Of a DNA stretch of 64,000 nucleotides, positions 1 to 64,000 are shown in pieces (position 1 is the first letter of the stretch; the number at the start of each line of letters is the position of its first letter). The stretch lies in contig CANGHW010000012.1 of NCBI GenBank assembly GCA_947453695.1, positions 1-64,000 of the forward strand. The letters run 5' to 3'. The notes below the pieces were generated by a model, which did not search any database, had not been told where the DNA came from, and saw nothing but the letters and a program-made list of their open reading frames with translations. The position numbers and the translations under genes were made by a program. Origin of the DNA: Opitutia bacterium. Lineage in GTDB: Bacteria; Verrucomicrobiota; Verrucomicrobiia; Opitutales; Opitutaceae.

Positions 1-315
1 CATCCGCCGACTGCGCCGCCGCCAAATCCGGACTGGGCCAAGGCGAGGGAGTGGGACCATCCATGGATGTTAAGGTTAAACGATCGACGGCTCATACCTA
101 AGCAAATAATGCACCATTGTGCGGCATAAACACTCGCTCCGACGCAACCTAAGTCGCCCGCCTCAAGACTAGCTATTATCCCCAGCCCAATCGCCTCCAG
201 CCGACATTCGTCACCCCATCGCCGCCGAACTCCGCCCCGCCGCCCGGGATAACGGAAGCCGAAGCACGGGAAGCCTAGCGCCGCCCGGCACCGCCCCGGA
301 CATGGGGAGCGGTCT

Positions 316-462
316 CTCGGAAGTCCGGAGCATGGTCCCGGAACTTCGGAGCATTGTCTCGGAAGTTGGGAGCGTTGTCTCGGAACTGGGGAGCATCGTC
401 TCGGAACTGGGGAGCGTCGTCTCGGAAGTCGGGAGCATCGTCTCGGCGCCCGGGAGCAAGGT
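316..462. repeat. 21-bp tandem array, about 7 units
   Basis: Units of the form CTCGGAAGTCGGGAGCATCGT-like sequence begin at 337, 358, 379, 400, 421 and 442, each exactly 21 bp. They are preceded by a diverged 23-bp unit at 314-336. The GGAGC core and the CTCGGAA start are the conserved parts; the bases between vary. A much longer array with the same unit length but a different consensus lies at 34547-35722. Seen directly in the sequence; function unknown. Confidence 0.85.
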
Positions 463-556
463 TCCCCCAACCCCAACCGCCTCCCCGCCGGCCCTGCGCG
501 TCCCTGTCCGCTCGCAGTTCGGGGTTAGTGAAGTATCCATCGTCATTTCCCCTCCG

Positions 557-590
557 ACCTTGGTCCTTGGTCATTGAACCTTGGTCCTTT
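557..590. repeat. Copy of dispersed TTGGTCC/TCATTGAACC motif
   Basis: The 19 bases at 571-589 (TCATTGAACCTTGGTCCTT) recur exactly at 33478-33496 inside the composite intergenic repeat, and related versions occur near 33690 and 35767. This copy lacks the CATTAGAC and TTCGTGTA parts found at the other sites. It lies between the small 21-bp array and the 3' end of uvrB. Confidence 0.7.
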
Positions 591-626
591 CCCTTCCGCC
601 GTCGGTCCTTCCTTCTCCACCCTGCC

Positions 627-2672
627 CTACCTCCGCCCCTTCTTCCCGCGATTGACCACGCTGGCCTTGGCCTTGGGGTATTCCTTCGCCGAGGCCACGG
701 CGGATTTGCGGTAGTCGCCGCTCTTGAGGGCGTTAATCTGGTCGCGCAGGAGGGCGGCGCGCTCGAACTCCAGCCGGCCGGCGGCATCCTGCATGTCTTG
801 CTCGAGTTCGGCAATCACGGCGGCCACGTCGTCCGGATTTTCCGCCACCATGGGCTCGGCCTGGGTATCCACGCCGGACCCGTCGTAAACGTGCAGACTG
901 GCCTGCGCGGTGCGTTTCACGCTGCGGGGCGTAATGCCGTGCTCAAGGTTGTAGGCGATCTGCTTCTCCCGGCGGTAGGCCACGGTCGCCATGGTGCGCT
1001 TGATCGACTCGGTCTCGTGGTCGGCGTAAAAGATCACGCGGCCTTTCTCGTGGCGCGCGGCGCGGCCGGCCGTCTGGATGAGCGAGGTCTCGCTGCGGAG
1101 AAAGCCTTCCTTGTCGGCATCGAGGATGGCGACGAGGGCGACTTCGGGCAGGTCGAGGCCTTCGCGGAGCAGGTTGATGCCCACGAGCACGTCGAAGTTG
1201 CCCAACCGGAGATTTCGCAGGATCTCCACGCGCTCGATCGCATCGATGTCCGAGTGCAGATACTCGACGCGGATCTTCGCTTCGCGCAGGTAGCTCGTGA
1301 GGTCTTCGGAGAGGCGCTTGGTGAGGGTGGTCACGAGCACGCGCTCGCCCGCGGCCGTGGCGGCCTTGATCTCGCCGATGAGGTGCTCGACTTGATTCTT
1401 CGTCGGCCGGAGCACGATCTCGGGATCGACGAGCCCCGTCGGCCGGATGAGTTGCTCCGCCACGACGGTGGAGAGCTTCATCTCGAACTCCGCCGGCGTC
1501 GCCGAGACGTAGAGCGTCTGGCCGGTGACCGATTGAAACTCCTCGAAGCTCTGGGGCCGGTTGTCGAGGGCCGAGGGGAGCCGGAAGCCGAAGTTGACGA
1601 GGGTGGTCTTGCGGGCCTTGTCGCCATTAAACATGCCGCCGACCTGGGGCACGGTCGCGTGGCTCTCGTCGATCATCAGGAGGAAATCCTTCGGAAAGAA
1701 ATCGATCAGGCAAAACGGCCGTTCGCCGGCCTTCCGGGCGGTGAGGTGACGCGAGTAGTTTTCGATGCCGTTGCAAAAGCCCATCTCCTGCAGCATCTCG
1801 AGATCGTAATTGGTGCGCATGCGGATGCGCTGCGCCTCGAGGTATTGGCCGTTTTTCTCGAAGAAGGCCACGCGCTCATCCAGCTCCGCCTTGATGGCTG
1901 CGATGGCCGGCTCGAGTTTGCCCCGGCTCGTGACGTATTGATTGGCCGGGTAGAGATCGAACTGGTCGAGCGAGCGGATGACCTTGCCGGTGAGGGGATC
2001 GAACTCGCTCAGGGCCTCCACCTCGTCACCGAAGAACTCGACGCGCAACCCGTGCTCCAGATACGCCGGCATGACATCGACCGTATCGCCGCGCACGCGG
2101 AAGCGGCCGGGCTTCAGCTCGTAGTCATTCCGCTCGTAGATATTGTCCACGAGCCGCTCGAGAAAGCGCTGCCGCCCCAGCGGCGCGCCCTTCAGCATGG
2201 AGATGCGCATCGACGTAAACTCCTCGGGCGAACCGAGGCCGTAGATGCACGACACGCTCGCCACCACGATCACATCGCGCCGCGAGACGAGCGAACTCGT
2301 CGCGGAGATGCGGAGGCGCTCGATCTCCTCGTTGATCGACGAATCTTTCTCGATGAAGGTGTCGCTCGACGGGATGTAGGCCTCCGGCTGGTAGTAGTCG
2401 TAGTAGCTGACGAAGTATTCGACCGCGTTGTCCGGGAAGAAGCTCTTGAACTCCGAGTAGAGCTGGGCCGCGAGGGTCTTGTTGTGGGAGATGATCAGCG
2501 TGGGCCGCTGCGTGCGCGCGATGACATTGGCCATCGTGAAGGTCTTGCCCGAGCCGGTGACGCCGAGAAGCGTCTGGTGCTTGTTACCGGCATTGACCGA
2601 CGCGACGAGCTGCTCGATCGCCTGCGGCTGATCGCCCATCGGCTGATAGTCGGAAGCGAGTTTGAACAACAT
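627..2672 (-). CDS. uvrB: Excinuclease ABC subunit B (UvrB)
   Basis: UvrB is the damage-verifying helicase-like subunit of nucleotide excision repair; it receives damage from UvrA and recruits UvrC. The 681-residue length fits the family. The N-terminus shows the typical DYQPMGDQPQAI segment and the Walker A motif GVTGSGKT. The beta-hairpin region YYDYYQPEAYIP is present, as are the later helicase motifs LLREGLDLPEV and QTAGRAARH. The UVR motif that contacts UvrC lies near the C-terminus (LEQDMQDAAGRLEFERAALLRD region). A lysine/arginine-rich tail follows. The gene starts 3 bp after the stop of the HAD phosphatase gene, so the two are probably co-transcribed. The large open frame on the opposite strand (354-2969) is a shadow. 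Confidence 0.97.
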   Translation of the reverse strand: MLFKLASDYQPMGDQPQAIEQLVASVNAGNKHQTLLGVTGSGKTFTMANVIARTQRPTLIISHNKTLAAQLYSEFKSFFPDNAVEYFVSYYDYYQPEAYIPSSDTFIEKDSSINEEIERLRISATSSLVSRRDVIVVASVSCIYGLGSPEEFTSMRISMLKGAPLGRQRFLERLVDNIYERNDYELKPGRFRVRGDTVDVMPAYLEHGLRVEFFGDEVEALSEFDPLTGKVIRSLDQFDLYPANQYVTSRGKLEPAIAAIKAELDERVAFFEKNGQYLEAQRIRMRTNYDLEMLQEMGFCNGIENYSRHLTARKAGERPFCLIDFFPKDFLLMIDESHATVPQVGGMFNGDKARKTTLVNFGFRLPSALDNRPQSFEEFQSVTGQTLYVSATPAEFEMKLSTVVAEQLIRPTGLVDPEIVLRPTKNQVEHLIGEIKAATAAGERVLVTTLTKRLSEDLTSYLREAKIRVEYLHSDIDAIERVEILRNLRLGNFDVLVGINLLREGLDLPEVALVAILDADKEGFLRSETSLIQTAGRAARHEKGRVIFYADHETESIKRTMATVAYRREKQIAYNLEHGITPRSVKRTAQASLHVYDGSGVDTQAEPMVAENPDDVAAVIAELEQDMQDAAGRLEFERAALLRDQINALKSGDYRKSAVASAKEYPKAKASVVNRGKKGRR

Positions 2673-2675
2673 CCC

Positions 2676-3338
2676 TCAACCGAAGACCAGCGCCTGCAAA
2701 TCCGCAACCGTCAGCTCATCGAGCCGGTGCACGACCCGGTGCACCTTGCCTTCGAGGGCCGTGGCCGGATGCGTGGTCGCGACGCCCACGACCTTCATCC
2801 CGCCGGCGTGGCCGGCCTCGATGCCCGCGAAGGCATCTTCAAACACGATGCACTGCGGCGGCGGCACTCCGGTCTTGGCCGACGCCTTCAAAAACACATC
2901 CGGGTGCGGCTTCCCGTGAGTGACATCCTCGGAGGTCACCATGCCGCCGAAGAGGCCCTCAAATTTTAGCACCCCGAGGATGGCGGTGATGTTCTCCCGG
3001 TGCGTCGAGGAGCCGATGCAGTTCGGCACGCCCGCGGCCTTCAATCGCTCGAGAAACGTGTGCACGCCGGGCAGCGCCTGCAGCCCCTTCTCCACCACGA
3101 TGTCGCGATAGAGGGCTTCCTTGCGCAAGGAGAGGCGGCGCACCTCGGCGGGATCGGTGGTCCAATGCAACAGGTGGGGAATGATCCACTCGTTTTTCTT
3201 CCCGAAGCCGACGGTGAAGTGGTCGGCCGGCAAGGTGCGCCGCTCCTCCTCCGCCAGTCGCACCCAGCTCTCCTCGTGCTGTCGCGACGAGTCGATAATC
3301 ACGCCATCCCAATCGAAAAGGACTCCGAGGTTTGCCAT
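2676..3338 (-). CDS. HAD-superfamily phosphatase / beta-phosphoglucomutase-like
   Basis: A 220-residue haloacid-dehalogenase hydrolase. Motif I is LFDWDGVIIDSS near residue 8, with the nucleophile and acid aspartates. Motif II is IGSSTHRE. Motif III/IV is CIVFEDAFAGIEAGHAGG, which carries the Mg-binding acid. The helical cap inserted after motif I (residues about 20-90) and the GKPHPDVFL segment place it with the beta-phosphoglucomutase / phosphoglycolate-phosphatase-like subfamily. The substrate is not predictable. It lies between uvrB and the upstream AIM24-like gene with 2-3 bp gaps, so the three genes form a likely operon without an obvious shared pathway. Confidence 0.88.
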   Translation of the reverse strand: MANLGVLFDWDGVIIDSSRQHEESWVRLAEEERRTLPADHFTVGFGKKNEWIIPHLLHWTTDPAEVRRLSLRKEALYRDIVVEKGLQALPGVHTFLERLKAAGVPNCIGSSTHRENITAILGVLKFEGLFGGMVTSEDVTHGKPHPDVFLKASAKTGVPPPQCIVFEDAFAGIEAGHAGGMKVVGVATTHPATALEGKVHRVVHRLDELTVADLQALVFG

Positions 3339-3340
3339 GG

Positions 3341-4783
3341 TTAAATTCCGAAGCCCCGCATCACTCCGCCCCAGACGCCAGACCAGAATCGCCGCGCCCG
3401 CTTGGCGTCACCGTCGGACGAAACCTGCTGACAGAGGAAGAAGCCCCGGCCGGCGAACAAGTCGTCGAACAGGGGATTCATGCCGCGGTAGTAACTCCAA
3501 AACGTCTCCGCACGCGCGGGCCGGTAGTCGAGATTGGGCGTGAAGCCCATGGTCGCATCCTGATTGGTGCGGCGCGCCGCCACCGGGCCGCCTTCGCGGG
3601 CCTCGAGGCGCTCCACCCGCACGCCCCGGCTGCCGGCGACCACCAGGCGGCACGGGCCGACGAACTCGAAGAAGCGGAACTGCAGCGTGACCCACGACTG
3701 CCAGCGGAAGAGTTGCCACCGCCGCCGGATCGTGAGCCGCTGCCCAGCCGAGGTGACGACCCCGGCGAGGAAACTGGGCCGCAGCACGAGGGACGCGCCC
3801 TCCGGCAGGGTGATGACCGCGAGCTCGCTATGGGGATCGCCTTGATTGGACAGCGTCAGCCTCGCCACGCCCTCGGTCCCGCGATGCGCCATCTCCACCA
3901 ACTCCACCAGCCCGGTGGCGAGGCAGGTAAACGGCACGCGCCAGTCGAGCAGGTAGCGGGTGCTTTTCACGAGCCCTTCGTCGGAGGATTGGAGGAACTT
4001 CTCCTTCACACGCAGGTGCTCGCCCGGCTCCAGCGCCAGCTCCGCCACGACATGGCTCGCGGCCACTTCCGGCAGCGCCGCCAGACTGGCGGTGAGTCGC
4101 ACGGGCCGGCCCCGCGCGATCCGCGGCGCGACGACAAAATACATCGTGAGCTTCCCGGCGGTCGGGCCGAAGAAATAGAGCCCCAACGCGACGGCGACCC
4201 ACCACTTGATCGGCAGCACGAGCGGCGCGCGCCCGACCTCGTAGTTCCAGGTGCGCTCCGCGTAGGCCATGATCTTCGACTGCTCCTCCTGCGCGGCCTG
4301 CAGCCGGGCATCGACCTTCCCGAGGGCGATCTCGAGCCCGTCCTTCTCCCACGTGGCCCGCGTAAACTCCTGCTGTAGCGCCGCGACCTTGGCCGTGATC
4401 GTCAGGCGCAGGGCGGAGACACTTTCGATCCGCTCGGCATTGGCTTTCTGCTGGGCGCGATCACCGATGAGCTTGTCCCAGGTGCTCTCGAGGTCGCGGA
4501 GATTGGCGAGGATCTTGTCGGCCTGCCTCCCCCGCTCCTGCTCGGCCGTGATCTCGGCTGCGATGCGGTCGAGCCGCTTCTGCACATCCTCGAGCGCACT
4601 TTTTACCTTGGCCCGCTCCCCGGTGATCGTGCGCACGACATCCTGCCGCCACTGGTCGAAGTCGACATTGTCCTTGAGAAAGACCCACAGGCCGCACGCG
4701 ACGAACCCGAGCCCAACGATGAGGACACCGGTGGCGCATTTCTCGAAGACCCAACGAACAAAGCGAATGATGACGGCAAACAT
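3341..4783 (-). CDS. Membrane protein with coiled coil and AIM24-like C-terminal half
   Basis: I start this gene at the ATG at 4783 (480 residues) because the extra 22 residues of the longer frame are basic and precede a clear hydrophobic segment. Visible parts in order are: a membrane segment at about residues 10-35 (GVLIVGLGFVACGLWVF); a charged coiled-coil region at about 55-165; a second membrane segment near 185-210 (WWVAVALGLYFFG); and a C-terminal beta-rich half. That half contains LEPGEHLRVKEKFL and ends with a GRGFFL segment, resembling the AIM24/TIGR00266 fold. The function is unknown; members of that fold are membrane-associated. It is divergent from gdhA across a 200-bp gap and is followed directly by the HAD gene. 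Confidence 0.6.
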   Translation of the reverse strand: MFAVIIRFVRWVFEKCATGVLIVGLGFVACGLWVFLKDNVDFDQWRQDVVRTITGERAKVKSALEDVQKRLDRIAAEITAEQERGRQADKILANLRDLESTWDKLIGDRAQQKANAERIESVSALRLTITAKVAALQQEFTRATWEKDGLEIALGKVDARLQAAQEEQSKIMAYAERTWNYEVGRAPLVLPIKWWVAVALGLYFFGPTAGKLTMYFVVAPRIARGRPVRLTASLAALPEVAASHVVAELALEPGEHLRVKEKFLQSSDEGLVKSTRYLLDWRVPFTCLATGLVELVEMAHRGTEGVARLTLSNQGDPHSELAVITLPEGASLVLRPSFLAGVVTSAGQRLTIRRRWQLFRWQSWVTLQFRFFEFVGPCRLVVAGSRGVRVERLEAREGGPVAARRTNQDATMGFTPNLDYRPARAETFWSYYRGMNPLFDDLFAGRGFFLCQQVSSDGDAKRARRFWSGVWGGVMRGFGI

Positions 4784-4986
4784 GATATCACGGAGTGTTT
4801 CCGCGGAAATAAGGGGGCGTAGTGAAGGCCCCCGCCTCCGCGAAGCCAATTGCTAAACCCCACCGGCCACATCATGTTCCCGCCCAATCAAATGATGGTC
4901 ACGTGCCCCGGCGATCCTCGGTTTGCCGGGCACGCCCGACCCTAGCGCCCAAACCCTCGACCCTAAACCTCAGCCCCTTCCGCTCG

Positions 4987-6261
4987 ATGTCCAAAGCCAT
5001 CGTTTCCTCGCTCTACGACTCCGACGTCTTCCGCATGGCCTGCCGCCAGTTCGACCAGGCCGCCGACGCCATCAACCTGCCCGATGCGATCCGCGATCGC
5101 ACCAAGTATCCCCGCCGCTGCCTCGCCGTCTCGCTCCCGGTGAAGCGGCGCGACGGCTCGATCACGGTCTTCGAAGGCTACCGCGTCCAACACAACCTCT
5201 CCACCGGCCCGTCCAAGGGCGGCATCCGGTTTCACCAGCACGTCACGCTCGGTGAAGTCGCCGCGCTGGCCATGTGGATGAGCTGGAAAACGTCCCTCGT
5301 GGGCCTGCCCTACGGCGGCGCCAAGGGTGGCGTGATCGTCAACCCGAGTGAGCTCACCGAATCGGAGCTCGAGCATCTCTCCCGCCGCTACATGCAGGAG
5401 ATGGTCAACTTCCTCGGGCCCCACACCGATGTGCCGGCACCCGACGTCGGCACCAATGAAAAGATCATGGGCTGGATGATGGATACCTACTCCAACCACG
5501 TGGGCCACCTCGCCCCGGCCGTCGTGACCGGCAAGCCCATTTCTCTCGGCGGCTCGCAAGGGCGCCGCGAAGCCACGGGCGCCGGCGTCGCCTACCTCGT
5601 AAAGAAATACCTCGAAGACATGCAGATCGCCGTCACCGACGCCACGGTCGTGATCCAGGGCTTCGGCAACGTGGGCAGCGAGACCGCGATCGCCCTCGCC
5701 CGCTACGGCGCCAAGATCATCGCCATCTCCGACTACACCGGCGGCATCTACAATCCGAAGGGCATCGATATCAAAAAGGCCCTCACCTACATCAGCACGC
5801 AGAAGACGCTGATCGACTTCGACGGCGGCGAGCCGATTTCCAACGAGGCCCTCCTCGAGCTCCCCTGCACCGTGCTCGTGCCCGCCGCGCTCGAGCGCGT
5901 CATCACCGAGCAAAACGCGCCCAAGCTGAAATGCCGCCTGCTCGCCGAGGCCGCCAACGGCCCGACGACCAACGCGGCCGACAAGATCATCGAGGAGCGC
6001 GGCGATATCGAACTCATCCCGGATGTGCTCTGTAACTCGGGCGGCGTCGTCGTCTCCTACTTCGAGTGGCTACAAAACCTCTCCAGCTTCTACTGGGATC
6101 GCGACGAGGTGCTGCAAAAGCTCTTCGCCATCCTCGACAAGGCCAAGGCCTCGGTCGACGCGCAGAAGGCGAAGTTCAAGTTCAGCCGCCGCCTCGCCGC
6201 CCTCACCCTCGGCATCCAGCGCGTGGCCGACGCCAAGGCCGCCCGCGGACTCTTCCCGTAA
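4987..6261 (+). CDS. gdhA: Glu/Leu/Phe/Val dehydrogenase (glutamate dehydrogenase)
   Basis: This is a 424-residue NAD(P)-dependent amino-acid dehydrogenase that interconverts 2-oxoglutarate plus ammonia and glutamate. The start at 4987 gives the usual short N-terminus; the longer frame from 4822 adds a proline-rich, non-homologous stretch. The substrate-binding motif is PYGGAKGGV with the catalytic lysine. PAPDVGTNEKIMGWM follows, and the Rossmann nucleotide motif is QGFGNVGS near residue 222. GGVVVSYFEWLQN near the C-terminus is typical of hexameric GDH of about 420 residues. The gene stands alone with its own upstream region and is followed 44 bp later by a secreted protein gene. Confidence 0.95.
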   Translation: MSKAIVSSLYDSDVFRMACRQFDQAADAINLPDAIRDRTKYPRRCLAVSLPVKRRDGSITVFEGYRVQHNLSTGPSKGGIRFHQHVTLGEVAALAMWMSWKTSLVGLPYGGAKGGVIVNPSELTESELEHLSRRYMQEMVNFLGPHTDVPAPDVGTNEKIMGWMMDTYSNHVGHLAPAVVTGKPISLGGSQGRREATGAGVAYLVKKYLEDMQIAVTDATVVIQGFGNVGSETAIALARYGAKIIAISDYTGGIYNPKGIDIKKALTYISTQKTLIDFDGGEPISNEALLELPCTVLVPAALERVITEQNAPKLKCRLLAEAANGPTTNAADKIIEERGDIELIPDVLCNSGGVVVSYFEWLQNLSSFYWDRDEVLQKLFAILDKAKASVDAQKAKFKFSRRLAALTLGIQRVADAKAARGLFP

Positions 6262-6305
6262 CGGACCGCCGCCGATCCGTCCGGCCAAGCTCACCCGATC
6301 ACACG

Positions 6306-7133
6306 ATGCGCCAACTCGCTGTCTTCTGCACGTTGCTGCTGGGTGCCTGGCTCCACGCCGGCCCCACGGATGCGGCGATCGTCGCCGCGATGAAGCTCCC
6401 TGACGCACCCAACTACGCGTGGGTCACCACGGTCGTCGACGACGCGCGCACCTACGACATCACCGGCCAGACCGACAAGAGTGACTTCTCCCTGGTGACG
6501 ATGCCCATGGTCTCCGCCGTGCGCCGAAGCGCCGGCCGCGGCAGCGCCAACTCCGACAATCAGGTGGAGGCGGTCTTCCTGGGCGCCGAACGTTGCGTGA
6601 TCTCCACGCCCGAAGGCTGGCGCACGCCCGATGAACTCAAGTCCGCCGCCAGCTCCGAGCGCAGTGGCCCCTACCCGGGCGGCCCGGGCGGCGGCGGCGG
6701 CATCGGTTTCCCTGGCAACAGTTCGCGCGGACGTGGCCGCCGCGGGGGCCCGCCGCAGGCCTACAGCAATCTCCAACTCAACCTCAGCCGCCCGCACGAG
6801 GAGATCGGCGTGATCGTCGGCAGCCACACCGAGATCAAGGCCGAGGGCGAGATCGTGAGCGGCACACTCTCCGAAACCGGCGCGAAACTCCTGCTTGTCC
6901 ACGCCGGCCAAAATGAACTCACGCCGCTGTCCGCCCGCGGCACCTTTCGCCTCTGGATCCGCGACGGCGCGCTCGTGAAATACGAAGTGACGCTCGCGGG
7001 AAAAATCGCCGTGGAAACACCCAACGCGCGCCGTGAAGTTGAAGTGAACCAGACCTCGACCACAGAACTGCGCGCCGTCGGCTCAACGAAATTCGAGATC
7101 CCAGCCGAAGCGCGCAAGAAGTTGGGCGGCTGA
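6306..7133 (+). CDS. Secreted protein of unknown function with Gly/Arg-rich linker
   Basis: The chosen ATG at 6306 gives a signal peptide (MRQLAVFCTLLLGAWLHAG, cleavage likely near residue 23) and a 275-residue product. The longer frame from 6066 overlaps gdhA and has no such signal. A Gly/Pro/Arg-rich stretch lies at about residues 119-148. The C-terminal part is soluble and beta-rich with no motif I recognise. It is convergent with the antiporter gene. No function is assigned. Confidence 0.6.
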   Translation: MRQLAVFCTLLLGAWLHAGPTDAAIVAAMKLPDAPNYAWVTTVVDDARTYDITGQTDKSDFSLVTMPMVSAVRRSAGRGSANSDNQVEAVFLGAERCVISTPEGWRTPDELKSAASSERSGPYPGGPGGGGGIGFPGNSSRGRGRRGGPPQAYSNLQLNLSRPHEEIGVIVGSHTEIKAEGEIVSGTLSETGAKLLLVHAGQNELTPLSARGTFRLWIRDGALVKYEVTLAGKIAVETPNARREVEVNQTSTTELRAVGSTKFEIPAEARKKLGG

Positions 7134-7165
7134 TCTGCCATCAGCCCCCTACCCTTGGCGTCCGC

Positions 7166-8632
7166 TCAGAGCGCCATAAACGCCAGGCCCATAATCACGG
7201 TCGGCACCAAGGCACCGAGCAAAAGCCCGAGCGGGGAAATCCCTTCCGGGAAATAGCGCTGGAGAATCGCCTGGCCGGCGGGGTTCGGCGCATTGGCGAT
7301 GACCGTCAATCCGCCGCCCGTGACCGCACCGGCGACGACCGCATACTTCAATGCATCGGTGAAGCCCGGCACGAGCGTGGCGAGATAGGTGATCGCGGCA
7401 TTGTCGTTGACCGCCGTCAGTGCCGTCGCGCTTAAGAAGAGCGGCATCTCGCCGAGGCTCTTGAGCACGGGCTCGATCCACCAGCCCTGAAGGCCGCCAT
7501 GGACCACGAGTCCGGCGAGGAAAAATCCGACGAGCAACGGCGGCTTCAGCTCGAGCCTGCTCTGGTGGTGGGCCGTGGCTTGGGAGAAGGCCAAGAAAAA
7601 CAGGAACGCCCCAATGAAGAGCGCCGGGTAGTGAGCCACGAGCACGACCACCGCCATGAACGCCAACTGCACGAGCGTGATCCACACCGGCACCAGACGC
7701 TCCGTCGTCCGCGCCCGGGAAGAGTCGCTCTGCTGGGCCGCCCGGGCTTGGTCGAGGGCGGCGAACTCTTTGCGAAACACGACATAGTAGAGTCCCGTCG
7801 CGACGATGATACCCAACACGGCCTTCCAGCCAAAATGCGTGAACATAAACACCATGTCCCACTTCCACGGCGCGGCGACCATCAGGACCGGCGGCGCGGC
7901 AAAGTGCGTGAGCGTGCCGCCCACCGACACATTGACGAAGAGCAGGCCGAGCGTGGCGTAGCAAAAGCGCGCCGATGGCTTGAGCGCATAAAACTGCCGT
8001 GCGAGGAGGAGCGCCGCGATCGTCATGGCCGCCGGCTCCGTGATGAACGAACCCAGCACCGGAGCGATGATCAGAATTGAAAGCCACCACGCCGCGGTCG
8101 ACTCCTTCCCGAGCGCAGCCACCGCCCGCAGGCATTGCTCGGCAAAGACCAGCACCGGCCGCGTGGCCGCGAGCGCCATGATCACGACGACGAACATCGG
8201 CTCCGTGTAGTTCACCCGATGGCCGATGTAGTCGACGACGGTGCCCCAGCCTTTCGCCCAACCGAGGGCCACGCCCAGCACGAGCACCCAAATACCAAAC
8301 ACGGCCTCGACCTCGCCGAGGAAATGCAGGATCTGGCCTTTGAAACTGACCTCATCCACCCGCCCATCGTCGTTGCCATCGGTCGCGCTAGCCGCTTCGC
8401 CGCGGGCCGCCAATTCACGGGCGTGCGCCTCTTCGACGACGTGCGCCCAGTGGCGGAACTTCACCGTCAGAAACGTGTGCACAATCGCGCACACAAAAAT
8501 GCCCGCGGCCACCGCATTGAAGGGCTCGGCTTGAATCCGAGCCCACAAAACGGCTCCCACGCCCGCACCGGCGGCATCGCCGTAGGCGTCGAGGGGGAGC
8601 GGAAAGTTAACGGGAAGAGCGGGTGCTGCCAT
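7166..8632 (-). CDS. Putative Na+/H+ antiporter-like membrane protein
   Basis: This 488-residue protein has roughly ten to twelve hydrophobic segments spread over its length. Examples are AVAAGIFVCAIVHTFL near residue 40 and PMFVVVIMALAATRPVLVF near 150. Later segments include FITEPAAMTIAALLLARQF and the C-terminal GLLLGALVPTVIMGLAFMAL. The FITEPAAMT and NDNAAITYLA motifs match the predicted Na+/H+ antiporter family PF07399 (NhaD/IT superfamily), in which the aspartate/asparagine pairs are thought to line the transport path. The role is inferred, not shown. It starts 26 bp after the stop of the DUF1015 gene on the same strand. Confidence 0.8.
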   Translation of the reverse strand: MAAPALPVNFPLPLDAYGDAAGAGVGAVLWARIQAEPFNAVAAGIFVCAIVHTFLTVKFRHWAHVVEEAHARELAARGEAASATDGNDDGRVDEVSFKGQILHFLGEVEAVFGIWVLVLGVALGWAKGWGTVVDYIGHRVNYTEPMFVVVIMALAATRPVLVFAEQCLRAVAALGKESTAAWWLSILIIAPVLGSFITEPAAMTIAALLLARQFYALKPSARFCYATLGLLFVNVSVGGTLTHFAAPPVLMVAAPWKWDMVFMFTHFGWKAVLGIIVATGLYYVVFRKEFAALDQARAAQQSDSSRARTTERLVPVWITLVQLAFMAVVVLVAHYPALFIGAFLFFLAFSQATAHHQSRLELKPPLLVGFFLAGLVVHGGLQGWWIEPVLKSLGEMPLFLSATALTAVNDNAAITYLATLVPGFTDALKYAVVAGAVTGGGLTVIANAPNPAGQAILQRYFPEGISPLGLLLGALVPTVIMGLAFMAL

Positions 8633-8658
8633 CGGGGTGCGGTGGCAGACAATCCAAC

Positions 8659-9876
8659 TCAGAACGTATGGATAAACAAGCCCGAGCGGAGCTTGGGCTC
8701 AAACCACGTGCTCTTCGGCGGCATGATCTGGCCCGCATCGGCGATGTCCATGAGCTGCGTGAGCGTGACCGGATACATCGAGAAGGCCACGCCACCGTCG
8801 GCATCGACGCGCTTCACGAGTTCGCCCGTGCCGCGGATGCCACCGACGAAGTCGATGCGCTTGCTCGTGCGCACATCGGTGATGCCGAGCACGGGCGCGA
8901 GGAGCTTGTCCTGCAGCACGCTCACATCGAGACGCGAGACCGGGTCGGCGTTCACATCTGCGACGCAGCGGAGGCCATACCATTTACCGGCAAGATACAT
9001 GCTCACGCGGCCGACCGCGGTGGGCGACGGCGCTGCGTTTTCTTCGATCGCGCCGAAGACCGACTTCACCTTCGCGAGGAAGTCCGCCGCGGAGAGTCCA
9101 TTCAGGTCGAGCACGAGGCGGTTATACGGGAGGATCTTCAACTCGCTCGCGGGGAAGAGCACGCAGAGGAACCAATTGTAGTCCTCGGCACCGGTGTGCT
9201 GCGGATTCCGCTCGCGGCGCGTGCGGGCCACGCGGGCTGCGCTGGCCGCGCGGTGGTGACCGTCGGCGATGTAAGTGACCGGGACTTGCCCAAAGGCCTT
9301 GATCCACTCCTCGCCGCCGGCCACGCGCCACGCGGTGTGACGAATACCATCGGGGGCCGTGAAATCGTGTGCGGGTTTCTCTTGCACCTTCGCATTCACG
9401 AGCGCCGTGACGGCCGCCTCGTCGCGGTAAGTGAGAAACACCGGTCCCGTGTTCGCGCTCAACGTGTCAATGAGCTTGGTGCGATCGTCCTCTTTGTCTT
9501 TGCGGGTCTTCTCGTGCTTCTTGATGAGCTCGGCGTCGTAGTCGTCGACATGGCAGAGCGCCACGAGGCCGCGCTGGATATGCGCGCCCATCTGCTGTTG
9601 GTAAACGTAGAGACTCGGGCCTGCTTCGCGACCGAGCGATCCGTTGGCCTGCAGGGCGAGGAGATTCTCGCGGGCCTTGGCGTAAACAGCGTCGCTGTAG
9701 TGATTCGTCTCGTGGGGCAGATCGATCTCGGCGCGATCCACGTGCAGGAGGCTGCGCGGCTTGCCGGCCGCGAGTGCCGCGGCCTCGGCGGCATTCACCA
9801 CATCATAGGGCACACAGGCGACCTCGGGCGCGTGGGCCGGATTGGGAACAAGTCCTTGGAAAGCGCGGATTCTCAT
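8659..9876 (-). CDS. DUF1015 family protein
   Basis: A 405-residue cytosolic protein starting at the ATG at 9876 (MRIRAFQGLVPNP), the family's normal N-terminus. The frame extending up to 9999 reads through a terminator hairpin and is rejected. The N-terminal PYDVVN and the central YIADGHHRAASAAR motif are hallmarks of DUF1015. The biochemical function of that family is unknown; it often sits near serine biosynthesis genes, which are not visible here. It shares a strand and close spacing with the antiporter gene downstream. Confidence 0.9.
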   Translation of the reverse strand: MRIRAFQGLVPNPAHAPEVACVPYDVVNAAEAAALAAGKPRSLLHVDRAEIDLPHETNHYSDAVYAKARENLLALQANGSLGREAGPSLYVYQQQMGAHIQRGLVALCHVDDYDAELIKKHEKTRKDKEDDRTKLIDTLSANTGPVFLTYRDEAAVTALVNAKVQEKPAHDFTAPDGIRHTAWRVAGGEEWIKAFGQVPVTYIADGHHRAASAARVARTRRERNPQHTGAEDYNWFLCVLFPASELKILPYNRLVLDLNGLSAADFLAKVKSVFGAIEENAAPSPTAVGRVSMYLAGKWYGLRCVADVNADPVSRLDVSVLQDKLLAPVLGITDVRTSKRIDFVGGIRGTGELVKRVDADGGVAFSMYPVTLTQLMDIADAGQIMPPKSTWFEPKLRSGLFIHTF

Positions 9877-9940
9877 GGGAAGCCTGCCACGCAACCCACC
9901 GCTCCGCCCCGCGTCAAGCGGCTCCACCGTCACGCCGCCA

Positions 9941-9972
9941 AAAGCAAAAAGCCCCCTATTGCTAGGGGGCTT
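9941..9972 (-). terminator. Rho-independent terminator after rpmE
   Basis: A perfect 10-bp stem AAGCCCCCTA / TAGGGGGCTT (9949-9958 with 9963-9972) has a 4-base loop. On the minus strand it is followed by a T-rich run (TTTTTGCTTTTGG). It lies 40 bp past the stop of the L31 gene and just upstream of the DUF1015 start, so it separates the ribosomal-protein transcript from the genes below. Confidence 0.9.
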
Positions 9973-10011
9973 CGGAAAATTGGGCGAACGAGTCGCCACT
10001 GCGGACCGCGA

Positions 10012-10266
<255 letters not shown>

Positions 10267-10285
10267 CGCGTTGGTAGAGGGTTAA

Positions 10286-10411
10286 TTAGCCTTGGCGCGC
10301 CTTGTAACGCGGCTCGACTTTGTTGATGACGTAGATCTTGCCCTTGCGACGGACCACTTGGCAGGCCGGGTGACGCTTCTTGGCAGATTTGATGGAGGAG
10401 ACAACTTTCAT
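10286..10411 (-). CDS. rpmJ: 50S ribosomal protein L36, type B
   Basis: This 41-codon gene was read directly from the minus strand: [14 protein letters not shown] at the N-terminus, then [12 protein letters not shown], ending ARQG. It matches the C-minus L36 form, which has lost three of the four zinc-binding Cys/His positions; one Cys remains (HPACQ). L36 binds 23S rRNA near the GTPase-associated centre. It lies directly upstream of type B L31 in a two-gene unit. Confidence 0.93.
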
Positions 10412-10421
10412 AAAAGGGCTG

Positions 10422-10450
10422 AAAACAGAGAGCGCCCCACCCCCTGTCAA
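10422..10450 (-). promoter_or_regulatory. Candidate promoter of rpmJ-rpmE2
   Basis: On the minus strand a perfect TTGACA (10445-10450) is followed after 17 bp by TGTTTT (10422-10427). The ATG of rpmJ lies 11 bp further on. If this is the promoter the transcript is nearly leaderless. The -10 match is weak, so this is a suggestion only. Confidence 0.35.
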
Positions 10451-10514
10451 CTGAAATGTCCCCTCCCGAGGAGAAGGAAATTTTCGCGGACGATTTTGCC
10501 ACGCGCCGTGGGGC

Positions 10515-11069
10515 TTAATTCGCCGCCGGATCGTCCGGTTCGTCCGCCAAAAGTCGCCACTCCGCCCCCACGCGGCCCAGCATCGTGCGCCACATCATCT
10601 CCTCCTGTGCGTGATCGAGCAGATCCTCCGGCACGGCCGCCACCACCCACGTATGGTGCGCCATCTCGTTCTCCAATTGTCCGGCCGACCATCCGGAGTA
10701 GCCGACAAACGCCCGCACCTCCGTGCCTTCTTCGGCCAGGAGTTGAATCGCCTTGTCCGGCTCGACGCCGAAATGGAGGCGAAAGCCATCGTCGCGCGCC
10801 TGCCACGCCGCGAGCACGAGCTGCTCGGTCTGCACCGGACCGCCCGTGAAAATCGGCACGCCGGCCAGGGGCCCCAGCGCGAAGTCGCCGCTAAACTCCC
10901 CGAGGCGTTTCCCCATCGGGCGGTTGAGCACCACACCCATCGCGCCCTCGGCGTTGTGCACCGACATCAACACGACGCTGCGCCGGAAATTCGGGTCGCG
11001 CATGGAAGGGTGCGCGAGCAGCAGCGAGCCGGCCAAACTTTCCTTCGTGCCTGTGGGGCGTTCGCGCAT
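10515..11069 (-). CDS. YqgE/AlgH family protein (UPF0301)
   Basis: A 184-residue protein with the family's signatures: [18 protein letters not shown] near the N-terminus, [12 protein letters not shown] near residue 45, [11 protein letters not shown] in the middle and [15 protein letters not shown] near residue 130. UPF0301 proteins are small cytosolic alpha/beta proteins; AlgH in Pseudomonas is linked to alginate control, but no biochemical activity is established. It starts 6 bp after the stop of the dCMP deaminase gene on the same strand. Confidence 0.93.
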
Positions 11070-11075
11070 CGCGGC

Positions 11076-11546
11076 TCAGAGTTTCAAGATGGAGACACCG
11101 GCATCGGCCAGCAGCGGCGCGACCAGTGGGTCGTTGTGATAATCCTGATGGTATTTCACCTCGGCGATACCCGCTGCCGCGAGGATCTTCGCGCAGTTGA
11201 TGCATGGATAATGCGTCACATAGGCCACACAGCCCTCCACGGAGCTACCGCGCCGGGCCGCGTCCGCCACCGCATTTTGCTCTGCATGCACAGTCGCCTG
11301 CTCGTGGCCATCCCGCAGCCGCGAGACATGCGGTGTGCCGGGCAGATAGCCGTTATAGCCGGCCGCCACCAGGCGGTTTTTCCGCTCGCCACCGGTGACA
11401 ATCACGCAGCCGACGTGCAGGCGTTCGCAATTCGAGCGCGTGGACATCAACACCGCCGTCGCCATGAAATACTCGTCCCACGAGGGGCGGTGCGGAAAAT
11501 TCTCCGCTGCTTGCGCAATCAGGTCGATGGGACGGGACGTGCTCAT
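11076..11546 (-). CDS. Deoxycytidylate (dCMP) deaminase
   Basis: A 156-residue zinc-dependent deaminase of the ComEB/dCMP deaminase type. The catalytic HAEQNA motif (zinc His and proton-shuttle Glu) lies near residue 88. The PCINCAK motif (two zinc cysteines) lies near residue 113. The N-terminal SWDEYFMATA and RLVAAGYNG segments are typical of dCMP deaminase, which makes dUMP for thymidylate synthesis. It forms a two-gene unit with the YqgE gene and is divergent from the methyltransferase gene across 59 bp. Confidence 0.92.
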   Translation of the reverse strand: MSTSRPIDLIAQAAENFPHRPSWDEYFMATAVLMSTRSNCERLHVGCVIVTGGERKNRLVAAGYNGYLPGTPHVSRLRDGHEQATVHAEQNAVADAARRGSSVEGCVAYVTHYPCINCAKILAAAGIAEVKYHQDYHNDPLVAPLLADAGVSILKL

Positions 11547-11605
11547 GGAAATCTGCGCAGGACGATGGACACCCCGTTCCGCGCGGGCAACCTTCGTCTC
11601 GCTCC

Positions 11606-12250
11606 ATGTTACGCACGCTTACGCCCGAGCTGCTCGATAGTCTCCCGCCCGATCACCCCGACGCAGTCCACAGCCGACGCGACCTGCGCCTGATCAACCG
11701 CGTCATGGGCAATCATCGCTGGTTCGCGCACACGCTGCCGCCGCTTCTTCGCACGGGTGAGCGCACCCTCGAGCTGGGCGCCGGCACTGGCGAACTCACC
11801 ACTCGCCTCGCGGCCGGCGGTGCCAGCGTGGATGGTCTCGATTTTATTCCCCGCCCGCCCGGCCTAGCCGCCGCCCACCTCTGGCACGTCTCCGACCTGC
11901 GCACCTTCACCGGTTACGAGGGCTACGCCGCCGTGATCGCCAATCTTATCCTCCATCATCTCACAGATGCAGAGCTCGGCGCGCTCGGCGCCCGGCTCGC
12001 CCGTTCCACGCGCCTCATTCTGGCGAGCGAGCCACACCGGAGTCGTCGCAGTCAGCGCCTCTTCGCCTTCTTCGCCCCCTTCTTCCGTGCCAACCGCGTC
12101 ACGCTCCACGATGCCCATGTGAGCATCGCGGCCGGCTTCTGCGACGATGAGCTTCCTCGCGCACTCGGTCTCGATCACGCGCAATGGGACTGCCGCTCCT
12201 CAGCGGGACTCTTCGGTTCCTACCGAATGATCGCCCTCCGCCGCCCATGA
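11606..12250 (+). CDS. SAM-dependent methyltransferase of type III PKS cluster
   Basis: A 214-residue class I methyltransferase. SAM motif I is LELGAGTGELTTRLA near residue 52. Residues VDGLDF supply the acidic residue after strand 2, and ANLILHHLTDAELG is the motif around strand 4. Its ATGA stop/start overlap with the flavoprotein gene at 12247-12250, and the type III PKS just beyond, show translational coupling. The likely role is methylation of a polyketide-derived phenol or carboxylate; the substrate is not known. Unlike SrsB of Streptomyces griseus, which belongs to the ICMT membrane family, this one is soluble. Confidence 0.85.
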   Translation: MLRTLTPELLDSLPPDHPDAVHSRRDLRLINRVMGNHRWFAHTLPPLLRTGERTLELGAGTGELTTRLAAGGASVDGLDFIPRPPGLAAAHLWHVSDLRTFTGYEGYAAVIANLILHHLTDAELGALGARLARSTRLILASEPHRSRRSQRLFAFFAPFFRANRVTLHDAHVSIAAGFCDDELPRALGLDHAQWDCRSSAGLFGSYRMIALRRP

Positions 12251-13281
12251 CCGCGCCGCTTCCGATCGAAATCATCGGCGGCGGCCTCGCCGGCCTCTCC
12301 CTCGGACTCGCCCTGCGCCGCGCCAACATCCCCGTCACGCTCTACGAAGCCGGCCACTATCCCCGGCATCGTGTCTGCGGCGAATTCATCACGGGCCTCG
12401 CACCCGCGACGATCGCCCGGCTCGGCCTCGCGCCCCACCTCGCCGACGCCCTCCACCATCGCAGCGTCGCGTGGTTCTTCGGCGCCGATCATGCGCCCTC
12501 CCGCCGCCAGCAACTCCCCGCGCCCGCCCTCGGGCTCAGCCGCCACGCGCTCGACGCCCGCCTCGCTGAGGCCTTCGTTGCCGCCGGCGGTCAGCTGCAC
12601 ACTAACACCCGGATCACCGACCTCGCTCCGCGCCCGGGCCGCGTCGTCACCACCGGCCGCCGCCGCTCCGGCGCCCGCTGGCTGGGCCTCAAGTTTCACG
12701 TCCACTCCCTCGCCCTCGCCGACGACCTCGAGCTGCACCTCGGCAATCAGGGCTACATCGGCCTCACCCGCGTCGCGGCAGACACGGTGAATGTTTCGGG
12801 CCTGTTTGCTCGCCGTTCACTCTGCGCCCGGGGTCCCAACCTGCTCCTCGGTTACCTCCAAGCAGCCGGACTCACCGCGTTATGCGCCCGCCTCGGGCAG
12901 GCCCGGATCGATCCCGCCACGTTCTGCGCCGTCGCCGCCGTAGACTTCGATTTCACCGTGCCGCCCCCCCTGCCCGACGTCCTGTCGCTGGGCGACGCGG
13001 CCGCGATGATCCCGCCCTTCACCGGTAATGGCATGGCCATGGCCTTCCAAAGCGCCGAAGCCGCCCTCGATCCGCTGCTCGCTTACAGTATCGGCGAGAC
13101 CACTTGGTCATTTGCGGGTCAGACCGTCGCGCGGACCCTCCGCCGCCGCTTCCGCTGCCGCCTCGCCACGGCGTCGCTCCTCCATCCTTTCCTCCTCACC
13201 CCCGCCCTCCAGCGGTTCCTCCGTCTCCTCAACCGCACCCAGCTGCTTCCGCTGCGCCCGCTCTACGCCGCGCTTCACTAA
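12247..13281 (+). CDS. FAD-dependent monooxygenase / oxidoreductase of type III PKS cluster
   Basis: A 344-residue flavoprotein of the PHBH / geranylgeranyl-reductase fold. The N-terminal dinucleotide motif is IIGGGLAGLSLG, followed by the acidic residue in LYEAG and the RHRVCGEF segment. The second FAD motif is SLGDAAAMIPPFTGNGM, with the conserved GD before the ribityl contact. The start at 12247 overlaps the methyltransferase stop by four bases. In comparable clusters such a protein hydroxylates an alkylresorcinol ring. That role is inferred here from context. Confidence 0.85.
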   Translation: MTAPLPIEIIGGGLAGLSLGLALRRANIPVTLYEAGHYPRHRVCGEFITGLAPATIARLGLAPHLADALHHRSVAWFFGADHAPSRRQQLPAPALGLSRHALDARLAEAFVAAGGQLHTNTRITDLAPRPGRVVTTGRRRSGARWLGLKFHVHSLALADDLELHLGNQGYIGLTRVAADTVNVSGLFARRSLCARGPNLLLGYLQAAGLTALCARLGQARIDPATFCAVAAVDFDFTVPPPLPDVLSLGDAAAMIPPFTGNGMAMAFQSAEAALDPLLAYSIGETTWSFAGQTVARTLRRRFRCRLATASLLHPFLLTPALQRFLRLLNRTQLLPLRPLYAALH

Positions 13282-13283
13282 CC

Positions 13284-14318
13284 ATGTATCTCCACACTCT
13301 CGCCACCGCCGTCCCACCCAGCACTCTTACGCAGCACCAGTGTTGGGAGATCGTGCAACGCTCCCCCGTCCGCGAGCGCCTCAACAAACGCTCCCGCCTC
13401 ATCATTCACAGCATTCTCAACGGCGACCACGGGATCGCCACGCGCCACTTCGCGGTGCCGGACATCGAGCACGTCTTCGATCACACTGCCGATCAGCTCC
13501 ACCATGCCTTCCGCGCCGAGGCGCCCAAGCTCGCGGCCGCGGCTCTCGGGACCGCCCTCACCCGCGCCGGCCTCGTCCCGGCGCAACTCGACGCCCTCCT
13601 CATCTGCACCTGCACAGGCTACCTCTGCCCCGGCCTCTCCAGCTATGTCTCCGAGCAACTGGGACTGCGCTCCAACGCCTTCCTCCAAGACCTCGTCGGT
13701 CTCGGCTGTGGCGCCGCAATTCCCACGCTCCGCGCCGCGAATTACATTCTGGCCGCGCAACCCCACGCGACGGTCGCCTGCATCGCCGTCGAAGTTTGTT
13801 CCGCCGCCTTTTACCTCGACGATGATCCCGGTGTGATCATCAGCGCCTGCCTGTTCAGCGACGGCGCCGCCGCCACCATCTGGCGCGCCACCCCCGGGCC
13901 GAGCGGACTGCGCGTCTTCGACTTCGACACCCTGCATCGGCCGGCTGATCGCGACAAACTCCGCTTCGAACAACGCGACGGCAAACTCCGCAATCTGCTC
14001 GATCGTTCCGTCCCGGCGCTGGCCGCGGAGGCCGTGAGCGAACTCTGGTCTCGCCGCGGTCCGCGCTCCGTCGCGCGCGTCGTCGCCCATCCCGGCGGCC
14101 GCGACGTGATTGAGGCCCTCGCCCCAGTCTTGGCGCCGCACTCACTCGAGGCTAGCGCCCGTGTGCTCCGCGATCACGGCAACATGAGCAGCCCTTCCGT
14201 GCTGTTCGCCCTGGAAGACACACTGCGCACCGCCGCGCCCTCGCCCACCGAGGGTGATTTTTGGCTCGTGAGTTTCGGGGCAGGGTTTAGCGCCCATAGC
14301 TGCCGCCTCGGCGTCTGA
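13284..14318 (+). CDS. Type III polyketide synthase (chalcone/stilbene synthase family)
   Basis: A 344-residue homodimeric ketosynthase that extends a CoA starter with malonyl-CoA and cyclises the product. The start at 13284 is two bases after the flavoprotein stop; the longer frame from 13104 overlaps that gene. The catalytic triad is complete: Cys142 in LVGLGCGAA, His269 in VVAHPGG and Asn300 in RDHGNMSSPSV. The C-terminal GAGFSAHSCRL loop is typical. Length is slightly below the usual 350-390. Product type (alkylpyrone, alkylresorcinol or other) cannot be read from the sequence, though bacterial relatives next to a methyltransferase and flavoprotein mostly make phenolic lipids. Confidence 0.93.
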   Translation: MYLHTLATAVPPSTLTQHQCWEIVQRSPVRERLNKRSRLIIHSILNGDHGIATRHFAVPDIEHVFDHTADQLHHAFRAEAPKLAAAALGTALTRAGLVPAQLDALLICTCTGYLCPGLSSYVSEQLGLRSNAFLQDLVGLGCGAAIPTLRAANYILAAQPHATVACIAVEVCSAAFYLDDDPGVIISACLFSDGAAATIWRATPGPSGLRVFDFDTLHRPADRDKLRFEQRDGKLRNLLDRSVPALAAEAVSELWSRRGPRSVARVVAHPGGRDVIEALAPVLAPHSLEASARVLRDHGNMSSPSVLFALEDTLRTAAPSPTEGDFWLVSFGAGFSAHSCRLGV

Positions 14319-14321
14319 TCC

Positions 14322-15074
14322 ATGCCCTCACTCACCGACCTCGTTACCTACTGCGATACCCGCACGCGCCGCTCAGCCTTCAAAGACGCCCCCGGCGCCT
14401 TCAACGGCCTCCAACTCGCCAACACCGGCCGCGTCACGAAAATCGGTGCGGCCGTGGATGCGGGCGTCGTGCCGTTTCAAAAGGCCGTCGCCGCCGGCGT
14501 GGATTTCCTGATCGTGCACCACGGGATGTATTGGGACATGCCCCGTGCCCTCACCGGCCCCGCCTACGAACGCGTTGCGACGCTCATTGGCGGCAACTGC
14601 GCGCTCTATTCCAACCACCTCCCGCTCGACGGCCACCCCGAGATTGGCAACAACGCCCTCCTCGCCCGCCAACTCGGCCTCAAGCGCGCCCGCCCGTTTC
14701 TCATCCGCGACGGTGAGGCCATCGGCTGCACCGCCCGCTCGCGCCTCACCCGCTCCGCTCTGCGCACCAAACTCGAATCCCTCTACCCCCGCGTCATCGC
14801 CATCGAGTGCGGCTCGGCCCAGCCTCGCGAGATCGCCTTCTGCAGCGGTGCCGGCAACAGCGCCATCCCCGAGCTCGCGCCCGCCGGCGTCGACACTCTC
14901 GTGACCGGCGAATTGCGCGAAGAGTTTTTCAACCGCGCCCAGGAGGAGAAACTCAACCTCTATCTCTGCGGCCACTACGCGACCGAGGTCCACGCCGTCC
15001 AAGCCCTGGCCGCGGAGCTCGCTAAAAAATTCCGTCTCCCGTGGGAGTTCATCCCGACGGAAAACCCGCTCTGA
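14322..15074 (+). CDS. Nif3-like dinuclear metal centre protein
   Basis: A 250-residue protein of the Nif3/YbgI family. The N-terminus AFKDAPGAFNGLQLAN, the metal-binding DFLIVHHGMYW (two histidines) near residue 65, LYSNHLPLDGHPEIGNN near residue 95 and the C-terminal LCGHYATEVHAVQAL match the family. These are hexameric rings with two metals per subunit and are implicated in GTP cyclohydrolase-like or unknown hydrolase chemistry. The gene starts 3 bp after the type III PKS stop, but the family is housekeeping, so the link to the cluster may be only transcriptional. Confidence 0.9.
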   Translation: MPSLTDLVTYCDTRTRRSAFKDAPGAFNGLQLANTGRVTKIGAAVDAGVVPFQKAVAAGVDFLIVHHGMYWDMPRALTGPAYERVATLIGGNCALYSNHLPLDGHPEIGNNALLARQLGLKRARPFLIRDGEAIGCTARSRLTRSALRTKLESLYPRVIAIECGSAQPREIAFCSGAGNSAIPELAPAGVDTLVTGELREEFFNRAQEEKLNLYLCGHYATEVHAVQALAAELAKKFRLPWEFIPTENPL

Positions 15075-15138
15075 CGACGCCGACGGCGCCTCGCGCGTCG
15101 CGGCCGGCCCGACGCGGCCACGAAATCGTGCTTTCCCC

Positions 15139-15170
15139 TTTCGGGTATTTCGTGTGTTTCGTGATCATCC
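15139..15170. repeat. Short TTTCGTG repeat upstream of aroQ
   Basis: The spacer before aroQ reads TTTCGGGTATTTCGTGTGTTTCGTGATC, three imperfect 9-base units. It resembles the TTCGTGTA part of the composite repeats near 33392, 33565 and 35825, without their other parts. Confidence 0.6.
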
Positions 15171-15180
15171 AAACCCTTCG

Positions 15181-15609
15181 ATGAAAAAGATCGCCATCCT
15201 CAACGGCCCCAACCTTGACCGCCTCGGCAAACGCGAACCCGAGATCTACGGCCGCGCCACGCTCGCCGATCTCGAGGCCGCCCTGCGGGCCGAGTTCTCG
15301 GACCGCGCCGAGCTCACCTGCTTCCAATCGAACCACGAGGGTGCTCTCATCGACAAAATCGCCGCGCTCACCGATGCAAAGTTCGATGGCATTGTCATCA
15401 ACGGCGGCGCTTTCACCCACACGAGCGTGGCCCTGCGCGACGCGCTGCTCGGCGCCCACCTGCCCACCATCGAGGTGCACATTTCCAACATCTATAAACG
15501 CGAAGAGTTTCGCCATAAATCGCTCACGGCCCCCGCGTGCATCGCGGTGATCACTGGACTCGGACTCGAGGGCTACCACGCCGCCGTCCGATATCTCCTC
15601 AAGAACTGA
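15181..15609 (+). CDS. aroQ: 3-dehydroquinate dehydratase, type II
   Basis: This 142-residue enzyme converts 3-dehydroquinate to 3-dehydroshikimate in the shikimate pathway. ILNGPNLDRLGKREPEIYG contains the catalytic arginine and tyrosine. SNHEGALID, INGGAFTHTSVALRDAL and EVHISNIYKREEFR complete the active site, with the catalytic His in the last of these. The start at 15181 gives the canonical N-terminus MKKIAILNG; the longer frame enters the upstream repeat. It is followed 10 bp later by the NusG-like gene. Confidence 0.96.
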   Translation: MKKIAILNGPNLDRLGKREPEIYGRATLADLEAALRAEFSDRAELTCFQSNHEGALIDKIAALTDAKFDGIVINGGAFTHTSVALRDALLGAHLPTIEVHISNIYKREEFRHKSLTAPACIAVITGLGLEGYHAAVRYLLKN

Positions 15610-15619
15610 CGCGCCCGGG

Positions 15620-16111
15620 ATGAGTGAACATTACTGGCTCGTTTGCCACACCAAGCCTCGCTGTGAGAAGAAATTCGCGGCCCTTATGGCCGCGGAGAAA
15701 TTCGAGCACTACCTCGCGCTGGTGAAGAGCGTGCGGCACTACGCGCAGCAGACGAAGAGCTTCACCAAGCCGCTCTTCCCCGGCTACGTCTTTGCCAAGA
15801 TTCCCGTCGAACAAAAGTCCCGCATCTACCAGCAGGACCTGCTCGCGCGCGCCATCACGGTCACCGACGAGGCCAAGTTCCTTCGTCAGCTGGAGGACGT
15901 AAAGGCCATCGTCGCATCGGGGTTCGAATTCAGTGTGATGCCGCTCTTTACCAAGGGTCGGCAGGTCAAGATCATCGGTGGACCACTCTACGGCCTGCAG
16001 GGTTTCGTCGACGATCCATCGAATCCTCAAGGAATTGTGCTGTCGGTCGATGTGTTGCAGCAAGGGCTCTTGGTGAAGGTTCCGGTGGAACATCTCCAGG
16101 TGCTCCCCTGA
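15620..16111 (+). CDS. NusG-like (NGN domain) transcription antitermination factor
   Basis: A 163-residue NusG paralogue. The N-terminal NGN domain (residues 1-105) has the HYWLVCHTKPRCEKKF start and the FTKPLFPGYVFAKI core. A KOW-like C-terminal domain follows (GRQVKIIGGPLYGLQGFVDD). Such RfaH/UpxY/LoaP-type specialised factors normally bind RNA polymerase at ops-like sites and promote reading of long surface-polysaccharide operons. It is shorter than housekeeping NusG. No polysaccharide operon lies beside it; only one predicted barrel protein gene follows, 11 bp downstream. The housekeeping NusG role cannot be fully excluded but the genomic context is wrong for it. Confidence 0.85.
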   Translation: MSEHYWLVCHTKPRCEKKFAALMAAEKFEHYLALVKSVRHYAQQTKSFTKPLFPGYVFAKIPVEQKSRIYQQDLLARAITVTDEAKFLRQLEDVKAIVASGFEFSVMPLFTKGRQVKIIGGPLYGLQGFVDDPSNPQGIVLSVDVLQQGLLVKVPVEHLQVLP

Positions 16112-16122
16112 CCAACGCACCT

Positions 16123-17046
16123 GTGTCGCCGCTCCGTTTCCTCTGCTCCACCTTCCGCCTTCTCGCCGTCGCCCTCGCCGGCTCGGTGGCTTCATGGTCG
16201 GTCGCGCACGCCGCCGAGTCGACGCCGGTCAAGACCACGCCAACGTCGTCCCGCTGGGACCTCGCGGAGTTTATCGACGAATTGCCCGAGTTGCTCGCCG
16301 ACCGCCTGCCGAGTTTTGATCGCAACGGCTCGTTGCGACTCTACGTCCGCCCGCACTTCGGCGATTTCATCCATCGCGACTACGTCCGCGTGCCAGTCGG
16401 CGCCCGCGCCAAGGTCAGCGAAAACATCGAGAGCAGTGCCGAGCTCCAGGGCTACTTCACGCACGGTCTTTCTGATGCCGCCGGCTACGGTCTCTCGACG
16501 CTCCGCCTCGGCACCAAGTGCGAACACGTGCTGCCCTCGCTCAACGACGGCGGCATCAGCGTGGGTTTCAATTACGAGACCCCGCTGAGCCGCCCGCCCA
16601 GCGATTTGTCGGACGGCCACCGCCACCTTCAGCCCTATCTCGCCGCGGCGCGGCCAATAGTTCCTGCGTGGCGACTGCTCGGCTATACGAGTCTCGGTGC
16701 CGACCTGCTCGATCGCACCGCCCTGCCGGCGCACTTCGGTCGCAATCAACTCCATACTAACTCGCTCACGTTCTCGGCCGGTGCCGCCCGCGAATGGCCG
16801 CGCTTCCGCGCCTCGCTGACCGCCAGTGTCGCTACTTCCTCCCTGATGAGCGACGAGAGCGCCAACGTCTACGCCCTGCGCCCGGAAATCGTCGTGCCGT
16901 GGAAAACCAAGCCCGGCGCGCGCGCCCAGATCCTCTTCACCCTCGGTGGTCGCGCCATCCGTGGTCCCGACGGCACGGAATTGGGCCTCAGCAGCAGCGT
17001 GCGTATCGACTTCCTGCTGCGCCGCGATCGCAGCGCCGCGAAGTAG
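16123..17046 (+). CDS. Predicted outer-membrane beta-barrel protein, unknown
   Basis: A 307-residue exported protein starting at a GTG (16123), 11 bp after the NusG-like gene. A signal peptide (LLAVALAGSVASWSVAHAA) ends near residue 31. The rest shows alternating hydrophobic/polar strands such as GSLRLYVRPHFGDF, GISVGFNYETPL and LTASVATSSLM. It closes with a short C-terminal strand VRIDFLLRR. This pattern suggests a beta barrel, but no family is recognised. It is convergent with the HEAGH protein gene. Co-transcription with the antiterminator is likely from spacing. Confidence 0.5.
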   Translation: MSPLRFLCSTFRLLAVALAGSVASWSVAHAAESTPVKTTPTSSRWDLAEFIDELPELLADRLPSFDRNGSLRLYVRPHFGDFIHRDYVRVPVGARAKVSENIESSAELQGYFTHGLSDAAGYGLSTLRLGTKCEHVLPSLNDGGISVGFNYETPLSRPPSDLSDGHRHLQPYLAAARPIVPAWRLLGYTSLGADLLDRTALPAHFGRNQLHTNSLTFSAGAAREWPRFRASLTASVATSSLMSDESANVYALRPEIVVPWKTKPGARAQILFTLGGRAIRGPDGTELGLSSSVRIDFLLRRDRSAAK

Positions 17047-17058
17047 CCGCGCGCCGGC

Positions 17059-17697
17059 TCACGCCTCACTTTTCGCCGCTGCGCTCACCACCCGCCACTC
17101 GTGCACCAGCACGGCGGCAGCCCAGACCAGCGAGAGCGCCATCACCCAGCGTCCGGCGCTGAGCACCCAGCGCGCAATAAACACGTCCTTGTGGAGCAGG
17201 TTCATGGCCGTCAGCAGGTATTCCCAATCGTGGCCCTCGACCTCGCGCCCCGTGCCGCCGCTGAGCAGCATGAGCTGCAGGCTGCGCGCATCGTTGATGT
17301 AGGGCGCCACGTCCACGAGGCTGTGTCCCGCCAGCCACAGGCATAGCGCACCGGCAAACGCGTCGTTCCGGCCCCAGCAGCGTGTCGCGACAAACCAACT
17401 GATCGGCACCAGCACCTGGAAGAGCGAACCGCCGAGGACATGCATGAAGTCGCCCAACCAACTGAAGATCACGTGCCCGGCCTCGTGAAACACCAGATGC
17501 ACGAGGTGCAGCGGCGTCGTGACGATGTCTTCGCTGAGTTCCCGCATGCTCAGGCGATGGTATTTCCACCCGTATAGCACCACGATCACCCACAAGATCG
17601 CCCGCCCGATCAGTGCCCATCGCGCGTAGGGCTTGGCGCGCTCGGGGAGGAAGAACTCCGTCACCCGCCACGACACGTTGCCCCAAAACTCGTTCAT
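17059..17697 (-). CDS. Membrane protein with HEAGH zinc-protease motif
   Basis: A 212-residue membrane protein using the ATG at 17697, which overlaps the pgpA stop (17694) by four bases. The HEAGH motif (HExxH zinc site and catalytic Glu) follows the LHLVHLVF segment near residue 60. A candidate third ligand lies in SLVDVAPYINDA downstream. At least four hydrophobic segments are visible, including WALIGRAILWVIVVLYGW and WVMALSLVWAAAVLVHEW. The layout resembles small M50-like intramembrane proteases, but the family is not certain. Being the last gene after pgsA and pgpA, it may act at the membrane. Confidence 0.6.
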   Translation of the reverse strand: MNEFWGNVSWRVTEFFLPERAKPYARWALIGRAILWVIVVLYGWKYHRLSMRELSEDIVTTPLHLVHLVFHEAGHVIFSWLGDFMHVLGGSLFQVLVPISWFVATRCWGRNDAFAGALCLWLAGHSLVDVAPYINDARSLQLMLLSGGTGREVEGHDWEYLLTAMNLLHKDVFIARWVLSAGRWVMALSLVWAAAVLVHEWRVVSAAAKSEA

Positions 17698-18209
17698 CGC
17701 GTCAGCATCCAGAGCCACACCCCGCCGTGCAGCGTCGCGCAGGCCACGAGCGCCGCCACGACATCGTCGACGACTACGCCCCACCCGCCCGGAAGATGCT
17801 GGAGCCGTTTAATTCCCAGCGGCTTTATGATGTCGAAGAAGCGAAACAGGGCGAAGCCCGCCCCCAGCGCCGCCCAAGCCGGCATCACCGCGAGGAGGGC
17901 CGGCCAGCCGAGGAAACAAAGGGGCATCGCAATAAACTCGTCCAAGATCACTTCCCCGGGGTCTTGTTTGCCGAGTCGGATCTCTGCCTCGCCACAGATC
18001 CCGACCGCCAGCGCCGCCAGCACGAGACTTACTATGAGATTACCCCCGAGGCTCAACGGCGCGACCGCCAAGGCAAAGAACAGGGTGCCCACCAGCGAGC
18101 CCCACGTGCCGGGAGCCGGCAGCTTGCGTCCGATCGGCCCCAGCGTCGCTAGTCCGACAATCACGCCCGAGGACCACGACCGCGTCCAAGCCGGCGAAGC
18201 CCACGACAT
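17694..18209 (-). CDS. pgpA: Phosphatidylglycerophosphatase A
   Basis: A 171-residue membrane enzyme that removes the phosphate from phosphatidylglycerophosphate to give phosphatidylglycerol. The PAPGTWGSLVG start, PGEVILDEFIAMP in the centre and FRFFDIIKPLGIKRLQHLPGGWGVVVDDVVA near the C-terminus are the PgpA signature segments with the active-site acids. It follows pgsA by 3 bp, so the two successive steps of phosphatidylglycerol synthesis are encoded together. Confidence 0.94.
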   Translation of the reverse strand: MSWASPAWTRSWSSGVIVGLATLGPIGRKLPAPGTWGSLVGTLFFALAVAPLSLGGNLIVSLVLAALAVGICGEAEIRLGKQDPGEVILDEFIAMPLCFLGWPALLAVMPAWAALGAGFALFRFFDIIKPLGIKRLQHLPGGWGVVVDDVVAALVACATLHGGVWLWMLTR

Positions 18210-18212
18210 GGC

Positions 18213-18815
18213 TTACTTCGCCAGCACGTGACCGTGCCGGCGGAAATATGACCAACCCGACGTCACCGTGAGCACTGCCGAGATAGCGAACAGCGACATA
18301 CCAATGATCCGCACCACCGTGATGATCCGGCCGTCTTCCCCGGGAAAATGCTCGGTAAAATCCTTCGCAAACATCTGCCCGCCCATCAGCCAGCCAATCG
18401 CGTTGAGCTGCACGAAGGTCTTCACCTTGCCGCCCGCATCCGCCTCGATCGCCACGCCTTTGAGCGCTGCGGCGACGCGCAGACCGGAGATCGAAAACTC
18501 ACGGCACAGGATGCACAACAGGAGCGACATCGCCGCGATGCTGTGGCCGAGAAAGTAGTCCCCATTTACCAGCGCAATCATGATCCCGATCACCATTACC
18601 TTGTCGATGACGGTGTCCATGAAGCGGCCGAAGGACGACACCTCGCCGCGCTTGCGGGCGATCATTCCGTCGAGCCAATCCGTCAGCGCCGCGACGATGA
18701 ACAGCCAGAAGGCGATCGTGTCGGCCCACGTGAAATCGGCATACATCAAGCCCACAATGATGAACATCAGCGGCACGCGCGAGATGGTCAGGATGTTGGG
18801 GAGATTGAACCGCAT
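18213..18815 (-). CDS. pgsA: CDP-diacylglycerol-glycerol-3-phosphate 3-phosphatidyltransferase
   Basis: A 200-residue integral membrane enzyme that makes phosphatidylglycerophosphate from CDP-diacylglycerol. The CDP-alcohol phosphatidyltransferase motif DG-x2-AR-x8-G-x3-D-x3-D is complete in LDGMIARKRGEVSSFG plus RFMDTVIDK, near residue 57. The start MRFNLPNILTISRVP at 18815 is the standard PgsA N-terminus; the longer frame adds 13 unrelated residues. It heads the pgsA-pgpA-HEAGH unit, divergent from coaD. Confidence 0.94.
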   Translation of the reverse strand: MRFNLPNILTISRVPLMFIIVGLMYADFTWADTIAFWLFIVAALTDWLDGMIARKRGEVSSFGRFMDTVIDKVMVIGIMIALVNGDYFLGHSIAAMSLLLCILCREFSISGLRVAAALKGVAIEADAGGKVKTFVQLNAIGWLMGGQMFAKDFTEHFPGEDGRIITVVRIIGMSLFAISAVLTVTSGWSYFRRHGHVLAK

Positions 18816-18940
18816 CAGGGTTGCAGGAAAACCGTGCGCCGCCCGAGTTGGCAAGCGCGGAGCCCGCTAAATATTCGAGTGACTTCACCGGCTCCACCCG
18901 CCTTGCTACCGCGGTCGCGCGCTGGGCGGGCGGCAACTCC

Positions 18941-19420
18941 ATGCGTCATTGCATCTATCCCGGAACGTTCGACCCCATCACTTGCGGCCATCTCGATGTC
19001 CTCGAGCGGGCGGCGAAGTTGTTCGACAAGGTCACCGTGGCTGTCGCCGAGAGCGCGGGCAAGGGCCCGCTGTTCACCCCGCAGCAACGCGTCGACATGA
19101 TCCGCCCCAACCTCGCCCACCTGCCCCACGTCGGGGTAACGACGTTCAGCGGCCTGCTCGTGGAGTTCTGCATGGCGCACCAAGCGGATGCCATCATCCG
19201 CGGCCTCCGCGCCCTCTCCGACTTTGAGTTTGAGTTCAATATGGCGCTGATGAACCGCCACCTTGAGCCGAAGCTGGAAACACTCTTCGTGATGCCCAAC
19301 GAGCAATTCAGCTATACGAGCTCCACGCTCGTAAAGCAGGTCGCACGTTACGGCGGCAACGTCGCCCACTTCGTCCCGCCCAACGTGGCCGAAGCGCTAC
19401 GCACGGCGTTCGCGAAATGA
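18941..19420 (+). CDS. coaD: Phosphopantetheine adenylyltransferase
   Basis: A 159-residue enzyme catalysing the fourth step of coenzyme A synthesis, ATP plus 4'-phosphopantetheine to dephospho-CoA. The nucleotidyltransferase motif YPGTFDPITCGH opens the protein. IIRGLRALSDFEFEFNMALMN in the middle and YTSSTLVKQVARYGG near the C-terminus are diagnostic. I chose the ATG at 18941 because it gives the canonical MRHCIYPGTF start. A pair of GTAG-headed palindromes lies downstream. Confidence 0.96.
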   Translation: MRHCIYPGTFDPITCGHLDVLERAAKLFDKVTVAVAESAGKGPLFTPQQRVDMIRPNLAHLPHVGVTTFSGLLVEFCMAHQADAIIRGLRALSDFEFEFNMALMNRHLEPKLETLFVMPNEQFSYTSSTLVKQVARYGGNVAHFVPPNVAEALRTAFAK

Positions 19421-19427
19421 CGCGGAA

Positions 19428-19451
19428 CCGCACCGTAACCGGTGCGGCTAC
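19428..19451 (-). repeat. REP-like palindrome with GTAG head
   Basis: Read on the minus strand: GTAG, then an 8-bp stem CCGCACCG, loop GTTA and CGGTGCGG. It lies 8 bp after the coaD stop. Three further elements with the same GTAG + 8-bp stem + 4-base loop layout occur at 19493, 36907 and 36956. Confidence 0.75.
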
Positions 19452-19492
19452 CAGCGACGTCGAATACCTGCGGAATCCGTTAACCGCCTCCC

Positions 19493-19516
19493 GTAGCCGC
19501 ACGTTTTAACGTGCGG
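19493..19516 (+). repeat. REP-like palindrome with GTAG head
   Basis: GTAG is followed by stem CCGCACGT, loop TTTA and ACGTGCGG. It faces away from the element at 19428-19451, with the two GTAG heads towards each other across about 40 bp. It lies just past the stop of the S10 peptidase gene, between two convergent genes. Confidence 0.75.
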
Positions 19517-19529
19517 CCCTCGCCCGCCC

Positions 19530-21149
19530 TCACCGCACGCCCACGCTCTTCAGCGTCGCGTCGTAGAACTTCGCGGCGTCGACCTTCAGTTTCGCGAGCT
19601 CGGTCGGCACCATATACATCATGTGGCCACCTTCGTAGAAGGTCTGGGTGACATTGCCGCGCACGGCCGCATCGAGCCCCATCTGCCGCACGGTGTAGTC
19701 CGTCGCGAAATAAGGCGTGGCGAGGTCGTAGTAGCCGTTGGCGATCCAGACCTTCAGGTGCGTGTTCCGGCTCATCGCCTGATGCAGCATCTCGGAGGTG
19801 TTGAGATACTGGTTCTGCACGTTGTTGTAGTTCCACGGCTGCACTTCGCCGGTCAGGGCGTTGTAAGGCAGGTCGGTCTCGTATTTCAGCTCACGCCGCA
19901 CGTAGTCATTGAAACACGCCGTATAGCAGCCGAGCACGGCCTCGTAGCTCGGATCAAATTCGCTGCGGGTCAGCGCGCCGGGCTGGTAGCGTATACCCGT
20001 GAGGCGGCAATCATAGCGCCCGACCGAGCGGTCTTGTGCCTCGAGCAGCTTCGTCGTGAAGGTGAAGATATCGATCCGTAGATTGCGTTGGAGGACAAAC
20101 GCCTCCGGCAGGCCGGTGAGTGCCGCGATTTCTTTCGCCAGCGCCGCCTTCTCCGCCGCCGGCAGGGCATCGCCGCGCAAGAGCGCCGGCGCATACTTGT
20201 CCTGCACAAATTTTTCTGCTGCCGCCAGTGCCGCCCGCAGGTCCCCTCCGGCGAACGCCCCGCCGAGCTTCTTGTGATACCAGGCTCCGGCCGTGTAAGT
20301 CGGGAGAAACAGCGTATAGGGCAGATCGTTGCCCGGCGTGAAGCGCGCCGTCTGGAAGTTCATGATCGATGAGATCAACGAAATGCCGTTCAGATAGAGG
20401 CCGTAGCGCTCCTGCAGGTAGTCGCTCAAACCCGAGGCCCGCGTGGTGCCGTAGCTTTCGCCGACGAGAAACTTCGGTGACGACCAGCGTTGGTTGCGCG
20501 TGGTGTAGAGGCGGATGAAATCGCCCACCGACGCGATGTCCTCGTTGAAACCGTGAAACTGCTTGGCATCTTCGCCTGCGGCGGCCCGGCTGTAGCCCGT
20601 GGACACCGGGTCGAGAAACACGAGGTCCGTCTCGTCGAGCCACGAGTGCTCGTTGTCCGCCATGCGATAGGGCGGCGGGAGCGATTCCCCATTTTCCTTC
20701 ATCAGCACGCGCTTCGGACCGATCGCGCCCATGTGCAGCCAGATCGACGCCGAGCCCGGTCCGCCGTTGAACGAAAACGTGAGCGCACGCTTCGCCGGAT
20801 CGATCTTTTCGCCTTCGCCCGGCAGCTTCGTGTATGCGACGAAGAAGATGTTGGCCTTGGTTTTCTCCCCTTTCGCGTCCTTCATCGCCATGTAGCCGGC
20901 GGTCGCCTTGTATTTGATGACTTTGCCACCGAGCGTGAGTTGGTGCTCGGACACCGCGAGGGCGGGCTCCTTTTCCTTCTCGTCCTTCTTTTCGGCTGGT
21001 TTGGCTTCAGCAGAGGCGGGCTTTTCCGCCGTCGCCGCCGCGACCGCGGCAGCCACCGAAGATGCCCCACCCCGCCGCCCTTCCTGGGCGTTGACCGCGG
21101 CAGCGGCGAGCAGGGCGAGAACGACGTTTGATAGGGAAGTTGTCTTCAT
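19530..21149 (-). CDS. Serine carboxypeptidase, peptidase family S10
   Basis: A 539-residue exported peptidase. A signal peptide (VVLALLAAAAVNAQ) ends near residue 22 and an Ala/Lys/Glu-rich linker runs to about residue 65. FSFNGGPGSASIWLHMG is the oxyanion-loop segment. VGESYGTTRASG carries the catalytic serine, NGYYDLATPYFATDY contains the catalytic aspartate and EGGHMMYMVP has the catalytic histidine, so the triad is intact. These enzymes remove C-terminal residues from peptides in acid conditions. The start overlaps the stop of the amidohydrolase gene by four bases (ATGA), placing it third in a hydrolase operon. Confidence 0.9.
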   Translation of the reverse strand: MKTTSLSNVVLALLAAAAVNAQEGRRGGASSVAAAVAAATAEKPASAEAKPAEKKDEKEKEPALAVSEHQLTLGGKVIKYKATAGYMAMKDAKGEKTKANIFFVAYTKLPGEGEKIDPAKRALTFSFNGGPGSASIWLHMGAIGPKRVLMKENGESLPPPYRMADNEHSWLDETDLVFLDPVSTGYSRAAAGEDAKQFHGFNEDIASVGDFIRLYTTRNQRWSSPKFLVGESYGTTRASGLSDYLQERYGLYLNGISLISSIMNFQTARFTPGNDLPYTLFLPTYTAGAWYHKKLGGAFAGGDLRAALAAAEKFVQDKYAPALLRGDALPAAEKAALAKEIAALTGLPEAFVLQRNLRIDIFTFTTKLLEAQDRSVGRYDCRLTGIRYQPGALTRSEFDPSYEAVLGCYTACFNDYVRRELKYETDLPYNALTGEVQPWNYNNVQNQYLNTSEMLHQAMSRNTHLKVWIANGYYDLATPYFATDYTVRQMGLDAAVRGNVTQTFYEGGHMMYMVPTELAKLKVDAAKFYDATLKSVGVR

Positions 21150-22501
21150 GATTTCGAGGCGGGGGCCACAGGGGCCTTCTGCAGTTGTTCGTATTTCTTT
21201 TGGTATTTCTCGTAGAGGCGGATGTGACGGTTCGAGAGATCGATCTTCGCCCCATCAATGAAGGCCTGCTCGACGCGCGTGGGAATTTCGAGCGGGTCGC
21301 CGTCGGTGACGATCAGCGTGGCACGTTTGCCGATCTCGACCGAACCGAGCTCCCCGGCGACGCCGAGGAGCTGCGCCGGATAGAGGGTGATAGCCTTGAG
21401 CGCTTCGGTCGGGGGCAGACCGTAGGCCGCAGCCTTGCCCGCCTGATAGGGTAGATTGCGGTCCGACTGCGTGCCGAGTTCGGCATCGGAGCCATCGTTC
21501 GCGATGCAGAAGCGCACCCCGGCTGCCTGCAGTCGCGCCGGATTGGAAAACACCGCGTCAAACGGATCTTCGCGCCGCAGCGGCAGGCCCGTCACGGGGC
21601 TCACGATCACCGCCACGTCGTTGGCCTTTAGGAGATCGGTCACGCGCCAAGCATCGAGGCCGCCGACGAGCGTGATCTTGAGTTTCTCCGTTTTGGCCCA
21701 CGCCACCGCCGACTCGATTTGCTTCACTTCGCTGGCGTGCACGAAGACCGGCAGCTCACCGCGCAATACCGGCAACATCGCTTCCCAACGCGAATCCGTG
21801 TCGGTCGTCTGCGCTGCTCCGGTCTTTGCCTTTTGGTAGGCGCGGGCCGAGGCAAACGCGTCGCGGATCTTCTTCAGGTTCTCGTCGATCGTCTTCTGCT
21901 GCTCGGTCACCGAGCGCGGGAAATTCGGATCGCGATTCACCGTCAGGTTCGGCCAGTAGATGTGCAGTGCCACCGTCGCGCGCAAGGTGAGGTCTTCCCA
22001 CGTCCAACCGTCCATGCGGATCAGCGTCGATGTGCCGGCCACGAGTCCGGTCGACAGCGGCACGCTCAACGCCGTGAGGATGCCGTTGGTCCGGGAAACC
22101 GGGATGTGTTCACTGTCGGCATTGAGCGCCGACTGGGCCCGCGCATTAGGATTGAGCGCCCCGGTTTCCGCGAGGTCGACCGAGCCGCGCACGGAGTTAA
22201 ACTCCGTGAGGCCCATGCCGGTGAAGGCCGAGATCAGTCCAGGGTAGACGTGCTTGCCTGAGACATCGGCCACGGTCACGTCCGCCGGCGCCGGCAGCTT
22301 CGCCCCGATCGCGGCGATTTTGCCGTCCCGCACGAGCACATCGGTCGCGGGCAGATCCGCGCCACTGACGGTGTGCACGGTCGCGCCGCGCAGGAGCAGC
22401 GGCTTCGCGGGGCGCACGGCCGGGATATTGTCCGACGCCAGGCCACTGGCCCAGCCGGCGAGCAAGAGCGCGAGGAGCGCGGAGAGTTTAGCGGAGCGCA
22501 T
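21146..22501 (-). CDS. Amidohydrolase-fold protein lacking the HxH metal motif
   Basis: A 451-residue exported protein. The ATG at 22501 gives a signal peptide (LSALLALLLAGWASG); the frame above it adds a non-homologous tail and overlaps the upstream gene fully. The beta-sandwich N-terminus (LLLRGATVHTVSG, VLVRDGKIAAIG) and the C-terminal GVAGELGSVEIGKRATLIVTDGDP are typical of imidazolonepropionase-like amidohydrolases. The usual PGLIDxHxH segment reads PGLISAFTGMG, so both metal histidines of the first motif are missing. It may be catalytically dead or bind a partner. It overlaps the double amidohydrolase gene by 14 bp. Confidence 0.8.
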   Translation of the reverse strand: MRSAKLSALLALLLAGWASGLASDNIPAVRPAKPLLLRGATVHTVSGADLPATDVLVRDGKIAAIGAKLPAPADVTVADVSGKHVYPGLISAFTGMGLTEFNSVRGSVDLAETGALNPNARAQSALNADSEHIPVSRTNGILTALSVPLSTGLVAGTSTLIRMDGWTWEDLTLRATVALHIYWPNLTVNRDPNFPRSVTEQQKTIDENLKKIRDAFASARAYQKAKTGAAQTTDTDSRWEAMLPVLRGELPVFVHASEVKQIESAVAWAKTEKLKITLVGGLDAWRVTDLLKANDVAVIVSPVTGLPLRREDPFDAVFSNPARLQAAGVRFCIANDGSDAELGTQSDRNLPYQAGKAAAYGLPPTEALKAITLYPAQLLGVAGELGSVEIGKRATLIVTDGDPLEIPTRVEQAFIDGAKIDLSNRHIRLYEKYQKKYEQLQKAPVAPASKS

Positions 22502-25500
22502 TGGTCGAGCAGTTGGAGGCATCCTGGCCGTTGTGATAAATCGAGCGGTATTCGAGCGACGCGCGCTCTTCGATGGCTTGCAGGGCCCGCACCAGATCCG
22601 GCGTGGGCGCAGACGCCGCACCGGCTCCGCCGCGTCCTCCCGCTCCCGCGCCGCCTCCACCTGCTCCACCGGCCGGGCCGGCGAGCGACTTCATGCGTTC
22701 GACGAGCGCCTTCTGCACGAGCGCCTCGCGCTCCGTGGTCGCGGCGACGCGCAGCGCCGCATCGTCCTCGAGAGAGAAATAGCGCCGTCCGTCGATCCAC
22801 GTCTGCTCGGCCCGCGCGTAAGTGGAGAGCGGACTTGCGCTCCAGATCACGAAGTCCGCGTCCTTGCCCACTTCGAGCGAGCCCACGCGGTCATCGATGC
22901 GGAGTTGCTTCGCGGCATTGAGTGTCACGAATTTCAACGCTTCATCCTCCGGCACGCCGCCGTATTTCACCGCCTTGGCTGCCTCGGTGTTCATGCGGCG
23001 CGCAAGCTCGGCGTCATCGGAGTTGAAGGAAACCACCACGCCCGCCGCGCGCATCATCGCTCCGTCGTAGGGAATCGCATCGACGACCTCGTATTTGTAG
23101 GCCCACCAGTCTGAGAAGCACGAGCCACCGGCCCCGAGTTTCGCAATCTCATCGGCCACCTTGTAGCCTTCGAGAATGTGCTGAAACGTCGCCACCGTGA
23201 GCTTTTCCCGCTGGGCGAGGCGGATGAACATGAGCACTTCATCCTGCCGATAGGAGTGAATGTGCACCACGCGTTCGCCCTTGAGGAGCTCCAGCGCGGC
23301 ATCGAGCCGCAAGTTGCGCCGCGGCTGCAATGCCGTGCGCCCAGCATTCCAGTCATCCCAGTCGCGCGCGTAATCGCGGGCCTGGGCGAAGGTATCGGCC
23401 ATGATCTGCTCCACGCCCATGCGCGTCGCCGGATAGCGCGGCGTCGTGCCCACCCCTTGGAAGTTCGAGCGTTTCACGTTCTCGCCGAGCGCAAACTTCA
23501 CGCCGGGCTTCGCCCCGGCAAACTTCAGTTCCTCGGGCAGCCCGCCCCAGCGCAATTTGATCACTTGGTTTTGCCCGCCCATCGGGTTGGCCGAGCCGTG
23601 CAAAAGATTCGCCGTCGTAAGCCCACCAGCGAGTTGCCGGTAGATGCTGATGTCGGTCGCGTCGATCACGTCACCGACGCGGACTTCCACGGTCACAGCA
23701 CTCGTGCCTTCGTTGACTCCGCGCGAGATGGCGGTGTGCGAGTGGCAATCGATGAGGCCCGCGGTCACATGTTTGCCCTGGGCATCAATGATCACCGCGC
23801 TGGCCGGGGCCGAGAGTCCGACGCCCAACTTCTCGATCTTGCCCGCGTGGATCAGCAGGTCAGTCCCGACTAGACGACCAGCTGAGCCGCTCGTCCAAAT
23901 CGTCGCATTCTTGACCAGCACCCACTCCGGCTGACCCGGCAGGCCCGCCCGGCCATAGGCACCCGCGGGATACGTGGCGGTCGCGAGCATCTTTTCTTCC
24001 GGCTTCTTCTCTTCCGGCTTCTTTTCGGTCGCCGCCGCGGGCGCACGGGTCGCGCTCCAGCGCACCGCCTTGCCGTCAGGGAGCAATCCCGTGCCCGCCA
24101 GCGCGCCGTCGGTAAACACACCCGCGAGGCGCACCGTGCCTTTGGCGTCCTTCCCCTGGATCACGTCCGCCGGGATGAGCAGGGTCACTTGATTGCGCGC
24201 CTGCGCGAGGGTCGCGTCTTTCTCGCCGAGCCGGGCCCGCGGACGCCCGCCCCCGGTCCGCGCTTCGATCTTCAGCTCTTCAGGCACACCGCTCGGCGCG
24301 CCGCTCCACGTGATTTTCCACGTGCCCTTGATGTCGACCTTCTGCGCGGCCTCGGTCTCAAAGTGATCGCCGTCCACCCACACGTCGGTGATCTCCGCCG
24401 TGCTGTCGGCAGTAAACAAGTCTCCGGTTGCCACGATGAGGTGGCCGATCTTGCCGGCCGCGAGAGTTCCGACCATCTCGTCCACGCCGAGTAACTTGGC
24501 CGGGGTCGTGGTCAGCGCTGCCAGCGCCGCCTCGGGCTTGAGTCCGCGTTTCACAGCCAGGCGAACCGCCGACCAAAACTGCGTGTCCGGCGTCCTCAGT
24601 CCCGCCGTCGTAAACGCCACCGTCACTCCGCCGGCGACCAACTTCGCGGCATTCGCGGGTGCCTGTTCCCAATGCTGGAGCGTCGAGAGCGCCACATCGA
24701 CCGCCTTTTCGGGCGTCTCGATTTCCGGCACCGTCGGGAAATTGAGCGGGATGATCACCGGCGTGGCTTTGGCCGCCAGGGCCCGCATCACGCGATATTC
24801 CGTGCCGTTGCCGCGCAGGATCAGTTTCAGCTTAAATTCGTCCGCGATTTTCTGGGCGCGCATTACATCGAGCTCATCCCGCGCCTCGATCACCAAGGGC
24901 TCGGTGCCGGCTGCGACCCCAGCCAGCGCCTCGAGCGAGGCATTCGCTTCGGGCCGCTCGGCACCCGCACTCTTCTGGCGGGCATAAACCTCCGTCGCCG
25001 TTTTCCACCACTGCGCATCCAGCAGGGTTTGGCGCACGAGCGCGATACTGCCCATCAACGAGCTGGGATAGGCGTTTTCGCGAAATCCGCCTTGCTCAAA
25101 CGCCACGTGCTGCGCCAAACGCGACCGCACGAGCGAAGCGCCCGGCGACCGTCCGCTCAGGCTGACCAAGGCGCTTTCGCCGCGAAACACGCCTCGCGCC
25201 GGCGTCACCGCGGCGGAGGTAAATCCGAGTTCGCGCAACGCCGACGCACCTTTCTCGTCCGCCATCAAGACTTTCGCCACATCCCGCTCGGGCGTCACGC
25301 GCGCGTTCCACGAGCGCGCCGCCGCCGCGGGGGCCATGGCCTCGGCCGGTGCCGCCTGAGCCGCCCCACCCCTTCCTCCGCGTCCGCCGCCTTCGGTCTC
25401 GACCGCCGGCTTCAGCGCGGACGGCAGGTGCAACTCGGCCAGCGGTTCGATCAGGCCGGCGTAAATCGTCTTGCCCGTTGCCGCCCAGATTCGGGCATCG

Positions 25501-25784
25501 GCCGGGACTTTCACGTCGGCTTCGGCCCCGACCGCGGTGATCACTCCGTCTCGCACCACGAGTGTGCCCCGTTCGATGACCACGCCGGGCGCCGTCACGA
25601 TCCGCGCGCCCGTGATGGCGTGCACACGGGGACTCGCATCGCGCAATCCCTCCACCGGGGTCGTTGAGACTTGGGCCGACAGTGCACCCGGCGAAAGCGC
25701 CGCCGCCGTCCCCAAGGTAAATCTCGCCAGCCAAACACCGGCACGAGAACTGAAGACACCCTTCCACACAGGAATGAGAAGCAT
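22488..25784 (-). CDS. Exported double-domain amidohydrolase
   Basis: About 1098 residues from the ATG at 25784, which gives a long signal peptide ending in LSPGALSAQ; an ATG at 25853 is an alternative. Two amidohydrolase units are fused. The first (residues about 40-500) has YAGLIEPLAELH where HxH is expected, so it looks degenerate. The second (about 620-1060) has the full set: GLIDCHSHTA near residue 681, HIHSYRQDE, TFQHILEGY and SFNSDD. It ends with a Gly/Ala-rich segment. The substrate is unknown; the downstream S10 peptidase suggests work on peptides or modified amino acids in the periplasm. The gene is divergent from the MacA-like gene. Confidence 0.82.
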   Translation of the reverse strand: MLLIPVWKGVFSSRAGVWLARFTLGTAAALSPGALSAQVSTTPVEGLRDASPRVHAITGARIVTAPGVVIERGTLVVRDGVITAVGAEADVKVPADARIWAATGKTIYAGLIEPLAELHLPSALKPAVETEGGGRGGRGGAAQAAPAEAMAPAAAARSWNARVTPERDVAKVLMADEKGASALRELGFTSAAVTPARGVFRGESALVSLSGRSPGASLVRSRLAQHVAFEQGGFRENAYPSSLMGSIALVRQTLLDAQWWKTATEVYARQKSAGAERPEANASLEALAGVAAGTEPLVIEARDELDVMRAQKIADEFKLKLILRGNGTEYRVMRALAAKATPVIIPLNFPTVPEIETPEKAVDVALSTLQHWEQAPANAAKLVAGGVTVAFTTAGLRTPDTQFWSAVRLAVKRGLKPEAALAALTTTPAKLLGVDEMVGTLAAGKIGHLIVATGDLFTADSTAEITDVWVDGDHFETEAAQKVDIKGTWKITWSGAPSGVPEELKIEARTGGGRPRARLGEKDATLAQARNQVTLLIPADVIQGKDAKGTVRLAGVFTDGALAGTGLLPDGKAVRWSATRAPAAATEKKPEEKKPEEKMLATATYPAGAYGRAGLPGQPEWVLVKNATIWTSGSAGRLVGTDLLIHAGKIEKLGVGLSAPASAVIIDAQGKHVTAGLIDCHSHTAISRGVNEGTSAVTVEVRVGDVIDATDISIYRQLAGGLTTANLLHGSANPMGGQNQVIKLRWGGLPEELKFAGAKPGVKFALGENVKRSNFQGVGTTPRYPATRMGVEQIMADTFAQARDYARDWDDWNAGRTALQPRRNLRLDAALELLKGERVVHIHSYRQDEVLMFIRLAQREKLTVATFQHILEGYKVADEIAKLGAGGSCFSDWWAYKYEVVDAIPYDGAMMRAAGVVVSFNSDDAELARRMNTEAAKAVKYGGVPEDEALKFVTLNAAKQLRIDDRVGSLEVGKDADFVIWSASPLSTYARAEQTWIDGRRYFSLEDDAALRVAATTEREALVQKALVERMKSLAGPAGGAGGGGAGAGGRGGAGAASAPTPDLVRALQAIEERASLEYRSIYHNGQDASNCSTNALR

Positions 25785-26083
25785 GGGATAAAAGCCACGC
25801 GGCTTGCGCAGCTCGCGGAACCAAACAGCCCTTATGACACTGGCAATCCCCATTTTCCACCGCCCCACCGGTTCCCGCCCCCAGCCTGATTCCAGTCCCT
25901 GCCCACGCCTCGGAGCGGCTCCTGCTCCACAAAATAATTGCGTCACCTTTCCTGCACCCCTGCGTCTTCCCGCCCCGTCGGCGCCCACCACGCTCTCCGG
26001 AATTTTCGGGAGAGTTTCGTTGCGCGTCACCGGTTTTCCTTCAACTCATATACCTTCCCCGTCCCCCTTCCCCCTTTTTCCTC
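25785..26083. other. Divergent intergenic region before macA-like gene
   Basis: About 300 bp separate the double amidohydrolase gene and the MacA-like gene. A TATACC (26050-26055) upstream of the latter could be a -10 element, but no -35 at a good distance was found. There is no repeat, hairpin or RNA that I can support. The upstream start alternative of the amidohydrolase would take up 69 bp of it. Confidence 0.4.
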
Positions 26084-27646
26084 ATGGCCAAATCGAAAAG
26101 TTACGGTGGTTTAATTGTTCTCGCGTTGCTCGTCGCCGGCGGCGGCGTCGGTGCCTGGTATTACCTCAATAATAAGACCGACAAGCAGCCCGAGTATCAG
26201 ACGACGAAAGTCAGCCGTGGTGACATCGTGCAGACGATTACTGCCACCGGCGACCTCCAGCCCGTCGTGAGCGTCGATGTGAGCTCGCAGATTTCCGGCC
26301 AGGTCAAAGAGGTCCTCGTCGACTTCAACTCCCAGGTCAAAGCCGGCGACGTCCTCGCCCGCATCGACCCCTCCACTTACGAGCAGCGCCTCATGCAGGC
26401 CCAAGCGGATCTCGCCTCCGCGAAATCCAACAATCAGCTCATCCGCCTCAACGCCGAGCGCACTCGCGAGCTCGCGGCCAAGAAACTCGTCTCCCAGCAG
26501 GAGCTCGACAGCATCGAGGCCCAGCTCTCGCAGTCCGACTCCACCATGCTCACCCGCACGGCCGCGATCGAGAGCGCCAAGCTCGACCTCGCCCGCTGCA
26601 CCATCACCGCTCCGCTCGACGGCATGGTCCTCGACCGCAAGACCGACAAGGGCCGCACGGTCGCTGCCAGCCTCAACGCCCCTGTCCTCTTCACCCTCGT
26701 CAATGATCTCACCAAAATGCAGATCAACGCCGCGGTCGCCGAGGCCGACATCGGCACCATCTCCGAGAAGCAGGACGTGAAATTCACCGTTGATGCCTTC
26801 CCGAACCGCACGTTCGCCGGCACCGTTCGCCAGGTTCGCAACGCCGCCTCGACCAACCAGAGCGTCGTTTCCTACGCGACCATCATCGACGTCAACAACG
26901 ACGACTTGAAGTTGAAGCCCGGCATGACGGCCAACGTCTCGATCATCGTCGCGCAAAAGAACGCTATCCTCACCGTCCAAAACAGCGCCCTCCGCGTTCG
27001 TCTCCCGCAGGAGATTCAGGCCAAGGTCGCGCAACCCGCCGCCGCCGCCGCTCCCGCCGGCAAGGGTGGTGGCGATGCCGCCAAGGGCGGCGCCGCCCCG
27101 GCCGCCGCTGGTATGACCGACGAGGAGACTCGCCGCGCCACGTTTGAAATCATGCAGGCCGTCGGTTTCCAGCGCGGCTCCCCTGCTTCGCCGGAAATGA
27201 TCGAGAAAGCCAAGGCTCTCGCCGTGCAGAAGAAACTCGACCCCGACCTCATCGCCGCCCGTTTCGCCATGCCCGGCGGCCGTGGCAAAGGTAAAGGCGG
27301 TGGCGGTGGTGGCGGCGGTGGCGGCGGTGGCGGTGGTTCCGGCAGCGGCTTCAGCAATACTGTCGTCGAGCGCACCCTCTACCGCATTGTCGGCGATGTT
27401 GACGCCAAGGACAAGAAGCTCGAGGCCGTTAAAGTCCGTCTCGGTATTTCAAATGGTTTCGGCACGGAAGTCTTGGACGGCCTGGCTGATGGCGACGTGC
27501 TCGTGACTTCGGTCGTGATGCCCGGCGCTCCGGCGCCCGTGATGCAGGCTCCCGGCGGTGCGTCCAGCCCGTTCGGCGGTGGCAGTCGCGGCGGTATGCC
27601 CGGCATGAGCGGCGGTAGCAGCGGCGGTATGCGTCGTGGCGGTTGA
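26084..27646 (+). CDS. MacA-like periplasmic adaptor (HlyD family) with Gly-rich insertion
   Basis: A 520-residue membrane fusion protein. One N-terminal membrane anchor (GGLIVLALLVAGGGVGAWYYL) is followed by the barrel-sandwich half VDVSSQISGQVKEVLVD. A coiled-coil hairpin (about 95-165), the second lipoyl half ITAPLDGMVLDRKTDKG and the beta-barrel domain come next. Unusual parts: an Ala/Gly-rich stretch at about 318-344, an alpha-helical insert at 345-395, a run of some fourteen glycines at about 404-418 and a Gly/Ser/Met-rich tail. The two genes that follow encode the ATPase and permease, so this is a MacAB-type tripartite exporter lacking its own outer-membrane channel gene nearby. Confidence 0.9.
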   Translation: MAKSKSYGGLIVLALLVAGGGVGAWYYLNNKTDKQPEYQTTKVSRGDIVQTITATGDLQPVVSVDVSSQISGQVKEVLVDFNSQVKAGDVLARIDPSTYEQRLMQAQADLASAKSNNQLIRLNAERTRELAAKKLVSQQELDSIEAQLSQSDSTMLTRTAAIESAKLDLARCTITAPLDGMVLDRKTDKGRTVAASLNAPVLFTLVNDLTKMQINAAVAEADIGTISEKQDVKFTVDAFPNRTFAGTVRQVRNAASTNQSVVSYATIIDVNNDDLKLKPGMTANVSIIVAQKNAILTVQNSALRVRLPQEIQAKVAQPAAAAAPAGKGGGDAAKGGAAPAAAGMTDEETRRATFEIMQAVGFQRGSPASPEMIEKAKALAVQKKLDPDLIAARFAMPGGRGKGKGGGGGGGGGGGGGGSGSGFSNTVVERTLYRIVGDVDAKDKKLEAVKVRLGISNGFGTEVLDGLADGDVLVTSVVMPGAPAPVMQAPGGASSPFGGGSRGGMPGMSGGSSGGMRRGG

Positions 27647-27698
27647 TCCGCGCATCCTCCCTCCACCTCCCTTCGCATCGGCCAACCACACCTAACTC

Positions 27699-28475
27699 AT
27701 GGCCCCCGTCGTTCAAATTCAGGACATCCATAAGATCTACGACTCCGGCGAAGTCCCCGTGCACGCCGTGCGCGGTGTCTCCCTCGATATTCATAAGGGC
27801 GAATTCGTCGCCCTCATGGGCGCTTCCGGTTCCGGCAAGTCGACGCTGATGAATCTCCTCGGGGCCCTCGATCGCCCCACCCGCGGCATCTACAAGCTCG
27901 ACGGCATCGATGTCTCCCAGCTCGACAAAAACGAGCTCGCCGACATCCGGAACCAGAAGCTCGGCTTCGTCTTCCAAGGCTTCAACCTCCTCGCCCGCAC
28001 TACGGCGCTCGAGAATGTCGAGCTCCCCATGCTCTACGGCCGCCATCGCAAGGTCTCCTCCGCGGAGATCCGCGAGCGCGCCCATTACTGCTTGGAAATC
28101 GTCGGCCTCGCCAAGCGTGCCGACCACATGCCCAATCAGCTCTCCGGCGGTCAGCAGCAGCGCGTCGCCATCGCCCGGGCCCTCGTCAATCAGCCCCAGG
28201 TGCTCCTCGCCGACGAGCCCACCGGCAATCTCGACTCCAAGACCTCCGTCGAGGTCATGGGCGTCTTCCAGAAGCTCAACGAGCAGGGTATCACCATCGT
28301 GATGGTAACCCACGAGCTCGACATCGCTCACTACTGCAAACGCAACCTCATCCTCCGCGATGGCGTGGTCGTTCGCGACGAACTCGTGAAAGATCGTCTC
28401 ATCGCCGAGCACGAACTCGGCAAACTCAAGCAAGCCGAGGCCGCCGCCAAACTCACCGCGGCGCCCGCCGCCTGA
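27699..28475 (+). CDS. MacB-type ABC transporter ATP-binding protein
   Basis: A 258-residue ATPase of the LolD/MacB/FtsE group. Walker A is GASGSGKST, the Q-loop is VFQGFNLL, the signature is LSGGQQQR, Walker B is VLLADEPTGNLD and the switch histidine is in MVTHELD. It works with the permease that follows after 9 bp. In E. coli MacB these are one polypeptide; here they are separate genes, as in many other phyla. The likely job is export of a peptide, lipid or antibiotic through the adaptor encoded upstream. Confidence 0.95.
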   Translation: MAPVVQIQDIHKIYDSGEVPVHAVRGVSLDIHKGEFVALMGASGSGKSTLMNLLGALDRPTRGIYKLDGIDVSQLDKNELADIRNQKLGFVFQGFNLLARTTALENVELPMLYGRHRKVSSAEIRERAHYCLEIVGLAKRADHMPNQLSGGQQQRVAIARALVNQPQVLLADEPTGNLDSKTSVEVMGVFQKLNEQGITIVMVTHELDIAHYCKRNLILRDGVVVRDELVKDRLIAEHELGKLKQAEAAAKLTAAPAA

Positions 28476-28484
28476 TCCCCGCCC

Positions 28485-29693
28485 ATGCGCTTCTTCACCA
28501 CCTTCCTCGTCGCCCTCCGTGCTCTCCGCCGCAATACCATGCGGTCGATCCTCACGGCCCTCGGCATCATCATCGGCATCGGCGCCGTCATCACCACCGT
28601 CTCGATGGGCAACGGGGCCAAGGCCCGCGTCGAGGCCCAGGTCGCCTCGCTCGGCCAGAACATCATCACCGTCTATCCCGGTAGCTTCAGCTCCGGCGGT
28701 ATGCGTGGTGGCTTCGGTAGCTCGACCACCCTCACCGCTGAGGATGCCGATGCCATCATGGCCGAGGTCGCCGATATCGAGGGCGTCAGCCCCGAGGTGC
28801 GCGACCGCAATCAGGTCCTCGCCAACGGTCTCAATTGGAACACCTCCATCAACGGCGAATCCCCCGACTATCCTCAGATCAAGAACTGGCGCATCGTTTC
28901 CGGCTCCATGTTTACCGAGCAGGACGTCAAGTCCCTCGCCAAGGTCGCCATCATCGGCAAGACCGTCGCCGACCAGCTCTTCCCCAATGAGGACCCGATC
29001 GGCCAGACGCTCCGCATTCGTAATCTCCCCTTCCGCATCCTCGGCGTCCTCGACGTCAAGGGCTACAGCCTCTTCGGCTCCGACCAGGATGATGTCGTCA
29101 TCATCCCCTACACGTCGCACATGCGCCGCGTCTCCCGCCGCACCAACATTTCCTCCATCCTCATCGAGGCCAGCTCGTCTGAGAAACTCGATGTCGTGAA
29201 GCAGCGCGTCGAGGACCTCCTCGCCCAACGCCGCAAAGGCCGCGAGCCCGACTTCACCGTCCGCACCCAGGAAGAGCTCGCCCAGGCCGCCACCGAGACG
29301 TCCAAGACCATGACGCTCCTCCTCGGCGGCATCGCCTTCGTCTCCCTCGTCGTCGGCGGCATCGGTGTCATGAACATCATGCTCGTCTCCGTCACGGAGC
29401 GCACCCGCGAGATCGGCATCCGCCTCGCGATCGGCGCCCACGGCAAGGACGTGCTCCTGCAGTTCCTCATCGAGGCCATTCTCCTCTCCTTGCTCGGCGG
29501 AGTGCTCGGCATTCTGTGCGGCATCGGCGCCTCGGAGCTCGCCTCGTATTACTTCGGCCTCCCGACCCTTGTCTCCACGACTTCCGTGATCATCGCCGTC
29601 GCGGTCTCCACCGTCATCGGCATCTTCTTCGGTTTCTACCCGGCCCGCAAAGCCGCCCAGCTCGATCCGATCGACGCCCTACGCTACGAATAA
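28485..29693 (+). CDS. MacB-type ABC transporter permease
   Basis: A 402-residue permease with the type VII ABC layout. There is one membrane helix at the N-terminus (SILTALGIIIGIGAVIT). A large periplasmic domain (MacB_PCD, about residues 45-280) follows. Three C-terminal helices form the FtsX domain, including LLLGGIAFVSLVVGGIGVMNIMLVSV and the family motif VTERTREIGIRLAIGA. It is the last gene of the adaptor-ATPase-permease operon and is followed by a strong terminator. Confidence 0.94.
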   Translation: MRFFTTFLVALRALRRNTMRSILTALGIIIGIGAVITTVSMGNGAKARVEAQVASLGQNIITVYPGSFSSGGMRGGFGSSTTLTAEDADAIMAEVADIEGVSPEVRDRNQVLANGLNWNTSINGESPDYPQIKNWRIVSGSMFTEQDVKSLAKVAIIGKTVADQLFPNEDPIGQTLRIRNLPFRILGVLDVKGYSLFGSDQDDVVIIPYTSHMRRVSRRTNISSILIEASSSEKLDVVKQRVEDLLAQRRKGREPDFTVRTQEELAQAATETSKTMTLLLGGIAFVSLVVGGIGVMNIMLVSVTERTREIGIRLAIGAHGKDVLLQFLIEAILLSLLGGVLGILCGIGASELASYYFGLPTLVSTTSVIIAVAVSTVIGIFFGFYPARKAAQLDPIDALRYE

Positions 29694-29722
29694 GCGTCCG
29701 GCCAAACGAAATCTCCCTCCCC

Positions 29723-29753
29723 GGGGCGCGGTTCAACCCGCGCCCCTTTTTTT
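29723..29753 (+). terminator. Rho-independent terminator of macAB-like operon
   Basis: Stem GGGGCGCGG / CCGCGCCCC with a short loop (TTCAAC) is followed by seven T residues. It begins 30 bp after the permease stop. Confidence 0.93.
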
Positions 29754-29825
29754 GTCTTCGCCTTGCCGCCCCTCCACGGCGGGCCCGCATTGCGCCATCG
29801 CCGCTCACCGTCCAACGTCCCCCCC

Positions 29826-31109
29826 ATGCGCCCGCTCCGCCGTCTTCTCCTCCTCTCTGCGTCGCTCCTGCTCCCTCTCGCCGCCTTCGCGCAAACTCCT
29901 TCCTTCACCCATCCCGAGTGGCGCCGCATCGCCGAAGCTGCTTACCAGAAGAAAGACTTCCCCGCCGCCCGCGACGCCTACGCCGCCGCCCTCGCCCTCC
30001 GGCCCGACTCCCCGCGCTACCTGCACAATCTCGCCGCCACTCAGGCGCTCACCGGTCGCGAAGACGACGCCCTCGCTACTCTCCGCCGCCTCGCGGCCCT
30101 CGGCGTCACCACCGCCATCGAGCGCGATCCGGACTTCGCCTCGCTGCAGGGCAAGCCCGCCTTCAACGCCCTCCGCTCCACCTTCGCCACCCATCGTGAT
30201 CCGCAGGGCGAGGCCGATCTCCTTGTGGAGTTGCCGGGCCGCACCGGAATTATCGAGGGCATCCTCTTTCGGGAGCGCACCGGCGACCTGTTCCTCGGCG
30301 ATGCGCACCACCGCTGCATCTGGCGCCGCGACCACGATGGCCGGCTCGCCCGTTTTACCGTCGAGGATGAGGACCTCTTCGGCGTCTTCGGCCTCGCCCT
30401 CGACGAGCCCCGCGGCGCCCTCTGGGCCGCCACCTCGGCTTTGCCCGAGATGACCGGTTTCCGCCCCGAGCAGAAGGGCCGCGCCGCCCTCGCCGAATTT
30501 GCCCTCTCCACGAGCGACCTCCGGCGCATCGTCGATGTCCCGACCGATGGCCGCGACCATGCCCTTGGCGATCTCGTCGTGGCCCGCGATGGCACCGTCT
30601 ACGCCACCGACAGCCTCGCCCCCATTATCTGGAAATACACCCCCGGCGCCGAAGAGATGGAGAAACTGCTCGAATCCCCCGCCTTCGTCTCCCTTCAGGG
30701 CCTCGTCCTCTCCGACAAGGCCCTCGTCGTCGCCGACTATGCCAATGGCCTCTTCGTCATCGACCTCGCCTCCTCCACCCCTACCGCCCGCCCGCTCGCC
30801 CCGCCGCCCAACACCACCCTCGTAGGCCTCGATGGCCTCGTGCCCGTCCCCGGCGGACTCGTCGCGATCCAAAACGGCACCACCCCGCAGCGGGTCGTCC
30901 GCGTCGCCCTCGCCCCCGATCTCTCGGCCGTGAAAGCCGTCACCGTCCTCGCCTCCGCCCTCCCCTATTTCTCCGATCTTGCCCTCGTCACGCTCGCCAA
31001 TGGCCGCCCCACCTTCATCGCCAATGCCGGCTGGGATGACTTCGATCCCGCCAAAGCCGCGCATCCCCGCGCCCACCCCGTGCGTATTTTTCAGGTCGCC
31101 GCTCCGTAA
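29826..31109 (+). CDS. Exported TPR plus beta-propeller (SMP-30/NHL-like) protein
   Basis: A 427-residue protein. The ATG at 29826 yields a signal peptide (LLLLSASLLLPLAAFAQ). Two TPR-like helices follow at about residues 30-95 (AAYQKKDFPAARDAYAAALALRP). The remainder resembles a six-bladed propeller of the NHL/gluconolactonase type: IIEGILFRERTGDLFLGD, LGDLVVARDGTVYATDS and LQGLVLSDKALVVADYANGLFVID are blade-like units. No catalytic residues can be assigned. A TPR protein gene follows at 31140. Confidence 0.7.
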   Translation: MRPLRRLLLLSASLLLPLAAFAQTPSFTHPEWRRIAEAAYQKKDFPAARDAYAAALALRPDSPRYLHNLAATQALTGREDDALATLRRLAALGVTTAIERDPDFASLQGKPAFNALRSTFATHRDPQGEADLLVELPGRTGIIEGILFRERTGDLFLGDAHHRCIWRRDHDGRLARFTVEDEDLFGVFGLALDEPRGALWAATSALPEMTGFRPEQKGRAALAEFALSTSDLRRIVDVPTDGRDHALGDLVVARDGTVYATDSLAPIIWKYTPGAEEMEKLLESPAFVSLQGLVLSDKALVVADYANGLFVIDLASSTPTARPLAPPPNTTLVGLDGLVPVPGGLVAIQNGTTPQRVVRVALAPDLSAVKAVTVLASALPYFSDLALVTLANGRPTFIANAGWDDFDPAKAAHPRAHPVRIFQVAAP

Positions 31110-31139
31110 CTTTTCGTCCGCTGTGCTGTTTTAATCGCA

Positions 31140-31997
31140 ATGCTCTCCCGCCTCCTCCCGCTCTTCCTCCTGCTCCTGCCCTGCGCTCACGCCGCCGCCC
31201 TCGACGACGCGATCGCCCTCTTCGACGCGAAGAAGTTCCCCGAGGCGCGCGTCGCCCTGGAGAAGATCGTCCAAGCCGAGCCCAAAAACGCCGCCGCCGC
31301 CCACTACCTCGGGCTCACGCTGATCCGGCGCGGCGATGCCCAGGCCATGGATGAAGCCGTCCCGTGGCTCGAGAAAGCCACCACCCTGGAGCCGCAAAAC
31401 CCCGTCTACCTCTTCGACTGCGGCGGAGCCTGCCTCCAGCTCGCCCGCAAAAACACCTCCCTCAGCGCCGCCTCCAAGGGCCGCGAAATGCTCGAGAAAG
31501 CCATCGCCCTCAAACCCGACTACGTCGATGCCCGCGAGGCCCTCTACCAATATTACTCGCAGGCCCCCTTCTTCGCCGGCGGCTCCAGCTCCAAGGCCAA
31601 GACCCAGCTCGAGGAGATCAAGAAATACGCCCCCGATCGCGCCATCATCCTCTCCATCATCGCCCGCACCTCCGCCAAGGACTACGCCGCCGCCTTCAAG
31701 ATCTGCGATGAAGTGCTCGCCAAAGAGCCCGCCAACTACACCGCCCTTTACCAATACGGCCGCACCGCCGCCATCTCCGACCTGAATCTCTCCAACGCCA
31801 TCGTCCACCTGCAGAAGTGCCTCACCCTCACCCCGCCCTCACCCTCCGCCCCGGGACACACCCACGTCTGGAACCGCCTCGGTAACATCCACGAGAAGCT
31901 CAAGCACGTCGCCGAAGCCCGCACCGCCTACGAGACCTCCCTGCAGCTCGACCCCACCAACAAGGCCGCCGCCGACTCGTTGGCCAAGCTGCGCTAA
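31140..31997 (+). CDS. Exported tetratricopeptide-repeat protein
   Basis: A 285-residue protein with a signal peptide (LLPLFLLLLPCAHAAA). About five TPR units cover the rest; the clearest are AIALFDAKKFPEARVALEKIVQAEP at residues 23-47, a unit ending KATTLEPQNP near 90, EMLEKAIALKPDYVDAREALYQYY near 125 and EARTAYETSLQLDPTNKAAADSL at the C-terminus. TPR arrays bind other proteins. The partner is unknown; it may be the propeller protein encoded 30 bp upstream. Confidence 0.8.
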   Translation: MLSRLLPLFLLLLPCAHAAALDDAIALFDAKKFPEARVALEKIVQAEPKNAAAAHYLGLTLIRRGDAQAMDEAVPWLEKATTLEPQNPVYLFDCGGACLQLARKNTSLSAASKGREMLEKAIALKPDYVDAREALYQYYSQAPFFAGGSSSKAKTQLEEIKKYAPDRAIILSIIARTSAKDYAAAFKICDEVLAKEPANYTALYQYGRTAAISDLNLSNAIVHLQKCLTLTPPSPSAPGHTHVWNRLGNIHEKLKHVAEARTAYETSLQLDPTNKAAADSLAKLR

Positions 31998-32117
31998 GGC
32001 CCCCGCGCCGGCCCCCGTCCGCCCGGCCCCAGTCCACAATTGACCACCGCCCGCCGGGCGCCTTGGCTCAGCGAACCGGTCGCGTATACGTGTCCGTTAT
32101 TTCCACCTTCCTCCTCC

Positions 32118-33212
32118 ATGAGCCTCCAAATCAAACCCGCTAACTCCTGCGCCTTCGATCAAATCTCGCTCGGCGAAGTCATGCTCCGCCTCGATCCCGG
32201 CGAGGGCCGCATTCGCACCGCGCGCAACTTCCAAGTCTGGGAAGGCGGCGGCGAATACAACACCTCCCGCGGCCTCCGCAAGGCCTTCGGCCTGAAGACC
32301 GCCGTCGTCACCGCCTTCGTCGACAACGAAGTCGGTCACCTCGTCGAAGATTTCATCATGCAGGGCGGCGTCGCCACCGACTTCATCAAGTGGCGCGAAG
32401 ACGACGGCATCGGCCGCACCGTCCGCAACGGCCTCAACTTCACCGAGCGCGGCTTCGGCATCCGCGGCGCCGTCGGCAATCCCGACCGTGGCAACACCGC
32501 CGCCTCCCAACTCAAGCCCGGTGACATCGATTGGGACCACATCTTCGGCAAACTCGGCGTCCGCTGGTTCCACACCGGTGGCATCTTCGCCGCCCTCTCC
32601 GCCACCACCGCCGAGCTCACCGTCGAGGCCGTCAAAGCCGCCAACAAATACGGCACCATCGTCTCCTACGACCTCAACTACCGCCCCTCCCTCTGGAAGA
32701 CCATCGGCGGCCTCAAGAAGGCCCAGGAGGTCAACCGCGAGATCGCGAAGTATGTCGATGTCATGATCGGCAACGAAGAAGACTTCACCGCCTCCCTCGG
32801 CTTCGCCGTCAAGGGCGCCGAAGACCTGAAGCACATCGAGACCGATGCCTTCAAGTCGATGATCGAGACCGCCGTAAAGGAGTTTAAGAACTTCAAGGTC
32901 GCCGCCACCACGCTGCGCCACGTCCACACCGCCACGGTCAACGACTGGTCCGCGATCCTCTGGCACGACGGCCAGTTCTACGAGAGCAAGCAGTATCCCC
33001 GCCTCGAAATCCTCGACCGCGTCGGCGGCGGCGATTCCTTCGCGTCCGGCCTGCAGTTCGGCTTCCTCGAGTTCAACGACCCGAAGAAAGCCGTCGAGTA
33101 TGGTGCCGCCCACGGCGCCCTCGCCTCGACGACCCCCGGCGACACCTCGATGGCCACCCGCAAAGAAGTCGAGAAGACGATCGGCGGCGGCGGCGCCCGC
33201 GTCGTCCGCTAA
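32118..33212 (+). CDS. PfkB-family sugar kinase, 2-keto-3-deoxygluconate kinase-like
   Basis: A 364-residue ribokinase-fold enzyme. The ATG at 32118 is chosen because the family N-terminus (ISLGEVMLRLDP) follows soon after. The glycine-rich WEGGGEYNTSRGLRKAFG segment and YDLNYRPSLWK are typical of KDG kinases. The catalytic DRVGGGDSFASGL near residue 300 carries the base aspartate. KDG kinases feed pectin, alginate or glucuronate breakdown into the Entner-Doudoroff route, which suits a polysaccharide-degrading verrucomicrobium. The exact sugar is inferred. Confidence 0.85.
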   Translation: MSLQIKPANSCAFDQISLGEVMLRLDPGEGRIRTARNFQVWEGGGEYNTSRGLRKAFGLKTAVVTAFVDNEVGHLVEDFIMQGGVATDFIKWREDDGIGRTVRNGLNFTERGFGIRGAVGNPDRGNTAASQLKPGDIDWDHIFGKLGVRWFHTGGIFAALSATTAELTVEAVKAANKYGTIVSYDLNYRPSLWKTIGGLKKAQEVNREIAKYVDVMIGNEEDFTASLGFAVKGAEDLKHIETDAFKSMIETAVKEFKNFKVAATTLRHVHTATVNDWSAILWHDGQFYESKQYPRLEILDRVGGGDSFASGLQFGFLEFNDPKKAVEYGAAHGALASTTPGDTSMATRKEVEKTIGGGGARVVR

Positions 33213-33255
33213 AAAGCCAAGGCGCGGCGCCCCCACGCACCGCACCACAATTCCC

Positions 33256-33282
33256 GCCCGGGCCTCACCGCCCGGGCTTTTT
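33256..33282 (+). terminator. Rho-independent terminator of sugar kinase gene
   Basis: Stem GCCCGGGC / GCCCGGGC (self-complementary arms, 33256-33263 and 33270-33277) with loop CTCACC is followed by five T residues, 44 bp after the kinase stop. Confidence 0.9.
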
Positions 33283-33391
33283 GTTGCCCGCCGCACAAAG
33301 GTCACGCGGCCGGGGCCGCGGAAGCGAGGTCCTGGCGTCTGGAGTTTCGGGTCTAGGCTCCCGCAGCAAACTGCATCCCTCCCCACTCCGA

Positions 33392-33563
33392 TTTTCGTGT
33401 ATTTCGTGATCCCTCCATTCGCGACCTTCGCAACATCCGCGGGCACCCCGCCACCCGCTTCCGACATTAGACATTGGTCATTGAACCTTGGTCCTTGGTC
33501 CTTCGCCGCGTCCCGCGGCGCTTCCGTGTCTTCCGTGTTTTCCGCGTGTTCCATGGGCCACAC
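33392..33563. repeat. Composite dispersed repeat, copy A
   Basis: Parts in order: 9-base units TTTCGTGTA/TTTCGTGAT; a CCATTCGCGACCTTCGC block; GGGCACCCCGCCACCCGCTTCCGAC; CATTAGACATTGG; TCATTGAACC and TTGGTCC units; a perfect hairpin CGCCGCG-TCC-CGCGGCG (33504-33520); and four 9-base units TTCCGTGTC/TTCCGTGTT/TTCCGCGTG/TTCCATGGG. Copy B follows directly with the same order. Similar TTCGTG and CATTAG spacers are common between verrucomicrobial genes as far as I know; the function is unknown. Confidence 0.85.
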
Positions 33564-33564
33564 T

Positions 33565-33721
33565 TTTTCGTGTATTTCGTGTATTTCGTGGTCCCCTCAT
33601 TCGCCCCCTTCGCAACCTTCGCGGGCACTCCGCCACCCGCTTCCGACATTAGACATTAGACATTAGACATTAGTCATTGGACATTGGTCATTGGACCTCG
33701 GTCCTTCTCCGCGTCCCGCGG
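33565..33721. repeat. Composite dispersed repeat, copy B
   Basis: Same order of parts as copy A: TTTCGTGTA units, the CATTCGCC/TTCGCGGGCAC block, CCGCCACCCGCTTCCGAC, four CATTAGAC-type units (33647-33677), CATTGG units and the hairpin CCGCG-TCC-CGCGG (33709-33721). The right part of this copy encodes the last 15 codons and the stop of the DUF2293 gene on the minus strand. Confidence 0.85.
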
Positions 33722-34393
33722 CGCCACCGCCGCGTGCAACGGACACGTCGCGAAATCAATCACCTGCCCCTCGCGATAGCGCGCGAGCAATTGCTTCGAC
33801 CGCGCCGCGAGCATCCGGCGGACCTCCCGCCGCAGCCCCTTCTCGCGTGGGATCGTCATCGAGTCGTAGCCCGTCGTCTGGTGACGCATCCACGCGATGG
33901 TTGCCGCCTCCGCGCGCTGCTCGATCGGGATCCGCTTCGTCCGCGCCACCGTGCCACTGCCCACCGGCGTGGCATGCGCGGCGATCCGCGTCGCCATGGC
34001 CTCCGCGTAGTCCTGATGACCCGGGTGAAACGCGAGATACGCCAGCACCGCGCCCCGAAAATCCTCCGCATAGACCTCCTCGGCCACCGCCCGCCGCGCC
34101 CGCGCCGCGTCGAGGGTGCGCTGGTAGGCCGGATCGGCGCGTTCCACCGCGAGCTCCGCGCGCAACGTCGCAATGCGCTCCGCCGGCGCCCAGATCCCAT
34201 GGGAAAACCGCTTCCGCCCCTTCGGCTCGACCACCGTCCATGTCGGCCCGTCCTCCTTGATGCGACGGCTCAGTGCCGGATCACCCGGCGGCAAGAGGTC
34301 CCAGCCCTCCGGCACCGCGAGGATCTCCCCGCGCACACTGAGCACCTGGCGCGGCAGACGAAACGGACGAACTTCAAGCGTAGGAAACGACAC
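33674..34393 (-). CDS. DUF2293 domain protein
   Basis: About 239 residues from a GTG at 34393; a TTG at 34429 would add 12 Gly/Trp-rich residues. The C-terminal half holds the DUF2293 core: EDFRGAVLAYLAFHPGHQDY, AEAATIAWMRHQTTGYDSM and REKGLRREVRRMLAARSKQLL. The domain's function is unknown. The last residues (RDAEKDRGPMTNVQ) and the stop codon are encoded within repeat copy B, so the natural C-terminus has apparently been replaced or extended by the repeat. The gene stands alone, flanked by repeats on both sides. Confidence 0.75.
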   Translation of the reverse strand: MSFPTLEVRPFRLPRQVLSVRGEILAVPEGWDLLPPGDPALSRRIKEDGPTWTVVEPKGRKRFSHGIWAPAERIATLRAELAVERADPAYQRTLDAARARRAVAEEVYAEDFRGAVLAYLAFHPGHQDYAEAMATRIAAHATPVGSGTVARTKRIPIEQRAEAATIAWMRHQTTGYDSMTIPREKGLRREVRRMLAARSKQLLARYREGQVIDFATCPLHAAVAPRDAEKDRGPMTNVQ

Positions 34394-34546
34394 ACCCCCG
34401 AGCCGAAGCCCCCACCCGCCCCAGCTCAAGCCCGGAACGGCGCCAGCTCACCTGAGCGGGCGAAGATCTCGGCGATGGGAGTTGGGGTCTGGGAAATGGG
34501 AGATAGGGTCCGGGGAATCGGGTCTGGCGGCCGGGGTTTCCGCAAC
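34394..34546. other. Spacer between DUF2293 gene and 21-bp array
   Basis: About 150 bp holding the probable promoter of the DUF2293 gene. It has a G-rich stretch on the plus strand (34474-34540: TGGGAGTTGGGGTCTGGG, then ATAGGGTCCGGGG). I see no protein-coding signal here. Confidence 0.4.
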
Positions 34547-35722
34547 GGCCATCTGGATTCGCGCAAAAGCCAATTCGATTCGCGCAATGACCCTTTCAGT
34601 TTCCGCGCGGGCCATTTCGATTTGCGCAACGGCCATTTCGATTCACCCAAAGCCCCTTTCGATTCGCGCCATGGCCGTTTCGATTTGCGCAACAGCCGAT
34701 TCAAATCGCGCAGAGGCCATTGCCGATCACTTTTGGGCCCGTTAAAGTCGCGCAAAGGCTGTTTCGATCCGCGCAAAGGGCATTTCAAATGGCGCGAAGG
34801 CCATTTCGATTTACGCGGAGCCTGTTTCTGTTTCCGCGAAGGCCAATTCACCTTACCGAGAGGCCATTTGAGACCACCGAGAGGCCATTTCGATTTGCGC
34901 AATGGCCTCTGCAATTCGCGCAGAGGCCGATTCAGTTTCCGCAACGGCCCTTCCTTATCACTTTTTGGTCCTTTCGGATTACCGAAAGGCTATTTCAGAC
35001 CACCGAAAGCGCATTTCAAATTACCGAAAGGCCATTTCCGCTTACCGAGAGACCATTTCCCATCACCCAAAGGGCATTTAGATTTCCCGGAACCCCATTT
35101 CCGTTTCCCAGGAGACCATTTCGGTTTCCAGGAAGCTCATTTCCAAAACTGCGAAGCTCCCGTCCCGGACCGCAAGCACCGCTTCGTCCGCCGCGAATAC
35201 CGCTTCCTCTCCCCCGAATACCGCTTGTCCGATCGCGAATACCGCTTCGCCCGTTTCGAATACCCCTTCGTCCACCACGAATACCGGTTCGTCCGCCACG
35301 AATACCCCTTCGAGCGCCCCGAATACCGCTTGGTCCATTACGAATACCGCTTCGTCGACTACGAATACCGCTCCCCCTTTCCCGACCACCCCTGCGTGGA
35401 ACGCAGAGGCCCCTGCACAGCACGCGGCGGCCGCTTGGCTTCCGTAGCGGCCCCTGCGAGGTCCACCGAGTCCGCTTCGAGCCACGCCGAGGGCAATGCG
35501 AGGTCCGCAGCGTTCACTGGGCCGTCCGCGAGGTATGATCGATCAACCGCCGAGGGCACGGCGGGTTACCCCGAGCACCATGCGAGGTCCACCGACACCG
35601 CTGCGCCGATTGCAGACACCGCTGTGAGGTCCGCAGGCATCCCTTCGCCGACCGCAACGCTCATTTCAGCAGCCCGGTCTCCCCTCCCGCGGACCGCCAC
35701 CCCACTCGCATCATTCGCAAAA
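34547..35722. repeat. Giant degenerate 21-bp tandem array, 56 units in register
   Basis: Unit starts follow 34547 + 21n with no net insertion or deletion up to 35722 (56 x 21 = 1176 bp). Early units resemble GGCCATTTCGATTTGCGCAA; the middle group reads GGCCATTTCNNNTTACCGAAA; units 32-39 (35198-35365) read TACCGCTTCGTCCNNCACGAA. The last units keep only a CCGAG-like end. Positions 3-4 (CC), 7-9 (TTC) and the CGNAA end are the most constant; the middle six or seven bases vary. Because 21 is a multiple of three, several frames stay open across it, which yields spurious heptapeptide-repeat proteins. The array ends against repeat copy C. Confidence 0.9.
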
Positions 35723-35740
35723 ATGCCTCTGCACCGTCCG

Positions 35741-35940
35741 ATTCCGGCATTAGACATTAGGCCTTAGTCATTGGTCCTTCGCCGCGCTATGCGGCACCCT
35801 TCCGTGTTTTCCGCGTCTTCCGTGGGCCACTCTCTTTCGTGTAGTTCGAGTGTTTCGTGGTTCCCCCATTCTCCACCTTCGCCCCATTTCGCGTCATTCG
35901 CGGGCACTTCTGACTCCCGCCCGCGCCCGGCGACCCCGCC
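35741..35940. repeat. Composite dispersed repeat, copy C
   Basis: Starts with CCGGCATTAGACATTAGGCCTTAGTCATTGG, then TCCTTC and hairpin GCCGC-GCTAT-GCGGC (35781-35795). 9-base units TTCCGTGTT/TTCCGCGTC/TTCCGTGGG follow, then TTTCGTGTAG/TTCGAGTG/TTTCGTGG and a CCATTCTCCACC/ATTCGCGGGCAC block. Relative to copies A and B the order is a circular permutation, as expected if the unit is duplicated in tandem. The hairpin is kept although its bases differ from A and B. Confidence 0.8.
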
Positions 35941-36009
35941 CGAGGAATAGTTCGCGAGGCCACACTTGAACCCCCGGGGCTTTGCCGGCTTGCTGGCAGG
36001 CTCACCGCG

Positions 36010-36867
36010 ATGTCCGCCGTCCTCAACATTTCCACCTACAAGTTCGCGCCGCTCACGGAGCTCGTGCCGCTGCGTGACCGGCTGCGCATCTTCACCGTGG
36101 CCCATGGACTGCGTGGGACAATTCTCCTTAGCACCGAAGGCATCAATCTCTTCGTCGCCGGCCTGCGTGATGACGTGGAGGCGCTCCTCGTCGAACTTCG
36201 CGCCGTGCCCGGTCTCGCAGACCTCGCCCCCAAGGAAAGTTTCAGCAGCGAGCAACCGTTCAACCGGATGCTCGTGAAGATCAAAAAGGAGATCATCGCT
36301 TTCGGCGTCGAGGGCATCGATCCCGCCCGCCGCCCCTCGCCCAAACTCCCCGCGCGCACGCTCAAGCAATGGCTCGACGAGGGCCGCGCCGTCACGCTCC
36401 TCGACACGCGCAATGCCTACGAAGTGAAGCTCGGCACGTTTCGTGGCGCGGTCCCGGCGGGGATCGATCACTTCCGCGACTTTCCCGCTGCCGTCGCCAA
36501 GCTGCCCGCGGAGCTGAAGGACCAGCCCATCGTGATGTTTTGCACCGGCGGCATCCGCTGCGAGAAAGCCGGTCCGTTTATGGAGCGCGAAGGCTTCACC
36601 AACGTGCACCAACTCGACGGCGGCATTTTAAAATATTTCGAAGAGTGCGGCGGCGCGCACTACGAGGGCGAGTGCTTCGTCTTCGACCGCCGCGTGGGCG
36701 TGGATGCAGCGCTGCGCGAGACCGAGGCAAAGCTCTGTTTCAACTGCCAGATGCCCCTGACCGTGGCGGAGCAAAGCGACCCAGCCTACGTGCCCGACAT
36801 CAGCTGCCCGCACTGCATCGGCGGCAAGAAGTCAGCCCACCGCGCGCCCGGTCCCGAAGGTAGCTAA
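36010..36867 (+). CDS. trhO: tRNA uridine(34) hydroxylase TrhO (rhodanese domain)
   Basis: A 285-residue protein of the YceA/TrhO family, which hydroxylates uridine 34 of certain tRNAs as the first step of 5-(carboxy)methoxyuridine formation. An acylphosphatase-like N-terminal domain (residues 1-90: [19 protein letters not shown]) is followed by a rhodanese domain with the active-site loop [11 protein letters not shown] near residue 178. A C-terminal cysteine-rich segment (CFNCQ, CPHCIGG) follows. The gene stands alone, downstream of the repeat region. Confidence 0.93.
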
Positions 36868-36906
36868 GGCCGCGACCGGGGAAGCCAGCGACATTCTTCG
36901 GTAGGT

Positions 36907-36930
36907 GTAGCCCTGCTCGTTAGAGCAGGG
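36907..36930 (+). repeat. REP-like palindrome with GTAG head
   Basis: GTAG is followed by stem CCCTGCTC, loop GTTA and GAGCAGGG. The loop is identical to that of the element at 19428-19451 although the stem is not. It lies 39 bp past the trhO stop. Confidence 0.75.
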
Positions 36931-36955
36931 ATTCGCGGGCGGAATGGCGCGTCCT

Positions 36956-36979
36956 CCCGCCTCTCACGAGGCGGGCTAC
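36956..36979 (-). repeat. REP-like palindrome with GTAG head
   Basis: On the minus strand: GTAG, stem CCCGCCTC, loop GTGA, GAGGCGGG. It forms an inverted pair with the element at 36907-36930, GTAG heads outward, about 25 bp apart. The pair sits between two convergent genes, a usual REP location. Confidence 0.75.
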
Positions 36980-37017
36980 CGGAGGCGAGCACGAGGCGGA
37001 AAACGTGAATCGCAATC

Positions 37018-37992
37018 CTAACTCCGCTGGCGCAGCAGACCGGCCAGGCGGGTAAACGTCTCCTCGCCGAAGCCGAGGGCGCGCTTGATCTGCACGTCGC
37101 GCTCGATGGGATTGGCCACGCGGCGCGTCTCACGCCACGCGTCCCACCCGATCATGCCCATCGCCCACATCGGCGCACCGGTCACCAAGACGGGGACATC
37201 GCTGCCGTAGATCATGCGCGCCGCCACCTCGGGCTCGTGCATGCGGCGGAGCGCGGAGGGACGCAGGCGGAAGTTCGGCGCCGCGAGCGCACTGTTGTCC
37301 CCGTAGAGGCGGGGAAAGCGCCGCGTCATCGCGACGAAGACTTCGAAGTAGTCGGGATCGACGAGCATGGTGCCCGTGCCGCTGTGGGCGGCGATACAGG
37401 TGACGCCGATTTCCAGTGCACGGGTGAGCACCCGCGGATCGGCCAGGCGCGCATCGAGGACGGGGAGCGTCCGCTCACTGCCAGTGTGTGCGAGTAAGAT
37501 CAGCCCGCTCTCCGCCATGCGCTCGAGGAAGCGCGTGTAGCGTGGGTTGTTCCAATCGATGTTCTGACAATTGGGCAGGCATTTCAGCATCACCGCCCCG
37601 CCGGCGAGGCAGCGCTCGAGTTCGTCGAGCGCATCGCGCCGCGCCGGGTGGATCGACACCGCAGGCAGGAACTCGCGATGCGTGCGGGCCAAGCCGAGCA
37701 CAAAATCATTGGGCACGAAGAACGAACCGGCGTCGGCGATCACGGTGCCGTCGTCGCGATACGGTTCATCCTGCGCGAGGATCACGGCGGCATCGAGCGA
37801 GGACTCGCGCACGAAGTGCAGCACTTGTGCGGCGTAGAGCCCCTCGAGGTCACCGCGGAGGGCACTCGCCGGCAGCCCCACGGTGCGCAGCATAAACGGC
37901 GCGCCGTATTTGGTGACGCCGCGCGGCCGATACCAGCAGCCCGAGCCGCCGGCGCCGTTGCCCACGACGTGGACATGGCAATCGATCCGCAT
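37018..37992 (-). CDS. Amidohydrolase family 2 metal-dependent hydrolase
   Basis: A 324-residue TIM-barrel hydrolase of the Amidohydro_2 type. The metal motif DCHVHV is at residue 4. A central histidine lies in LILLAHTGSERT and another in CIAAHSGTG. The late aspartate is in MIYGSDVPVL. The family includes decarboxylases and lactonases acting on carboxylated rings or lactones; the substrate cannot be told. It starts 22 bp after the stop of the Aas-like gene and so ends a long minus-strand operon. Confidence 0.85.
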   Translation of the reverse strand: MRIDCHVHVVGNGAGGSGCWYRPRGVTKYGAPFMLRTVGLPASALRGDLEGLYAAQVLHFVRESSLDAAVILAQDEPYRDDGTVIADAGSFFVPNDFVLGLARTHREFLPAVSIHPARRDALDELERCLAGGAVMLKCLPNCQNIDWNNPRYTRFLERMAESGLILLAHTGSERTLPVLDARLADPRVLTRALEIGVTCIAAHSGTGTMLVDPDYFEVFVAMTRRFPRLYGDNSALAAPNFRLRPSALRRMHEPEVAARMIYGSDVPVLVTGAPMWAMGMIGWDAWRETRRVANPIERDVQIKRALGFGEETFTRLAGLLRQRS

Positions 37993-38014
37993 CGCGGGTG
38001 GTTGCAGCCGCCGC

Positions 38015-40249
38015 TCAGGCCTTCATCGCCGCCACCGCGAGTTCGCGGCAGCCCTTCAAATCGAGTTTGCCGGTGCCGAGGACCGGAATCTTCTCCACGC
38101 GGGACACGACCTTCGGGACCCAGAGACCGGGCAGGCCGGCCCCGAGCAGTTTCTCGCGCAACGCTTCGGCGGCGAGTTCGAGGGTGGTAAGGAGGACGAG
38201 CGCCTCACCCTTGACCGGATCGGGCACGCCCATCACGACGACGGTGTAGCCTTGGCTCTGGTCGAGGTCGAAAACTTCGATGATCTTGTTTTCGAGCGTG
38301 CCGTGCGGGACCATCTCGCCACCGATCTTGGAAAACCGGGAGAGCCGGCCCTCGATGAACAGGAAGCCGTGGTCGTCGAAGCGGCCGAGATCGCCGGTGA
38401 TGAACCAGCCATCGCGAAACGCCGCGCGCGTCTTGTCCGGGTCGTCGAGGTAGCCTTCGAAGACGTTCGCGCCGCGGAACAGCACCATGCCGGTCTGCGT
38501 ATGTGGCAGCACTTCCCAGGTCTCCGGGTGGACCACGCGGGCAGTCATGCCCGGCATCATGCGGCCGACGGCGCCCGGATACTTACCGAGTTGCGGCTCA
38601 TTGGTGGAGACGACGACGGGCGGGTGCGGCTGGTTTATATTGGCGGCGGGCGTGGTCTCCGTGAGGCCGTAGCCCTGCATGATATCGAGGTGAAATTGCT
38701 CCATGAACCCGCGCGCGAGGTCCTCGGGCAGTTTCTCTGCGCCGGTGACGACGAGGTCGAGGGTGCGGAGCTCGCCCGGCTGGGCTTTCTTGAGAATGGG
38801 GCGGATGAAGGTCGGCGCGCCGATCAGCACCGTAGCCTGCTCCTCGCGAATCCCATCGATGATCTTGCGCGTATCGAGGGGGCTCGGGACGGTCGCCACC
38901 TTGCAGCCGCGCAACATGGGATACCACAGCGTGACCGTGAAACCAAAGCTGTGGAAGATCGGCAGGCAGCCCAGCAGCGTGCAGGTGTCGGGCAAAATCG
39001 AGAGCGACGAAATCTGCGCGCAGTTCGCGAGGATGTTGCGATGCGTGAGCACGACGCCCTTGGGCTCACCGGAGCTGCCGCTGGTGAACAAGAGGCCGGC
39101 CTCCTCGCGGTCACCGCGCTTGGGTAGCCCCAGCAAATCCGCGCACCATTGGTTGGGCAACAGCCACGCGGCGAGCAGCCACGGGAGGAGGGCGCGCTTG
39201 CCCCCGCAGGCCTCGATCTCGGCCTTGAGGTCGAGGGTGCGCTCGGGCCACGGGAAGTTGGGCAGCTTGGCTTTGACCAAATCGGCGCTGAGCACGGTCG
39301 AGATACCGCCGATCTTGAAACTCGCCTCGAGGCTCGCGCGGGCGGTGGTGAAGTTGAGATTAACGGGGACCTTCCCGGCGGAGATCACCGCGAGGTTGGC
39401 GATGAACGCACCGGCACCCGGGGGCAGCACAATACCCACGCGACGCTCGGGCACGGTGGCACGAAGTCGACGCGAGAGCGCCGACGCCGCCGCATAGAGC
39501 TGGGCACAGGTGAGCTCGCGCCGGCCCACGGTGCGGTCGATCACCTGCAACCGGCCGGGGTGCTTCGTGAGCGCCCGCACGATCTCGCGCCCCAAATGCC
39601 GCTTGAGCACGGGCCGCTCCTGAAACGCCCGCTCGCCAAGATCGAGTAACTCGTGGCGCGCCCACGCGGTGCTGACCTTGTCCGGCGGCGTCGGCCGGCC
39701 AAAGGCGATGAATACATGCGTCGGCAACAGGCGCGGCGATTTCCAGAGGTATTTGTTGCCCGCAAAGGAGAAGATCGAGCCCCAGAGACCATCATGAGCC
39801 GCGGCCACGACCGGGACATCAGCCTGGCGCGCCATCACCTCGAAGCCGCGTTGAATCTCCATGAGCTGACCGGTGCGCGAAATGTGTCCCTCCGGACAGA
39901 GGCACACGACCTCGCCCGCCCGCAGACACTTGATCGCCGCCCGCATGCCTTGAGCCGGCTGCTCCGCCGAGATCGGAATCGAGCCGCTGACCTCGAAGAC
40001 CCAGTTGAAAAACGCATTTCGCGTCAGGCCCTGGTGACCCACAAAGCGAATCGGCCGCGGGCAGACCAACTGCAGCACGATGACATCCACATAGGAGATG
40101 TGGTTGGCGATGAGCAGCACGCCGCCGTTCGAGGGGATATTGTCGACCCCGCTTGCGCGCACCCGGTAGAGCATGCGCGCGATGACCTTGGCGATCAATT
40201 CGAGGAAATACGGCAGATAGGTTCGCCGGCGAATGAGGGGTTGGGACAT
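38015..40249 (-). CDS. Aas-like acyltransferase / acyl-[ACP] synthetase fusion
   Basis: A 744-residue two-domain protein. The PlsC-type acyltransferase (residues about 20-215) shows ANHISYVD (the HxxxxD catalytic motif) and PEGHISRTG. The AMP-forming ligase (about 225-740) shows LLFTSGSSGEPKGVVLTH, GYGLTETTP and FITGDLGRFDDHGF. E. coli Aas (719 residues) re-acylates lysophosphatidylethanolamine; this protein has the same order and similar length. The ATG at 40249 gives MSQPLIRRR; the longer frame overlaps the DUF2339 gene. It is part of the MarR-headed operon. Confidence 0.9.
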   Translation of the reverse strand: MSQPLIRRRTYLPYFLELIAKVIARMLYRVRASGVDNIPSNGGVLLIANHISYVDVIVLQLVCPRPIRFVGHQGLTRNAFFNWVFEVSGSIPISAEQPAQGMRAAIKCLRAGEVVCLCPEGHISRTGQLMEIQRGFEVMARQADVPVVAAAHDGLWGSIFSFAGNKYLWKSPRLLPTHVFIAFGRPTPPDKVSTAWARHELLDLGERAFQERPVLKRHLGREIVRALTKHPGRLQVIDRTVGRRELTCAQLYAAASALSRRLRATVPERRVGIVLPPGAGAFIANLAVISAGKVPVNLNFTTARASLEASFKIGGISTVLSADLVKAKLPNFPWPERTLDLKAEIEACGGKRALLPWLLAAWLLPNQWCADLLGLPKRGDREEAGLLFTSGSSGEPKGVVLTHRNILANCAQISSLSILPDTCTLLGCLPIFHSFGFTVTLWYPMLRGCKVATVPSPLDTRKIIDGIREEQATVLIGAPTFIRPILKKAQPGELRTLDLVVTGAEKLPEDLARGFMEQFHLDIMQGYGLTETTPAANINQPHPPVVVSTNEPQLGKYPGAVGRMMPGMTARVVHPETWEVLPHTQTGMVLFRGANVFEGYLDDPDKTRAAFRDGWFITGDLGRFDDHGFLFIEGRLSRFSKIGGEMVPHGTLENKIIEVFDLDQSQGYTVVVMGVPDPVKGEALVLLTTLELAAEALREKLLGAGLPGLWVPKVVSRVEKIPVLGTGKLDLKGCRELAVAAMKA

Positions 40250-40287
40250 GGGCGAGTGGGAGTTATGCCGAGTGATTCGGGAACGTT

Positions 40288-43200
40288 TCAAAGCTTTTTA
40301 TCCGGTCCATCCGGCGACGGGACGTCGTCGGCGATGAGGTGGCGAAACCGATGATAGGAGAAGCCGACCCACAGCAGCACCGCCCCCAGAGCACCGAAGG
40401 CGACGATGCGGTAGAGGGTCGAGTGGAGGTCGACGAGAAATACGCGCGGCACGCAGAGCGCGAGACCGATGAGTCCGAGGAGGCGGTCCGGCCGAGTGCG
40501 GGCGAAGAGCCCGAAACCAAACCACGCCAACGCCGCCACGCCCCAGCCGACGGTGATGTAGGGCCGCAACTCGCCGAGCTGCGCCAGCATCAGGCCAAAC
40601 ACGAGACTGAGTCCCGCCGCGGGGAAGCCCCACGCCCGCACTTCACGACGAGCCGGCGAGGCCCATAACGCGCCCTCCGGCAGCGTGCGCGCCAGCACCG
40701 TCGCGACCACAGCCATGGCCACGACCGCGCCAAATCCGAAATCGAGATTCGAGATCTCCAGGGAACGACGCGTCACCAGGAGGGCCGCCTGCGCGAGTCC
40801 ACCCACGGCGAAACCCGTCGCCACCTCGACCACGGCCGGAAATCCGAGGCGCGCCACGACGATCGCGAGCGCCGATGCGCCGGCGAACCACGCGACCTGC
40901 ACCTCTCCTTTCGCGTGGCTCAGAATCGCCACCGCGGCAATCAACCCGGCCAGCCACGTCTGCACGGTGGTGGTCAACTCCACGTTGGCCCCCGCCGCCT
41001 TCCAGCGCTCGCACACCCCGGCCGAGCGCGACCACCCAAGGGCCACGCCCCACACCGCGGCCAGCGTGAGGGACACATCGGGCCACAGATGGGCGCTGCC
41101 GACCCAAGCCAGCGCGACGAGCCACAGGAGCCACGCCGCGGTGCGATAGGCACCGTCCCAGCGCCAGGCGAGCAGCGCGCTCGCGAGCACGGCGAAACCG
41201 GTCACGACCAGCGACTCGCCGGCTTCGACGGCGACGACCAGGCTGAACAACAAGCCGACGCCGATCATGATCCCCGCCACCCCACCCCGCGGGCTTTCGG
41301 CCGCAAGCTGCGCCCGCCCGCATGACCACGCGGCCAACGCGGCGGGCCCTATCAGGGCGACCAAGGCCACGGCCCAACGCGCCCCTTCCCCACCGGCCGT
41401 GCCGCGATGAGCAAGCGTCGCGACCAGATGACCGATCACGCCGACGCCCAGCGCCCACGCTGCCAGCCACAGCCACCGACGCGCGGCTTGCTCGGGTGCG
41501 GCCAGCGCCAGCGCGACGGCCAGCCCGAGGCCCACCAGTAAACTCGCTGTGGCGCCGTGACCGACACAAACGCAGGCGCCGAGGGACACGAGCGCAAGTG
41601 CGCTCACCCACCACGCGGCGATTTGTGGCCGCTCCGCCTTGGCATCCCGCCCGAGCCACCAGGCCGCTACGACCGTCGGCCCGAGGACGAGGAGCGCGTT
41701 GGCCCACATGACTTCTAGATGGAACGTGACACCCCCGAGCCGCGACCAGAGTGCGACGTGGGCACCGAGCAGCACGGCGGCACCGGCGAGCCACGGCTCA
41801 CTCCGCCGCCACAGGGCCCCCGCGCCGACCAGGAGCGCAGCGCCGGCGACGCACCACGCCGGCAGCCACGCCTCCGGCATCAGCGTCTGCGCGAATACGA
41901 GCGCCATCACGGCACTCACGCCGCTCACCACGCGGGCAATCGACCGCCGCGCCTCGTCGGCGAGCTCAAGTCCGCTGTCGCGCGCCAGCTCCAGCCCCCA
42001 GGCGAGCAAGGCGACGAGCGTCAGCCCGCGGCCCACGGCCGGGAGACTCAACACCGCCGCCGAGTGGGCGAGCGTTTCCCGCCCCCAGAAGCACAGCGCC
42101 ACCGTGGCCACAATCCCGGAACCCGCGGCGATAACCGCGGAGTGCAGGCGGCGATTCGTCGCCACCATGACGCCGGCCTGCACGATGAGCGCGAGCGCGG
42201 TCCACTCCGGCCCGGTCCACTTGATGACGGCGAGCGTCAGAGCACCGAGAGATTTCGCGAGCAGCACCGCCCCGGCGGCATCGTCCGACCGGGTCGAGGC
42301 GCGCCGCCACGCTGCCGCGCCCAGCACCACTGCGGCGGTCGCGTAGAAAATCCCGAGCTGCGCCGGAAACGCGAGCCACGCCGTGAGCCAACCCAGCGCC
42401 AAGGCGGCCGTGCTGTTGGCATTCTGCACCCACGCCGCGCGAGCGGACGAGGTGTCGCCATCGTCGCGCCAAAAGAACACGGCAAAACCCGCCACCACCG
42501 AACCCCAGACCCACAGTGGCAAGGGCACGTGGCCCGTCGTGCCGAGGCCCGCGAGCAGCGTGCCGTAGATCGCCCAGTAACCACCGAGCGCCACGATCGA
42601 TGGCGCCTCCCACGCCAACCAGCGCTTCCACGCCACGGCCGTGACGGCCAGGACGAGCGCCGAGGCGAGGGCGAAGAGTTGCAAGCCACCGCTAAACGAG
42701 AACCACGCCGCCACGTAGCCAAGCAGCACGGCCATGGTCGCAATCGTGGGCGATTGTTTCCGCCACGCGACGGCGCCGATGCCGGCCGTCACCGCGAGTT
42801 GCCACAGAGCGGCGACGAGTCGGTTATCGATCACCTTCACCGCCGGCACCGTGTAGGCCGCCATGGCAGTGAAGAACGCGAGCGCGAGTCCACCGGCAAA
42901 CACCACCTGGCCAAACCGCGGCGTCTTGCGCTCCAGCCAACCGCCGAGGCCGATGACGCCCGCCGCCACCGTCGCGAGTTCGGCCAGTTTGATCCACGGT
43001 GCGGTGTTCAGCGAAACGTAGACGCCGAAGAATACGGCGCCGATCACGGCAAACAAAATACCGAGGCGCGTCGCCCACCACGCCCCGAGCTGCACCTCCT
43101 TGCTTCCGCCACCGCTGGGCGGCCAGACCTGCAATTGCTCCAGCCACGGCCGGGCTTGCTCCAGCCACGATGGCTCCGGCGCACGGTGGGGACGCAGCGG

Positions 43201-43476
43201 GGGCGGCGCCCGAAACACCTCGGCCGGCACCACCTCGGGTGCCTGCAACACCGGCGGATCGATCTTCTGCTCGACCAGCGGAGGCGGAGCCACCGGCACG
43301 GGTGGCGGCTCAACGATGAGAGGGGCGGGCGCGACCGCATTGAAGCGAGCCGTGCCCAGTGCCTCCTCGGCGATTTGATGCTCGATCGCCCCCACGCGGC
43401 GTTTCAATTGCTCCAGCTCATGCTCGACCCCGCCGATGCGGCGACGAATCGAAACCAGTTCTTCAGTAGGATTCAT
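40288..43476 (-). CDS. DUF2339 multi-pass membrane protein
   Basis: 1062 residues. The N-terminal 40 residues form a coiled coil (IRRRIGGVEHELEQLKRRVGAIEHQI), followed by a Pro-rich linker to about residue 115. More than twenty hydrophobic helices fill the remainder, e.g. RLGILFAVIGAVFFGVYV and the closing FGALGAVLLWVGFSYHRF. This architecture is DUF2339, of unknown function. It lies 25 bp downstream of the GDYXXLXY gene, a partner family often found with DUF2157 and DUF4401 proteins. Confidence 0.88.
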   Translation of the reverse strand: MNPTEELVSIRRRIGGVEHELEQLKRRVGAIEHQIAEEALGTARFNAVAPAPLIVEPPPVPVAPPPLVEQKIDPPVLQAPEVVPAEVFRAPPPLRPHRAPEPSWLEQARPWLEQLQVWPPSGGGSKEVQLGAWWATRLGILFAVIGAVFFGVYVSLNTAPWIKLAELATVAAGVIGLGGWLERKTPRFGQVVFAGGLALAFFTAMAAYTVPAVKVIDNRLVAALWQLAVTAGIGAVAWRKQSPTIATMAVLLGYVAAWFSFSGGLQLFALASALVLAVTAVAWKRWLAWEAPSIVALGGYWAIYGTLLAGLGTTGHVPLPLWVWGSVVAGFAVFFWRDDGDTSSARAAWVQNANSTAALALGWLTAWLAFPAQLGIFYATAAVVLGAAAWRRASTRSDDAAGAVLLAKSLGALTLAVIKWTGPEWTALALIVQAGVMVATNRRLHSAVIAAGSGIVATVALCFWGRETLAHSAAVLSLPAVGRGLTLVALLAWGLELARDSGLELADEARRSIARVVSGVSAVMALVFAQTLMPEAWLPAWCVAGAALLVGAGALWRRSEPWLAGAAVLLGAHVALWSRLGGVTFHLEVMWANALLVLGPTVVAAWWLGRDAKAERPQIAAWWVSALALVSLGACVCVGHGATASLLVGLGLAVALALAAPEQAARRWLWLAAWALGVGVIGHLVATLAHRGTAGGEGARWAVALVALIGPAALAAWSCGRAQLAAESPRGGVAGIMIGVGLLFSLVVAVEAGESLVVTGFAVLASALLAWRWDGAYRTAAWLLWLVALAWVGSAHLWPDVSLTLAAVWGVALGWSRSAGVCERWKAAGANVELTTTVQTWLAGLIAAVAILSHAKGEVQVAWFAGASALAIVVARLGFPAVVEVATGFAVGGLAQAALLVTRRSLEISNLDFGFGAVVAMAVVATVLARTLPEGALWASPARREVRAWGFPAAGLSLVFGLMLAQLGELRPYITVGWGVAALAWFGFGLFARTRPDRLLGLIGLALCVPRVFLVDLHSTLYRIVAFGALGAVLLWVGFSYHRFRHLIADDVPSPDGPDKKL

Positions 43477-43501
43477 GGGAGCACCTCGGAGTGGCGTGGA
43501 T

Positions 43502-44029
43502 TCAGGGATAGGCGCGGCCGTCGAGCAGCACGCGTTTGATGTAGAGCCGGTGGGCGGGACTGACGGACAACTCGACCTCCATCAACTTGAACGAAGGCGT
43601 GCCCTTCCCCTCCGGAACAAAGAATTTTTCGATCCCGTAGTGGACGCGCGTCGCGCCACTCCGGCCAAACACATCGTAGCTGATCGTGCCGCGCACCAGT
43701 TTCTGGGCCGGCCCGGGCACAAGCCGCGTGCGACTCGCCTGCGCGACCTCGTAGTAGTCTCCTCGCTTCTCCAACAGCACCCAGACTTCGTCGCCCACGC
43801 GGTGATCGGACTTGGCCGTGCCCCCGGGCGCGGTGAGCGTCACGGAGCTGATCGAGTAATTCATCGTCATGTAGTCGCCGCGCAGGAGATCACGCGGATC
43901 CACCGGCTGCCCCTTGACCAGAATAACGTCGGCGGCTCGCCGCACCCACTCGTGATAACCGGCCCACGCCACGAGAAACAGCGCCTGGGCCACGACGATA
44001 CCCCAAAAGACACGCGACGTGCGGCTCAT
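43502..44029 (-). CDS. GDYXXLXY domain protein
   Basis: A 175-residue protein with one N-terminal membrane helix (IVVAQALFLVAWAGYHEWV). The defining motif GDYMTMNY follows DPRDLLR near residue 50. The C-terminal part is extracytoplasmic and beta-rich, with a YGIEKFFVPEG segment. The family has no known activity. The start overlaps the DUF2157 stop by four bases, so the two are translationally coupled. Confidence 0.88.
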   Translation of the reverse strand: MSRTSRVFWGIVVAQALFLVAWAGYHEWVRRAADVILVKGQPVDPRDLLRGDYMTMNYSISSVTLTAPGGTAKSDHRVGDEVWVLLEKRGDYYEVAQASRTRLVPGPAQKLVRGTISYDVFGRSGATRVHYGIEKFFVPEGKGTPSFKLMEVELSVSPAHRLYIKRVLLDGRAYP

Positions 44030-45234
44030 GACGCCACCTCCTTCCGCACGGCACCCACCAACGCACGGCGCTTGCGCTCGAGGAAGTAACCGAGACCGAT
44101 CACCAGCAGGCCGGTCACAATAAAGAACACGCCGCCCTCCAGCATGGTGCCGAAGAGCACGAAGTAGCGCGTGAATACGTTGAGCGCGAGGCCCACGATC
44201 CCGAGATTGATCCAGCTCTCCCGGCCCGTCTCCAACCCGCGGCGGATCAGGCCGAAGTTGAACACAAAGAGCGCCACGCAGGACAAGCCACCCCAGAGCC
44301 AGCCGGCATCGCCGAGCTCAATTCCCCCTAGATGGGCCGCGACCGGCACGAGGCCCGGCACCAGCCAAATGGCGAGCGACGTCACCTCAGTGCGATTGCG
44401 CCGGAGCGCCGCGAGCACGCCGCCGGCCGCCAACACCACGAGAAATGCCACCGCCTCCCAGCGGGCCGGCACCATGGCGTGATGGCGCCACATGTCGCCC
44501 GACCAGGTGAACCCGAGCGCATAGAGCGCCCAGCAGACCAGCCCGAGGCCCAGTTTCTCATGGAGGCCGGCGAAAAGGGCAAAACTCGTCCGGCGGAGCG
44601 CGAGACCCGCGGTCACTACCGCCACCCCGACCAGGCCGCCCGCGCTCGCGAAGTGGAAAAACTCCTCGTTATACCAGCGCTCTCCGGTCGCGCTGAGGCG
44701 CAACCAGGAATCGGCGGCCTGCAACTCCATGGCCAGCCACGTCAGACCTGCGACCACGCTCACCAACTGCGCCCCCTTGGCCCGCGTGAGCCAAGGCACC
44801 GCGGCAATCCCAACCCACCAGAGCAGCACGCCGTTCGACGGCCGGCTTTCGAGGTGGAAGATCTGACTCACCAGCGCTATCCCGAGCAAAAACAGCACGG
44901 CTCCCACCATGAGACAGGCATCGCCCGTCTTGGGGTAGCGACCGGGCGCGATTTTCCAGCGCCACCCCGCCGCATAGGCCCCGAGAAGCAACGCGATGAC
45001 GCCGGTGATCTTCAGCCAGTCGCCGAGCTGGTCCCAGTTGGCCTTGATCACCAGACTGACGCCCGCGAGCAACAGCGCCCCACCGACGCCGGCAAAAATC
45101 GCGAGAATCCGGCTCGTGCCGGTCTGGGTCACGGGATGCCGGGCGAGCAAGGCGGTGCGAGTATCCGCCCCAATGAGCCCCGCACTCACCCACTCGGTGC
45201 TGAAGCTCGCCAGTTTCTCCTCAAACGACTTCAT
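44026..45234 (-). CDS. DUF2157 membrane protein
   Basis: 402 residues. An N-terminal cytosolic segment (residues 1-40, FSTEWVSAGLIG) is typical of DUF2157. About ten to twelve membrane helices follow, such as ILAIFAGVGGALLLAGVSLVI and GVFFIVTGLLVIGLGYFL. The function is unknown. It starts 3 bp after the MarR stop and overlaps the GDYXXLXY gene by four bases, so the regulator, DUF2157, GDYXXLXY and DUF2339 genes form one unit. Confidence 0.87.
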   Translation of the reverse strand: MKSFEEKLASFSTEWVSAGLIGADTRTALLARHPVTQTGTSRILAIFAGVGGALLLAGVSLVIKANWDQLGDWLKITGVIALLLGAYAAGWRWKIAPGRYPKTGDACLMVGAVLFLLGIALVSQIFHLESRPSNGVLLWWVGIAAVPWLTRAKGAQLVSVVAGLTWLAMELQAADSWLRLSATGERWYNEEFFHFASAGGLVGVAVVTAGLALRRTSFALFAGLHEKLGLGLVCWALYALGFTWSGDMWRHHAMVPARWEAVAFLVVLAAGGVLAALRRNRTEVTSLAIWLVPGLVPVAAHLGGIELGDAGWLWGGLSCVALFVFNFGLIRRGLETGRESWINLGIVGLALNVFTRYFVLFGTMLEGGVFFIVTGLLVIGLGYFLERKRRALVGAVRKEVAS

Positions 45235-45237
45235 GGC

Positions 45238-45696
45238 TCAGCGCTCCTCCGGCAGCTGCCAACTCGTAGCTCCGGCCTCCAGCAAACGGAGGGTGGCCAG
45301 ACAGGCCGCGGCCTCGCGGGCTCCGACCTTGCCGGTCACCTGCGCCACCACCTCGAGGTAAAGCGGCGACGCCTTCTCCCACAAGGCACGCCCCGCCGGC
45401 GTGAGCGTGATCAGATATACCCGGCGGTCTTCCGGATGATCCGCCCGCCGCACCCAGCCGGACTTCTCCATGCGATCGAGCAAGCCCGTGACATTGGAAC
45501 GATCCACGAGGAGCTCATCGCTCAACACGCGCTGACTGAGCCCCGCCTCGGAGCGGGAAAGAATGTTCAAGACATTGAACTGCGCTCCCGTGAGCCCCAG
45601 GGGGCGAAACAACCGCTGACTTTCCCGCAGGAAAGCCTCCGCCGTGCTCAACACCGCCGCCACCAAGGCCAGATCGCGCTCCGGTTTTCTTTTCAT
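45238..45696 (-). CDS. MarR-family transcriptional regulator
   Basis: A 152-residue winged-helix regulator. LTGAQFNVLNILSRSEAGLSQRVLSDELLVDRSNVTGLLDRMEKSGWVRR is the DNA-binding region (helices 3-4), and HPEDRRVYLITLTPAGRAL forms the wing. It is the first gene of the six-gene minus-strand unit ending at 37018. A palindrome just upstream (45721-45734) is a candidate autoregulatory site. The ligand is unknown. Confidence 0.92.
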   Translation of the reverse strand: MKRKPERDLALVAAVLSTAEAFLRESQRLFRPLGLTGAQFNVLNILSRSEAGLSQRVLSDELLVDRSNVTGLLDRMEKSGWVRRADHPEDRRVYLITLTPAGRALWEKASPLYLEVVAQVTGKVGAREAAACLATLRLLEAGATSWQLPEER

Positions 45697-45720
45697 GGCC
45701 GAAACGCTGACAGCTCATTA

Positions 45721-45734
45721 GTTGATATGTCAAC
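45721..45734 (-). promoter_or_regulatory. Candidate MarR operator
   Basis: GTTGA-TATG-TCAAC is an inverted repeat with 5-bp arms and a 4-bp spacer, 25 bp upstream of the MarR start. On the minus strand it includes TTGACA, a good -35 hexamer, so a bound repressor could block the polymerase. It overlaps the stop of the TOPRIM-like gene upstream. Confidence 0.5.
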
Positions 45735-46371
45735 GGTTTATTTGACTCCACTCCCGCACCTCCCTCGCCAAGGCGGCAAAGCCCGGGAAATCATGCTCCA
45801 GCCGGCGGGGATTCCGCCGGATCCGCTCCAGTTCGTGATGCGCGCAGCGAATCTCGTGCGGCAGGCTGGGCCGATCGGTGCCGTAGACCCGCCACTTCAA
45901 TTCCGCGCGGGTGAAGGGCAACTGCCCGCGCTCCTGCCCCATGGTCCACGCCTCCTCGGACACGGACTGATCCCGCCCGCACAGCAACCACGCCTCGAGC
46001 GCCGGCACGGCGACACCCACGGCGCGCAGCACCCGCGTGCGCCCGTGCGCCGGCGGCAGTTTCTTCACGGTCCGGCGAAAGACCCCGCGGAGCAGACACA
46101 TCCGGCAATGCGGATGAAAATAGCCGGGCGCGTCGTGCGCCGCGGTGTGCACAATCGATTCATCGGAGTCGCAGCTCACGACGAGCGCATCGGTATCAGT
46201 GTTAAAGTGGAGGTGCCGAATCACCGCCGGCAGCACTTGCATCACATTGGGCCAGCCCCGGGCCCGCAGCCCCAGGCCGACAAAGTGCGGCGGCGCTTCC
46301 AGCACCGCCTCGACCAAAATCTTCAGCACCGCTTCGTCGGCCGGCGATTCGCTCAGGAGGGCGACCTTCAT
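45730..46371 (-). CDS. TOPRIM / DUF4276-like protein paired with AAA ATPase
   Basis: 213 residues from the ATG at 46371, which overlaps the ATPase stop (46368) by four bases. The N-terminus LLSESPADEAVLKIL has an acid at residue 8, and VVSCDSDES provides D68 and D70, the spacing of a TOPRIM-like metal site. The segment AVGVAVPALEAWLLCG resembles the conserved EaWll core of DUF4276. Such proteins occur as the second subunit beside OLD-type ATPases. Nuclease activity is inferred, not visible. Confidence 0.55.
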   Translation of the reverse strand: MKVALLSESPADEAVLKILVEAVLEAPPHFVGLGLRARGWPNVMQVLPAVIRHLHFNTDTDALVVSCDSDESIVHTAAHDAPGYFHPHCRMCLLRGVFRRTVKKLPPAHGRTRVLRAVGVAVPALEAWLLCGRDQSVSEEAWTMGQERGQLPFTRAELKWRVYGTDRPSLPHEIRCAHHELERIRRNPRRLEHDFPGFAALAREVREWSQINR

Positions 46372-47348
46372 CGCTCTTCCGGCACACCGCCGAGAATGCC
46401 ACTGAACCACATGTCACCGAGCGAGCCCTCCTGCATCAACTCCGCCAAATCAGCGCGGTCCGACAAGCGCTCGAACTTCGCCTCCGTGCCCTGTTTCTGG
46501 GAGATCACGATCTCCTCCGGATGGTCGCGGAAGAGATCGAGGAGATAAGGCGAATGCGTCGTCGCAATCACTTGGGTGGGCGGACGCGGCAAACCAAAGG
46601 AAGCCGGATAGCTCAGCCGGTAGAGTAGATCGCGCACCTCCCGCAGCATGCGCGGATGGATCCCCCGATCGATTTCCTCAATACAGAGCACGGCCGGCGG
46701 CGCCGGATCAAACGCCAGCACGAGTATGCCCAGCAGGTAGAGCGTGCCCTGGGAAAGATTATCGGCGGTGACGCGACTGCCGTCGTTGAGGATCATCACC
46801 AATTCCATCACCCCACCCTCGCGCGGCTCGACCGTCAGTTGCCGGAACTCCGGCAGCAGACGAATAAGTTCGGCGGACAACGCCCGAAAGGCGTCGGGCT
46901 GGTGGGCCTGCAGATAGGCCAGCACACCGACGAGATTTTCTCCGTGCAACGACAGCGCCGAGTTCGGTGCCGGGGGAGCAAACTCGGCGAGTGCGTCGTG
47001 ATCGAGGAGGTAGCTGCGAATGCTCCTCAACTCCGTTTGCAACGCCGGCCAGCCGGCGGCGCCGGGCGGCGTGACATGGAGGAAATCACAGACATTTTCC
47101 GAGATACAACCGAGGCGCACCTGCACGGCGTCATGCGGCACCGCAAAGCGAAACTCAATTTCCGGGCCGCCCGGTTTCTGCACGCCGTCGGCGAGCGGCA
47201 ACTTGGCGAGTGAGCGCAGGCGCAGGAGCGCCTGGATCAAACTGGTCTTACCACTCCCGTTGGGGCCGATGACCAGATTGAACGCGGAGAGCACGAGGCT
47301 GGTGCCGCGCAGCGCTTTGAAATTCTTGAAGGCGACCGAGGCGATCAC
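46368..47348 (-). CDS. AAA family ATPase (OLD/ABC-type)
   Basis: A 326-residue P-loop ATPase of the AAA_21/SMC-like kind. Walker A GPNGSGKT is at residues 28-35, the signature-like LSQG at 198-201, Walker B VLCIEEID at 220-227 with the catalytic Glu, and the switch His in ATTHSPYLLD at 265. It ends without its own TOPRIM domain; that function seems to be supplied by the overlapping downstream gene. Two-gene OLD-like pairs are known in phage defence, so this is a candidate defence module. It is divergent from a 150-bp spacer with a hairpin. Confidence 0.85.
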   Translation of the reverse strand: MIASVAFKNFKALRGTSLVLSAFNLVIGPNGSGKTSLIQALLRLRSLAKLPLADGVQKPGGPEIEFRFAVPHDAVQVRLGCISENVCDFLHVTPPGAAGWPALQTELRSIRSYLLDHDALAEFAPPAPNSALSLHGENLVGVLAYLQAHQPDAFRALSAELIRLLPEFRQLTVEPREGGVMELVMILNDGSRVTADNLSQGTLYLLGILVLAFDPAPPAVLCIEEIDRGIHPRMLREVRDLLYRLSYPASFGLPRPPTQVIATTHSPYLLDLFRDHPEEIVISQKQGTEAKFERLSDRADLAELMQEGSLGDMWFSGILGGVPEER

Positions 47349-47496
47349 GCCCGAACTATTTCACACCCGTCCCGATTGTCACGCATTCGTCACGCCGCCG
47401 CCGTGAAAACGACGCAAAACGTGGGTATGGTATCGTCATGCGCAGGGGTTCATAGCCAGCGCAGATCGGTCAGTTGTCAGAAGTGTGGTTAACGCG

Positions 47497-47533
47497 AAAC
47501 GCCGCCCTGGGGTTTGGGCGGCGTTTCTATTTT
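47497..47533. terminator. Strong hairpin, probable (bidirectional) terminator
   Basis: A perfect 11-bp stem AAACGCCGCCC / GGGCGGCGTTT with an 8-base loop. On the plus strand it is followed by CTATTTT; on the minus strand by a poorer CGCGTT. It lies 22 bp past the stop of the AsmA-like gene (minus strand), which it probably terminates. Its better T-tract faces plus, where no gene is visible. Confidence 0.6.
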
Positions 47534-47547
47534 ACGGACGCGACGGG

Positions 47548-50500
47548 CTATTTGCCGCCGCCGATCAGGCGATTAAAGAGTTCGGAGGCCTTCTCAGTCA
47601 CGCCGGCCTTCTCCAAGGCGAGACCGGCCAGGGCGCGATTGAGTTCGGTCGTGTCGGGGCGACCCAGGGTGCCCGCCACTTTTAGCGGCAGGGTGCACCC
47701 GATATATCCCAAGTCGTCCGGCGTGGAATCAAGCACGCCCAGGTATTTCAACAAATCCCCCTGGCGCCCCCGGGCGCGGAGCTTGAACTCCATGGCGAGG
47801 CAGCCATCGAGCAGAGACTGGGTCGCCTGCCCGGCGATGGTGCCGGAGCCACTGAGGCGAAACTCCGGCGCGATCAGCGTGAAATCTTTGAGCACGGTGT
47901 GAAAGGACCCGTCGCGGGTCAGCACGACGTTGAGTTGGTCATAGGGGACCAAACTCAAGTTTTTCGTCAGCTCCGCGACGGCCTGAGCACGCCCCGCGAT
48001 GTCGGCAAAGTCTTTCTTCCCGGTGACCGAACCAAAGAGACTGCCCACGGCAGCGACGCCCGCCGCCAGCTTGCCCGTCGTCTCGGCCTTGGCCGCGTAG
48101 CTTACCGGCACCCCCCGAAAAAAGCCGCCCTTGCTCGTGCAGTGCAGCGCCCCCTGCGAGGCTTGCGCGAGCTCGCTCAACGAAATCACGGAGGCGGAAA
48201 CCTTGGTCGCCAGCGTGAAGCGTCCCTCCACGGGTGGAGGCACCCCTGGATTAATGGCCCGAAAGAACGGTGCGGGATCGAACTCATTAACCACCACATC
48301 GGCCGCCAGCCCAAAGGGCCGGGTCGCCCGGGCATCGAAGGTAAGGTCACCACTGGCCTTCGCCTCGGCCCCCTCCCCTAACCCGGCTTTGAAATTAACC
48401 AAGCGTGCCGCCCCCGCCTCGAGCCGCAAGGTGCCACTGACATCAGTCACCTGCACCAGGTCGGAATAGATCACCTTGGCCAGTGCGAGCGCCACCTGAC
48501 CGCTAAATCCGGCCCACGGCGGGGCCACGATCTTCGCGTCCGCACTCGCCGCGACGGGGGCGGCCGGAGCGAGCGGGACCGCGAGTAATTGCAGATCCTG
48601 CACCACGAGCAGCGTGCTTGTCACGTGGGCATCAACGGCAAATCCCGCCTTCACCGGCGTAAGGGTGCCCGACAGCGTGAGGTCGGATTTACGTCCAGCG
48701 TGGTCCACCGCCAGCGGTGCGGTGAGGGTCACGACCCCGTTGGCGGCCACATCGGCGCGAACTTCCGCCGTGAGAGCAGGAAGTTTTCCCTCCGCCAGCT
48801 TGGCCTCCGTGGTCAGCTCCGTCACCGCAAACTTGGTCTGCAGTTCGGTCGTTGCCCCCACACTCACCACAAAATCACCGGCCGCCCGGCCGCCGGTCAA
48901 AACGAGCAGGCCGGTGGCCGCGGGCTGGCGCAACAGCGCCGGCAGGTCGGCGATAAAACTACCAGCGGCTTTGACGGGCTGAGCGTTCCCGACGAGCTGC
49001 CCCAGCTTGGCCTCGAGTTGCAGCAGGCGCTGACCGCCACTCGCCATCGCCAGCGGAGAACACTGGGCCTGCCAGCCCTGCGGAGTATAGTCCGCCGAGG
49101 GATTGAGCGACAGATCGACGTCGCGGAGAAGCGGGCGATCTCCCTGGGCGAGGGAAACGCGCGTGACGGACAGGGGCGCTTTGGCGCGAAGCGCGAAGCC
49201 TCCCTGGTTGGCCATCGCGGCAAATTCTCCGCGGAGATCATCGCCAGAAATCGCGTAATCGCGAATAAAGGGGCGCGCCCAGGCGAGCGGGAGACCGTGC
49301 AGCACCAAGCCGAGTAGCTCGCGCGCCGGATCGGCGACCTTCAGCTGGCCGGTCGTGGCGTTGAATTCAAAGGGCTGCAGGGCAAACACGCTGGCGACGG
49401 GGCGAGCGTTGCGGACCTCGGCCTTGAGCTGCTCGACCCGCAGGCTGCCCCCGCGCCGCGCGACGTCGAATTCCGTGACGAGACGCACGGCGCCGATGAC
49501 CGAGAGCTCCGGTCGAAACACCCCGAGCTGGTCGACCGAGGCATCGAGCTTGCCCGACAGGTGAACCTCGCCGGTGGAGGTCTCGGCATCGAATACGCCC
49601 GCGCCATCGAGCGCGAAGACCGGCAGAGGCCGGCCAAGGGTAAAAGGGGCGAGATCGGCATCACGCACATCCAGTTTCCACGTGCCGGCGAGATGACTCC
49701 CGGCGACAGGCAAGTCTGCCTTCAGGCTGGCGAGGAGCCGAGTCGTATCGGACAGCAACAAAGCGTAGGATTCGCCCGTCGCCGTGCGGGTGGCGGTAAT
49801 GTCGGCGGCCAGCTTCACGCCTCGGGGAAACTGCGGACCGGTAGCGGCGGCCTCGGCCTGGGTCGCCAGCCGCGTAAAGGTGCGCGGCGTGTCCATCGTG
49901 GCGGCCAAGTGCCCGGTCAGAGACAACGTCGTAACCGGGAGGTCAGCCCCGGCCAGATTCACATCCGTCGTGAACGTGAACACGCCCTCGCGGCCGGCGG
50001 CGAGTCCACCGCCTTTGAAGATCAAATGGGCCCGCCCCGCCTTCATCCCAGGTGCAGGTGGGAGCAGCACGTCGCCCTCGAGTTCCACCCCGTCGAGTAT
50101 CAGATCAAACGGCAGCGCGGATTGCGCAAAGATCCCTTGAAAAATCTGGGTGGCCGCCGCTAGGGGTGCCGTCACGGGAGCCGCCGAATTCGCGGTCACC
50201 GGAGCGGCGGACGGGAAGACAAAACGGCTTAGATCCAGCGTCCATCCCTTGGCCATGAGGCGGCGGACACTGATCTTCTGATTCAGGCCGGCCTCAATGA
50301 CCGATAGTTCAGCGGAAAAAATCGGGAGCTCGATGATCGCCCCGTCCTGCTCCAGGCGGACATCGTGCAGCTCCACCGTCTGAAATCCCGCGGAGAGGTT
50401 ACCCAGCGTAGCTTTGACCTTTGTCTGGCAAGCCAGAGCTCGGCGGGCGGCCCACGTTTGCACGCCGGAATGCAAGACCAGTCCACCCGCCAAAAGCAGG

Positions 50501-50553
50501 AGAACCAGCATCAAGGCGGTGCCGAGGAGTAGAAGCCGGACCGGTTTCTTCAT
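47548..50553 (-). CDS. AsmA-like large exported/inner-membrane-anchored protein
   Basis: 1001 residues from the ATG at 50553 (MKKPVRLLLLG). There is one N-terminal membrane anchor (LLLLGTALMLVLLLLAGGLVL), then a long repetitive beta-rich periplasmic body rich in Ala, Leu and Thr. The C-terminal block with LSLVPYDQLNVVLTRDGSFH and FTLIAPEFRLSGSGTI matches AsmA_2/DUF3971-like regions. AsmA-family proteins form lipid-transfer bridges between membranes. No operon partner is visible. The homologous group is large and divergent, so the precise family is uncertain. Confidence 0.72.
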   Translation of the reverse strand: MKKPVRLLLLGTALMLVLLLLAGGLVLHSGVQTWAARRALACQTKVKATLGNLSAGFQTVELHDVRLEQDGAIIELPIFSAELSVIEAGLNQKISVRRLMAKGWTLDLSRFVFPSAAPVTANSAAPVTAPLAAATQIFQGIFAQSALPFDLILDGVELEGDVLLPPAPGMKAGRAHLIFKGGGLAAGREGVFTFTTDVNLAGADLPVTTLSLTGHLAATMDTPRTFTRLATQAEAAATGPQFPRGVKLAADITATRTATGESYALLLSDTTRLLASLKADLPVAGSHLAGTWKLDVRDADLAPFTLGRPLPVFALDGAGVFDAETSTGEVHLSGKLDASVDQLGVFRPELSVIGAVRLVTEFDVARRGGSLRVEQLKAEVRNARPVASVFALQPFEFNATTGQLKVADPARELLGLVLHGLPLAWARPFIRDYAISGDDLRGEFAAMANQGGFALRAKAPLSVTRVSLAQGDRPLLRDVDLSLNPSADYTPQGWQAQCSPLAMASGGQRLLQLEAKLGQLVGNAQPVKAAGSFIADLPALLRQPAATGLLVLTGGRAAGDFVVSVGATTELQTKFAVTELTTEAKLAEGKLPALTAEVRADVAANGVVTLTAPLAVDHAGRKSDLTLSGTLTPVKAGFAVDAHVTSTLLVVQDLQLLAVPLAPAAPVAASADAKIVAPPWAGFSGQVALALAKVIYSDLVQVTDVSGTLRLEAGAARLVNFKAGLGEGAEAKASGDLTFDARATRPFGLAADVVVNEFDPAPFFRAINPGVPPPVEGRFTLATKVSASVISLSELAQASQGALHCTSKGGFFRGVPVSYAAKAETTGKLAAGVAAVGSLFGSVTGKKDFADIAGRAQAVAELTKNLSLVPYDQLNVVLTRDGSFHTVLKDFTLIAPEFRLSGSGTIAGQATQSLLDGCLAMEFKLRARGRQGDLLKYLGVLDSTPDDLGYIGCTLPLKVAGTLGRPDTTELNRALAGLALEKAGVTEKASELFNRLIGGGK

Positions 50554-50681
50554 GAACAGGGAGCGCTGCAATGACACCACACCCCACGGAGGGTTGCGAA
50601 CCGAGTGTGGGAATATTTTTGAACGCCGCGCGGGGCGGCACCGAGACTACCGTTCAACCGCGGTGAGCTCGGTGCGACGGG

Positions 50682-50706
50682 AAAAAGGCGGACCGAGGTC
50701 CGCCTT
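50682..50706 (-). terminator. Rho-independent terminator of RND operon
   Basis: Perfect 10-bp stem AAGGCGGACC / GGTCCGCCTT (50685-50694 with 50697-50706) with a 2-base gap. On the minus strand it runs into a TTTTTCCC tract. It lies just past the stop of the TolC-like gene. Confidence 0.88.
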
Positions 50707-50710
50707 GTGC

Positions 50711-52063
50711 TCAAGGCGTCGTCAGAAATTCGTCCGCCTGCCCCATGGCTCTGCGAAGACTGGCGACGGCGACGTTGTAGCCGTAGTAGGCTTGGAGTTG
50801 GTTGGTCCGGGCCGTGGTGAGATCGACCTGGGCCGAAAGAACATCGAGCTGGGTGCCGGTGCCGGCGTTGTAACGGGCATTGGCGAGACGAACCGCCTCC
50901 TCGGCCTGCTCGACGACTTTCTGCGAGGCATCGGCGAGTTCGCTGGCCTGCTGCCATTGCGAAAACGCCCGGCGCACCTCGATCTCGGCCCCGAGTTGGG
51001 CTTCGGTCAGCGAGAGCTTTGTCTGCTCCAGCACCGAACGCGCCTGGGCGACCTTACCAGCGGTCGCACGGCCGTCGAAGATGTTCCACTGCGACTGCAC
51101 CCCGACGAGCCAGCCATCCTTGGAGTCACCAAACGAGTTGGTGCCGCCCTTGCGCAGCTGGTAGCCACCAAAGGCCGAGACCGTCGGCTGGAAACCCGAC
51201 TTGGCGGCGACGACCGATTCCTCGCGCGCGGAGGAGAGCTTGGCGAGGCGTTGCAGGTCGGGACGATTGTTGTGGGCGGCACTAAAGGCGGACTGGAGAT
51301 CAAACGTCACGGGCGTGTAGCTCAATGTGCCGACGAAGTCGGGAATCTTCCGCAGATACTCCTCCTTGTTGGTCGTAAAGCCGAGCGATTGCCGCAGGGC
51401 TTCGACCGCCAGGCGCCAGTCGTTGCGCGCGGTGATGAGCGGAGCCTTGGCATTGGCGACCGCCACTTCGGCCCGCAGCTTCTCGAAGCTGGAAACCGTG
51501 CCGGCATTGAAGCGATCGGTGACGGTCTTCAACTGCTGCTGCAAGAGCTCGAGGTTCTTTTCCTGCACAGTGATCTTTTCCCGAGCGAGCAGGACATTAT
51601 AGAACGAGGTGCGCACGGTGAGGAGCGCATCATTGATCACTGACTTCAGGTCGAGCAGAGCGGCATCGCGAGCGAGCGTCGAACTCTTGATCGAGGAACG
51701 CACGCCGCCACCCGCATAGATGACTTGGGAGGCGGTGAGACTGATCGCCCACGCGCGGTCACTGGGCGGGGCGGTCTGGGTAATCTCTTTGTCGTTGAGC
51801 TGATACGAGGCGTTGGCCGCCACCGTGGGAATCTCGCGGGCGCTGACCTCGACCACGACGCCCTCCTGCTGCTTGATGCGCTCGCGCGCCTGACGGATGG
51901 CGAAGTTGTTATCGAGTGCGAAACGAATCGAAGTCGGCAGATCGAGCTGATCCGGCACGGGTTGCTGGGGCGTCGGGTCGGCGGCCTGCAGCGAGGCCAA
52001 GCCAAAGGCGAGCGCGGCCAGCGGTGCGGCCACCGGCGTGAAGTGATGACGGGCTAGTTTCAT
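50711..52063 (-). CDS. TolC-family outer-membrane efflux channel
   Basis: 450 residues from the ATG at 52063. A signal peptide (LAALAFGLASLQAA) is followed by two copies of the TolC coiled-coil repeat. LPTSIRFALDNNFAIRQARERI begins the first and RPDLQRLAKLSSAREESV lies in the second. The closing helix EEAVRLANARYNAGTGTQLDVLSAQ is characteristic. It supplies the outer-membrane duct for the RND pump encoded upstream (16-bp gap). Confidence 0.93.
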   Translation of the reverse strand: MKLARHHFTPVAAPLAALAFGLASLQAADPTPQQPVPDQLDLPTSIRFALDNNFAIRQARERIKQQEGVVVEVSAREIPTVAANASYQLNDKEITQTAPPSDRAWAISLTASQVIYAGGGVRSSIKSSTLARDAALLDLKSVINDALLTVRTSFYNVLLAREKITVQEKNLELLQQQLKTVTDRFNAGTVSSFEKLRAEVAVANAKAPLITARNDWRLAVEALRQSLGFTTNKEEYLRKIPDFVGTLSYTPVTFDLQSAFSAAHNNRPDLQRLAKLSSAREESVVAAKSGFQPTVSAFGGYQLRKGGTNSFGDSKDGWLVGVQSQWNIFDGRATAGKVAQARSVLEQTKLSLTEAQLGAEIEVRRAFSQWQQASELADASQKVVEQAEEAVRLANARYNAGTGTQLDVLSAQVDLTTARTNQLQAYYGYNVAVASLRRAMGQADEFLTTP

Positions 52064-52079
52064 GGCGGAACGTAGGGAG

Positions 52080-55000
52080 TTACTTGGCGGCCGGGACGGC
52101 ATGAGCGAGCGAGGGTGCGGGAGTAGACGCGCGGACCTTGGAGTGGTCGCGAGCGATCAGCATATAAAACGCCGGGACTACATAGAGGGTGAAGACCGTG
52201 CCGACGGCCATACCGACGACGAGCACCCAACCAATGCTATTACGGGCGGCAGCGCCGGGGCCGGTCACGAAGATCAGCATCAAGTGACCGAACACGGTGG
52301 CCGCGGAGGTCATCAGCACGGGCCGCAGACGGGTGGCCGAGGCCCGGCGGATCGCATCGCGCTTGGCCACGCCCTCTTCCTGGAGGGTATTCGCAAACTC
52401 GACGATGAGGATGCCGTTCTTGGCGATCAGACCCACCAGGGTGATGAGACCGATCTGGGAATAGATGTTGAGGGACGTCTTCCAGAGGAAGATCGGCACC
52501 AAGGCGCCGACAATCGCCAACGGCACGGAGCCGAGCAAAATGATGAACGGATCGCGGAAGCTGTTAAACTGCGCGGCGAGCACGAGGAAGATCAGCAGCA
52601 CGGCGAGCACTGCGGCCTTCCACAAGGCGCCACCTTCGGTGCGGAGCTGACGTGACTGACCACCGTAATCGATCGAATAGCCGGGCGGGAGAATCTCGGC
52701 GGCCTTCGCCTCGAGTTTCTTCAGCGCGATGTCGATACTAGGACCGACGCCGGTGATCTTCACGGAATTGAGCTGCTGGAAGCGATTCAGCGAACGCGGC
52801 TGCACGGTGTGCTTGAGCGTCGCGATGGTGGAGAGCGGAATGAGCTGACCGCTGGGGCCGCGCACGTGGTAATCGAGCAACTGCTCGGCGTTGAGGCGCT
52901 GCCCACGCTCCACCTGCGGAATAACGCGATAACTGCGGCCATCGTTGACGAAACGATTGACGTAACCGCCACCCAGCATGGAACCGAGGTCGGCGGCGAC
53001 GGCGCTCAGGCTGAGTCCCATCGATGCGACCTTGTCCTTGTCGATCTCGATCTCGACCTGCGGGAGATCGAACTTCAGGTCGGCGTCGGCGAAATAAAAC
53101 GTCGGCGCAGCATTGGGTTCGTTGGCATCAGTATTGGCGTAGAGCACGAGCTGCTGTGCATAGTCCATCATCTCGCTGTGGTCCGCCGTGGAGCGGATCA
53201 CGAGTTCGATCGGGAACTGACCACCCGACGGCAAAGGCTCCGGGGTGGTGACGATCACATTGAGGCCGGCAACCGTGGCGGCAGGGCCCTGGAGCGCCTC
53301 CTGAATTTGAATCGAAGAGCGCTTGCGCTCCGACCACGGCTTCAAGATCACGCCGGAGAAGCCAAAGTTGGCACTCGTGAGCTGGAACGAGTTTTCGTAT
53401 TCCGAAATACTCGTGAAGATCTTCTGGACCTCGGCGGCGAAGAGCACGTTTTGGTCGATCGTCGACGTGGGTGAGGTCTGGAGAATACTGAAGACGACGC
53501 CCTGGTCCTCTTTCGGCGCGAGTTCACGTTGCGCGAACATGAAGAAGGGAACCAAGAGCAGCGTGAACAAAACGGCGGTCGTAATCGTGACCGGCACCCA
53601 GCCGAGGCTCGCGCCGACCATCCGCTCATAGCGGTCGCGCACGCGGTCGAAGACACGGTTAATTTTTCCGCTCAGACCCAGCGCCTCGCTATCGTGATTC
53701 TTCAAGAGGTAGGCGCTCATCATCGGGGAAAGCGTGAGGGCGACGAAGCCGGAAACGGCGACGGCACCGGCCAGCGTCATGGCAAACTCACGGAAGAGCG
53801 CGCCAGTCAGGCCGCCCTGGAAGGCGATGGGGGCGTAGACAGCGGCAAGGGTGATCGTCATCGAGATCACGGGGCCAACCAGTTCCCGGGCGCCCAAAAT
53901 GGCGGCCTCGACCGGGGCCTTGCCCTCACGGATGTGACGTTCGATGTTCTCGACGACGACGATGGCGTCGTCGACGACAATACCGACGGCGAGCACGATC
54001 GCGAGGAGCGTGAGCAGGTTGATGGTGAAGCCAAACGCGAGCATCAGCGTGAGCGCACCAACGAGCGACAGCGGCATCGCGACGATCGGAATGAGCACGG
54101 AACGCAGCGAGCCCATGAAAAGGAAGATGACCACCATGACGATGAGCAGGGTCTCGGTGAGCGTGCGCAGAATTTCCCGCAGCGCGTCGTCAATGTATTT
54201 GGTGCCATCGTAGGCGAGCTTCACGTTCAACCCCGCCGGCAGGGCGCGCTCGATCTCCGGCAGCGTATCGCGCACGCGCTTGATGACTTCGACGGTGCTC
54301 TCAGTCGGCAGCACCCAGATACCCATGAAGGTAGCGGTCTGGCCGCCAAACTTCACTTCCGTGCTATAGTCTTCCGCTCCGAGCACGACGTCCGCGACGT
54401 CCGCGAGACGGATGATCGTGCCATTGCGCTGCACGACGACGAGCCGCTTGAAATCATCGACGTTCTTGAGGTCGGTATTGGCTACGAGACTGACACTGAG
54501 CATCGAGCCCTTGGTCGAACCGACAGCGGCGAGCGCATTGTTGGTTTGGAGCGCGAGGCGAACATCCGACGGGCTGAGATTATGGGCCGCGAGGGCTTCC
54601 GGCTTCAACCACACGCGCATCGCAAACACCCGGCCACCGAGCACGTCTGCGCGCTGCACGCCCTTCACGGACGAGAGGCGCGGCTGCACCATGCGATTGA
54701 GATAGTCGGTGATCTGGTTTTGATCGAGCGAGTCCGAGTAGAAACTCAGGTAGGCGGAAGCGAACTGGCTGTCGGCCGTCTCGACGTTGATCGTCGGAGT
54801 CTCGGCCGAGGGCGGCAGCTCGTTGCGCACCTGATCGATCTTCGAACTAATCTGCGCGAGCGCAGCATTGGTATCATAGTTGAGGCGCAAGAAGACCTTG
54901 ATGGTGCTGACACCGGCACTGCTGGTGGACTCGATGTAGTCGATGCCATCGGCGCTGGAGATGACGCGCTCGAGCTGGGTGGTAATGTAACCGCGCACCG

Positions 55001-55181
55001 TATCGGCGCTGGCGCCGAAATAGATCGTGGTGACGTTGACGACCGCGCTGTCGCTGCGCGGATACTGGCGAGTGTTCAGCTTGGTGTAGGCGACGACGCC
55101 CACCACCAAGATGATGATGTTCACCACCAGCGCGATGACCGGCTTGCGGATGAACAAATCGGTGAAACTTTTGGATAACAT
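52080..55181 (-). CDS. RND multidrug efflux pump inner-membrane transporter (HAE1 type)
   Basis: A 1033-residue pump of the AcrB/MexB class. The N-terminal FIRKPVIALVVNIIILVVGVVAY is the first helix. TM4 carries the proton-relay aspartates in AVGIVVDDAIVVVENIERH. SGFVALTLSPMMSAYLL and a C-terminal VLLIFLVLAAQFNSFRDPFIILLG are also typical. The porter domain has the ADVLGGRVFAMRVWLKPEALAA segment. Length and motif order are complete. It lies between the adaptor and TolC genes, with drug or metabolite export as the likely job. Confidence 0.96.
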   Translation of the reverse strand: MLSKSFTDLFIRKPVIALVVNIIILVVGVVAYTKLNTRQYPRSDSAVVNVTTIYFGASADTVRGYITTQLERVISSADGIDYIESTSSAGVSTIKVFLRLNYDTNAALAQISSKIDQVRNELPPSAETPTINVETADSQFASAYLSFYSDSLDQNQITDYLNRMVQPRLSSVKGVQRADVLGGRVFAMRVWLKPEALAAHNLSPSDVRLALQTNNALAAVGSTKGSMLSVSLVANTDLKNVDDFKRLVVVQRNGTIIRLADVADVVLGAEDYSTEVKFGGQTATFMGIWVLPTESTVEVIKRVRDTLPEIERALPAGLNVKLAYDGTKYIDDALREILRTLTETLLIVMVVIFLFMGSLRSVLIPIVAMPLSLVGALTLMLAFGFTINLLTLLAIVLAVGIVVDDAIVVVENIERHIREGKAPVEAAILGARELVGPVISMTITLAAVYAPIAFQGGLTGALFREFAMTLAGAVAVSGFVALTLSPMMSAYLLKNHDSEALGLSGKINRVFDRVRDRYERMVGASLGWVPVTITTAVLFTLLLVPFFMFAQRELAPKEDQGVVFSILQTSPTSTIDQNVLFAAEVQKIFTSISEYENSFQLTSANFGFSGVILKPWSERKRSSIQIQEALQGPAATVAGLNVIVTTPEPLPSGGQFPIELVIRSTADHSEMMDYAQQLVLYANTDANEPNAAPTFYFADADLKFDLPQVEIEIDKDKVASMGLSLSAVAADLGSMLGGGYVNRFVNDGRSYRVIPQVERGQRLNAEQLLDYHVRGPSGQLIPLSTIATLKHTVQPRSLNRFQQLNSVKITGVGPSIDIALKKLEAKAAEILPPGYSIDYGGQSRQLRTEGGALWKAAVLAVLLIFLVLAAQFNSFRDPFIILLGSVPLAIVGALVPIFLWKTSLNIYSQIGLITLVGLIAKNGILIVEFANTLQEEGVAKRDAIRRASATRLRPVLMTSAATVFGHLMLIFVTGPGAAARNSIGWVLVVGMAVGTVFTLYVVPAFYMLIARDHSKVRASTPAPSLAHAVPAAK

Positions 55182-55215
55182 GGCAGTGGCCTCGATAGAG
55201 TGGCGACGCGGCCCG

Positions 55216-56334
55216 TTAGGTGTTGGCCGGCTTCGGCGTGGCGCTCGAAGTGGGCTGCACGGCGTTGTTCACCTGCACCGGAGCGCCATTGCGGAGCTTG
55301 AATACACCGGCGGTAACCACCTGCTCGCCGGGCTTGAGGCCCTCCTCGATGGCGACGAGGTCGCCGCGGGCGACGCCGAGCCGCACAATCTGTTGGCGGA
55401 CACCGAGGTATTCTTTGCCGTCCTTCCCTTTCATTTTCTCAATCACATAGACCGAGTTGCCATAGGGGGCGTAGGCGATCGCCGTGGCGGGCAACGCAAT
55501 CTGCGGCGCACCGGCCGGGAGGGCGACCTCGACCTGCACAAACATACCGGAACGAAGCTTCTCCTCGGGATTCGCCAGCACCGCTTGCACGGAAATATTG
55601 CGAGTGGAGGCATCGACCTCGGAATTGATGGCGCTAATCTTGCCTTCATACGGGCGGCCGGACGCATCCGCTGTAACGGAGATCTTTTGGCCAATGGAGA
55701 GCGCGCCGAGCTGCTGCTGCGGAATGCTGAAATTCACATAAATGGGGTCGAGCTTCTGGAGGGGCACCAACGCCCGGCCGCGGGCCACGAACTGGCCGAG
55801 ATTGACGAAGCGAATGCCGACGCGTCCATCAAACGGAGCCCGCACATGTTTCTTCTCAATCGTGGCCTTGAGCGCGGCGACGTTGGCGCCGGCCTGATTG
55901 AGCTGAGCGGTGGCGACATCGAACTCGGATTTGCTGATCGTCTGCTTGGCGACGAGCTCACTGGCCCGGTCGAATTGGAGCTTGGCCAGGGCGGCGCTGG
56001 CCTCAGCGGCGGCGAGTTGCGCCATCTCCACGGTCGTATCGAGGCCAATGAGGAGATCACCGGCCTTCACGAGCGCGCCACTATCAGCGGCGATCTTAAC
56101 AATCGTGCCGTCGGCATCCGCGGCGACGGTCACGCCCTCCACCGGGGCGAGGGTGCCAATGGCGCTGATGACCCGGTCCCACGTGACGGCCTTGGCCTCG
56201 GTGGAGGTCACGGCCATGGCCGGCATGACGTGTGGCATGGACGACAGCTCCTTGATCTGAGCGACCTTGACGGCGCCAAGGGCGAACACGACGACGGCGA
56301 ATCCGGCGAGGGCGATGATGAATTTCTTTAGCAT
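55216..56334 (-). CDS. RND efflux periplasmic adaptor (MFP)
   Basis: A 372-residue adaptor. A single N-terminal helix (FIIALAGFAVVVFALGAV) is followed by the lipoyl half (IGTLAPVEGVTVAADADGTIVKI). A short hairpin (AAAEASAALAKLQFDRASELVAK), the second lipoyl half (IEKKHVRAPFDGRVGIRFV) and beta-barrel and membrane-proximal domains come next. It feeds the RND pump 34 bp downstream. Its start follows the MarR stop by 49 bp. Confidence 0.95.
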   Translation of the reverse strand: MLKKFIIALAGFAVVVFALGAVKVAQIKELSSMPHVMPAMAVTSTEAKAVTWDRVISAIGTLAPVEGVTVAADADGTIVKIAADSGALVKAGDLLIGLDTTVEMAQLAAAEASAALAKLQFDRASELVAKQTISKSEFDVATAQLNQAGANVAALKATIEKKHVRAPFDGRVGIRFVNLGQFVARGRALVPLQKLDPIYVNFSIPQQQLGALSIGQKISVTADASGRPYEGKISAINSEVDASTRNISVQAVLANPEEKLRSGMFVQVEVALPAGAPQIALPATAIAYAPYGNSVYVIEKMKGKDGKEYLGVRQQIVRLGVARGDLVAIEEGLKPGEQVVTAGVFKLRNGAPVQVNNAVQPTSSATPKPANT

Positions 56335-56383
56335 GGCGATACGTGGTGTAGTGGGTGTCAGGACTAAACGATGGCAGTGAAAG

Positions 56384-56977
56384 TCAAATCACGCGGACGG
56401 AGACCGGCGGCGCCGCCTCCGGGGCAGTCATCATGGTGCTCGCCTGCGTGGAAATCTTGTTGAGGAGGCGCACCAGCGTCTTCCGCTCCGATTCGGTGAG
56501 CACGCTCATGAGCTTCGACGTGACGCGAAAATGATCGGGCAAAAAATTACGAAGAAAGTCTTCGGCCTTGGGGGTGAGGCGAACCGACATCATCCGGCGA
56601 TCAACCGGATCGGGCTCGCGTCGCACGAAGCCATCGCGTTCCAGCGTGTCGATGAGGCCAGTCATGGTCGCGCGCGTCACTCCGGCACCTTCAGCGAGCT
56701 CGGCCGGGGTGCGAGGTCCGGGAGTGCACGCATCAGCCCCCATCAAGGTGGCGGCGCGAGGCTGGACGCTCCGCCACAGTAACATCAGCACACAAAAACG
56801 CCCCTGCGTAATCCCGGCTTCGTGCAAATGGCGCTCCGAGACCCCAAAGGCATCGTCACCCGCACGCAAGAGATGCAGATAAGCCTCCGCCGCCGACGGA
56901 TCGAGGTCGGGAAACTCCTTGGCGGATTCGAGTAAACACTCGTAGCGAGGGAGATCTTTAAGGAGGAGATTGGGCAT
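56384..56977 (-). CDS. MarR-family regulator of RND operon
   Basis: 197 residues, longer than usual MarR because of an N-terminal extension of about 45 residues. The DNA-binding region is TPAELAEGAGVTRATMTGLIDTLERDGFVRREPDPVDRRMMSVRLT, and EAGITQGRFCVLMLLW precedes it. As first gene of marR-adaptor-pump-channel it presumably represses the operon. The palindrome at 57004-57017 is the likely target. Confidence 0.92.
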   Translation of the reverse strand: MPNLLLKDLPRYECLLESAKEFPDLDPSAAEAYLHLLRAGDDAFGVSERHLHEAGITQGRFCVLMLLWRSVQPRAATLMGADACTPGPRTPAELAEGAGVTRATMTGLIDTLERDGFVRREPDPVDRRMMSVRLTPKAEDFLRNFLPDHFRVTSKLMSVLTESERKTLVRLLNKISTQASTMMTAPEAAPPVSVRVI

Positions 56978-57003
56978 GCCCGAAAAAGGTAAGGAGGCAG
57001 ATA

Positions 57004-57017
57004 GTTAGGCGGCTAAC
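57004..57017 (-). promoter_or_regulatory. Candidate MarR operator of RND operon
   Basis: GTTAG-GCGG-CTAAC, inverted repeat with 5-bp arms and a 4-bp spacer, 27 bp upstream of the regulator start. A matching half site GGCGGCTAA recurs at 57083-57091, perhaps a second partial operator. TTAG/CTAA palindromes are common MarR targets. Confidence 0.6.
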
Positions 57018-57099
57018 GAGAAAAGCAAGCGCTGAGCCGGCGTTCGCGCACAAAAGTAACCGCACATAATGAGACAACGCATGGCGGCTAATCAGGCCG

Positions 57100-57127
57100 A
57101 AAAAAGGCCCGCCGGGGAGGCGGGCCT
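57100..57127 (-). terminator. Rho-independent terminator of tkt
   Basis: Stem AGGCCCGCC / GGCGGGCCT (57105-57113 with 57119-57127). On the minus strand it is followed by six T residues. It lies about 60 bp past the transketolase stop. Confidence 0.9.
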
Positions 57128-57187
57128 GAAAACATTTGCGGAGTGCGAACCAGCGGCACGTAAACCATGCCGCCGTCTCCGGAAACC

Positions 57188-59176
57188 TTAGAGCGACTGT
57201 GTTGCGGCTACCACGGCTTCGACCGTGACCCCAAGCTCCTTGAATATGGTGGGCGCGGGCGCACTCAACCCAAAGCGATCGATACCGACGACCTTGCCAT
57301 CAAGGCCGACGTATTTGTGCCACAAGACAGTGACACCGGCCTCGACGGCGACGCGTTTACGGCATCCAGACGGAAGCACGCTCTCGCGATACTCGGAAGA
57401 TTGCCGGTCAAAGCGCGAGGTGCAGGGTAGCGACACCACGCGGACACCAGCGCCAAGCACCTTGGCGGCCGCGATCGCGAGTTGGAGTTCACTTCCCGTG
57501 GCAATGAGGATGTGGGACAGCACCGCGGTTTCCTTGACGGCGATGTAGCCGCCCTTGATCGCGCCTTCGCGCCGGGTCTGAACTGGGATTTCGTTGAGCG
57601 TCGGCAGATTCTGACGGGTGAGCGCCAGGAGTGTCGGGCCATCAACGCGTTCGAGCGCCGCGGCAAACGCCCCGGCAGTTTCCTCCGGATCGGCCGGACG
57701 AATCACGTCGAGATTTGGAATTACGCGCAGGCCGGAGACAGTTTCCACCGGCTGGTGCGTCGGGCCGTCTTCGCCGACGCCAATCGAATCGTGCGTGTAG
57801 ATGTAAACAACCGGAAGCTTGGCGAGCGCCGCGATGCGCATCGAGGGACGCGAATAATCGGCGAATACGAGAAAGGTCGCGATGCTGGGACGGAAGAGGC
57901 CGTCGTAAGCCACGCCATTGGCAATGGCAGCCATACCGTGTTCGCGGATACCAAAGCGGATATTGCGGCCAGACCGGTTGGTGTCGTCGAAATCCTTGTC
58001 GGCTGCGATGTAGTTGAGGGTGGAACCGTAAAGATCGGCGCTGCCTCCGAGGAGCAGCGGTAGCGCGGCAGCGATCGGCTGGAGCACGTCCCGACCGGCA
58101 GCGCGGGTGGCGAGCTTGGCATCGGCCGCGAAAGGCGGGATTTTCTCGAGCAGCGCGGCGGCCGTGGGCGCCGTGGCTGCGGAATCCAGGAGCGCCGCCT
58201 TCTCCGGGTTGGCTTCGCGCCACGCCTTGTAGGTCTTGTGCCATTTGTTGCACGCGCGCACCAAACGCTGTTTGTTGCCCTCGAAATAGGCGCGCACGTC
58301 GTCGCTGACAAAGAAGTGCTGGTCAGCAGGCAGGCCGAGGGAAGCCCGGGCGGTCTCGGAGAACTTCGCTCCGCCTTCGCCGTGGCCCTTGGCCGTGCCT
58401 TGCACCTCGGCAATGCCTTTACCGATGATGGTCTTGGCGATGATGAGCTGGGGTTTGCCCGACTTCGTCTTTTTCGCCTTAATGAAGGCCTTCAAGAAGG
58501 CGTTCATGTCGTGACCATCGACCGTCTGCACTTCCCAACCAATGGACTTGTAGCGGGCGGCGGCATTCTCGCTCTGGGTCTTCGCGGCCATCGCGTCGAG
58601 CGTGACGTCGTTCGAGTCGTAAATCAAAATTAGATTATCGAGCTTCTGGTGACCCGCAAAGGCCGAGGCCTCCATCGCGACGCCTTCCTGCACACAGCCA
58701 TCGCCAGCGAGAGCGACGACATGATAATCGAAGATCGTGTGTTCGGCGGTGTTGAAACGCGCCTCCGCCATTTTGCCGGCGAGGGCCATACCGACGGCGT
58801 TGCCGATGCCCTGGCCGAGAGGACCAGTGGTCGCTTCGACACCGGGAGTCTCATGAAACTCCGGATGACCGGGAGTAATACTGTGCAGCGACCGAAACTT
58901 CTTCACCTGCTCAAGCGAGACATCGTAACCGCTCAGGTGCAGCCACGCGTAGAGAAACATGGAGCCATGACCACCGGAGAGCACGAAGCGATCGCGGTTC
59001 TTCCATTGGGGGCTGGCCGGATTGAGCGAAAGCGCGTGGCCGAAAAGGACGGCACCGATCTCGGCGCAGCCGAGCGGTAGGCCAAGGTGGCCGGAGGAGC
59101 AGGCGTGCACGGCATCGATGGCGAGTCCGCGGGCCTGATTGGCTGCTTTAGCGAGGAGGAGCGTCTGGAGCGTCAT
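57188..59176 (-). CDS. tkt: Transketolase
   Basis: A 662-residue thiamine diphosphate enzyme of the pentose phosphate pathway, moving two-carbon units between sugar phosphates. The N-terminal part shows [18 protein letters not shown] and [14 protein letters not shown]. The ThDP motif begins at GDGCVQEG and ends at YDSNDVTLD. The pyrimidine-domain segment [15 protein letters not shown] with the conserved Glu lies near residue 410. [16 protein letters not shown] follows near residue 465. Length matches bacterial Tkt. It stands alone with its own terminator. Confidence 0.97.
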
Positions 59177-59255
59177 GGTGTTTTGAAAAATCTTGTCAGT
59201 AGTAGAGAGCGCATGCGCGTCGGGGAAGCAGATTTTCAGCTCATGACGGACATGA

Positions 59256-59285
59256 AAAAAGCGAGCCCGTGTCCGGGCTCGCTTT
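59256..59285 (-). terminator. Rho-independent terminator of trmD-rplS
   Basis: Perfect 12-bp stem AAAGCGAGCCCG / CGGGCTCGCTTT (59258-59269 with 59274-59285), loop TGTC. On the minus strand a T-rich tail follows. It lies 26 bp past the rplS stop. Confidence 0.93.
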
Positions 59286-59310
59286 GGAAATCAATCTATT
59301 GGGCGCTTGC

Positions 59311-59715
59311 TTAGCTGGCAGCGGGAGCAGCCGCAGCTGCCGCCTTCTCCGCGTGGATCTCTGCGGCGCGATCCTTGACCTGCACGGCGACCGCGGCCTT
59401 GCCGGTGCGGTTGCGGAGGTAGTAAAGGCGGGCCTTCATGTTCTCGGACTCGCGCTCAACCTCGACTTTGTCGATATTGGGGGAGTTGACCGGAAATACG
59501 CGCTCGACGCCCTCACCGTAGCTGATGCGGCGAACCGTGAAGGTTTCGTGGATGCCATGTCCTTTGCGGGCGATGACGATGCCAGAGTAGATCTGAACAC
59601 GCTCCTTGTCACCTTCGCGGACCTTCGTGTGCACGCGCACGCCGTCGCCGACTTTGAACGGCGTGATATCTTTTTTCACCTGAGCAGCGGTGATTTCGGT
59701 AATGATCGGGTTCAT
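59311..59715 (-). CDS. rplS: 50S ribosomal protein L19
   Basis: 134 residues from the ATG at 59715 (MNPIITEITAAQVKKDI); the frame above it overlaps trmD. FKVGDGVRVHTKVREGDKERVQIYSGIVIAR and SPNIDKVEVERESENMKARLYYLR are L19 signatures. An Ala-rich tail of about 25 residues extends beyond the usual 115. L19 lies at the 30S-50S interface. It follows trmD by 7 bp. Confidence 0.97.
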   Translation of the reverse strand: MNPIITEITAAQVKKDITPFKVGDGVRVHTKVREGDKERVQIYSGIVIARKGHGIHETFTVRRISYGEGVERVFPVNSPNIDKVEVERESENMKARLYYLRNRTGKAAVAVQVKDRAAEIHAEKAAAAAAPAAS

Positions 59716-59722
59716 GGCTGAG

Positions 59723-60397
59723 TTATTTGAGTAAATCGGGTCGGACTGTGCGGGTCTTTTCCAGTTGTCGCGCGTGCCGCCACTTTTCGATTTCAGCATG
59801 ATTTCCAGAGAGCAGAACCTCTGGAACGGACATGCCGCGGAATTCGGCGGGACGCGTGTATTGAGGAAAGTCGAGCAACTTGTTGGTGAAGGATTCGTGC
59901 GTCAATGACTTTTCCTCGCCGAGCACACCAGGAATGAAACGAGCCAAGGCATCAATCACCACGGCGGCCGCCAAAGTGCCGTTTGTCAGCACATAATCAC
60001 CGATACTGATCTCCTGATCAATCACGCCATCCCGGATGCGCTGATCGATCCCTTCATAATGTCCACTCAGCATAACGAGGTGCTGCTGTTGCGACAGCTC
60101 GTGCGCCAGTGCGGGAGAAAGCGGAGTTCCGTCTGGCGTGAGATAGATTCGGCGGCAGCCCGGTGTCTGCAGTTGCTCAATCGCCGCAAACACCGGCTCG
60201 GGCGTCATAACCATGCCCGCTCCGCCACCAAAGGGTCGATCGTCCGCCCGGCGATGCTTGTCGGTCGACCAAGCGCGCACATCGTGCACTTTAACCGCGA
60301 GATGTCCGGCCGTGATGCCCTTCCCTAAAATACTCTCAGCCAGGAATCCGTCGAGCATCCGCGGAAACAGCGTCAGGACATCGATGCTGAGTGACAT
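59723..60397 (-). CDS. trmD: tRNA (guanine-N1)-methyltransferase
   Basis: A 224-residue SPOUT methyltransferase that makes m1G37 in tRNAs. RPFGGGAGMVMTPEP, LLSGHYEGIDQRI and the SAM-binding knot around YVLTNGTLAAAVVIDALARFIPG are diagnostic. DFPQYTRPAEFRGMSVPEVLLSGNH is the C-terminal catalytic segment with the Asp/Arg. It is encoded between rpsP and rplS as usual, but rimM is missing from between rpsP and trmD. Confidence 0.97.
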   Translation of the reverse strand: MSLSIDVLTLFPRMLDGFLAESILGKGITAGHLAVKVHDVRAWSTDKHRRADDRPFGGGAGMVMTPEPVFAAIEQLQTPGCRRIYLTPDGTPLSPALAHELSQQQHLVMLSGHYEGIDQRIRDGVIDQEISIGDYVLTNGTLAAAVVIDALARFIPGVLGEEKSLTHESFTNKLLDFPQYTRPAEFRGMSVPEVLLSGNHAEIEKWRHARQLEKTRTVRPDLLK

Positions 60398-60452
60398 GGC
60401 GACTTGATGACTAAGAATTAGAACGAGTTCCCTGCACTTGGCCGCAGTTAAA

Positions 60453-60488
60453 ACAAAAATCGCCCAAACCGTGGCCGGTTGGGCGATT
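60453..60488 (-). terminator. Hairpin/terminator between rpsP and trmD
   Basis: Stem AATCGCCCAAACCG / CGGTTGGGCGATT with one bulged base. The minus-strand reading ends in TTTTTGTTTT. It would end or attenuate the rpsP transcript before trmD. Confidence 0.85.
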
Positions 60489-60511
60489 AGCGCGAAAAAC
60501 TCGCTATGAAA

Positions 60512-60784
60512 TTAGCTGGCAGCCACTGGAGCCGCGGCCTGAGCCGTGCGGCGGGCCTTCTTGATCATGGCGTGCATCGTGTTGGTCGGAACTGCACCCT
60601 TGCTGATCCAGTAATCGACGCGGTCGAGCTTGAGATTGATGGGGTTACCCTTGGTCTTGGGGGTATAGGTGCCGAGGTTTTCGACGGGGTCGCCATCGCG
60701 ACGCGAACGGGCCTCGGCGACAACCACACGATAGAGGGGTTGATGCACAGAGCCAACCTTGGTGAGACGAATTTTGAGAGCCAT
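60512..60784 (-). CDS. rpsP: 30S ribosomal protein S16
   Basis: A 90-residue S16. The N-terminus MALKIRLTKVGSVHQPLYRVVVAEARSRRDGDPVENLGTY is the family signature, and VDYWISKGAVPTNTMHAMIKKA follows. S16 binds 16S rRNA early in 30S assembly. It heads the rpsP-trmD-rplS group and has its own terminator. Confidence 0.97.
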   Translation of the reverse strand: MALKIRLTKVGSVHQPLYRVVVAEARSRRDGDPVENLGTYTPKTKGNPINLKLDRVDYWISKGAVPTNTMHAMIKKARRTAQAAAPVAAS

Positions 60785-61000
60785 GACAGATGTTTTGCGG
60801 AGCGTTTCTTGCTTGGAAAAGCTGACGACATCACCGGCGCGCTATCTGGCTGTCAAGTCCCGACTCTGCCCCTATCCGCACAAAACTAACAAAACCGCCC
60901 GGCAGTCGGCGCTCAACCATTACGTTTAGGATCAAACCCTGCCCAAATTGGTTTGTAGGATTGCACTGCCCCACGCCGGTCATACTAAGTCCGTCTTTAA

Positions 61001-61195
61001 ATGGACGAGTCAGCAGACCCCATCGTCATCCCCATTTGGTTTTGGCTGATTTGCGCGATCGTCGCAGCCGGTATCGTGTTTTTGCTCCTCCGGAAGCCCC
61101 GAAGCTCCCGTAAACGCCACCATCGACATCATCGCAGCCGACGCCACCACTCGAAGCGGAGCAGCAGCGGGGGTGACATATTTGAAAAGCATTAG
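61001..61195 (+). CDS. Small membrane protein with basic His/Arg-rich tail (hypothetical)
   Basis: A 64-residue frame: an acidic N-terminus, one hydrophobic helix (IWFWLICAIVAAGIVFLLL, residues 13-31) and a tail dense in Arg, Lys and His ending GGDIFEKH. The positive-inside rule predicts a cytosolic C-terminus. It lies 216 bp upstream of the rpsP start in divergent orientation. No ribosome binding site is clear and no family is recognised, so it could be a chance frame. Confidence 0.35.
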   Translation: MDESADPIVIPIWFWLICAIVAAGIVFLLLRKPRSSRKRHHRHHRSRRHHSKRSSSGGDIFEKH

Positions 61196-61474
61196 GCTTC
61201 ACGCTCAAATCCCCCCTCTTTTAGATACCTCACCTGTCTTTGTTTTCGCCTCACCACCCTAAGAATCCCCCCGGAGCACTAGCTACCACCAAAACCCGAA
61301 ATGGTGAACGATTTCACCGATATCAGGGTTGAGCTTCACAAACTTTAGCTCGCGCAATCATCGGACTAACTTTCTGTCAGCGCCCCGCTACCCCACCCTC
61401 CCCCGCTCGTCAGGCCACTCCTGTGGCCAGACGATTCTTCTGTATACTACTACCCCGTAAATTTTGACCGAATC
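61196..61474 (+). promoter_or_regulatory. Upstream region of TonB-dependent receptor gene
   Basis: A TATACT at 61443-61448 is a good -10 hexamer 26 bp before the ATG. No clear -35 was found at 16-18 bp. An inverted repeat GGCCAC-TCCT-GTGGCC at 61413-61428 covers the expected -35 zone and may be an operator. Nothing else is recognisable in this 279-bp stretch. Confidence 0.45.
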
Positions 61475-64000
61475 ATGAAGCACCTCCCTACCCGACCCCA
61501 TTACTTGCGCGTGTCACCGCCGGCCATCTGTGCTGCCCTGGCCCTGCTCGTGTCTCCGATCCTACTTGCCCAGGCAGTCTCTCCTGCGCCGACGTCCTCC
61601 TCAACAGAGGCGGAGGCCGCCAAGAAGAAACAGGCAGAAGACGCGGTCATGCTTAATGTGTTCCAGGTAAGCGCCGACGCATCTGATACCTACGACGCAA
61701 CCAACACCAACTCGGTCACCGGCACCAATACTTCACTCAATAAGACCCCGCTCGACGCCAAAATCTTTAACCGCCAGCTCATGGACGACATGGGCACCGT
61801 CGACATGACGGATATGCTATGGAAGATCGGCGGGCTAGGCGCCGCACTGATTGGCAATGGCAACGAAGATGTGCGCGGCACGGTTGAGGGCGATCGACAG
61901 GACCCCAAGAGTATGTCGATGCGCGGTCTCCAAATCAACAACCCGCGCCGCGATGGGTTTCTCCGCTCAGACACTACGCTGCTCGACACCTTTGATATCG
62001 ACCGCGTCGAAGCGATTGGTGGGTCCAACTCCCTCCTCTTCGGCTCCGGCGATGCCGGCGGCGTCATCACCTCCGCCTCAAAACGCGCCTACCTCAACCG
62101 CCGCCCCACGATGACCGTCGCCGCCACCGGCGACTCAGAGGGCACGCGCCGCTACACCCTCGATGCCCAGGTCGGCATGAAATATTTCGCCTTCCGCGTA
62201 AATGGTGTGCGCGACGACACGAACTACTTCCGCCCGGGCCTCAAACGCCATGCTGAGGGCTACCACCTCACCGCCACGGTTCAGCCCTGGAAGCGCCTGC
62301 AAATCCGCGGTGAATATCGCTATTACAATCGCGACACGATTTTTGCCCAGGCCGTTACTGTCCGGGCTCCGCTGACGTGGCTCCTGCCCAATGGCACGCG
62401 GGTCGACAATCAATCCACCCGCTATCTCGTCGCGTTTCCCGAGATCTCCCAAATCACCGGCGGCGTCTTCGATTTAACCAAAGTCGATTCTGCGACAGGA
62501 CCCTACACGCGCGACGATTATTATAACTACATCAAGTCAGTTGTCGCTGAAGCCACACTTGCCGAAGGCCTCGCCATTCAAGTGCGCTACGGGCACGACG
62601 CCCGGGTTAATGACGCTCCGCGCCCGAGCAGCACCACGGTTTTCGCGCCCGGCGCGACCGGTAATCTTTACGTCGATCCCGTCACGGGTCAGGTCGGACA
62701 AAAATGGGCATTCAACACCTCCGTCGTAGCCACCCCATTCTGGACCGGGGCACGTGGTTACCGTGCGGCGCTCGCCTACCAAAAAGACTTCGGCAAATGG
62801 TTTGGCCGCCATCAGGCCAGCGTTTTCCGTCAGGATATGGAGTCTTGGGTCAATCAGATGAACTTGCGCTTCTACGAGACCGATAGCAGTGGCGCGATCA
62901 TCCAGAATCTCGCCAACGTCACGAATGCCGAATCAGGCCGAAATCTGATGCCCGGCGCCTGGGTCCCGATTTTCCCGGACGCAATTCTCGGGGGCAAAGA
63001 TTGGCGCGTTGACACCATCACTAACCCCAACGGGAAGACCTATAAACTTGCACCCCAAGTTTACTCCAACGCCGTGCCAGCCACCGCCGGCAATCCCATG
63101 GGAGTCTCGGGCGGTGCCAACGCCACCACCGGCAACCCCAGCAACACTTCCTACCTGATGGATGACACCGATGAAAAAAGCTGGGGCGCCAGCGTCTTCA
63201 GTGAATGGTGGAAAGGCCGCATCGACACCATGGCGGGTATCCGACGCGAGGAAGCCACGGGGTTCCGCAAACACCTCGGCTTGAAGCGCGGCCCGATTTC
63301 CTACGACAGCATCAACCTGGGAACCGTGGTCGACACGCCGATCAAGGATCTACGCATGTCGTTCAACTACGGCTCCAATGGAAAAATCAACTTCGACACT
63401 ACGCGCGACATCTACAACGAACCGCTGCCCCCCGGCAAAGGCGTCAGCAAGGACGTCGGCTTCAAATTGGACCTCTTCGACCGGAGACTTTCCGGCAATG
63501 TAAATTACTATCAATCGGAGGCCCAAAACTTCACGGCGACGATCGGCAACCGAGACGACGTCGATCCCAACGGCATCAATGGCCGTCACGGAGGCAACGC
63601 CTACACTTACAGCAAGAAATCCGACGGCTATAACTTTACCCTTTCGGCCCGTCCGACGCGCAATTGGGAAATGCGCATCAATGTCGCCACTGCCAATGGT
63701 TCGGAACGCACCAACGTCGACCTCCCACAGTTTTACAACGACCAGTTCAATACCACCACGGTCGGCGGTCAGACTGTAGTCGGTATCAAAGCAAATGCCA
63801 CGGCACCGATTGTGCCGTTCCTCGTCCCTTCCGATCCTAGAGATCCCACTTCCACCCAAATTCCGCTTTCAATTGCGATGATGAAGGATCCTAACAGCCC
63901 CTACCGCGCGCTGATCGATCCTGAAGGCGGACAAATCACCAACGCCCAAAACCTCGGCCTTCTCACCCCCGGAGTTGGCACCGGCGTGAACGGTCTGCCC
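61475..64000 (+). CDS. TonB-dependent receptor, cut by window edge
   Basis: 842 codons are visible and the frame stays open to base 64000. The N-terminus has a signal peptide (CAALALLVSPILLAQ). A linker with VMLNVFQVSADAS and SVTGTNTSLNKTPLDAKIFNRQ follows, typical of receptors of Opitutaceae. The plug domain (residues about 75-200) contains MSMRGLQINNPRRDGFL and DRVEAIGGSNSLLFGSGDAGGVI. Barrel strands follow from about residue 215. Such receptors import siderophores or, in this group, probably plant polysaccharide fragments. The substrate is unknown. The C-terminal strand lies outside the window. Confidence 0.9.
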   Translation, partial: MKHLPTRPHYLRVSPPAICAALALLVSPILLAQAVSPAPTSSSTEAEAAKKKQAEDAVMLNVFQVSADASDTYDATNTNSVTGTNTSLNKTPLDAKIFNRQLMDDMGTVDMTDMLWKIGGLGAALIGNGNEDVRGTVEGDRQDPKSMSMRGLQINNPRRDGFLRSDTTLLDTFDIDRVEAIGGSNSLLFGSGDAGGVITSASKRAYLNRRPTMTVAATGDSEGTRRYTLDAQVGMKYFAFRVNGVRDDTNYFRPGLKRHAEGYHLTATVQPWKRLQIRGEYRYYNRDTIFAQAVTVRAPLTWLLPNGTRVDNQSTRYLVAFPEISQITGGVFDLTKVDSATGPYTRDDYYNYIKSVVAEATLAEGLAIQVRYGHDARVNDAPRPSSTTVFAPGATGNLYVDPVTGQVGQKWAFNTSVVATPFWTGARGYRAALAYQKDFGKWFGRHQASVFRQDMESWVNQMNLRFYETDSSGAIIQNLANVTNAESGRNLMPGAWVPIFPDAILGGKDWRVDTITNPNGKTYKLAPQVYSNAVPATAGNPMGVSGGANATTGNPSNTSYLMDDTDEKSWGASVFSEWWKGRIDTMAGIRREEATGFRKHLGLKRGPISYDSINLGTVVDTPIKDLRMSFNYGSNGKINFDTTRDIYNEPLPPGKGVSKDVGFKLDLFDRRLSGNVNYYQSEAQNFTATIGNRDDVDPNGINGRHGGNAYTYSKKSDGYNFTLSARPTRNWEMRINVATANGSERTNVDLPQFYNDQFNTTTVGGQTVVGIKANATAPIVPFLVPSDPRDPTSTQIPLSIAMMKDPNSPYRALIDPEGGQITNAQNLGLLTPGVGTGVNGLP

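Follow-up and report, generated by a model that had tools for sequence, protein, structure and literature searches.

Plasmid iterons and partition centromeres contain direct repeats, each about two helical turns long, that are bound on a single face of the DNA. These sites are short, number one or a few per replicon and adjoin the gene of the binding protein. In Borg archaeal elements, tandem repeats are pervasive, lineage-specific and nearly absent from host genomes; the excerpted account describes perfect units, about half of them in ORFs, with intergenic unit lengths divisible by three in only 14-38% (PMC9879509). For prokaryotic intergenic heptamer repeats, the excerpts report a 7-bp unit, no known function and an over-representation of periods divisible by three (PMC6344855). 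A minisatellite inside a MITE is described, in the part of the report used here, for Porphyromonas gingivalis (PMC4596501). No paper describing the class of arrays reported below was found among PMC open papers, including the best 20 of 337 and the best 15 of 36 matches.

The locus studied here is a 21-bp array in a stretch of 64,000 nucleotides, referred to as the window. C-numbers denote contigs of the window genome, L-numbers sampled loci and G-numbers genomes of relatives.

Results

The array in the window

A degenerate 21-bp tandem array had been predicted at positions 34547-35722 and proved to be genuine. Autocorrelation over the 1176 bp gave an identity of 0.593 at lag 21, of 0.54-0.56 at lags 42, 63 and 84, and of 0.18-0.34 at the remaining lags within 1-89; lag 7 (0.297) was no outlier. 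TRF returned a series of rows with a period of 21 or 63 bp. The predicted place was correct, with a start about one unit earlier and an automatic end at 35707, and the predicted drift of the consensus through unit families was seen along the array (Table 1). Adjacent units differ by 39%, within a range of 20% to 47% over the 11 arrays measured. The head-to-tail units fall within the size range of minisatellites (~10-100 bp), but the near-identity expected of minisatellite units is absent at this level of neighbor difference. A CRISPR array was rejected, in agreement with the original prediction: the units drift along the full length, and there are no identical repeats with unique spacers.

The prediction of perfect register without net indel did not hold. 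The register is exact across 42 units only (34547-35428), and a 1-bp deletion near 35449 shifts the units beyond it by -1. In the offset scan, a -1 offset also appears at the corresponding point of the C177, C42 and C68 arrays, which suggests an old slip that probably predates their copying.

Table 1. Coordinates of the arrays, unit families and flanking genes in the window
Feature	Position	Strand	Evidence or remark
Whole window array, ~57 degenerate 21-bp units	34526..35707	.	Lag-21 autocorrelation, automatic detection, TRF rows
Family A, 20 units, consensus GGCCATTTCGATTCGCGCAAA	34547..34966	.	
Family B, 10 units, consensus GCCCATTTCCGATTACCGAAA	34967..35176	.	
Family C, 11 units, consensus TACCGCTTCGTCCACCACGAA	35177..35407	.	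Common to C177, C42, C68 and C32
Family D units, more degraded	35408..35707	.	Unit-by-unit colinear with C177 array as far as 35635
Interval with 1-bp register slip	35417..35456	.	Offset scan: best offset -1, 0.57 vs 0.27
Second 21-bp array, unrelated units (GGGAGC...CTCGGAA)	~284..470	.	TRF
DUF2293 gene	33674..34429	-	PF10056, 72 bits vs cut-off 25; window array upstream of its 5' end
TrhO (UPF0176) tRNA uridine hydroxylase family gene	36010..36867	+	Pfam; NF001133, 233 bits vs cut-off 170

Flanking genes and the same loci in relatives

The array lies between the divergent DUF2293 and TrhO genes, upstream of both 5' ends. Motifs of 7 bp (CATTAGA-like) and 9 bp (TTTCGTGTA-like) in the intergenic DNA at 33455-33703 and 35738-35882 bracket the DUF2293 gene together with the array; DNA of this type matched many similar places in the genome search. 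Judged by its TrhO-like protein, the locus has its closest named genomes among MAGs of Opitutaceae and Opitutae. In two relatives (G001 and G008) the TrhO gene is preceded by another gene (MYG1-like, named by eye) without an array, and a 21-bp array at the TrhO locus was found in 0 of 29 relatives (flanks of up to 1.5 kb per side, shorter near contig ends).

The related array on C177 sits in ~1200 bp of intergenic DNA that separates mutS (named by eye) from the DAHP synthase gene. This gene pair is kept in six of eight same-genus genomes with gaps of ~133, 207, 207, 834, 835 and 858 bp; the pieces from the remaining two genomes did not include mutS. None of the eight same-genus pieces carried a 21-bp repeat. 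Frequent out-of-phase indels in sister genomes had been named as evidence against the prediction; the sister species searched lack the array and thus offer no indels for comparison. Across the window genome, arrays occur between convergent, divergent and codirectional genes. No binding-protein gene adjoins the arrays among the neighbors with a family assignment at the window, C177, C68, C63, C135 and C20, all of which are unrelated genes.

Sequence-related arrays

Homologous arrays were found on six contigs, C177 (82% over 458 bp), C32, C42, C68, C135 and C63, and arrays on C169, C5 and C149 are tied to this superfamily via C63. Together with the second, unrelated array of the window, these findings contradict the description of the array as an orphan. 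Over the 458 bp, each unit of the window array has its counterpart in the C177 array in the same order; the two differ by 80 substitutions and a single 1-bp gap, and the changes are evenly distributed over the units (dispersion 0.84). Further upstream, the alignment is offset by 126 bp, exactly 6 units. On these alignments, copy number in this pair has been altered by whole units. Copying between loci has also involved blocks of units, and some near-identical arrays are located at contig ends. The draft contigs C5, C169, C302, C151 and C250 terminate within 21-bp arrays, so the real number of arrays in the genome is probably higher than the count.

The second array of the window has copies on C25, C302, C250 and C151. 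The C151 sequence (L218 1-1484) matches window 339-123 and 129-1 at 99-100%, interrupted by an element of ~1.1 kb with 87% identity to L014 4939-6053; the split at window 123-129, where the two matches overlap by 7 bp, resembles the insertion of an IS. Flank-to-flank repeats were present in 3 of 20 arrays: C47/L288, the window (dispersed short-motif DNA, 77%) and C18 (60-138 bp, 70-83%). The clearest is a 222-bp direct repeat of 90% identity, including a gene 3' end, which flanks a 41-unit array at L288 (15795-16016 and 16997-17217). A fixed mobile element was rejected, as the homology listed between window and C177 ends inside the arrays and 17 of the 20 arrays lack flank repeats.

Outside the genome, the searches gave no sequence relatives of the array. 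A search of 57 genomes, own included, gave only two others, with weak matches of 27-44 bp. Among the matches listed for 252 genomes of the family (two candidates scored per genome), the own genome was the sole one. The pattern of the C units had 0 matches in contigs of 84,980 species, where own or near records are possibly absent, and viral contigs likewise had 0; no match to the array came from the collections of phages and plasmids. A single origin of all arrays was likewise rejected, with only 21 of 171 consensus pairs at p<0.01. These pairs join A, B, D, C and C63, and further C14-C20b, C14-C35 and C1b-C14 (C-C1b, 0.015). The unit consensi thus fall into several groups, between which similarity does not reach p<0.01, and the feature common to the arrays is the period.

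Census of 21-bp arrays

For a sample independent of similarity, 61 segments of the window genome, each of 20 kb and together 1.22 Mb, were searched for noncoding TRF rows of at least 60 bp, using crude gene calls of our own that assigned the arrays at L044, L262 and L271 to coding DNA. The period was 21, 42, 63 or 84 in 11 of 14 rows; these 11 fall at 7 of 10 loci, with three rows each at L251 and L266. The other three rows, at three loci, have periods of 22, 27 and 39. In eight same-genus genomes (691 kb), 0 of 4 noncoding rows had a multiple of 21 (periods 18, 24, 45 and 49), and three same-family genomes (300 kb) gave no noncoding TRF row.

Automatic detection without gene calls yielded 14 period-21 stretches in 66 stretches (1.32 Mb) of the window genome, plus two in the window. 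Arrays of at least 13 units numbered 11 in these 1.32 Mb versus 0 in 1.69 Mb of other genomes (p=1e-4). The other genomes (135 loci) had nine period-21 stretches of 7-10 units each, at least one of them genic (L108). The comparison sets omit small contig pieces (L105 in the TRF census; L105, L220 and L223 in the automatic detection). The arrays are best read as a species-specific class of dispersed, noncoding, mostly intergenic 21-bp minisatellites.

Helical periodicity of conserved positions

For each array, the frequency of differences between neighboring units was determined in the 21 columns and converted to a Fourier spectrum, which is independent of the unit cut point. The set of 16 arrays includes short arrays and excludes those found by similarity (C177, C32, C42, C68, C135, C63 and others). 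A 10.5-bp component was present over the 16 arrays, with a Fisher value of 2.4e-7 under column permutation, 2.0e-4 under permutation of three-column blocks, and 3.0e-3 once the best array was removed. A component at 3 bp (k=7) was absent (0.93). Nine 21-bp stretches of other genomes showed the reverse, with 6.6e-7 for 3 bp and 0.42 for 10.5 bp. In neutral simulations, 5.3% of p values were <0.05. Because the idea of a 10.5-bp component arose on earlier array sets, the seven arrays outside those sets served as a separate test, which gave 2.0e-4, and 0.035 without L288. Most of the signal was supplied by 5 of the 16 arrays, each at p<0.05.

At the level of the class, constant positions therefore recur each 10.5 bp. 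The second array of the window showed the component by itself (k=2, p=0.003). For the main window array, p was 0.28 (0.40 with the block null), and the pooled superfamily gave 0.35; the signal thus holds for the class and not demonstrably for this array. Spacing that keeps constant positions on one face of the helix, as proposed originally, gains support at class level from the common period, the few slips and the 10.5-bp component, and no significant support from the window array alone.

Indels and register slips

Offset scans of 20 arrays showed no offset run in 12. Near the -1 slip, C177 has three further short runs (-3, +2, -3) and C42 has one (+2); offset runs also occur independently in four further arrays, with one in C32, two in C135, two weak ones in C149 and one weak one in C169. 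Within 11 arrays, spanning trees over the units gave 1137 changes (lower bound 568) versus 11 offset runs, at least 52 changes to one run.

Indels were also compared between arrays. Six close pairs (≥80% identity; C25 and C63 each used in two) had 181 substitutions and 1 indel, and all 13 pairs of ≥80% identity had 260 substitutions and 2 indels. The control from a sister species, one region of ~20 kb with crude gene calls, gave 316 substitutions and 19 indels in intergenic DNA and 1453 and 8 in genes; an earlier measurement on part of it gave 22 substitutions and 3 indels. With pairs that overlap, the difference from intergenic DNA had p=0.0017 for the six pairs and 6.6e-4 for all 13. The 18 pairs at 67-79% identity, with 1484 substitutions and 58 gaps (26 to one), barely depart from the intergenic ratio; their gaps are perhaps partly misalignment, since differing unit order invites false gaps. 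BLAST pieces prefer gap-poor alignments, which weakens the test from the opposite side. Indels are scarce in close array pairs and not in distant ones, and the argument from indels for exact spacing holds for the close pairs only.

DNA bending

Curvature was calculated with a wedge model. Against dinucleotide shuffles, the window array had z=1.8, and others reached 11.1 (C19), 4.5 (C68), 4.2 (C31), 3.6 (block D) and 3.0 (C63). High values are not specific, because any 21-bp repetition lifts the measure. A bend signal under column permutation (Fisher 2e-4) vanished with dinucleotide content fixed (0.99, 16 arrays). As the permutation alters dinucleotide content, the signal was discounted and an intrinsic bend was rejected. 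The placement of dinucleotide steps over the 16 arrays was phased (AA/TT, 2e-4; WW, 6e-5). Of the phased bending suggested at the outset, the AA/TT placement is retained and a net bend in the wedge model is not.

Discussion

The arrays turn over like minisatellites and, as a class, resemble phase-constrained DNA in what is conserved. They are dispersed and noncoding, with units that drift or are unrelated, few slips and constant positions every 10.5 bp. Our main reading, to which we assign a probability of roughly 40%, is selection on helical phase, through a putative protein on one face or through phased flexible or bent DNA. The period would be maintained because a unit covers two turns of the helix and presents the same DNA face every turn. 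That face may be offered to a putative DNA-binding protein of the nucleoid type, which probably oligomerizes; alternatively, the array may act as a phased flexible or bent stretch. The sequence would be free to drift and the phase would not. An extension of this proposal, which we regard as doubtful, is that the arrays would be genome-wide, sequence-free, phase-locked scaffolds, where nearly any intergenic sequence is tolerated if it repeats every two helical turns and a putative oligomerizing protein reads the phase.

Neutral turnover has about the same probability as selection on phase. The arrays would then be minisatellites that change by slippage and unequal exchange of whole units, with the period spread through array DNA that was copied and then diverged, and with no selection on phase. 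This agrees with the six-unit (126-bp) difference between the window and C177, with the copying of unit blocks between loci, with the mixed orientation of the adjacent genes, with the absence of an array at the mutS-DAHP synthase junction of sister species (gaps of ~133-207 bp in three) and with the near-intergenic indel ratio of array pairs below 80% identity (58 gaps, 1484 substitutions). However, indels are too rare in the close pairs and slips too few within arrays, one period is common to unrelated units, and a 10.5-bp component is not expected from neutral change. A protein-coding origin ranks third and is unlikely. The arrays would encode, or have encoded, coiled-coil-like heptad-repeat proteins; 21 bp correspond to 7 codons, and 10.5 bp, or 3.5 residues, to the a/d pattern, so such an origin could yield the same 10.5-bp component. 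The indel ratio of close array pairs resembles that of genes (8 indels, 1453 substitutions), and L262 3004-3741 is a 245-codon ATG ORF across the array with hydrophobic heptads and 0 stops versus 4.3 in column shuffles. C63 has 0 stops versus 4.4 and 5.0 in two frames, one frame of the 42 in-register units of the window has 0 versus 3.4 (p=0.01), and the pooled column classes of the superfamily tend to a codon-like order (permutation p=0.08). In the window array, more than one reading frame is free of stops. The missing 3-bp component, present in the nine stretches of other genomes, and the stops disfavor heptad coding as the source of the 10.5-bp signal. The superfamily (178 units) has 9-41 stops in every frame, so a single frame open across the arrays, which the original prediction had named as evidence against itself, did not arise. 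L288, with the strongest 10.5-bp signal (40 units), has 3-7 stops in all six frames, the codon-like tendency seen on comparing the window with C177 stems largely from one column (12 of 80 changes), and three window ORFs had no Pfam match. A heptapeptide-repeat gene was rejected for the class, which has no single open frame across arrays and no codon-position pattern of variation. Some arrays have a long open frame, L262 being the clearest, and the rejection thus applies to the class and not to each array; individual arrays such as L262 may be translated now or may have been formerly.

The other two alternatives are less probable still. That the arrays are relics or passengers of a mobile element that spreads them is highly unlikely, although an integron integrase gene (L015 4374-5702, C63; TIGR02249, 371 bits vs cut-off 265) lies directly upstream of one array, another array adjoins an IS66-type transposase gene, and near-identical arrays occur at contig ends. 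Flanking DNA is common to C63 and C169, and also to C177 and C1 (L009 8568-8735 and L018 9552-9719; 168 bp, 89%, inverted); the latter is perhaps a fragment of some element moving with the arrays. On the other side, the listed homology between window and C177 stops inside the arrays, the phage and plasmid collections had no match, and flank-to-flank repeats are missing from most arrays. A structured RNA or hairpin array, with a TTCG-N-CGAA dyad per unit, has next to no probability. TTCG...CGAA can be read in the sequence of many C units, and the predicted fold of the C63 array is more stable than those of its shuffles (z of -2.7 on one strand and -4.2 on the other), but covariation is absent: pairing within units was 213/324 versus 209.0 +/- 2.9 after shuffling, and no compensatory changes were found in the C units, within or across units, or in the A and B units. 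Fold-energy z values of four window blocks ranged from -2.6 to +1.6, and Rfam gave no match up to E 0.1.

Sequence identity is the usual yardstick for tandem arrays; what distinguishes the present ones at class level is a common period and conservation that follows the helix and not the codon. If this is true in complete genomes, selection on DNA phase becomes testable from sequence, and the finding indicates a putative binding protein that could be retrieved using the array and shows a genome-wide repeat class arising within one species.

Among known systems, iterons and partition centromeres are comparable as direct repeats of about two helical turns. Helical phasing is indicated here by the 10.5-bp component over 16 arrays and not by the window array alone (p=0.28), and the present arrays differ in occupying many loci beside unrelated genes. 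The MITE minisatellite of P. gingivalis, as excerpted, is similarly dispersed, whereas a comparison of the window and C177 copies revealed no common ends (PMC4596501). Intergenic heptamer repeats, in the excerpts of their description, are comparable as an intergenic period without known function, but lag 7 is unremarkable in the window array (PMC6344855). Borg repeats resemble the arrays, in the part of the account used here, in being pervasive and lineage-specific in one genome; the units here are worn, and one period is dominant (PMC9879509). Bacterial minisatellites and VNTR loci are alike in their intergenic head-to-tail units and in copy changes by whole units. In contrast to these, neighboring units here differ by ~39%, one period extends across unrelated arrays and, for the class, conservation follows a helical period.
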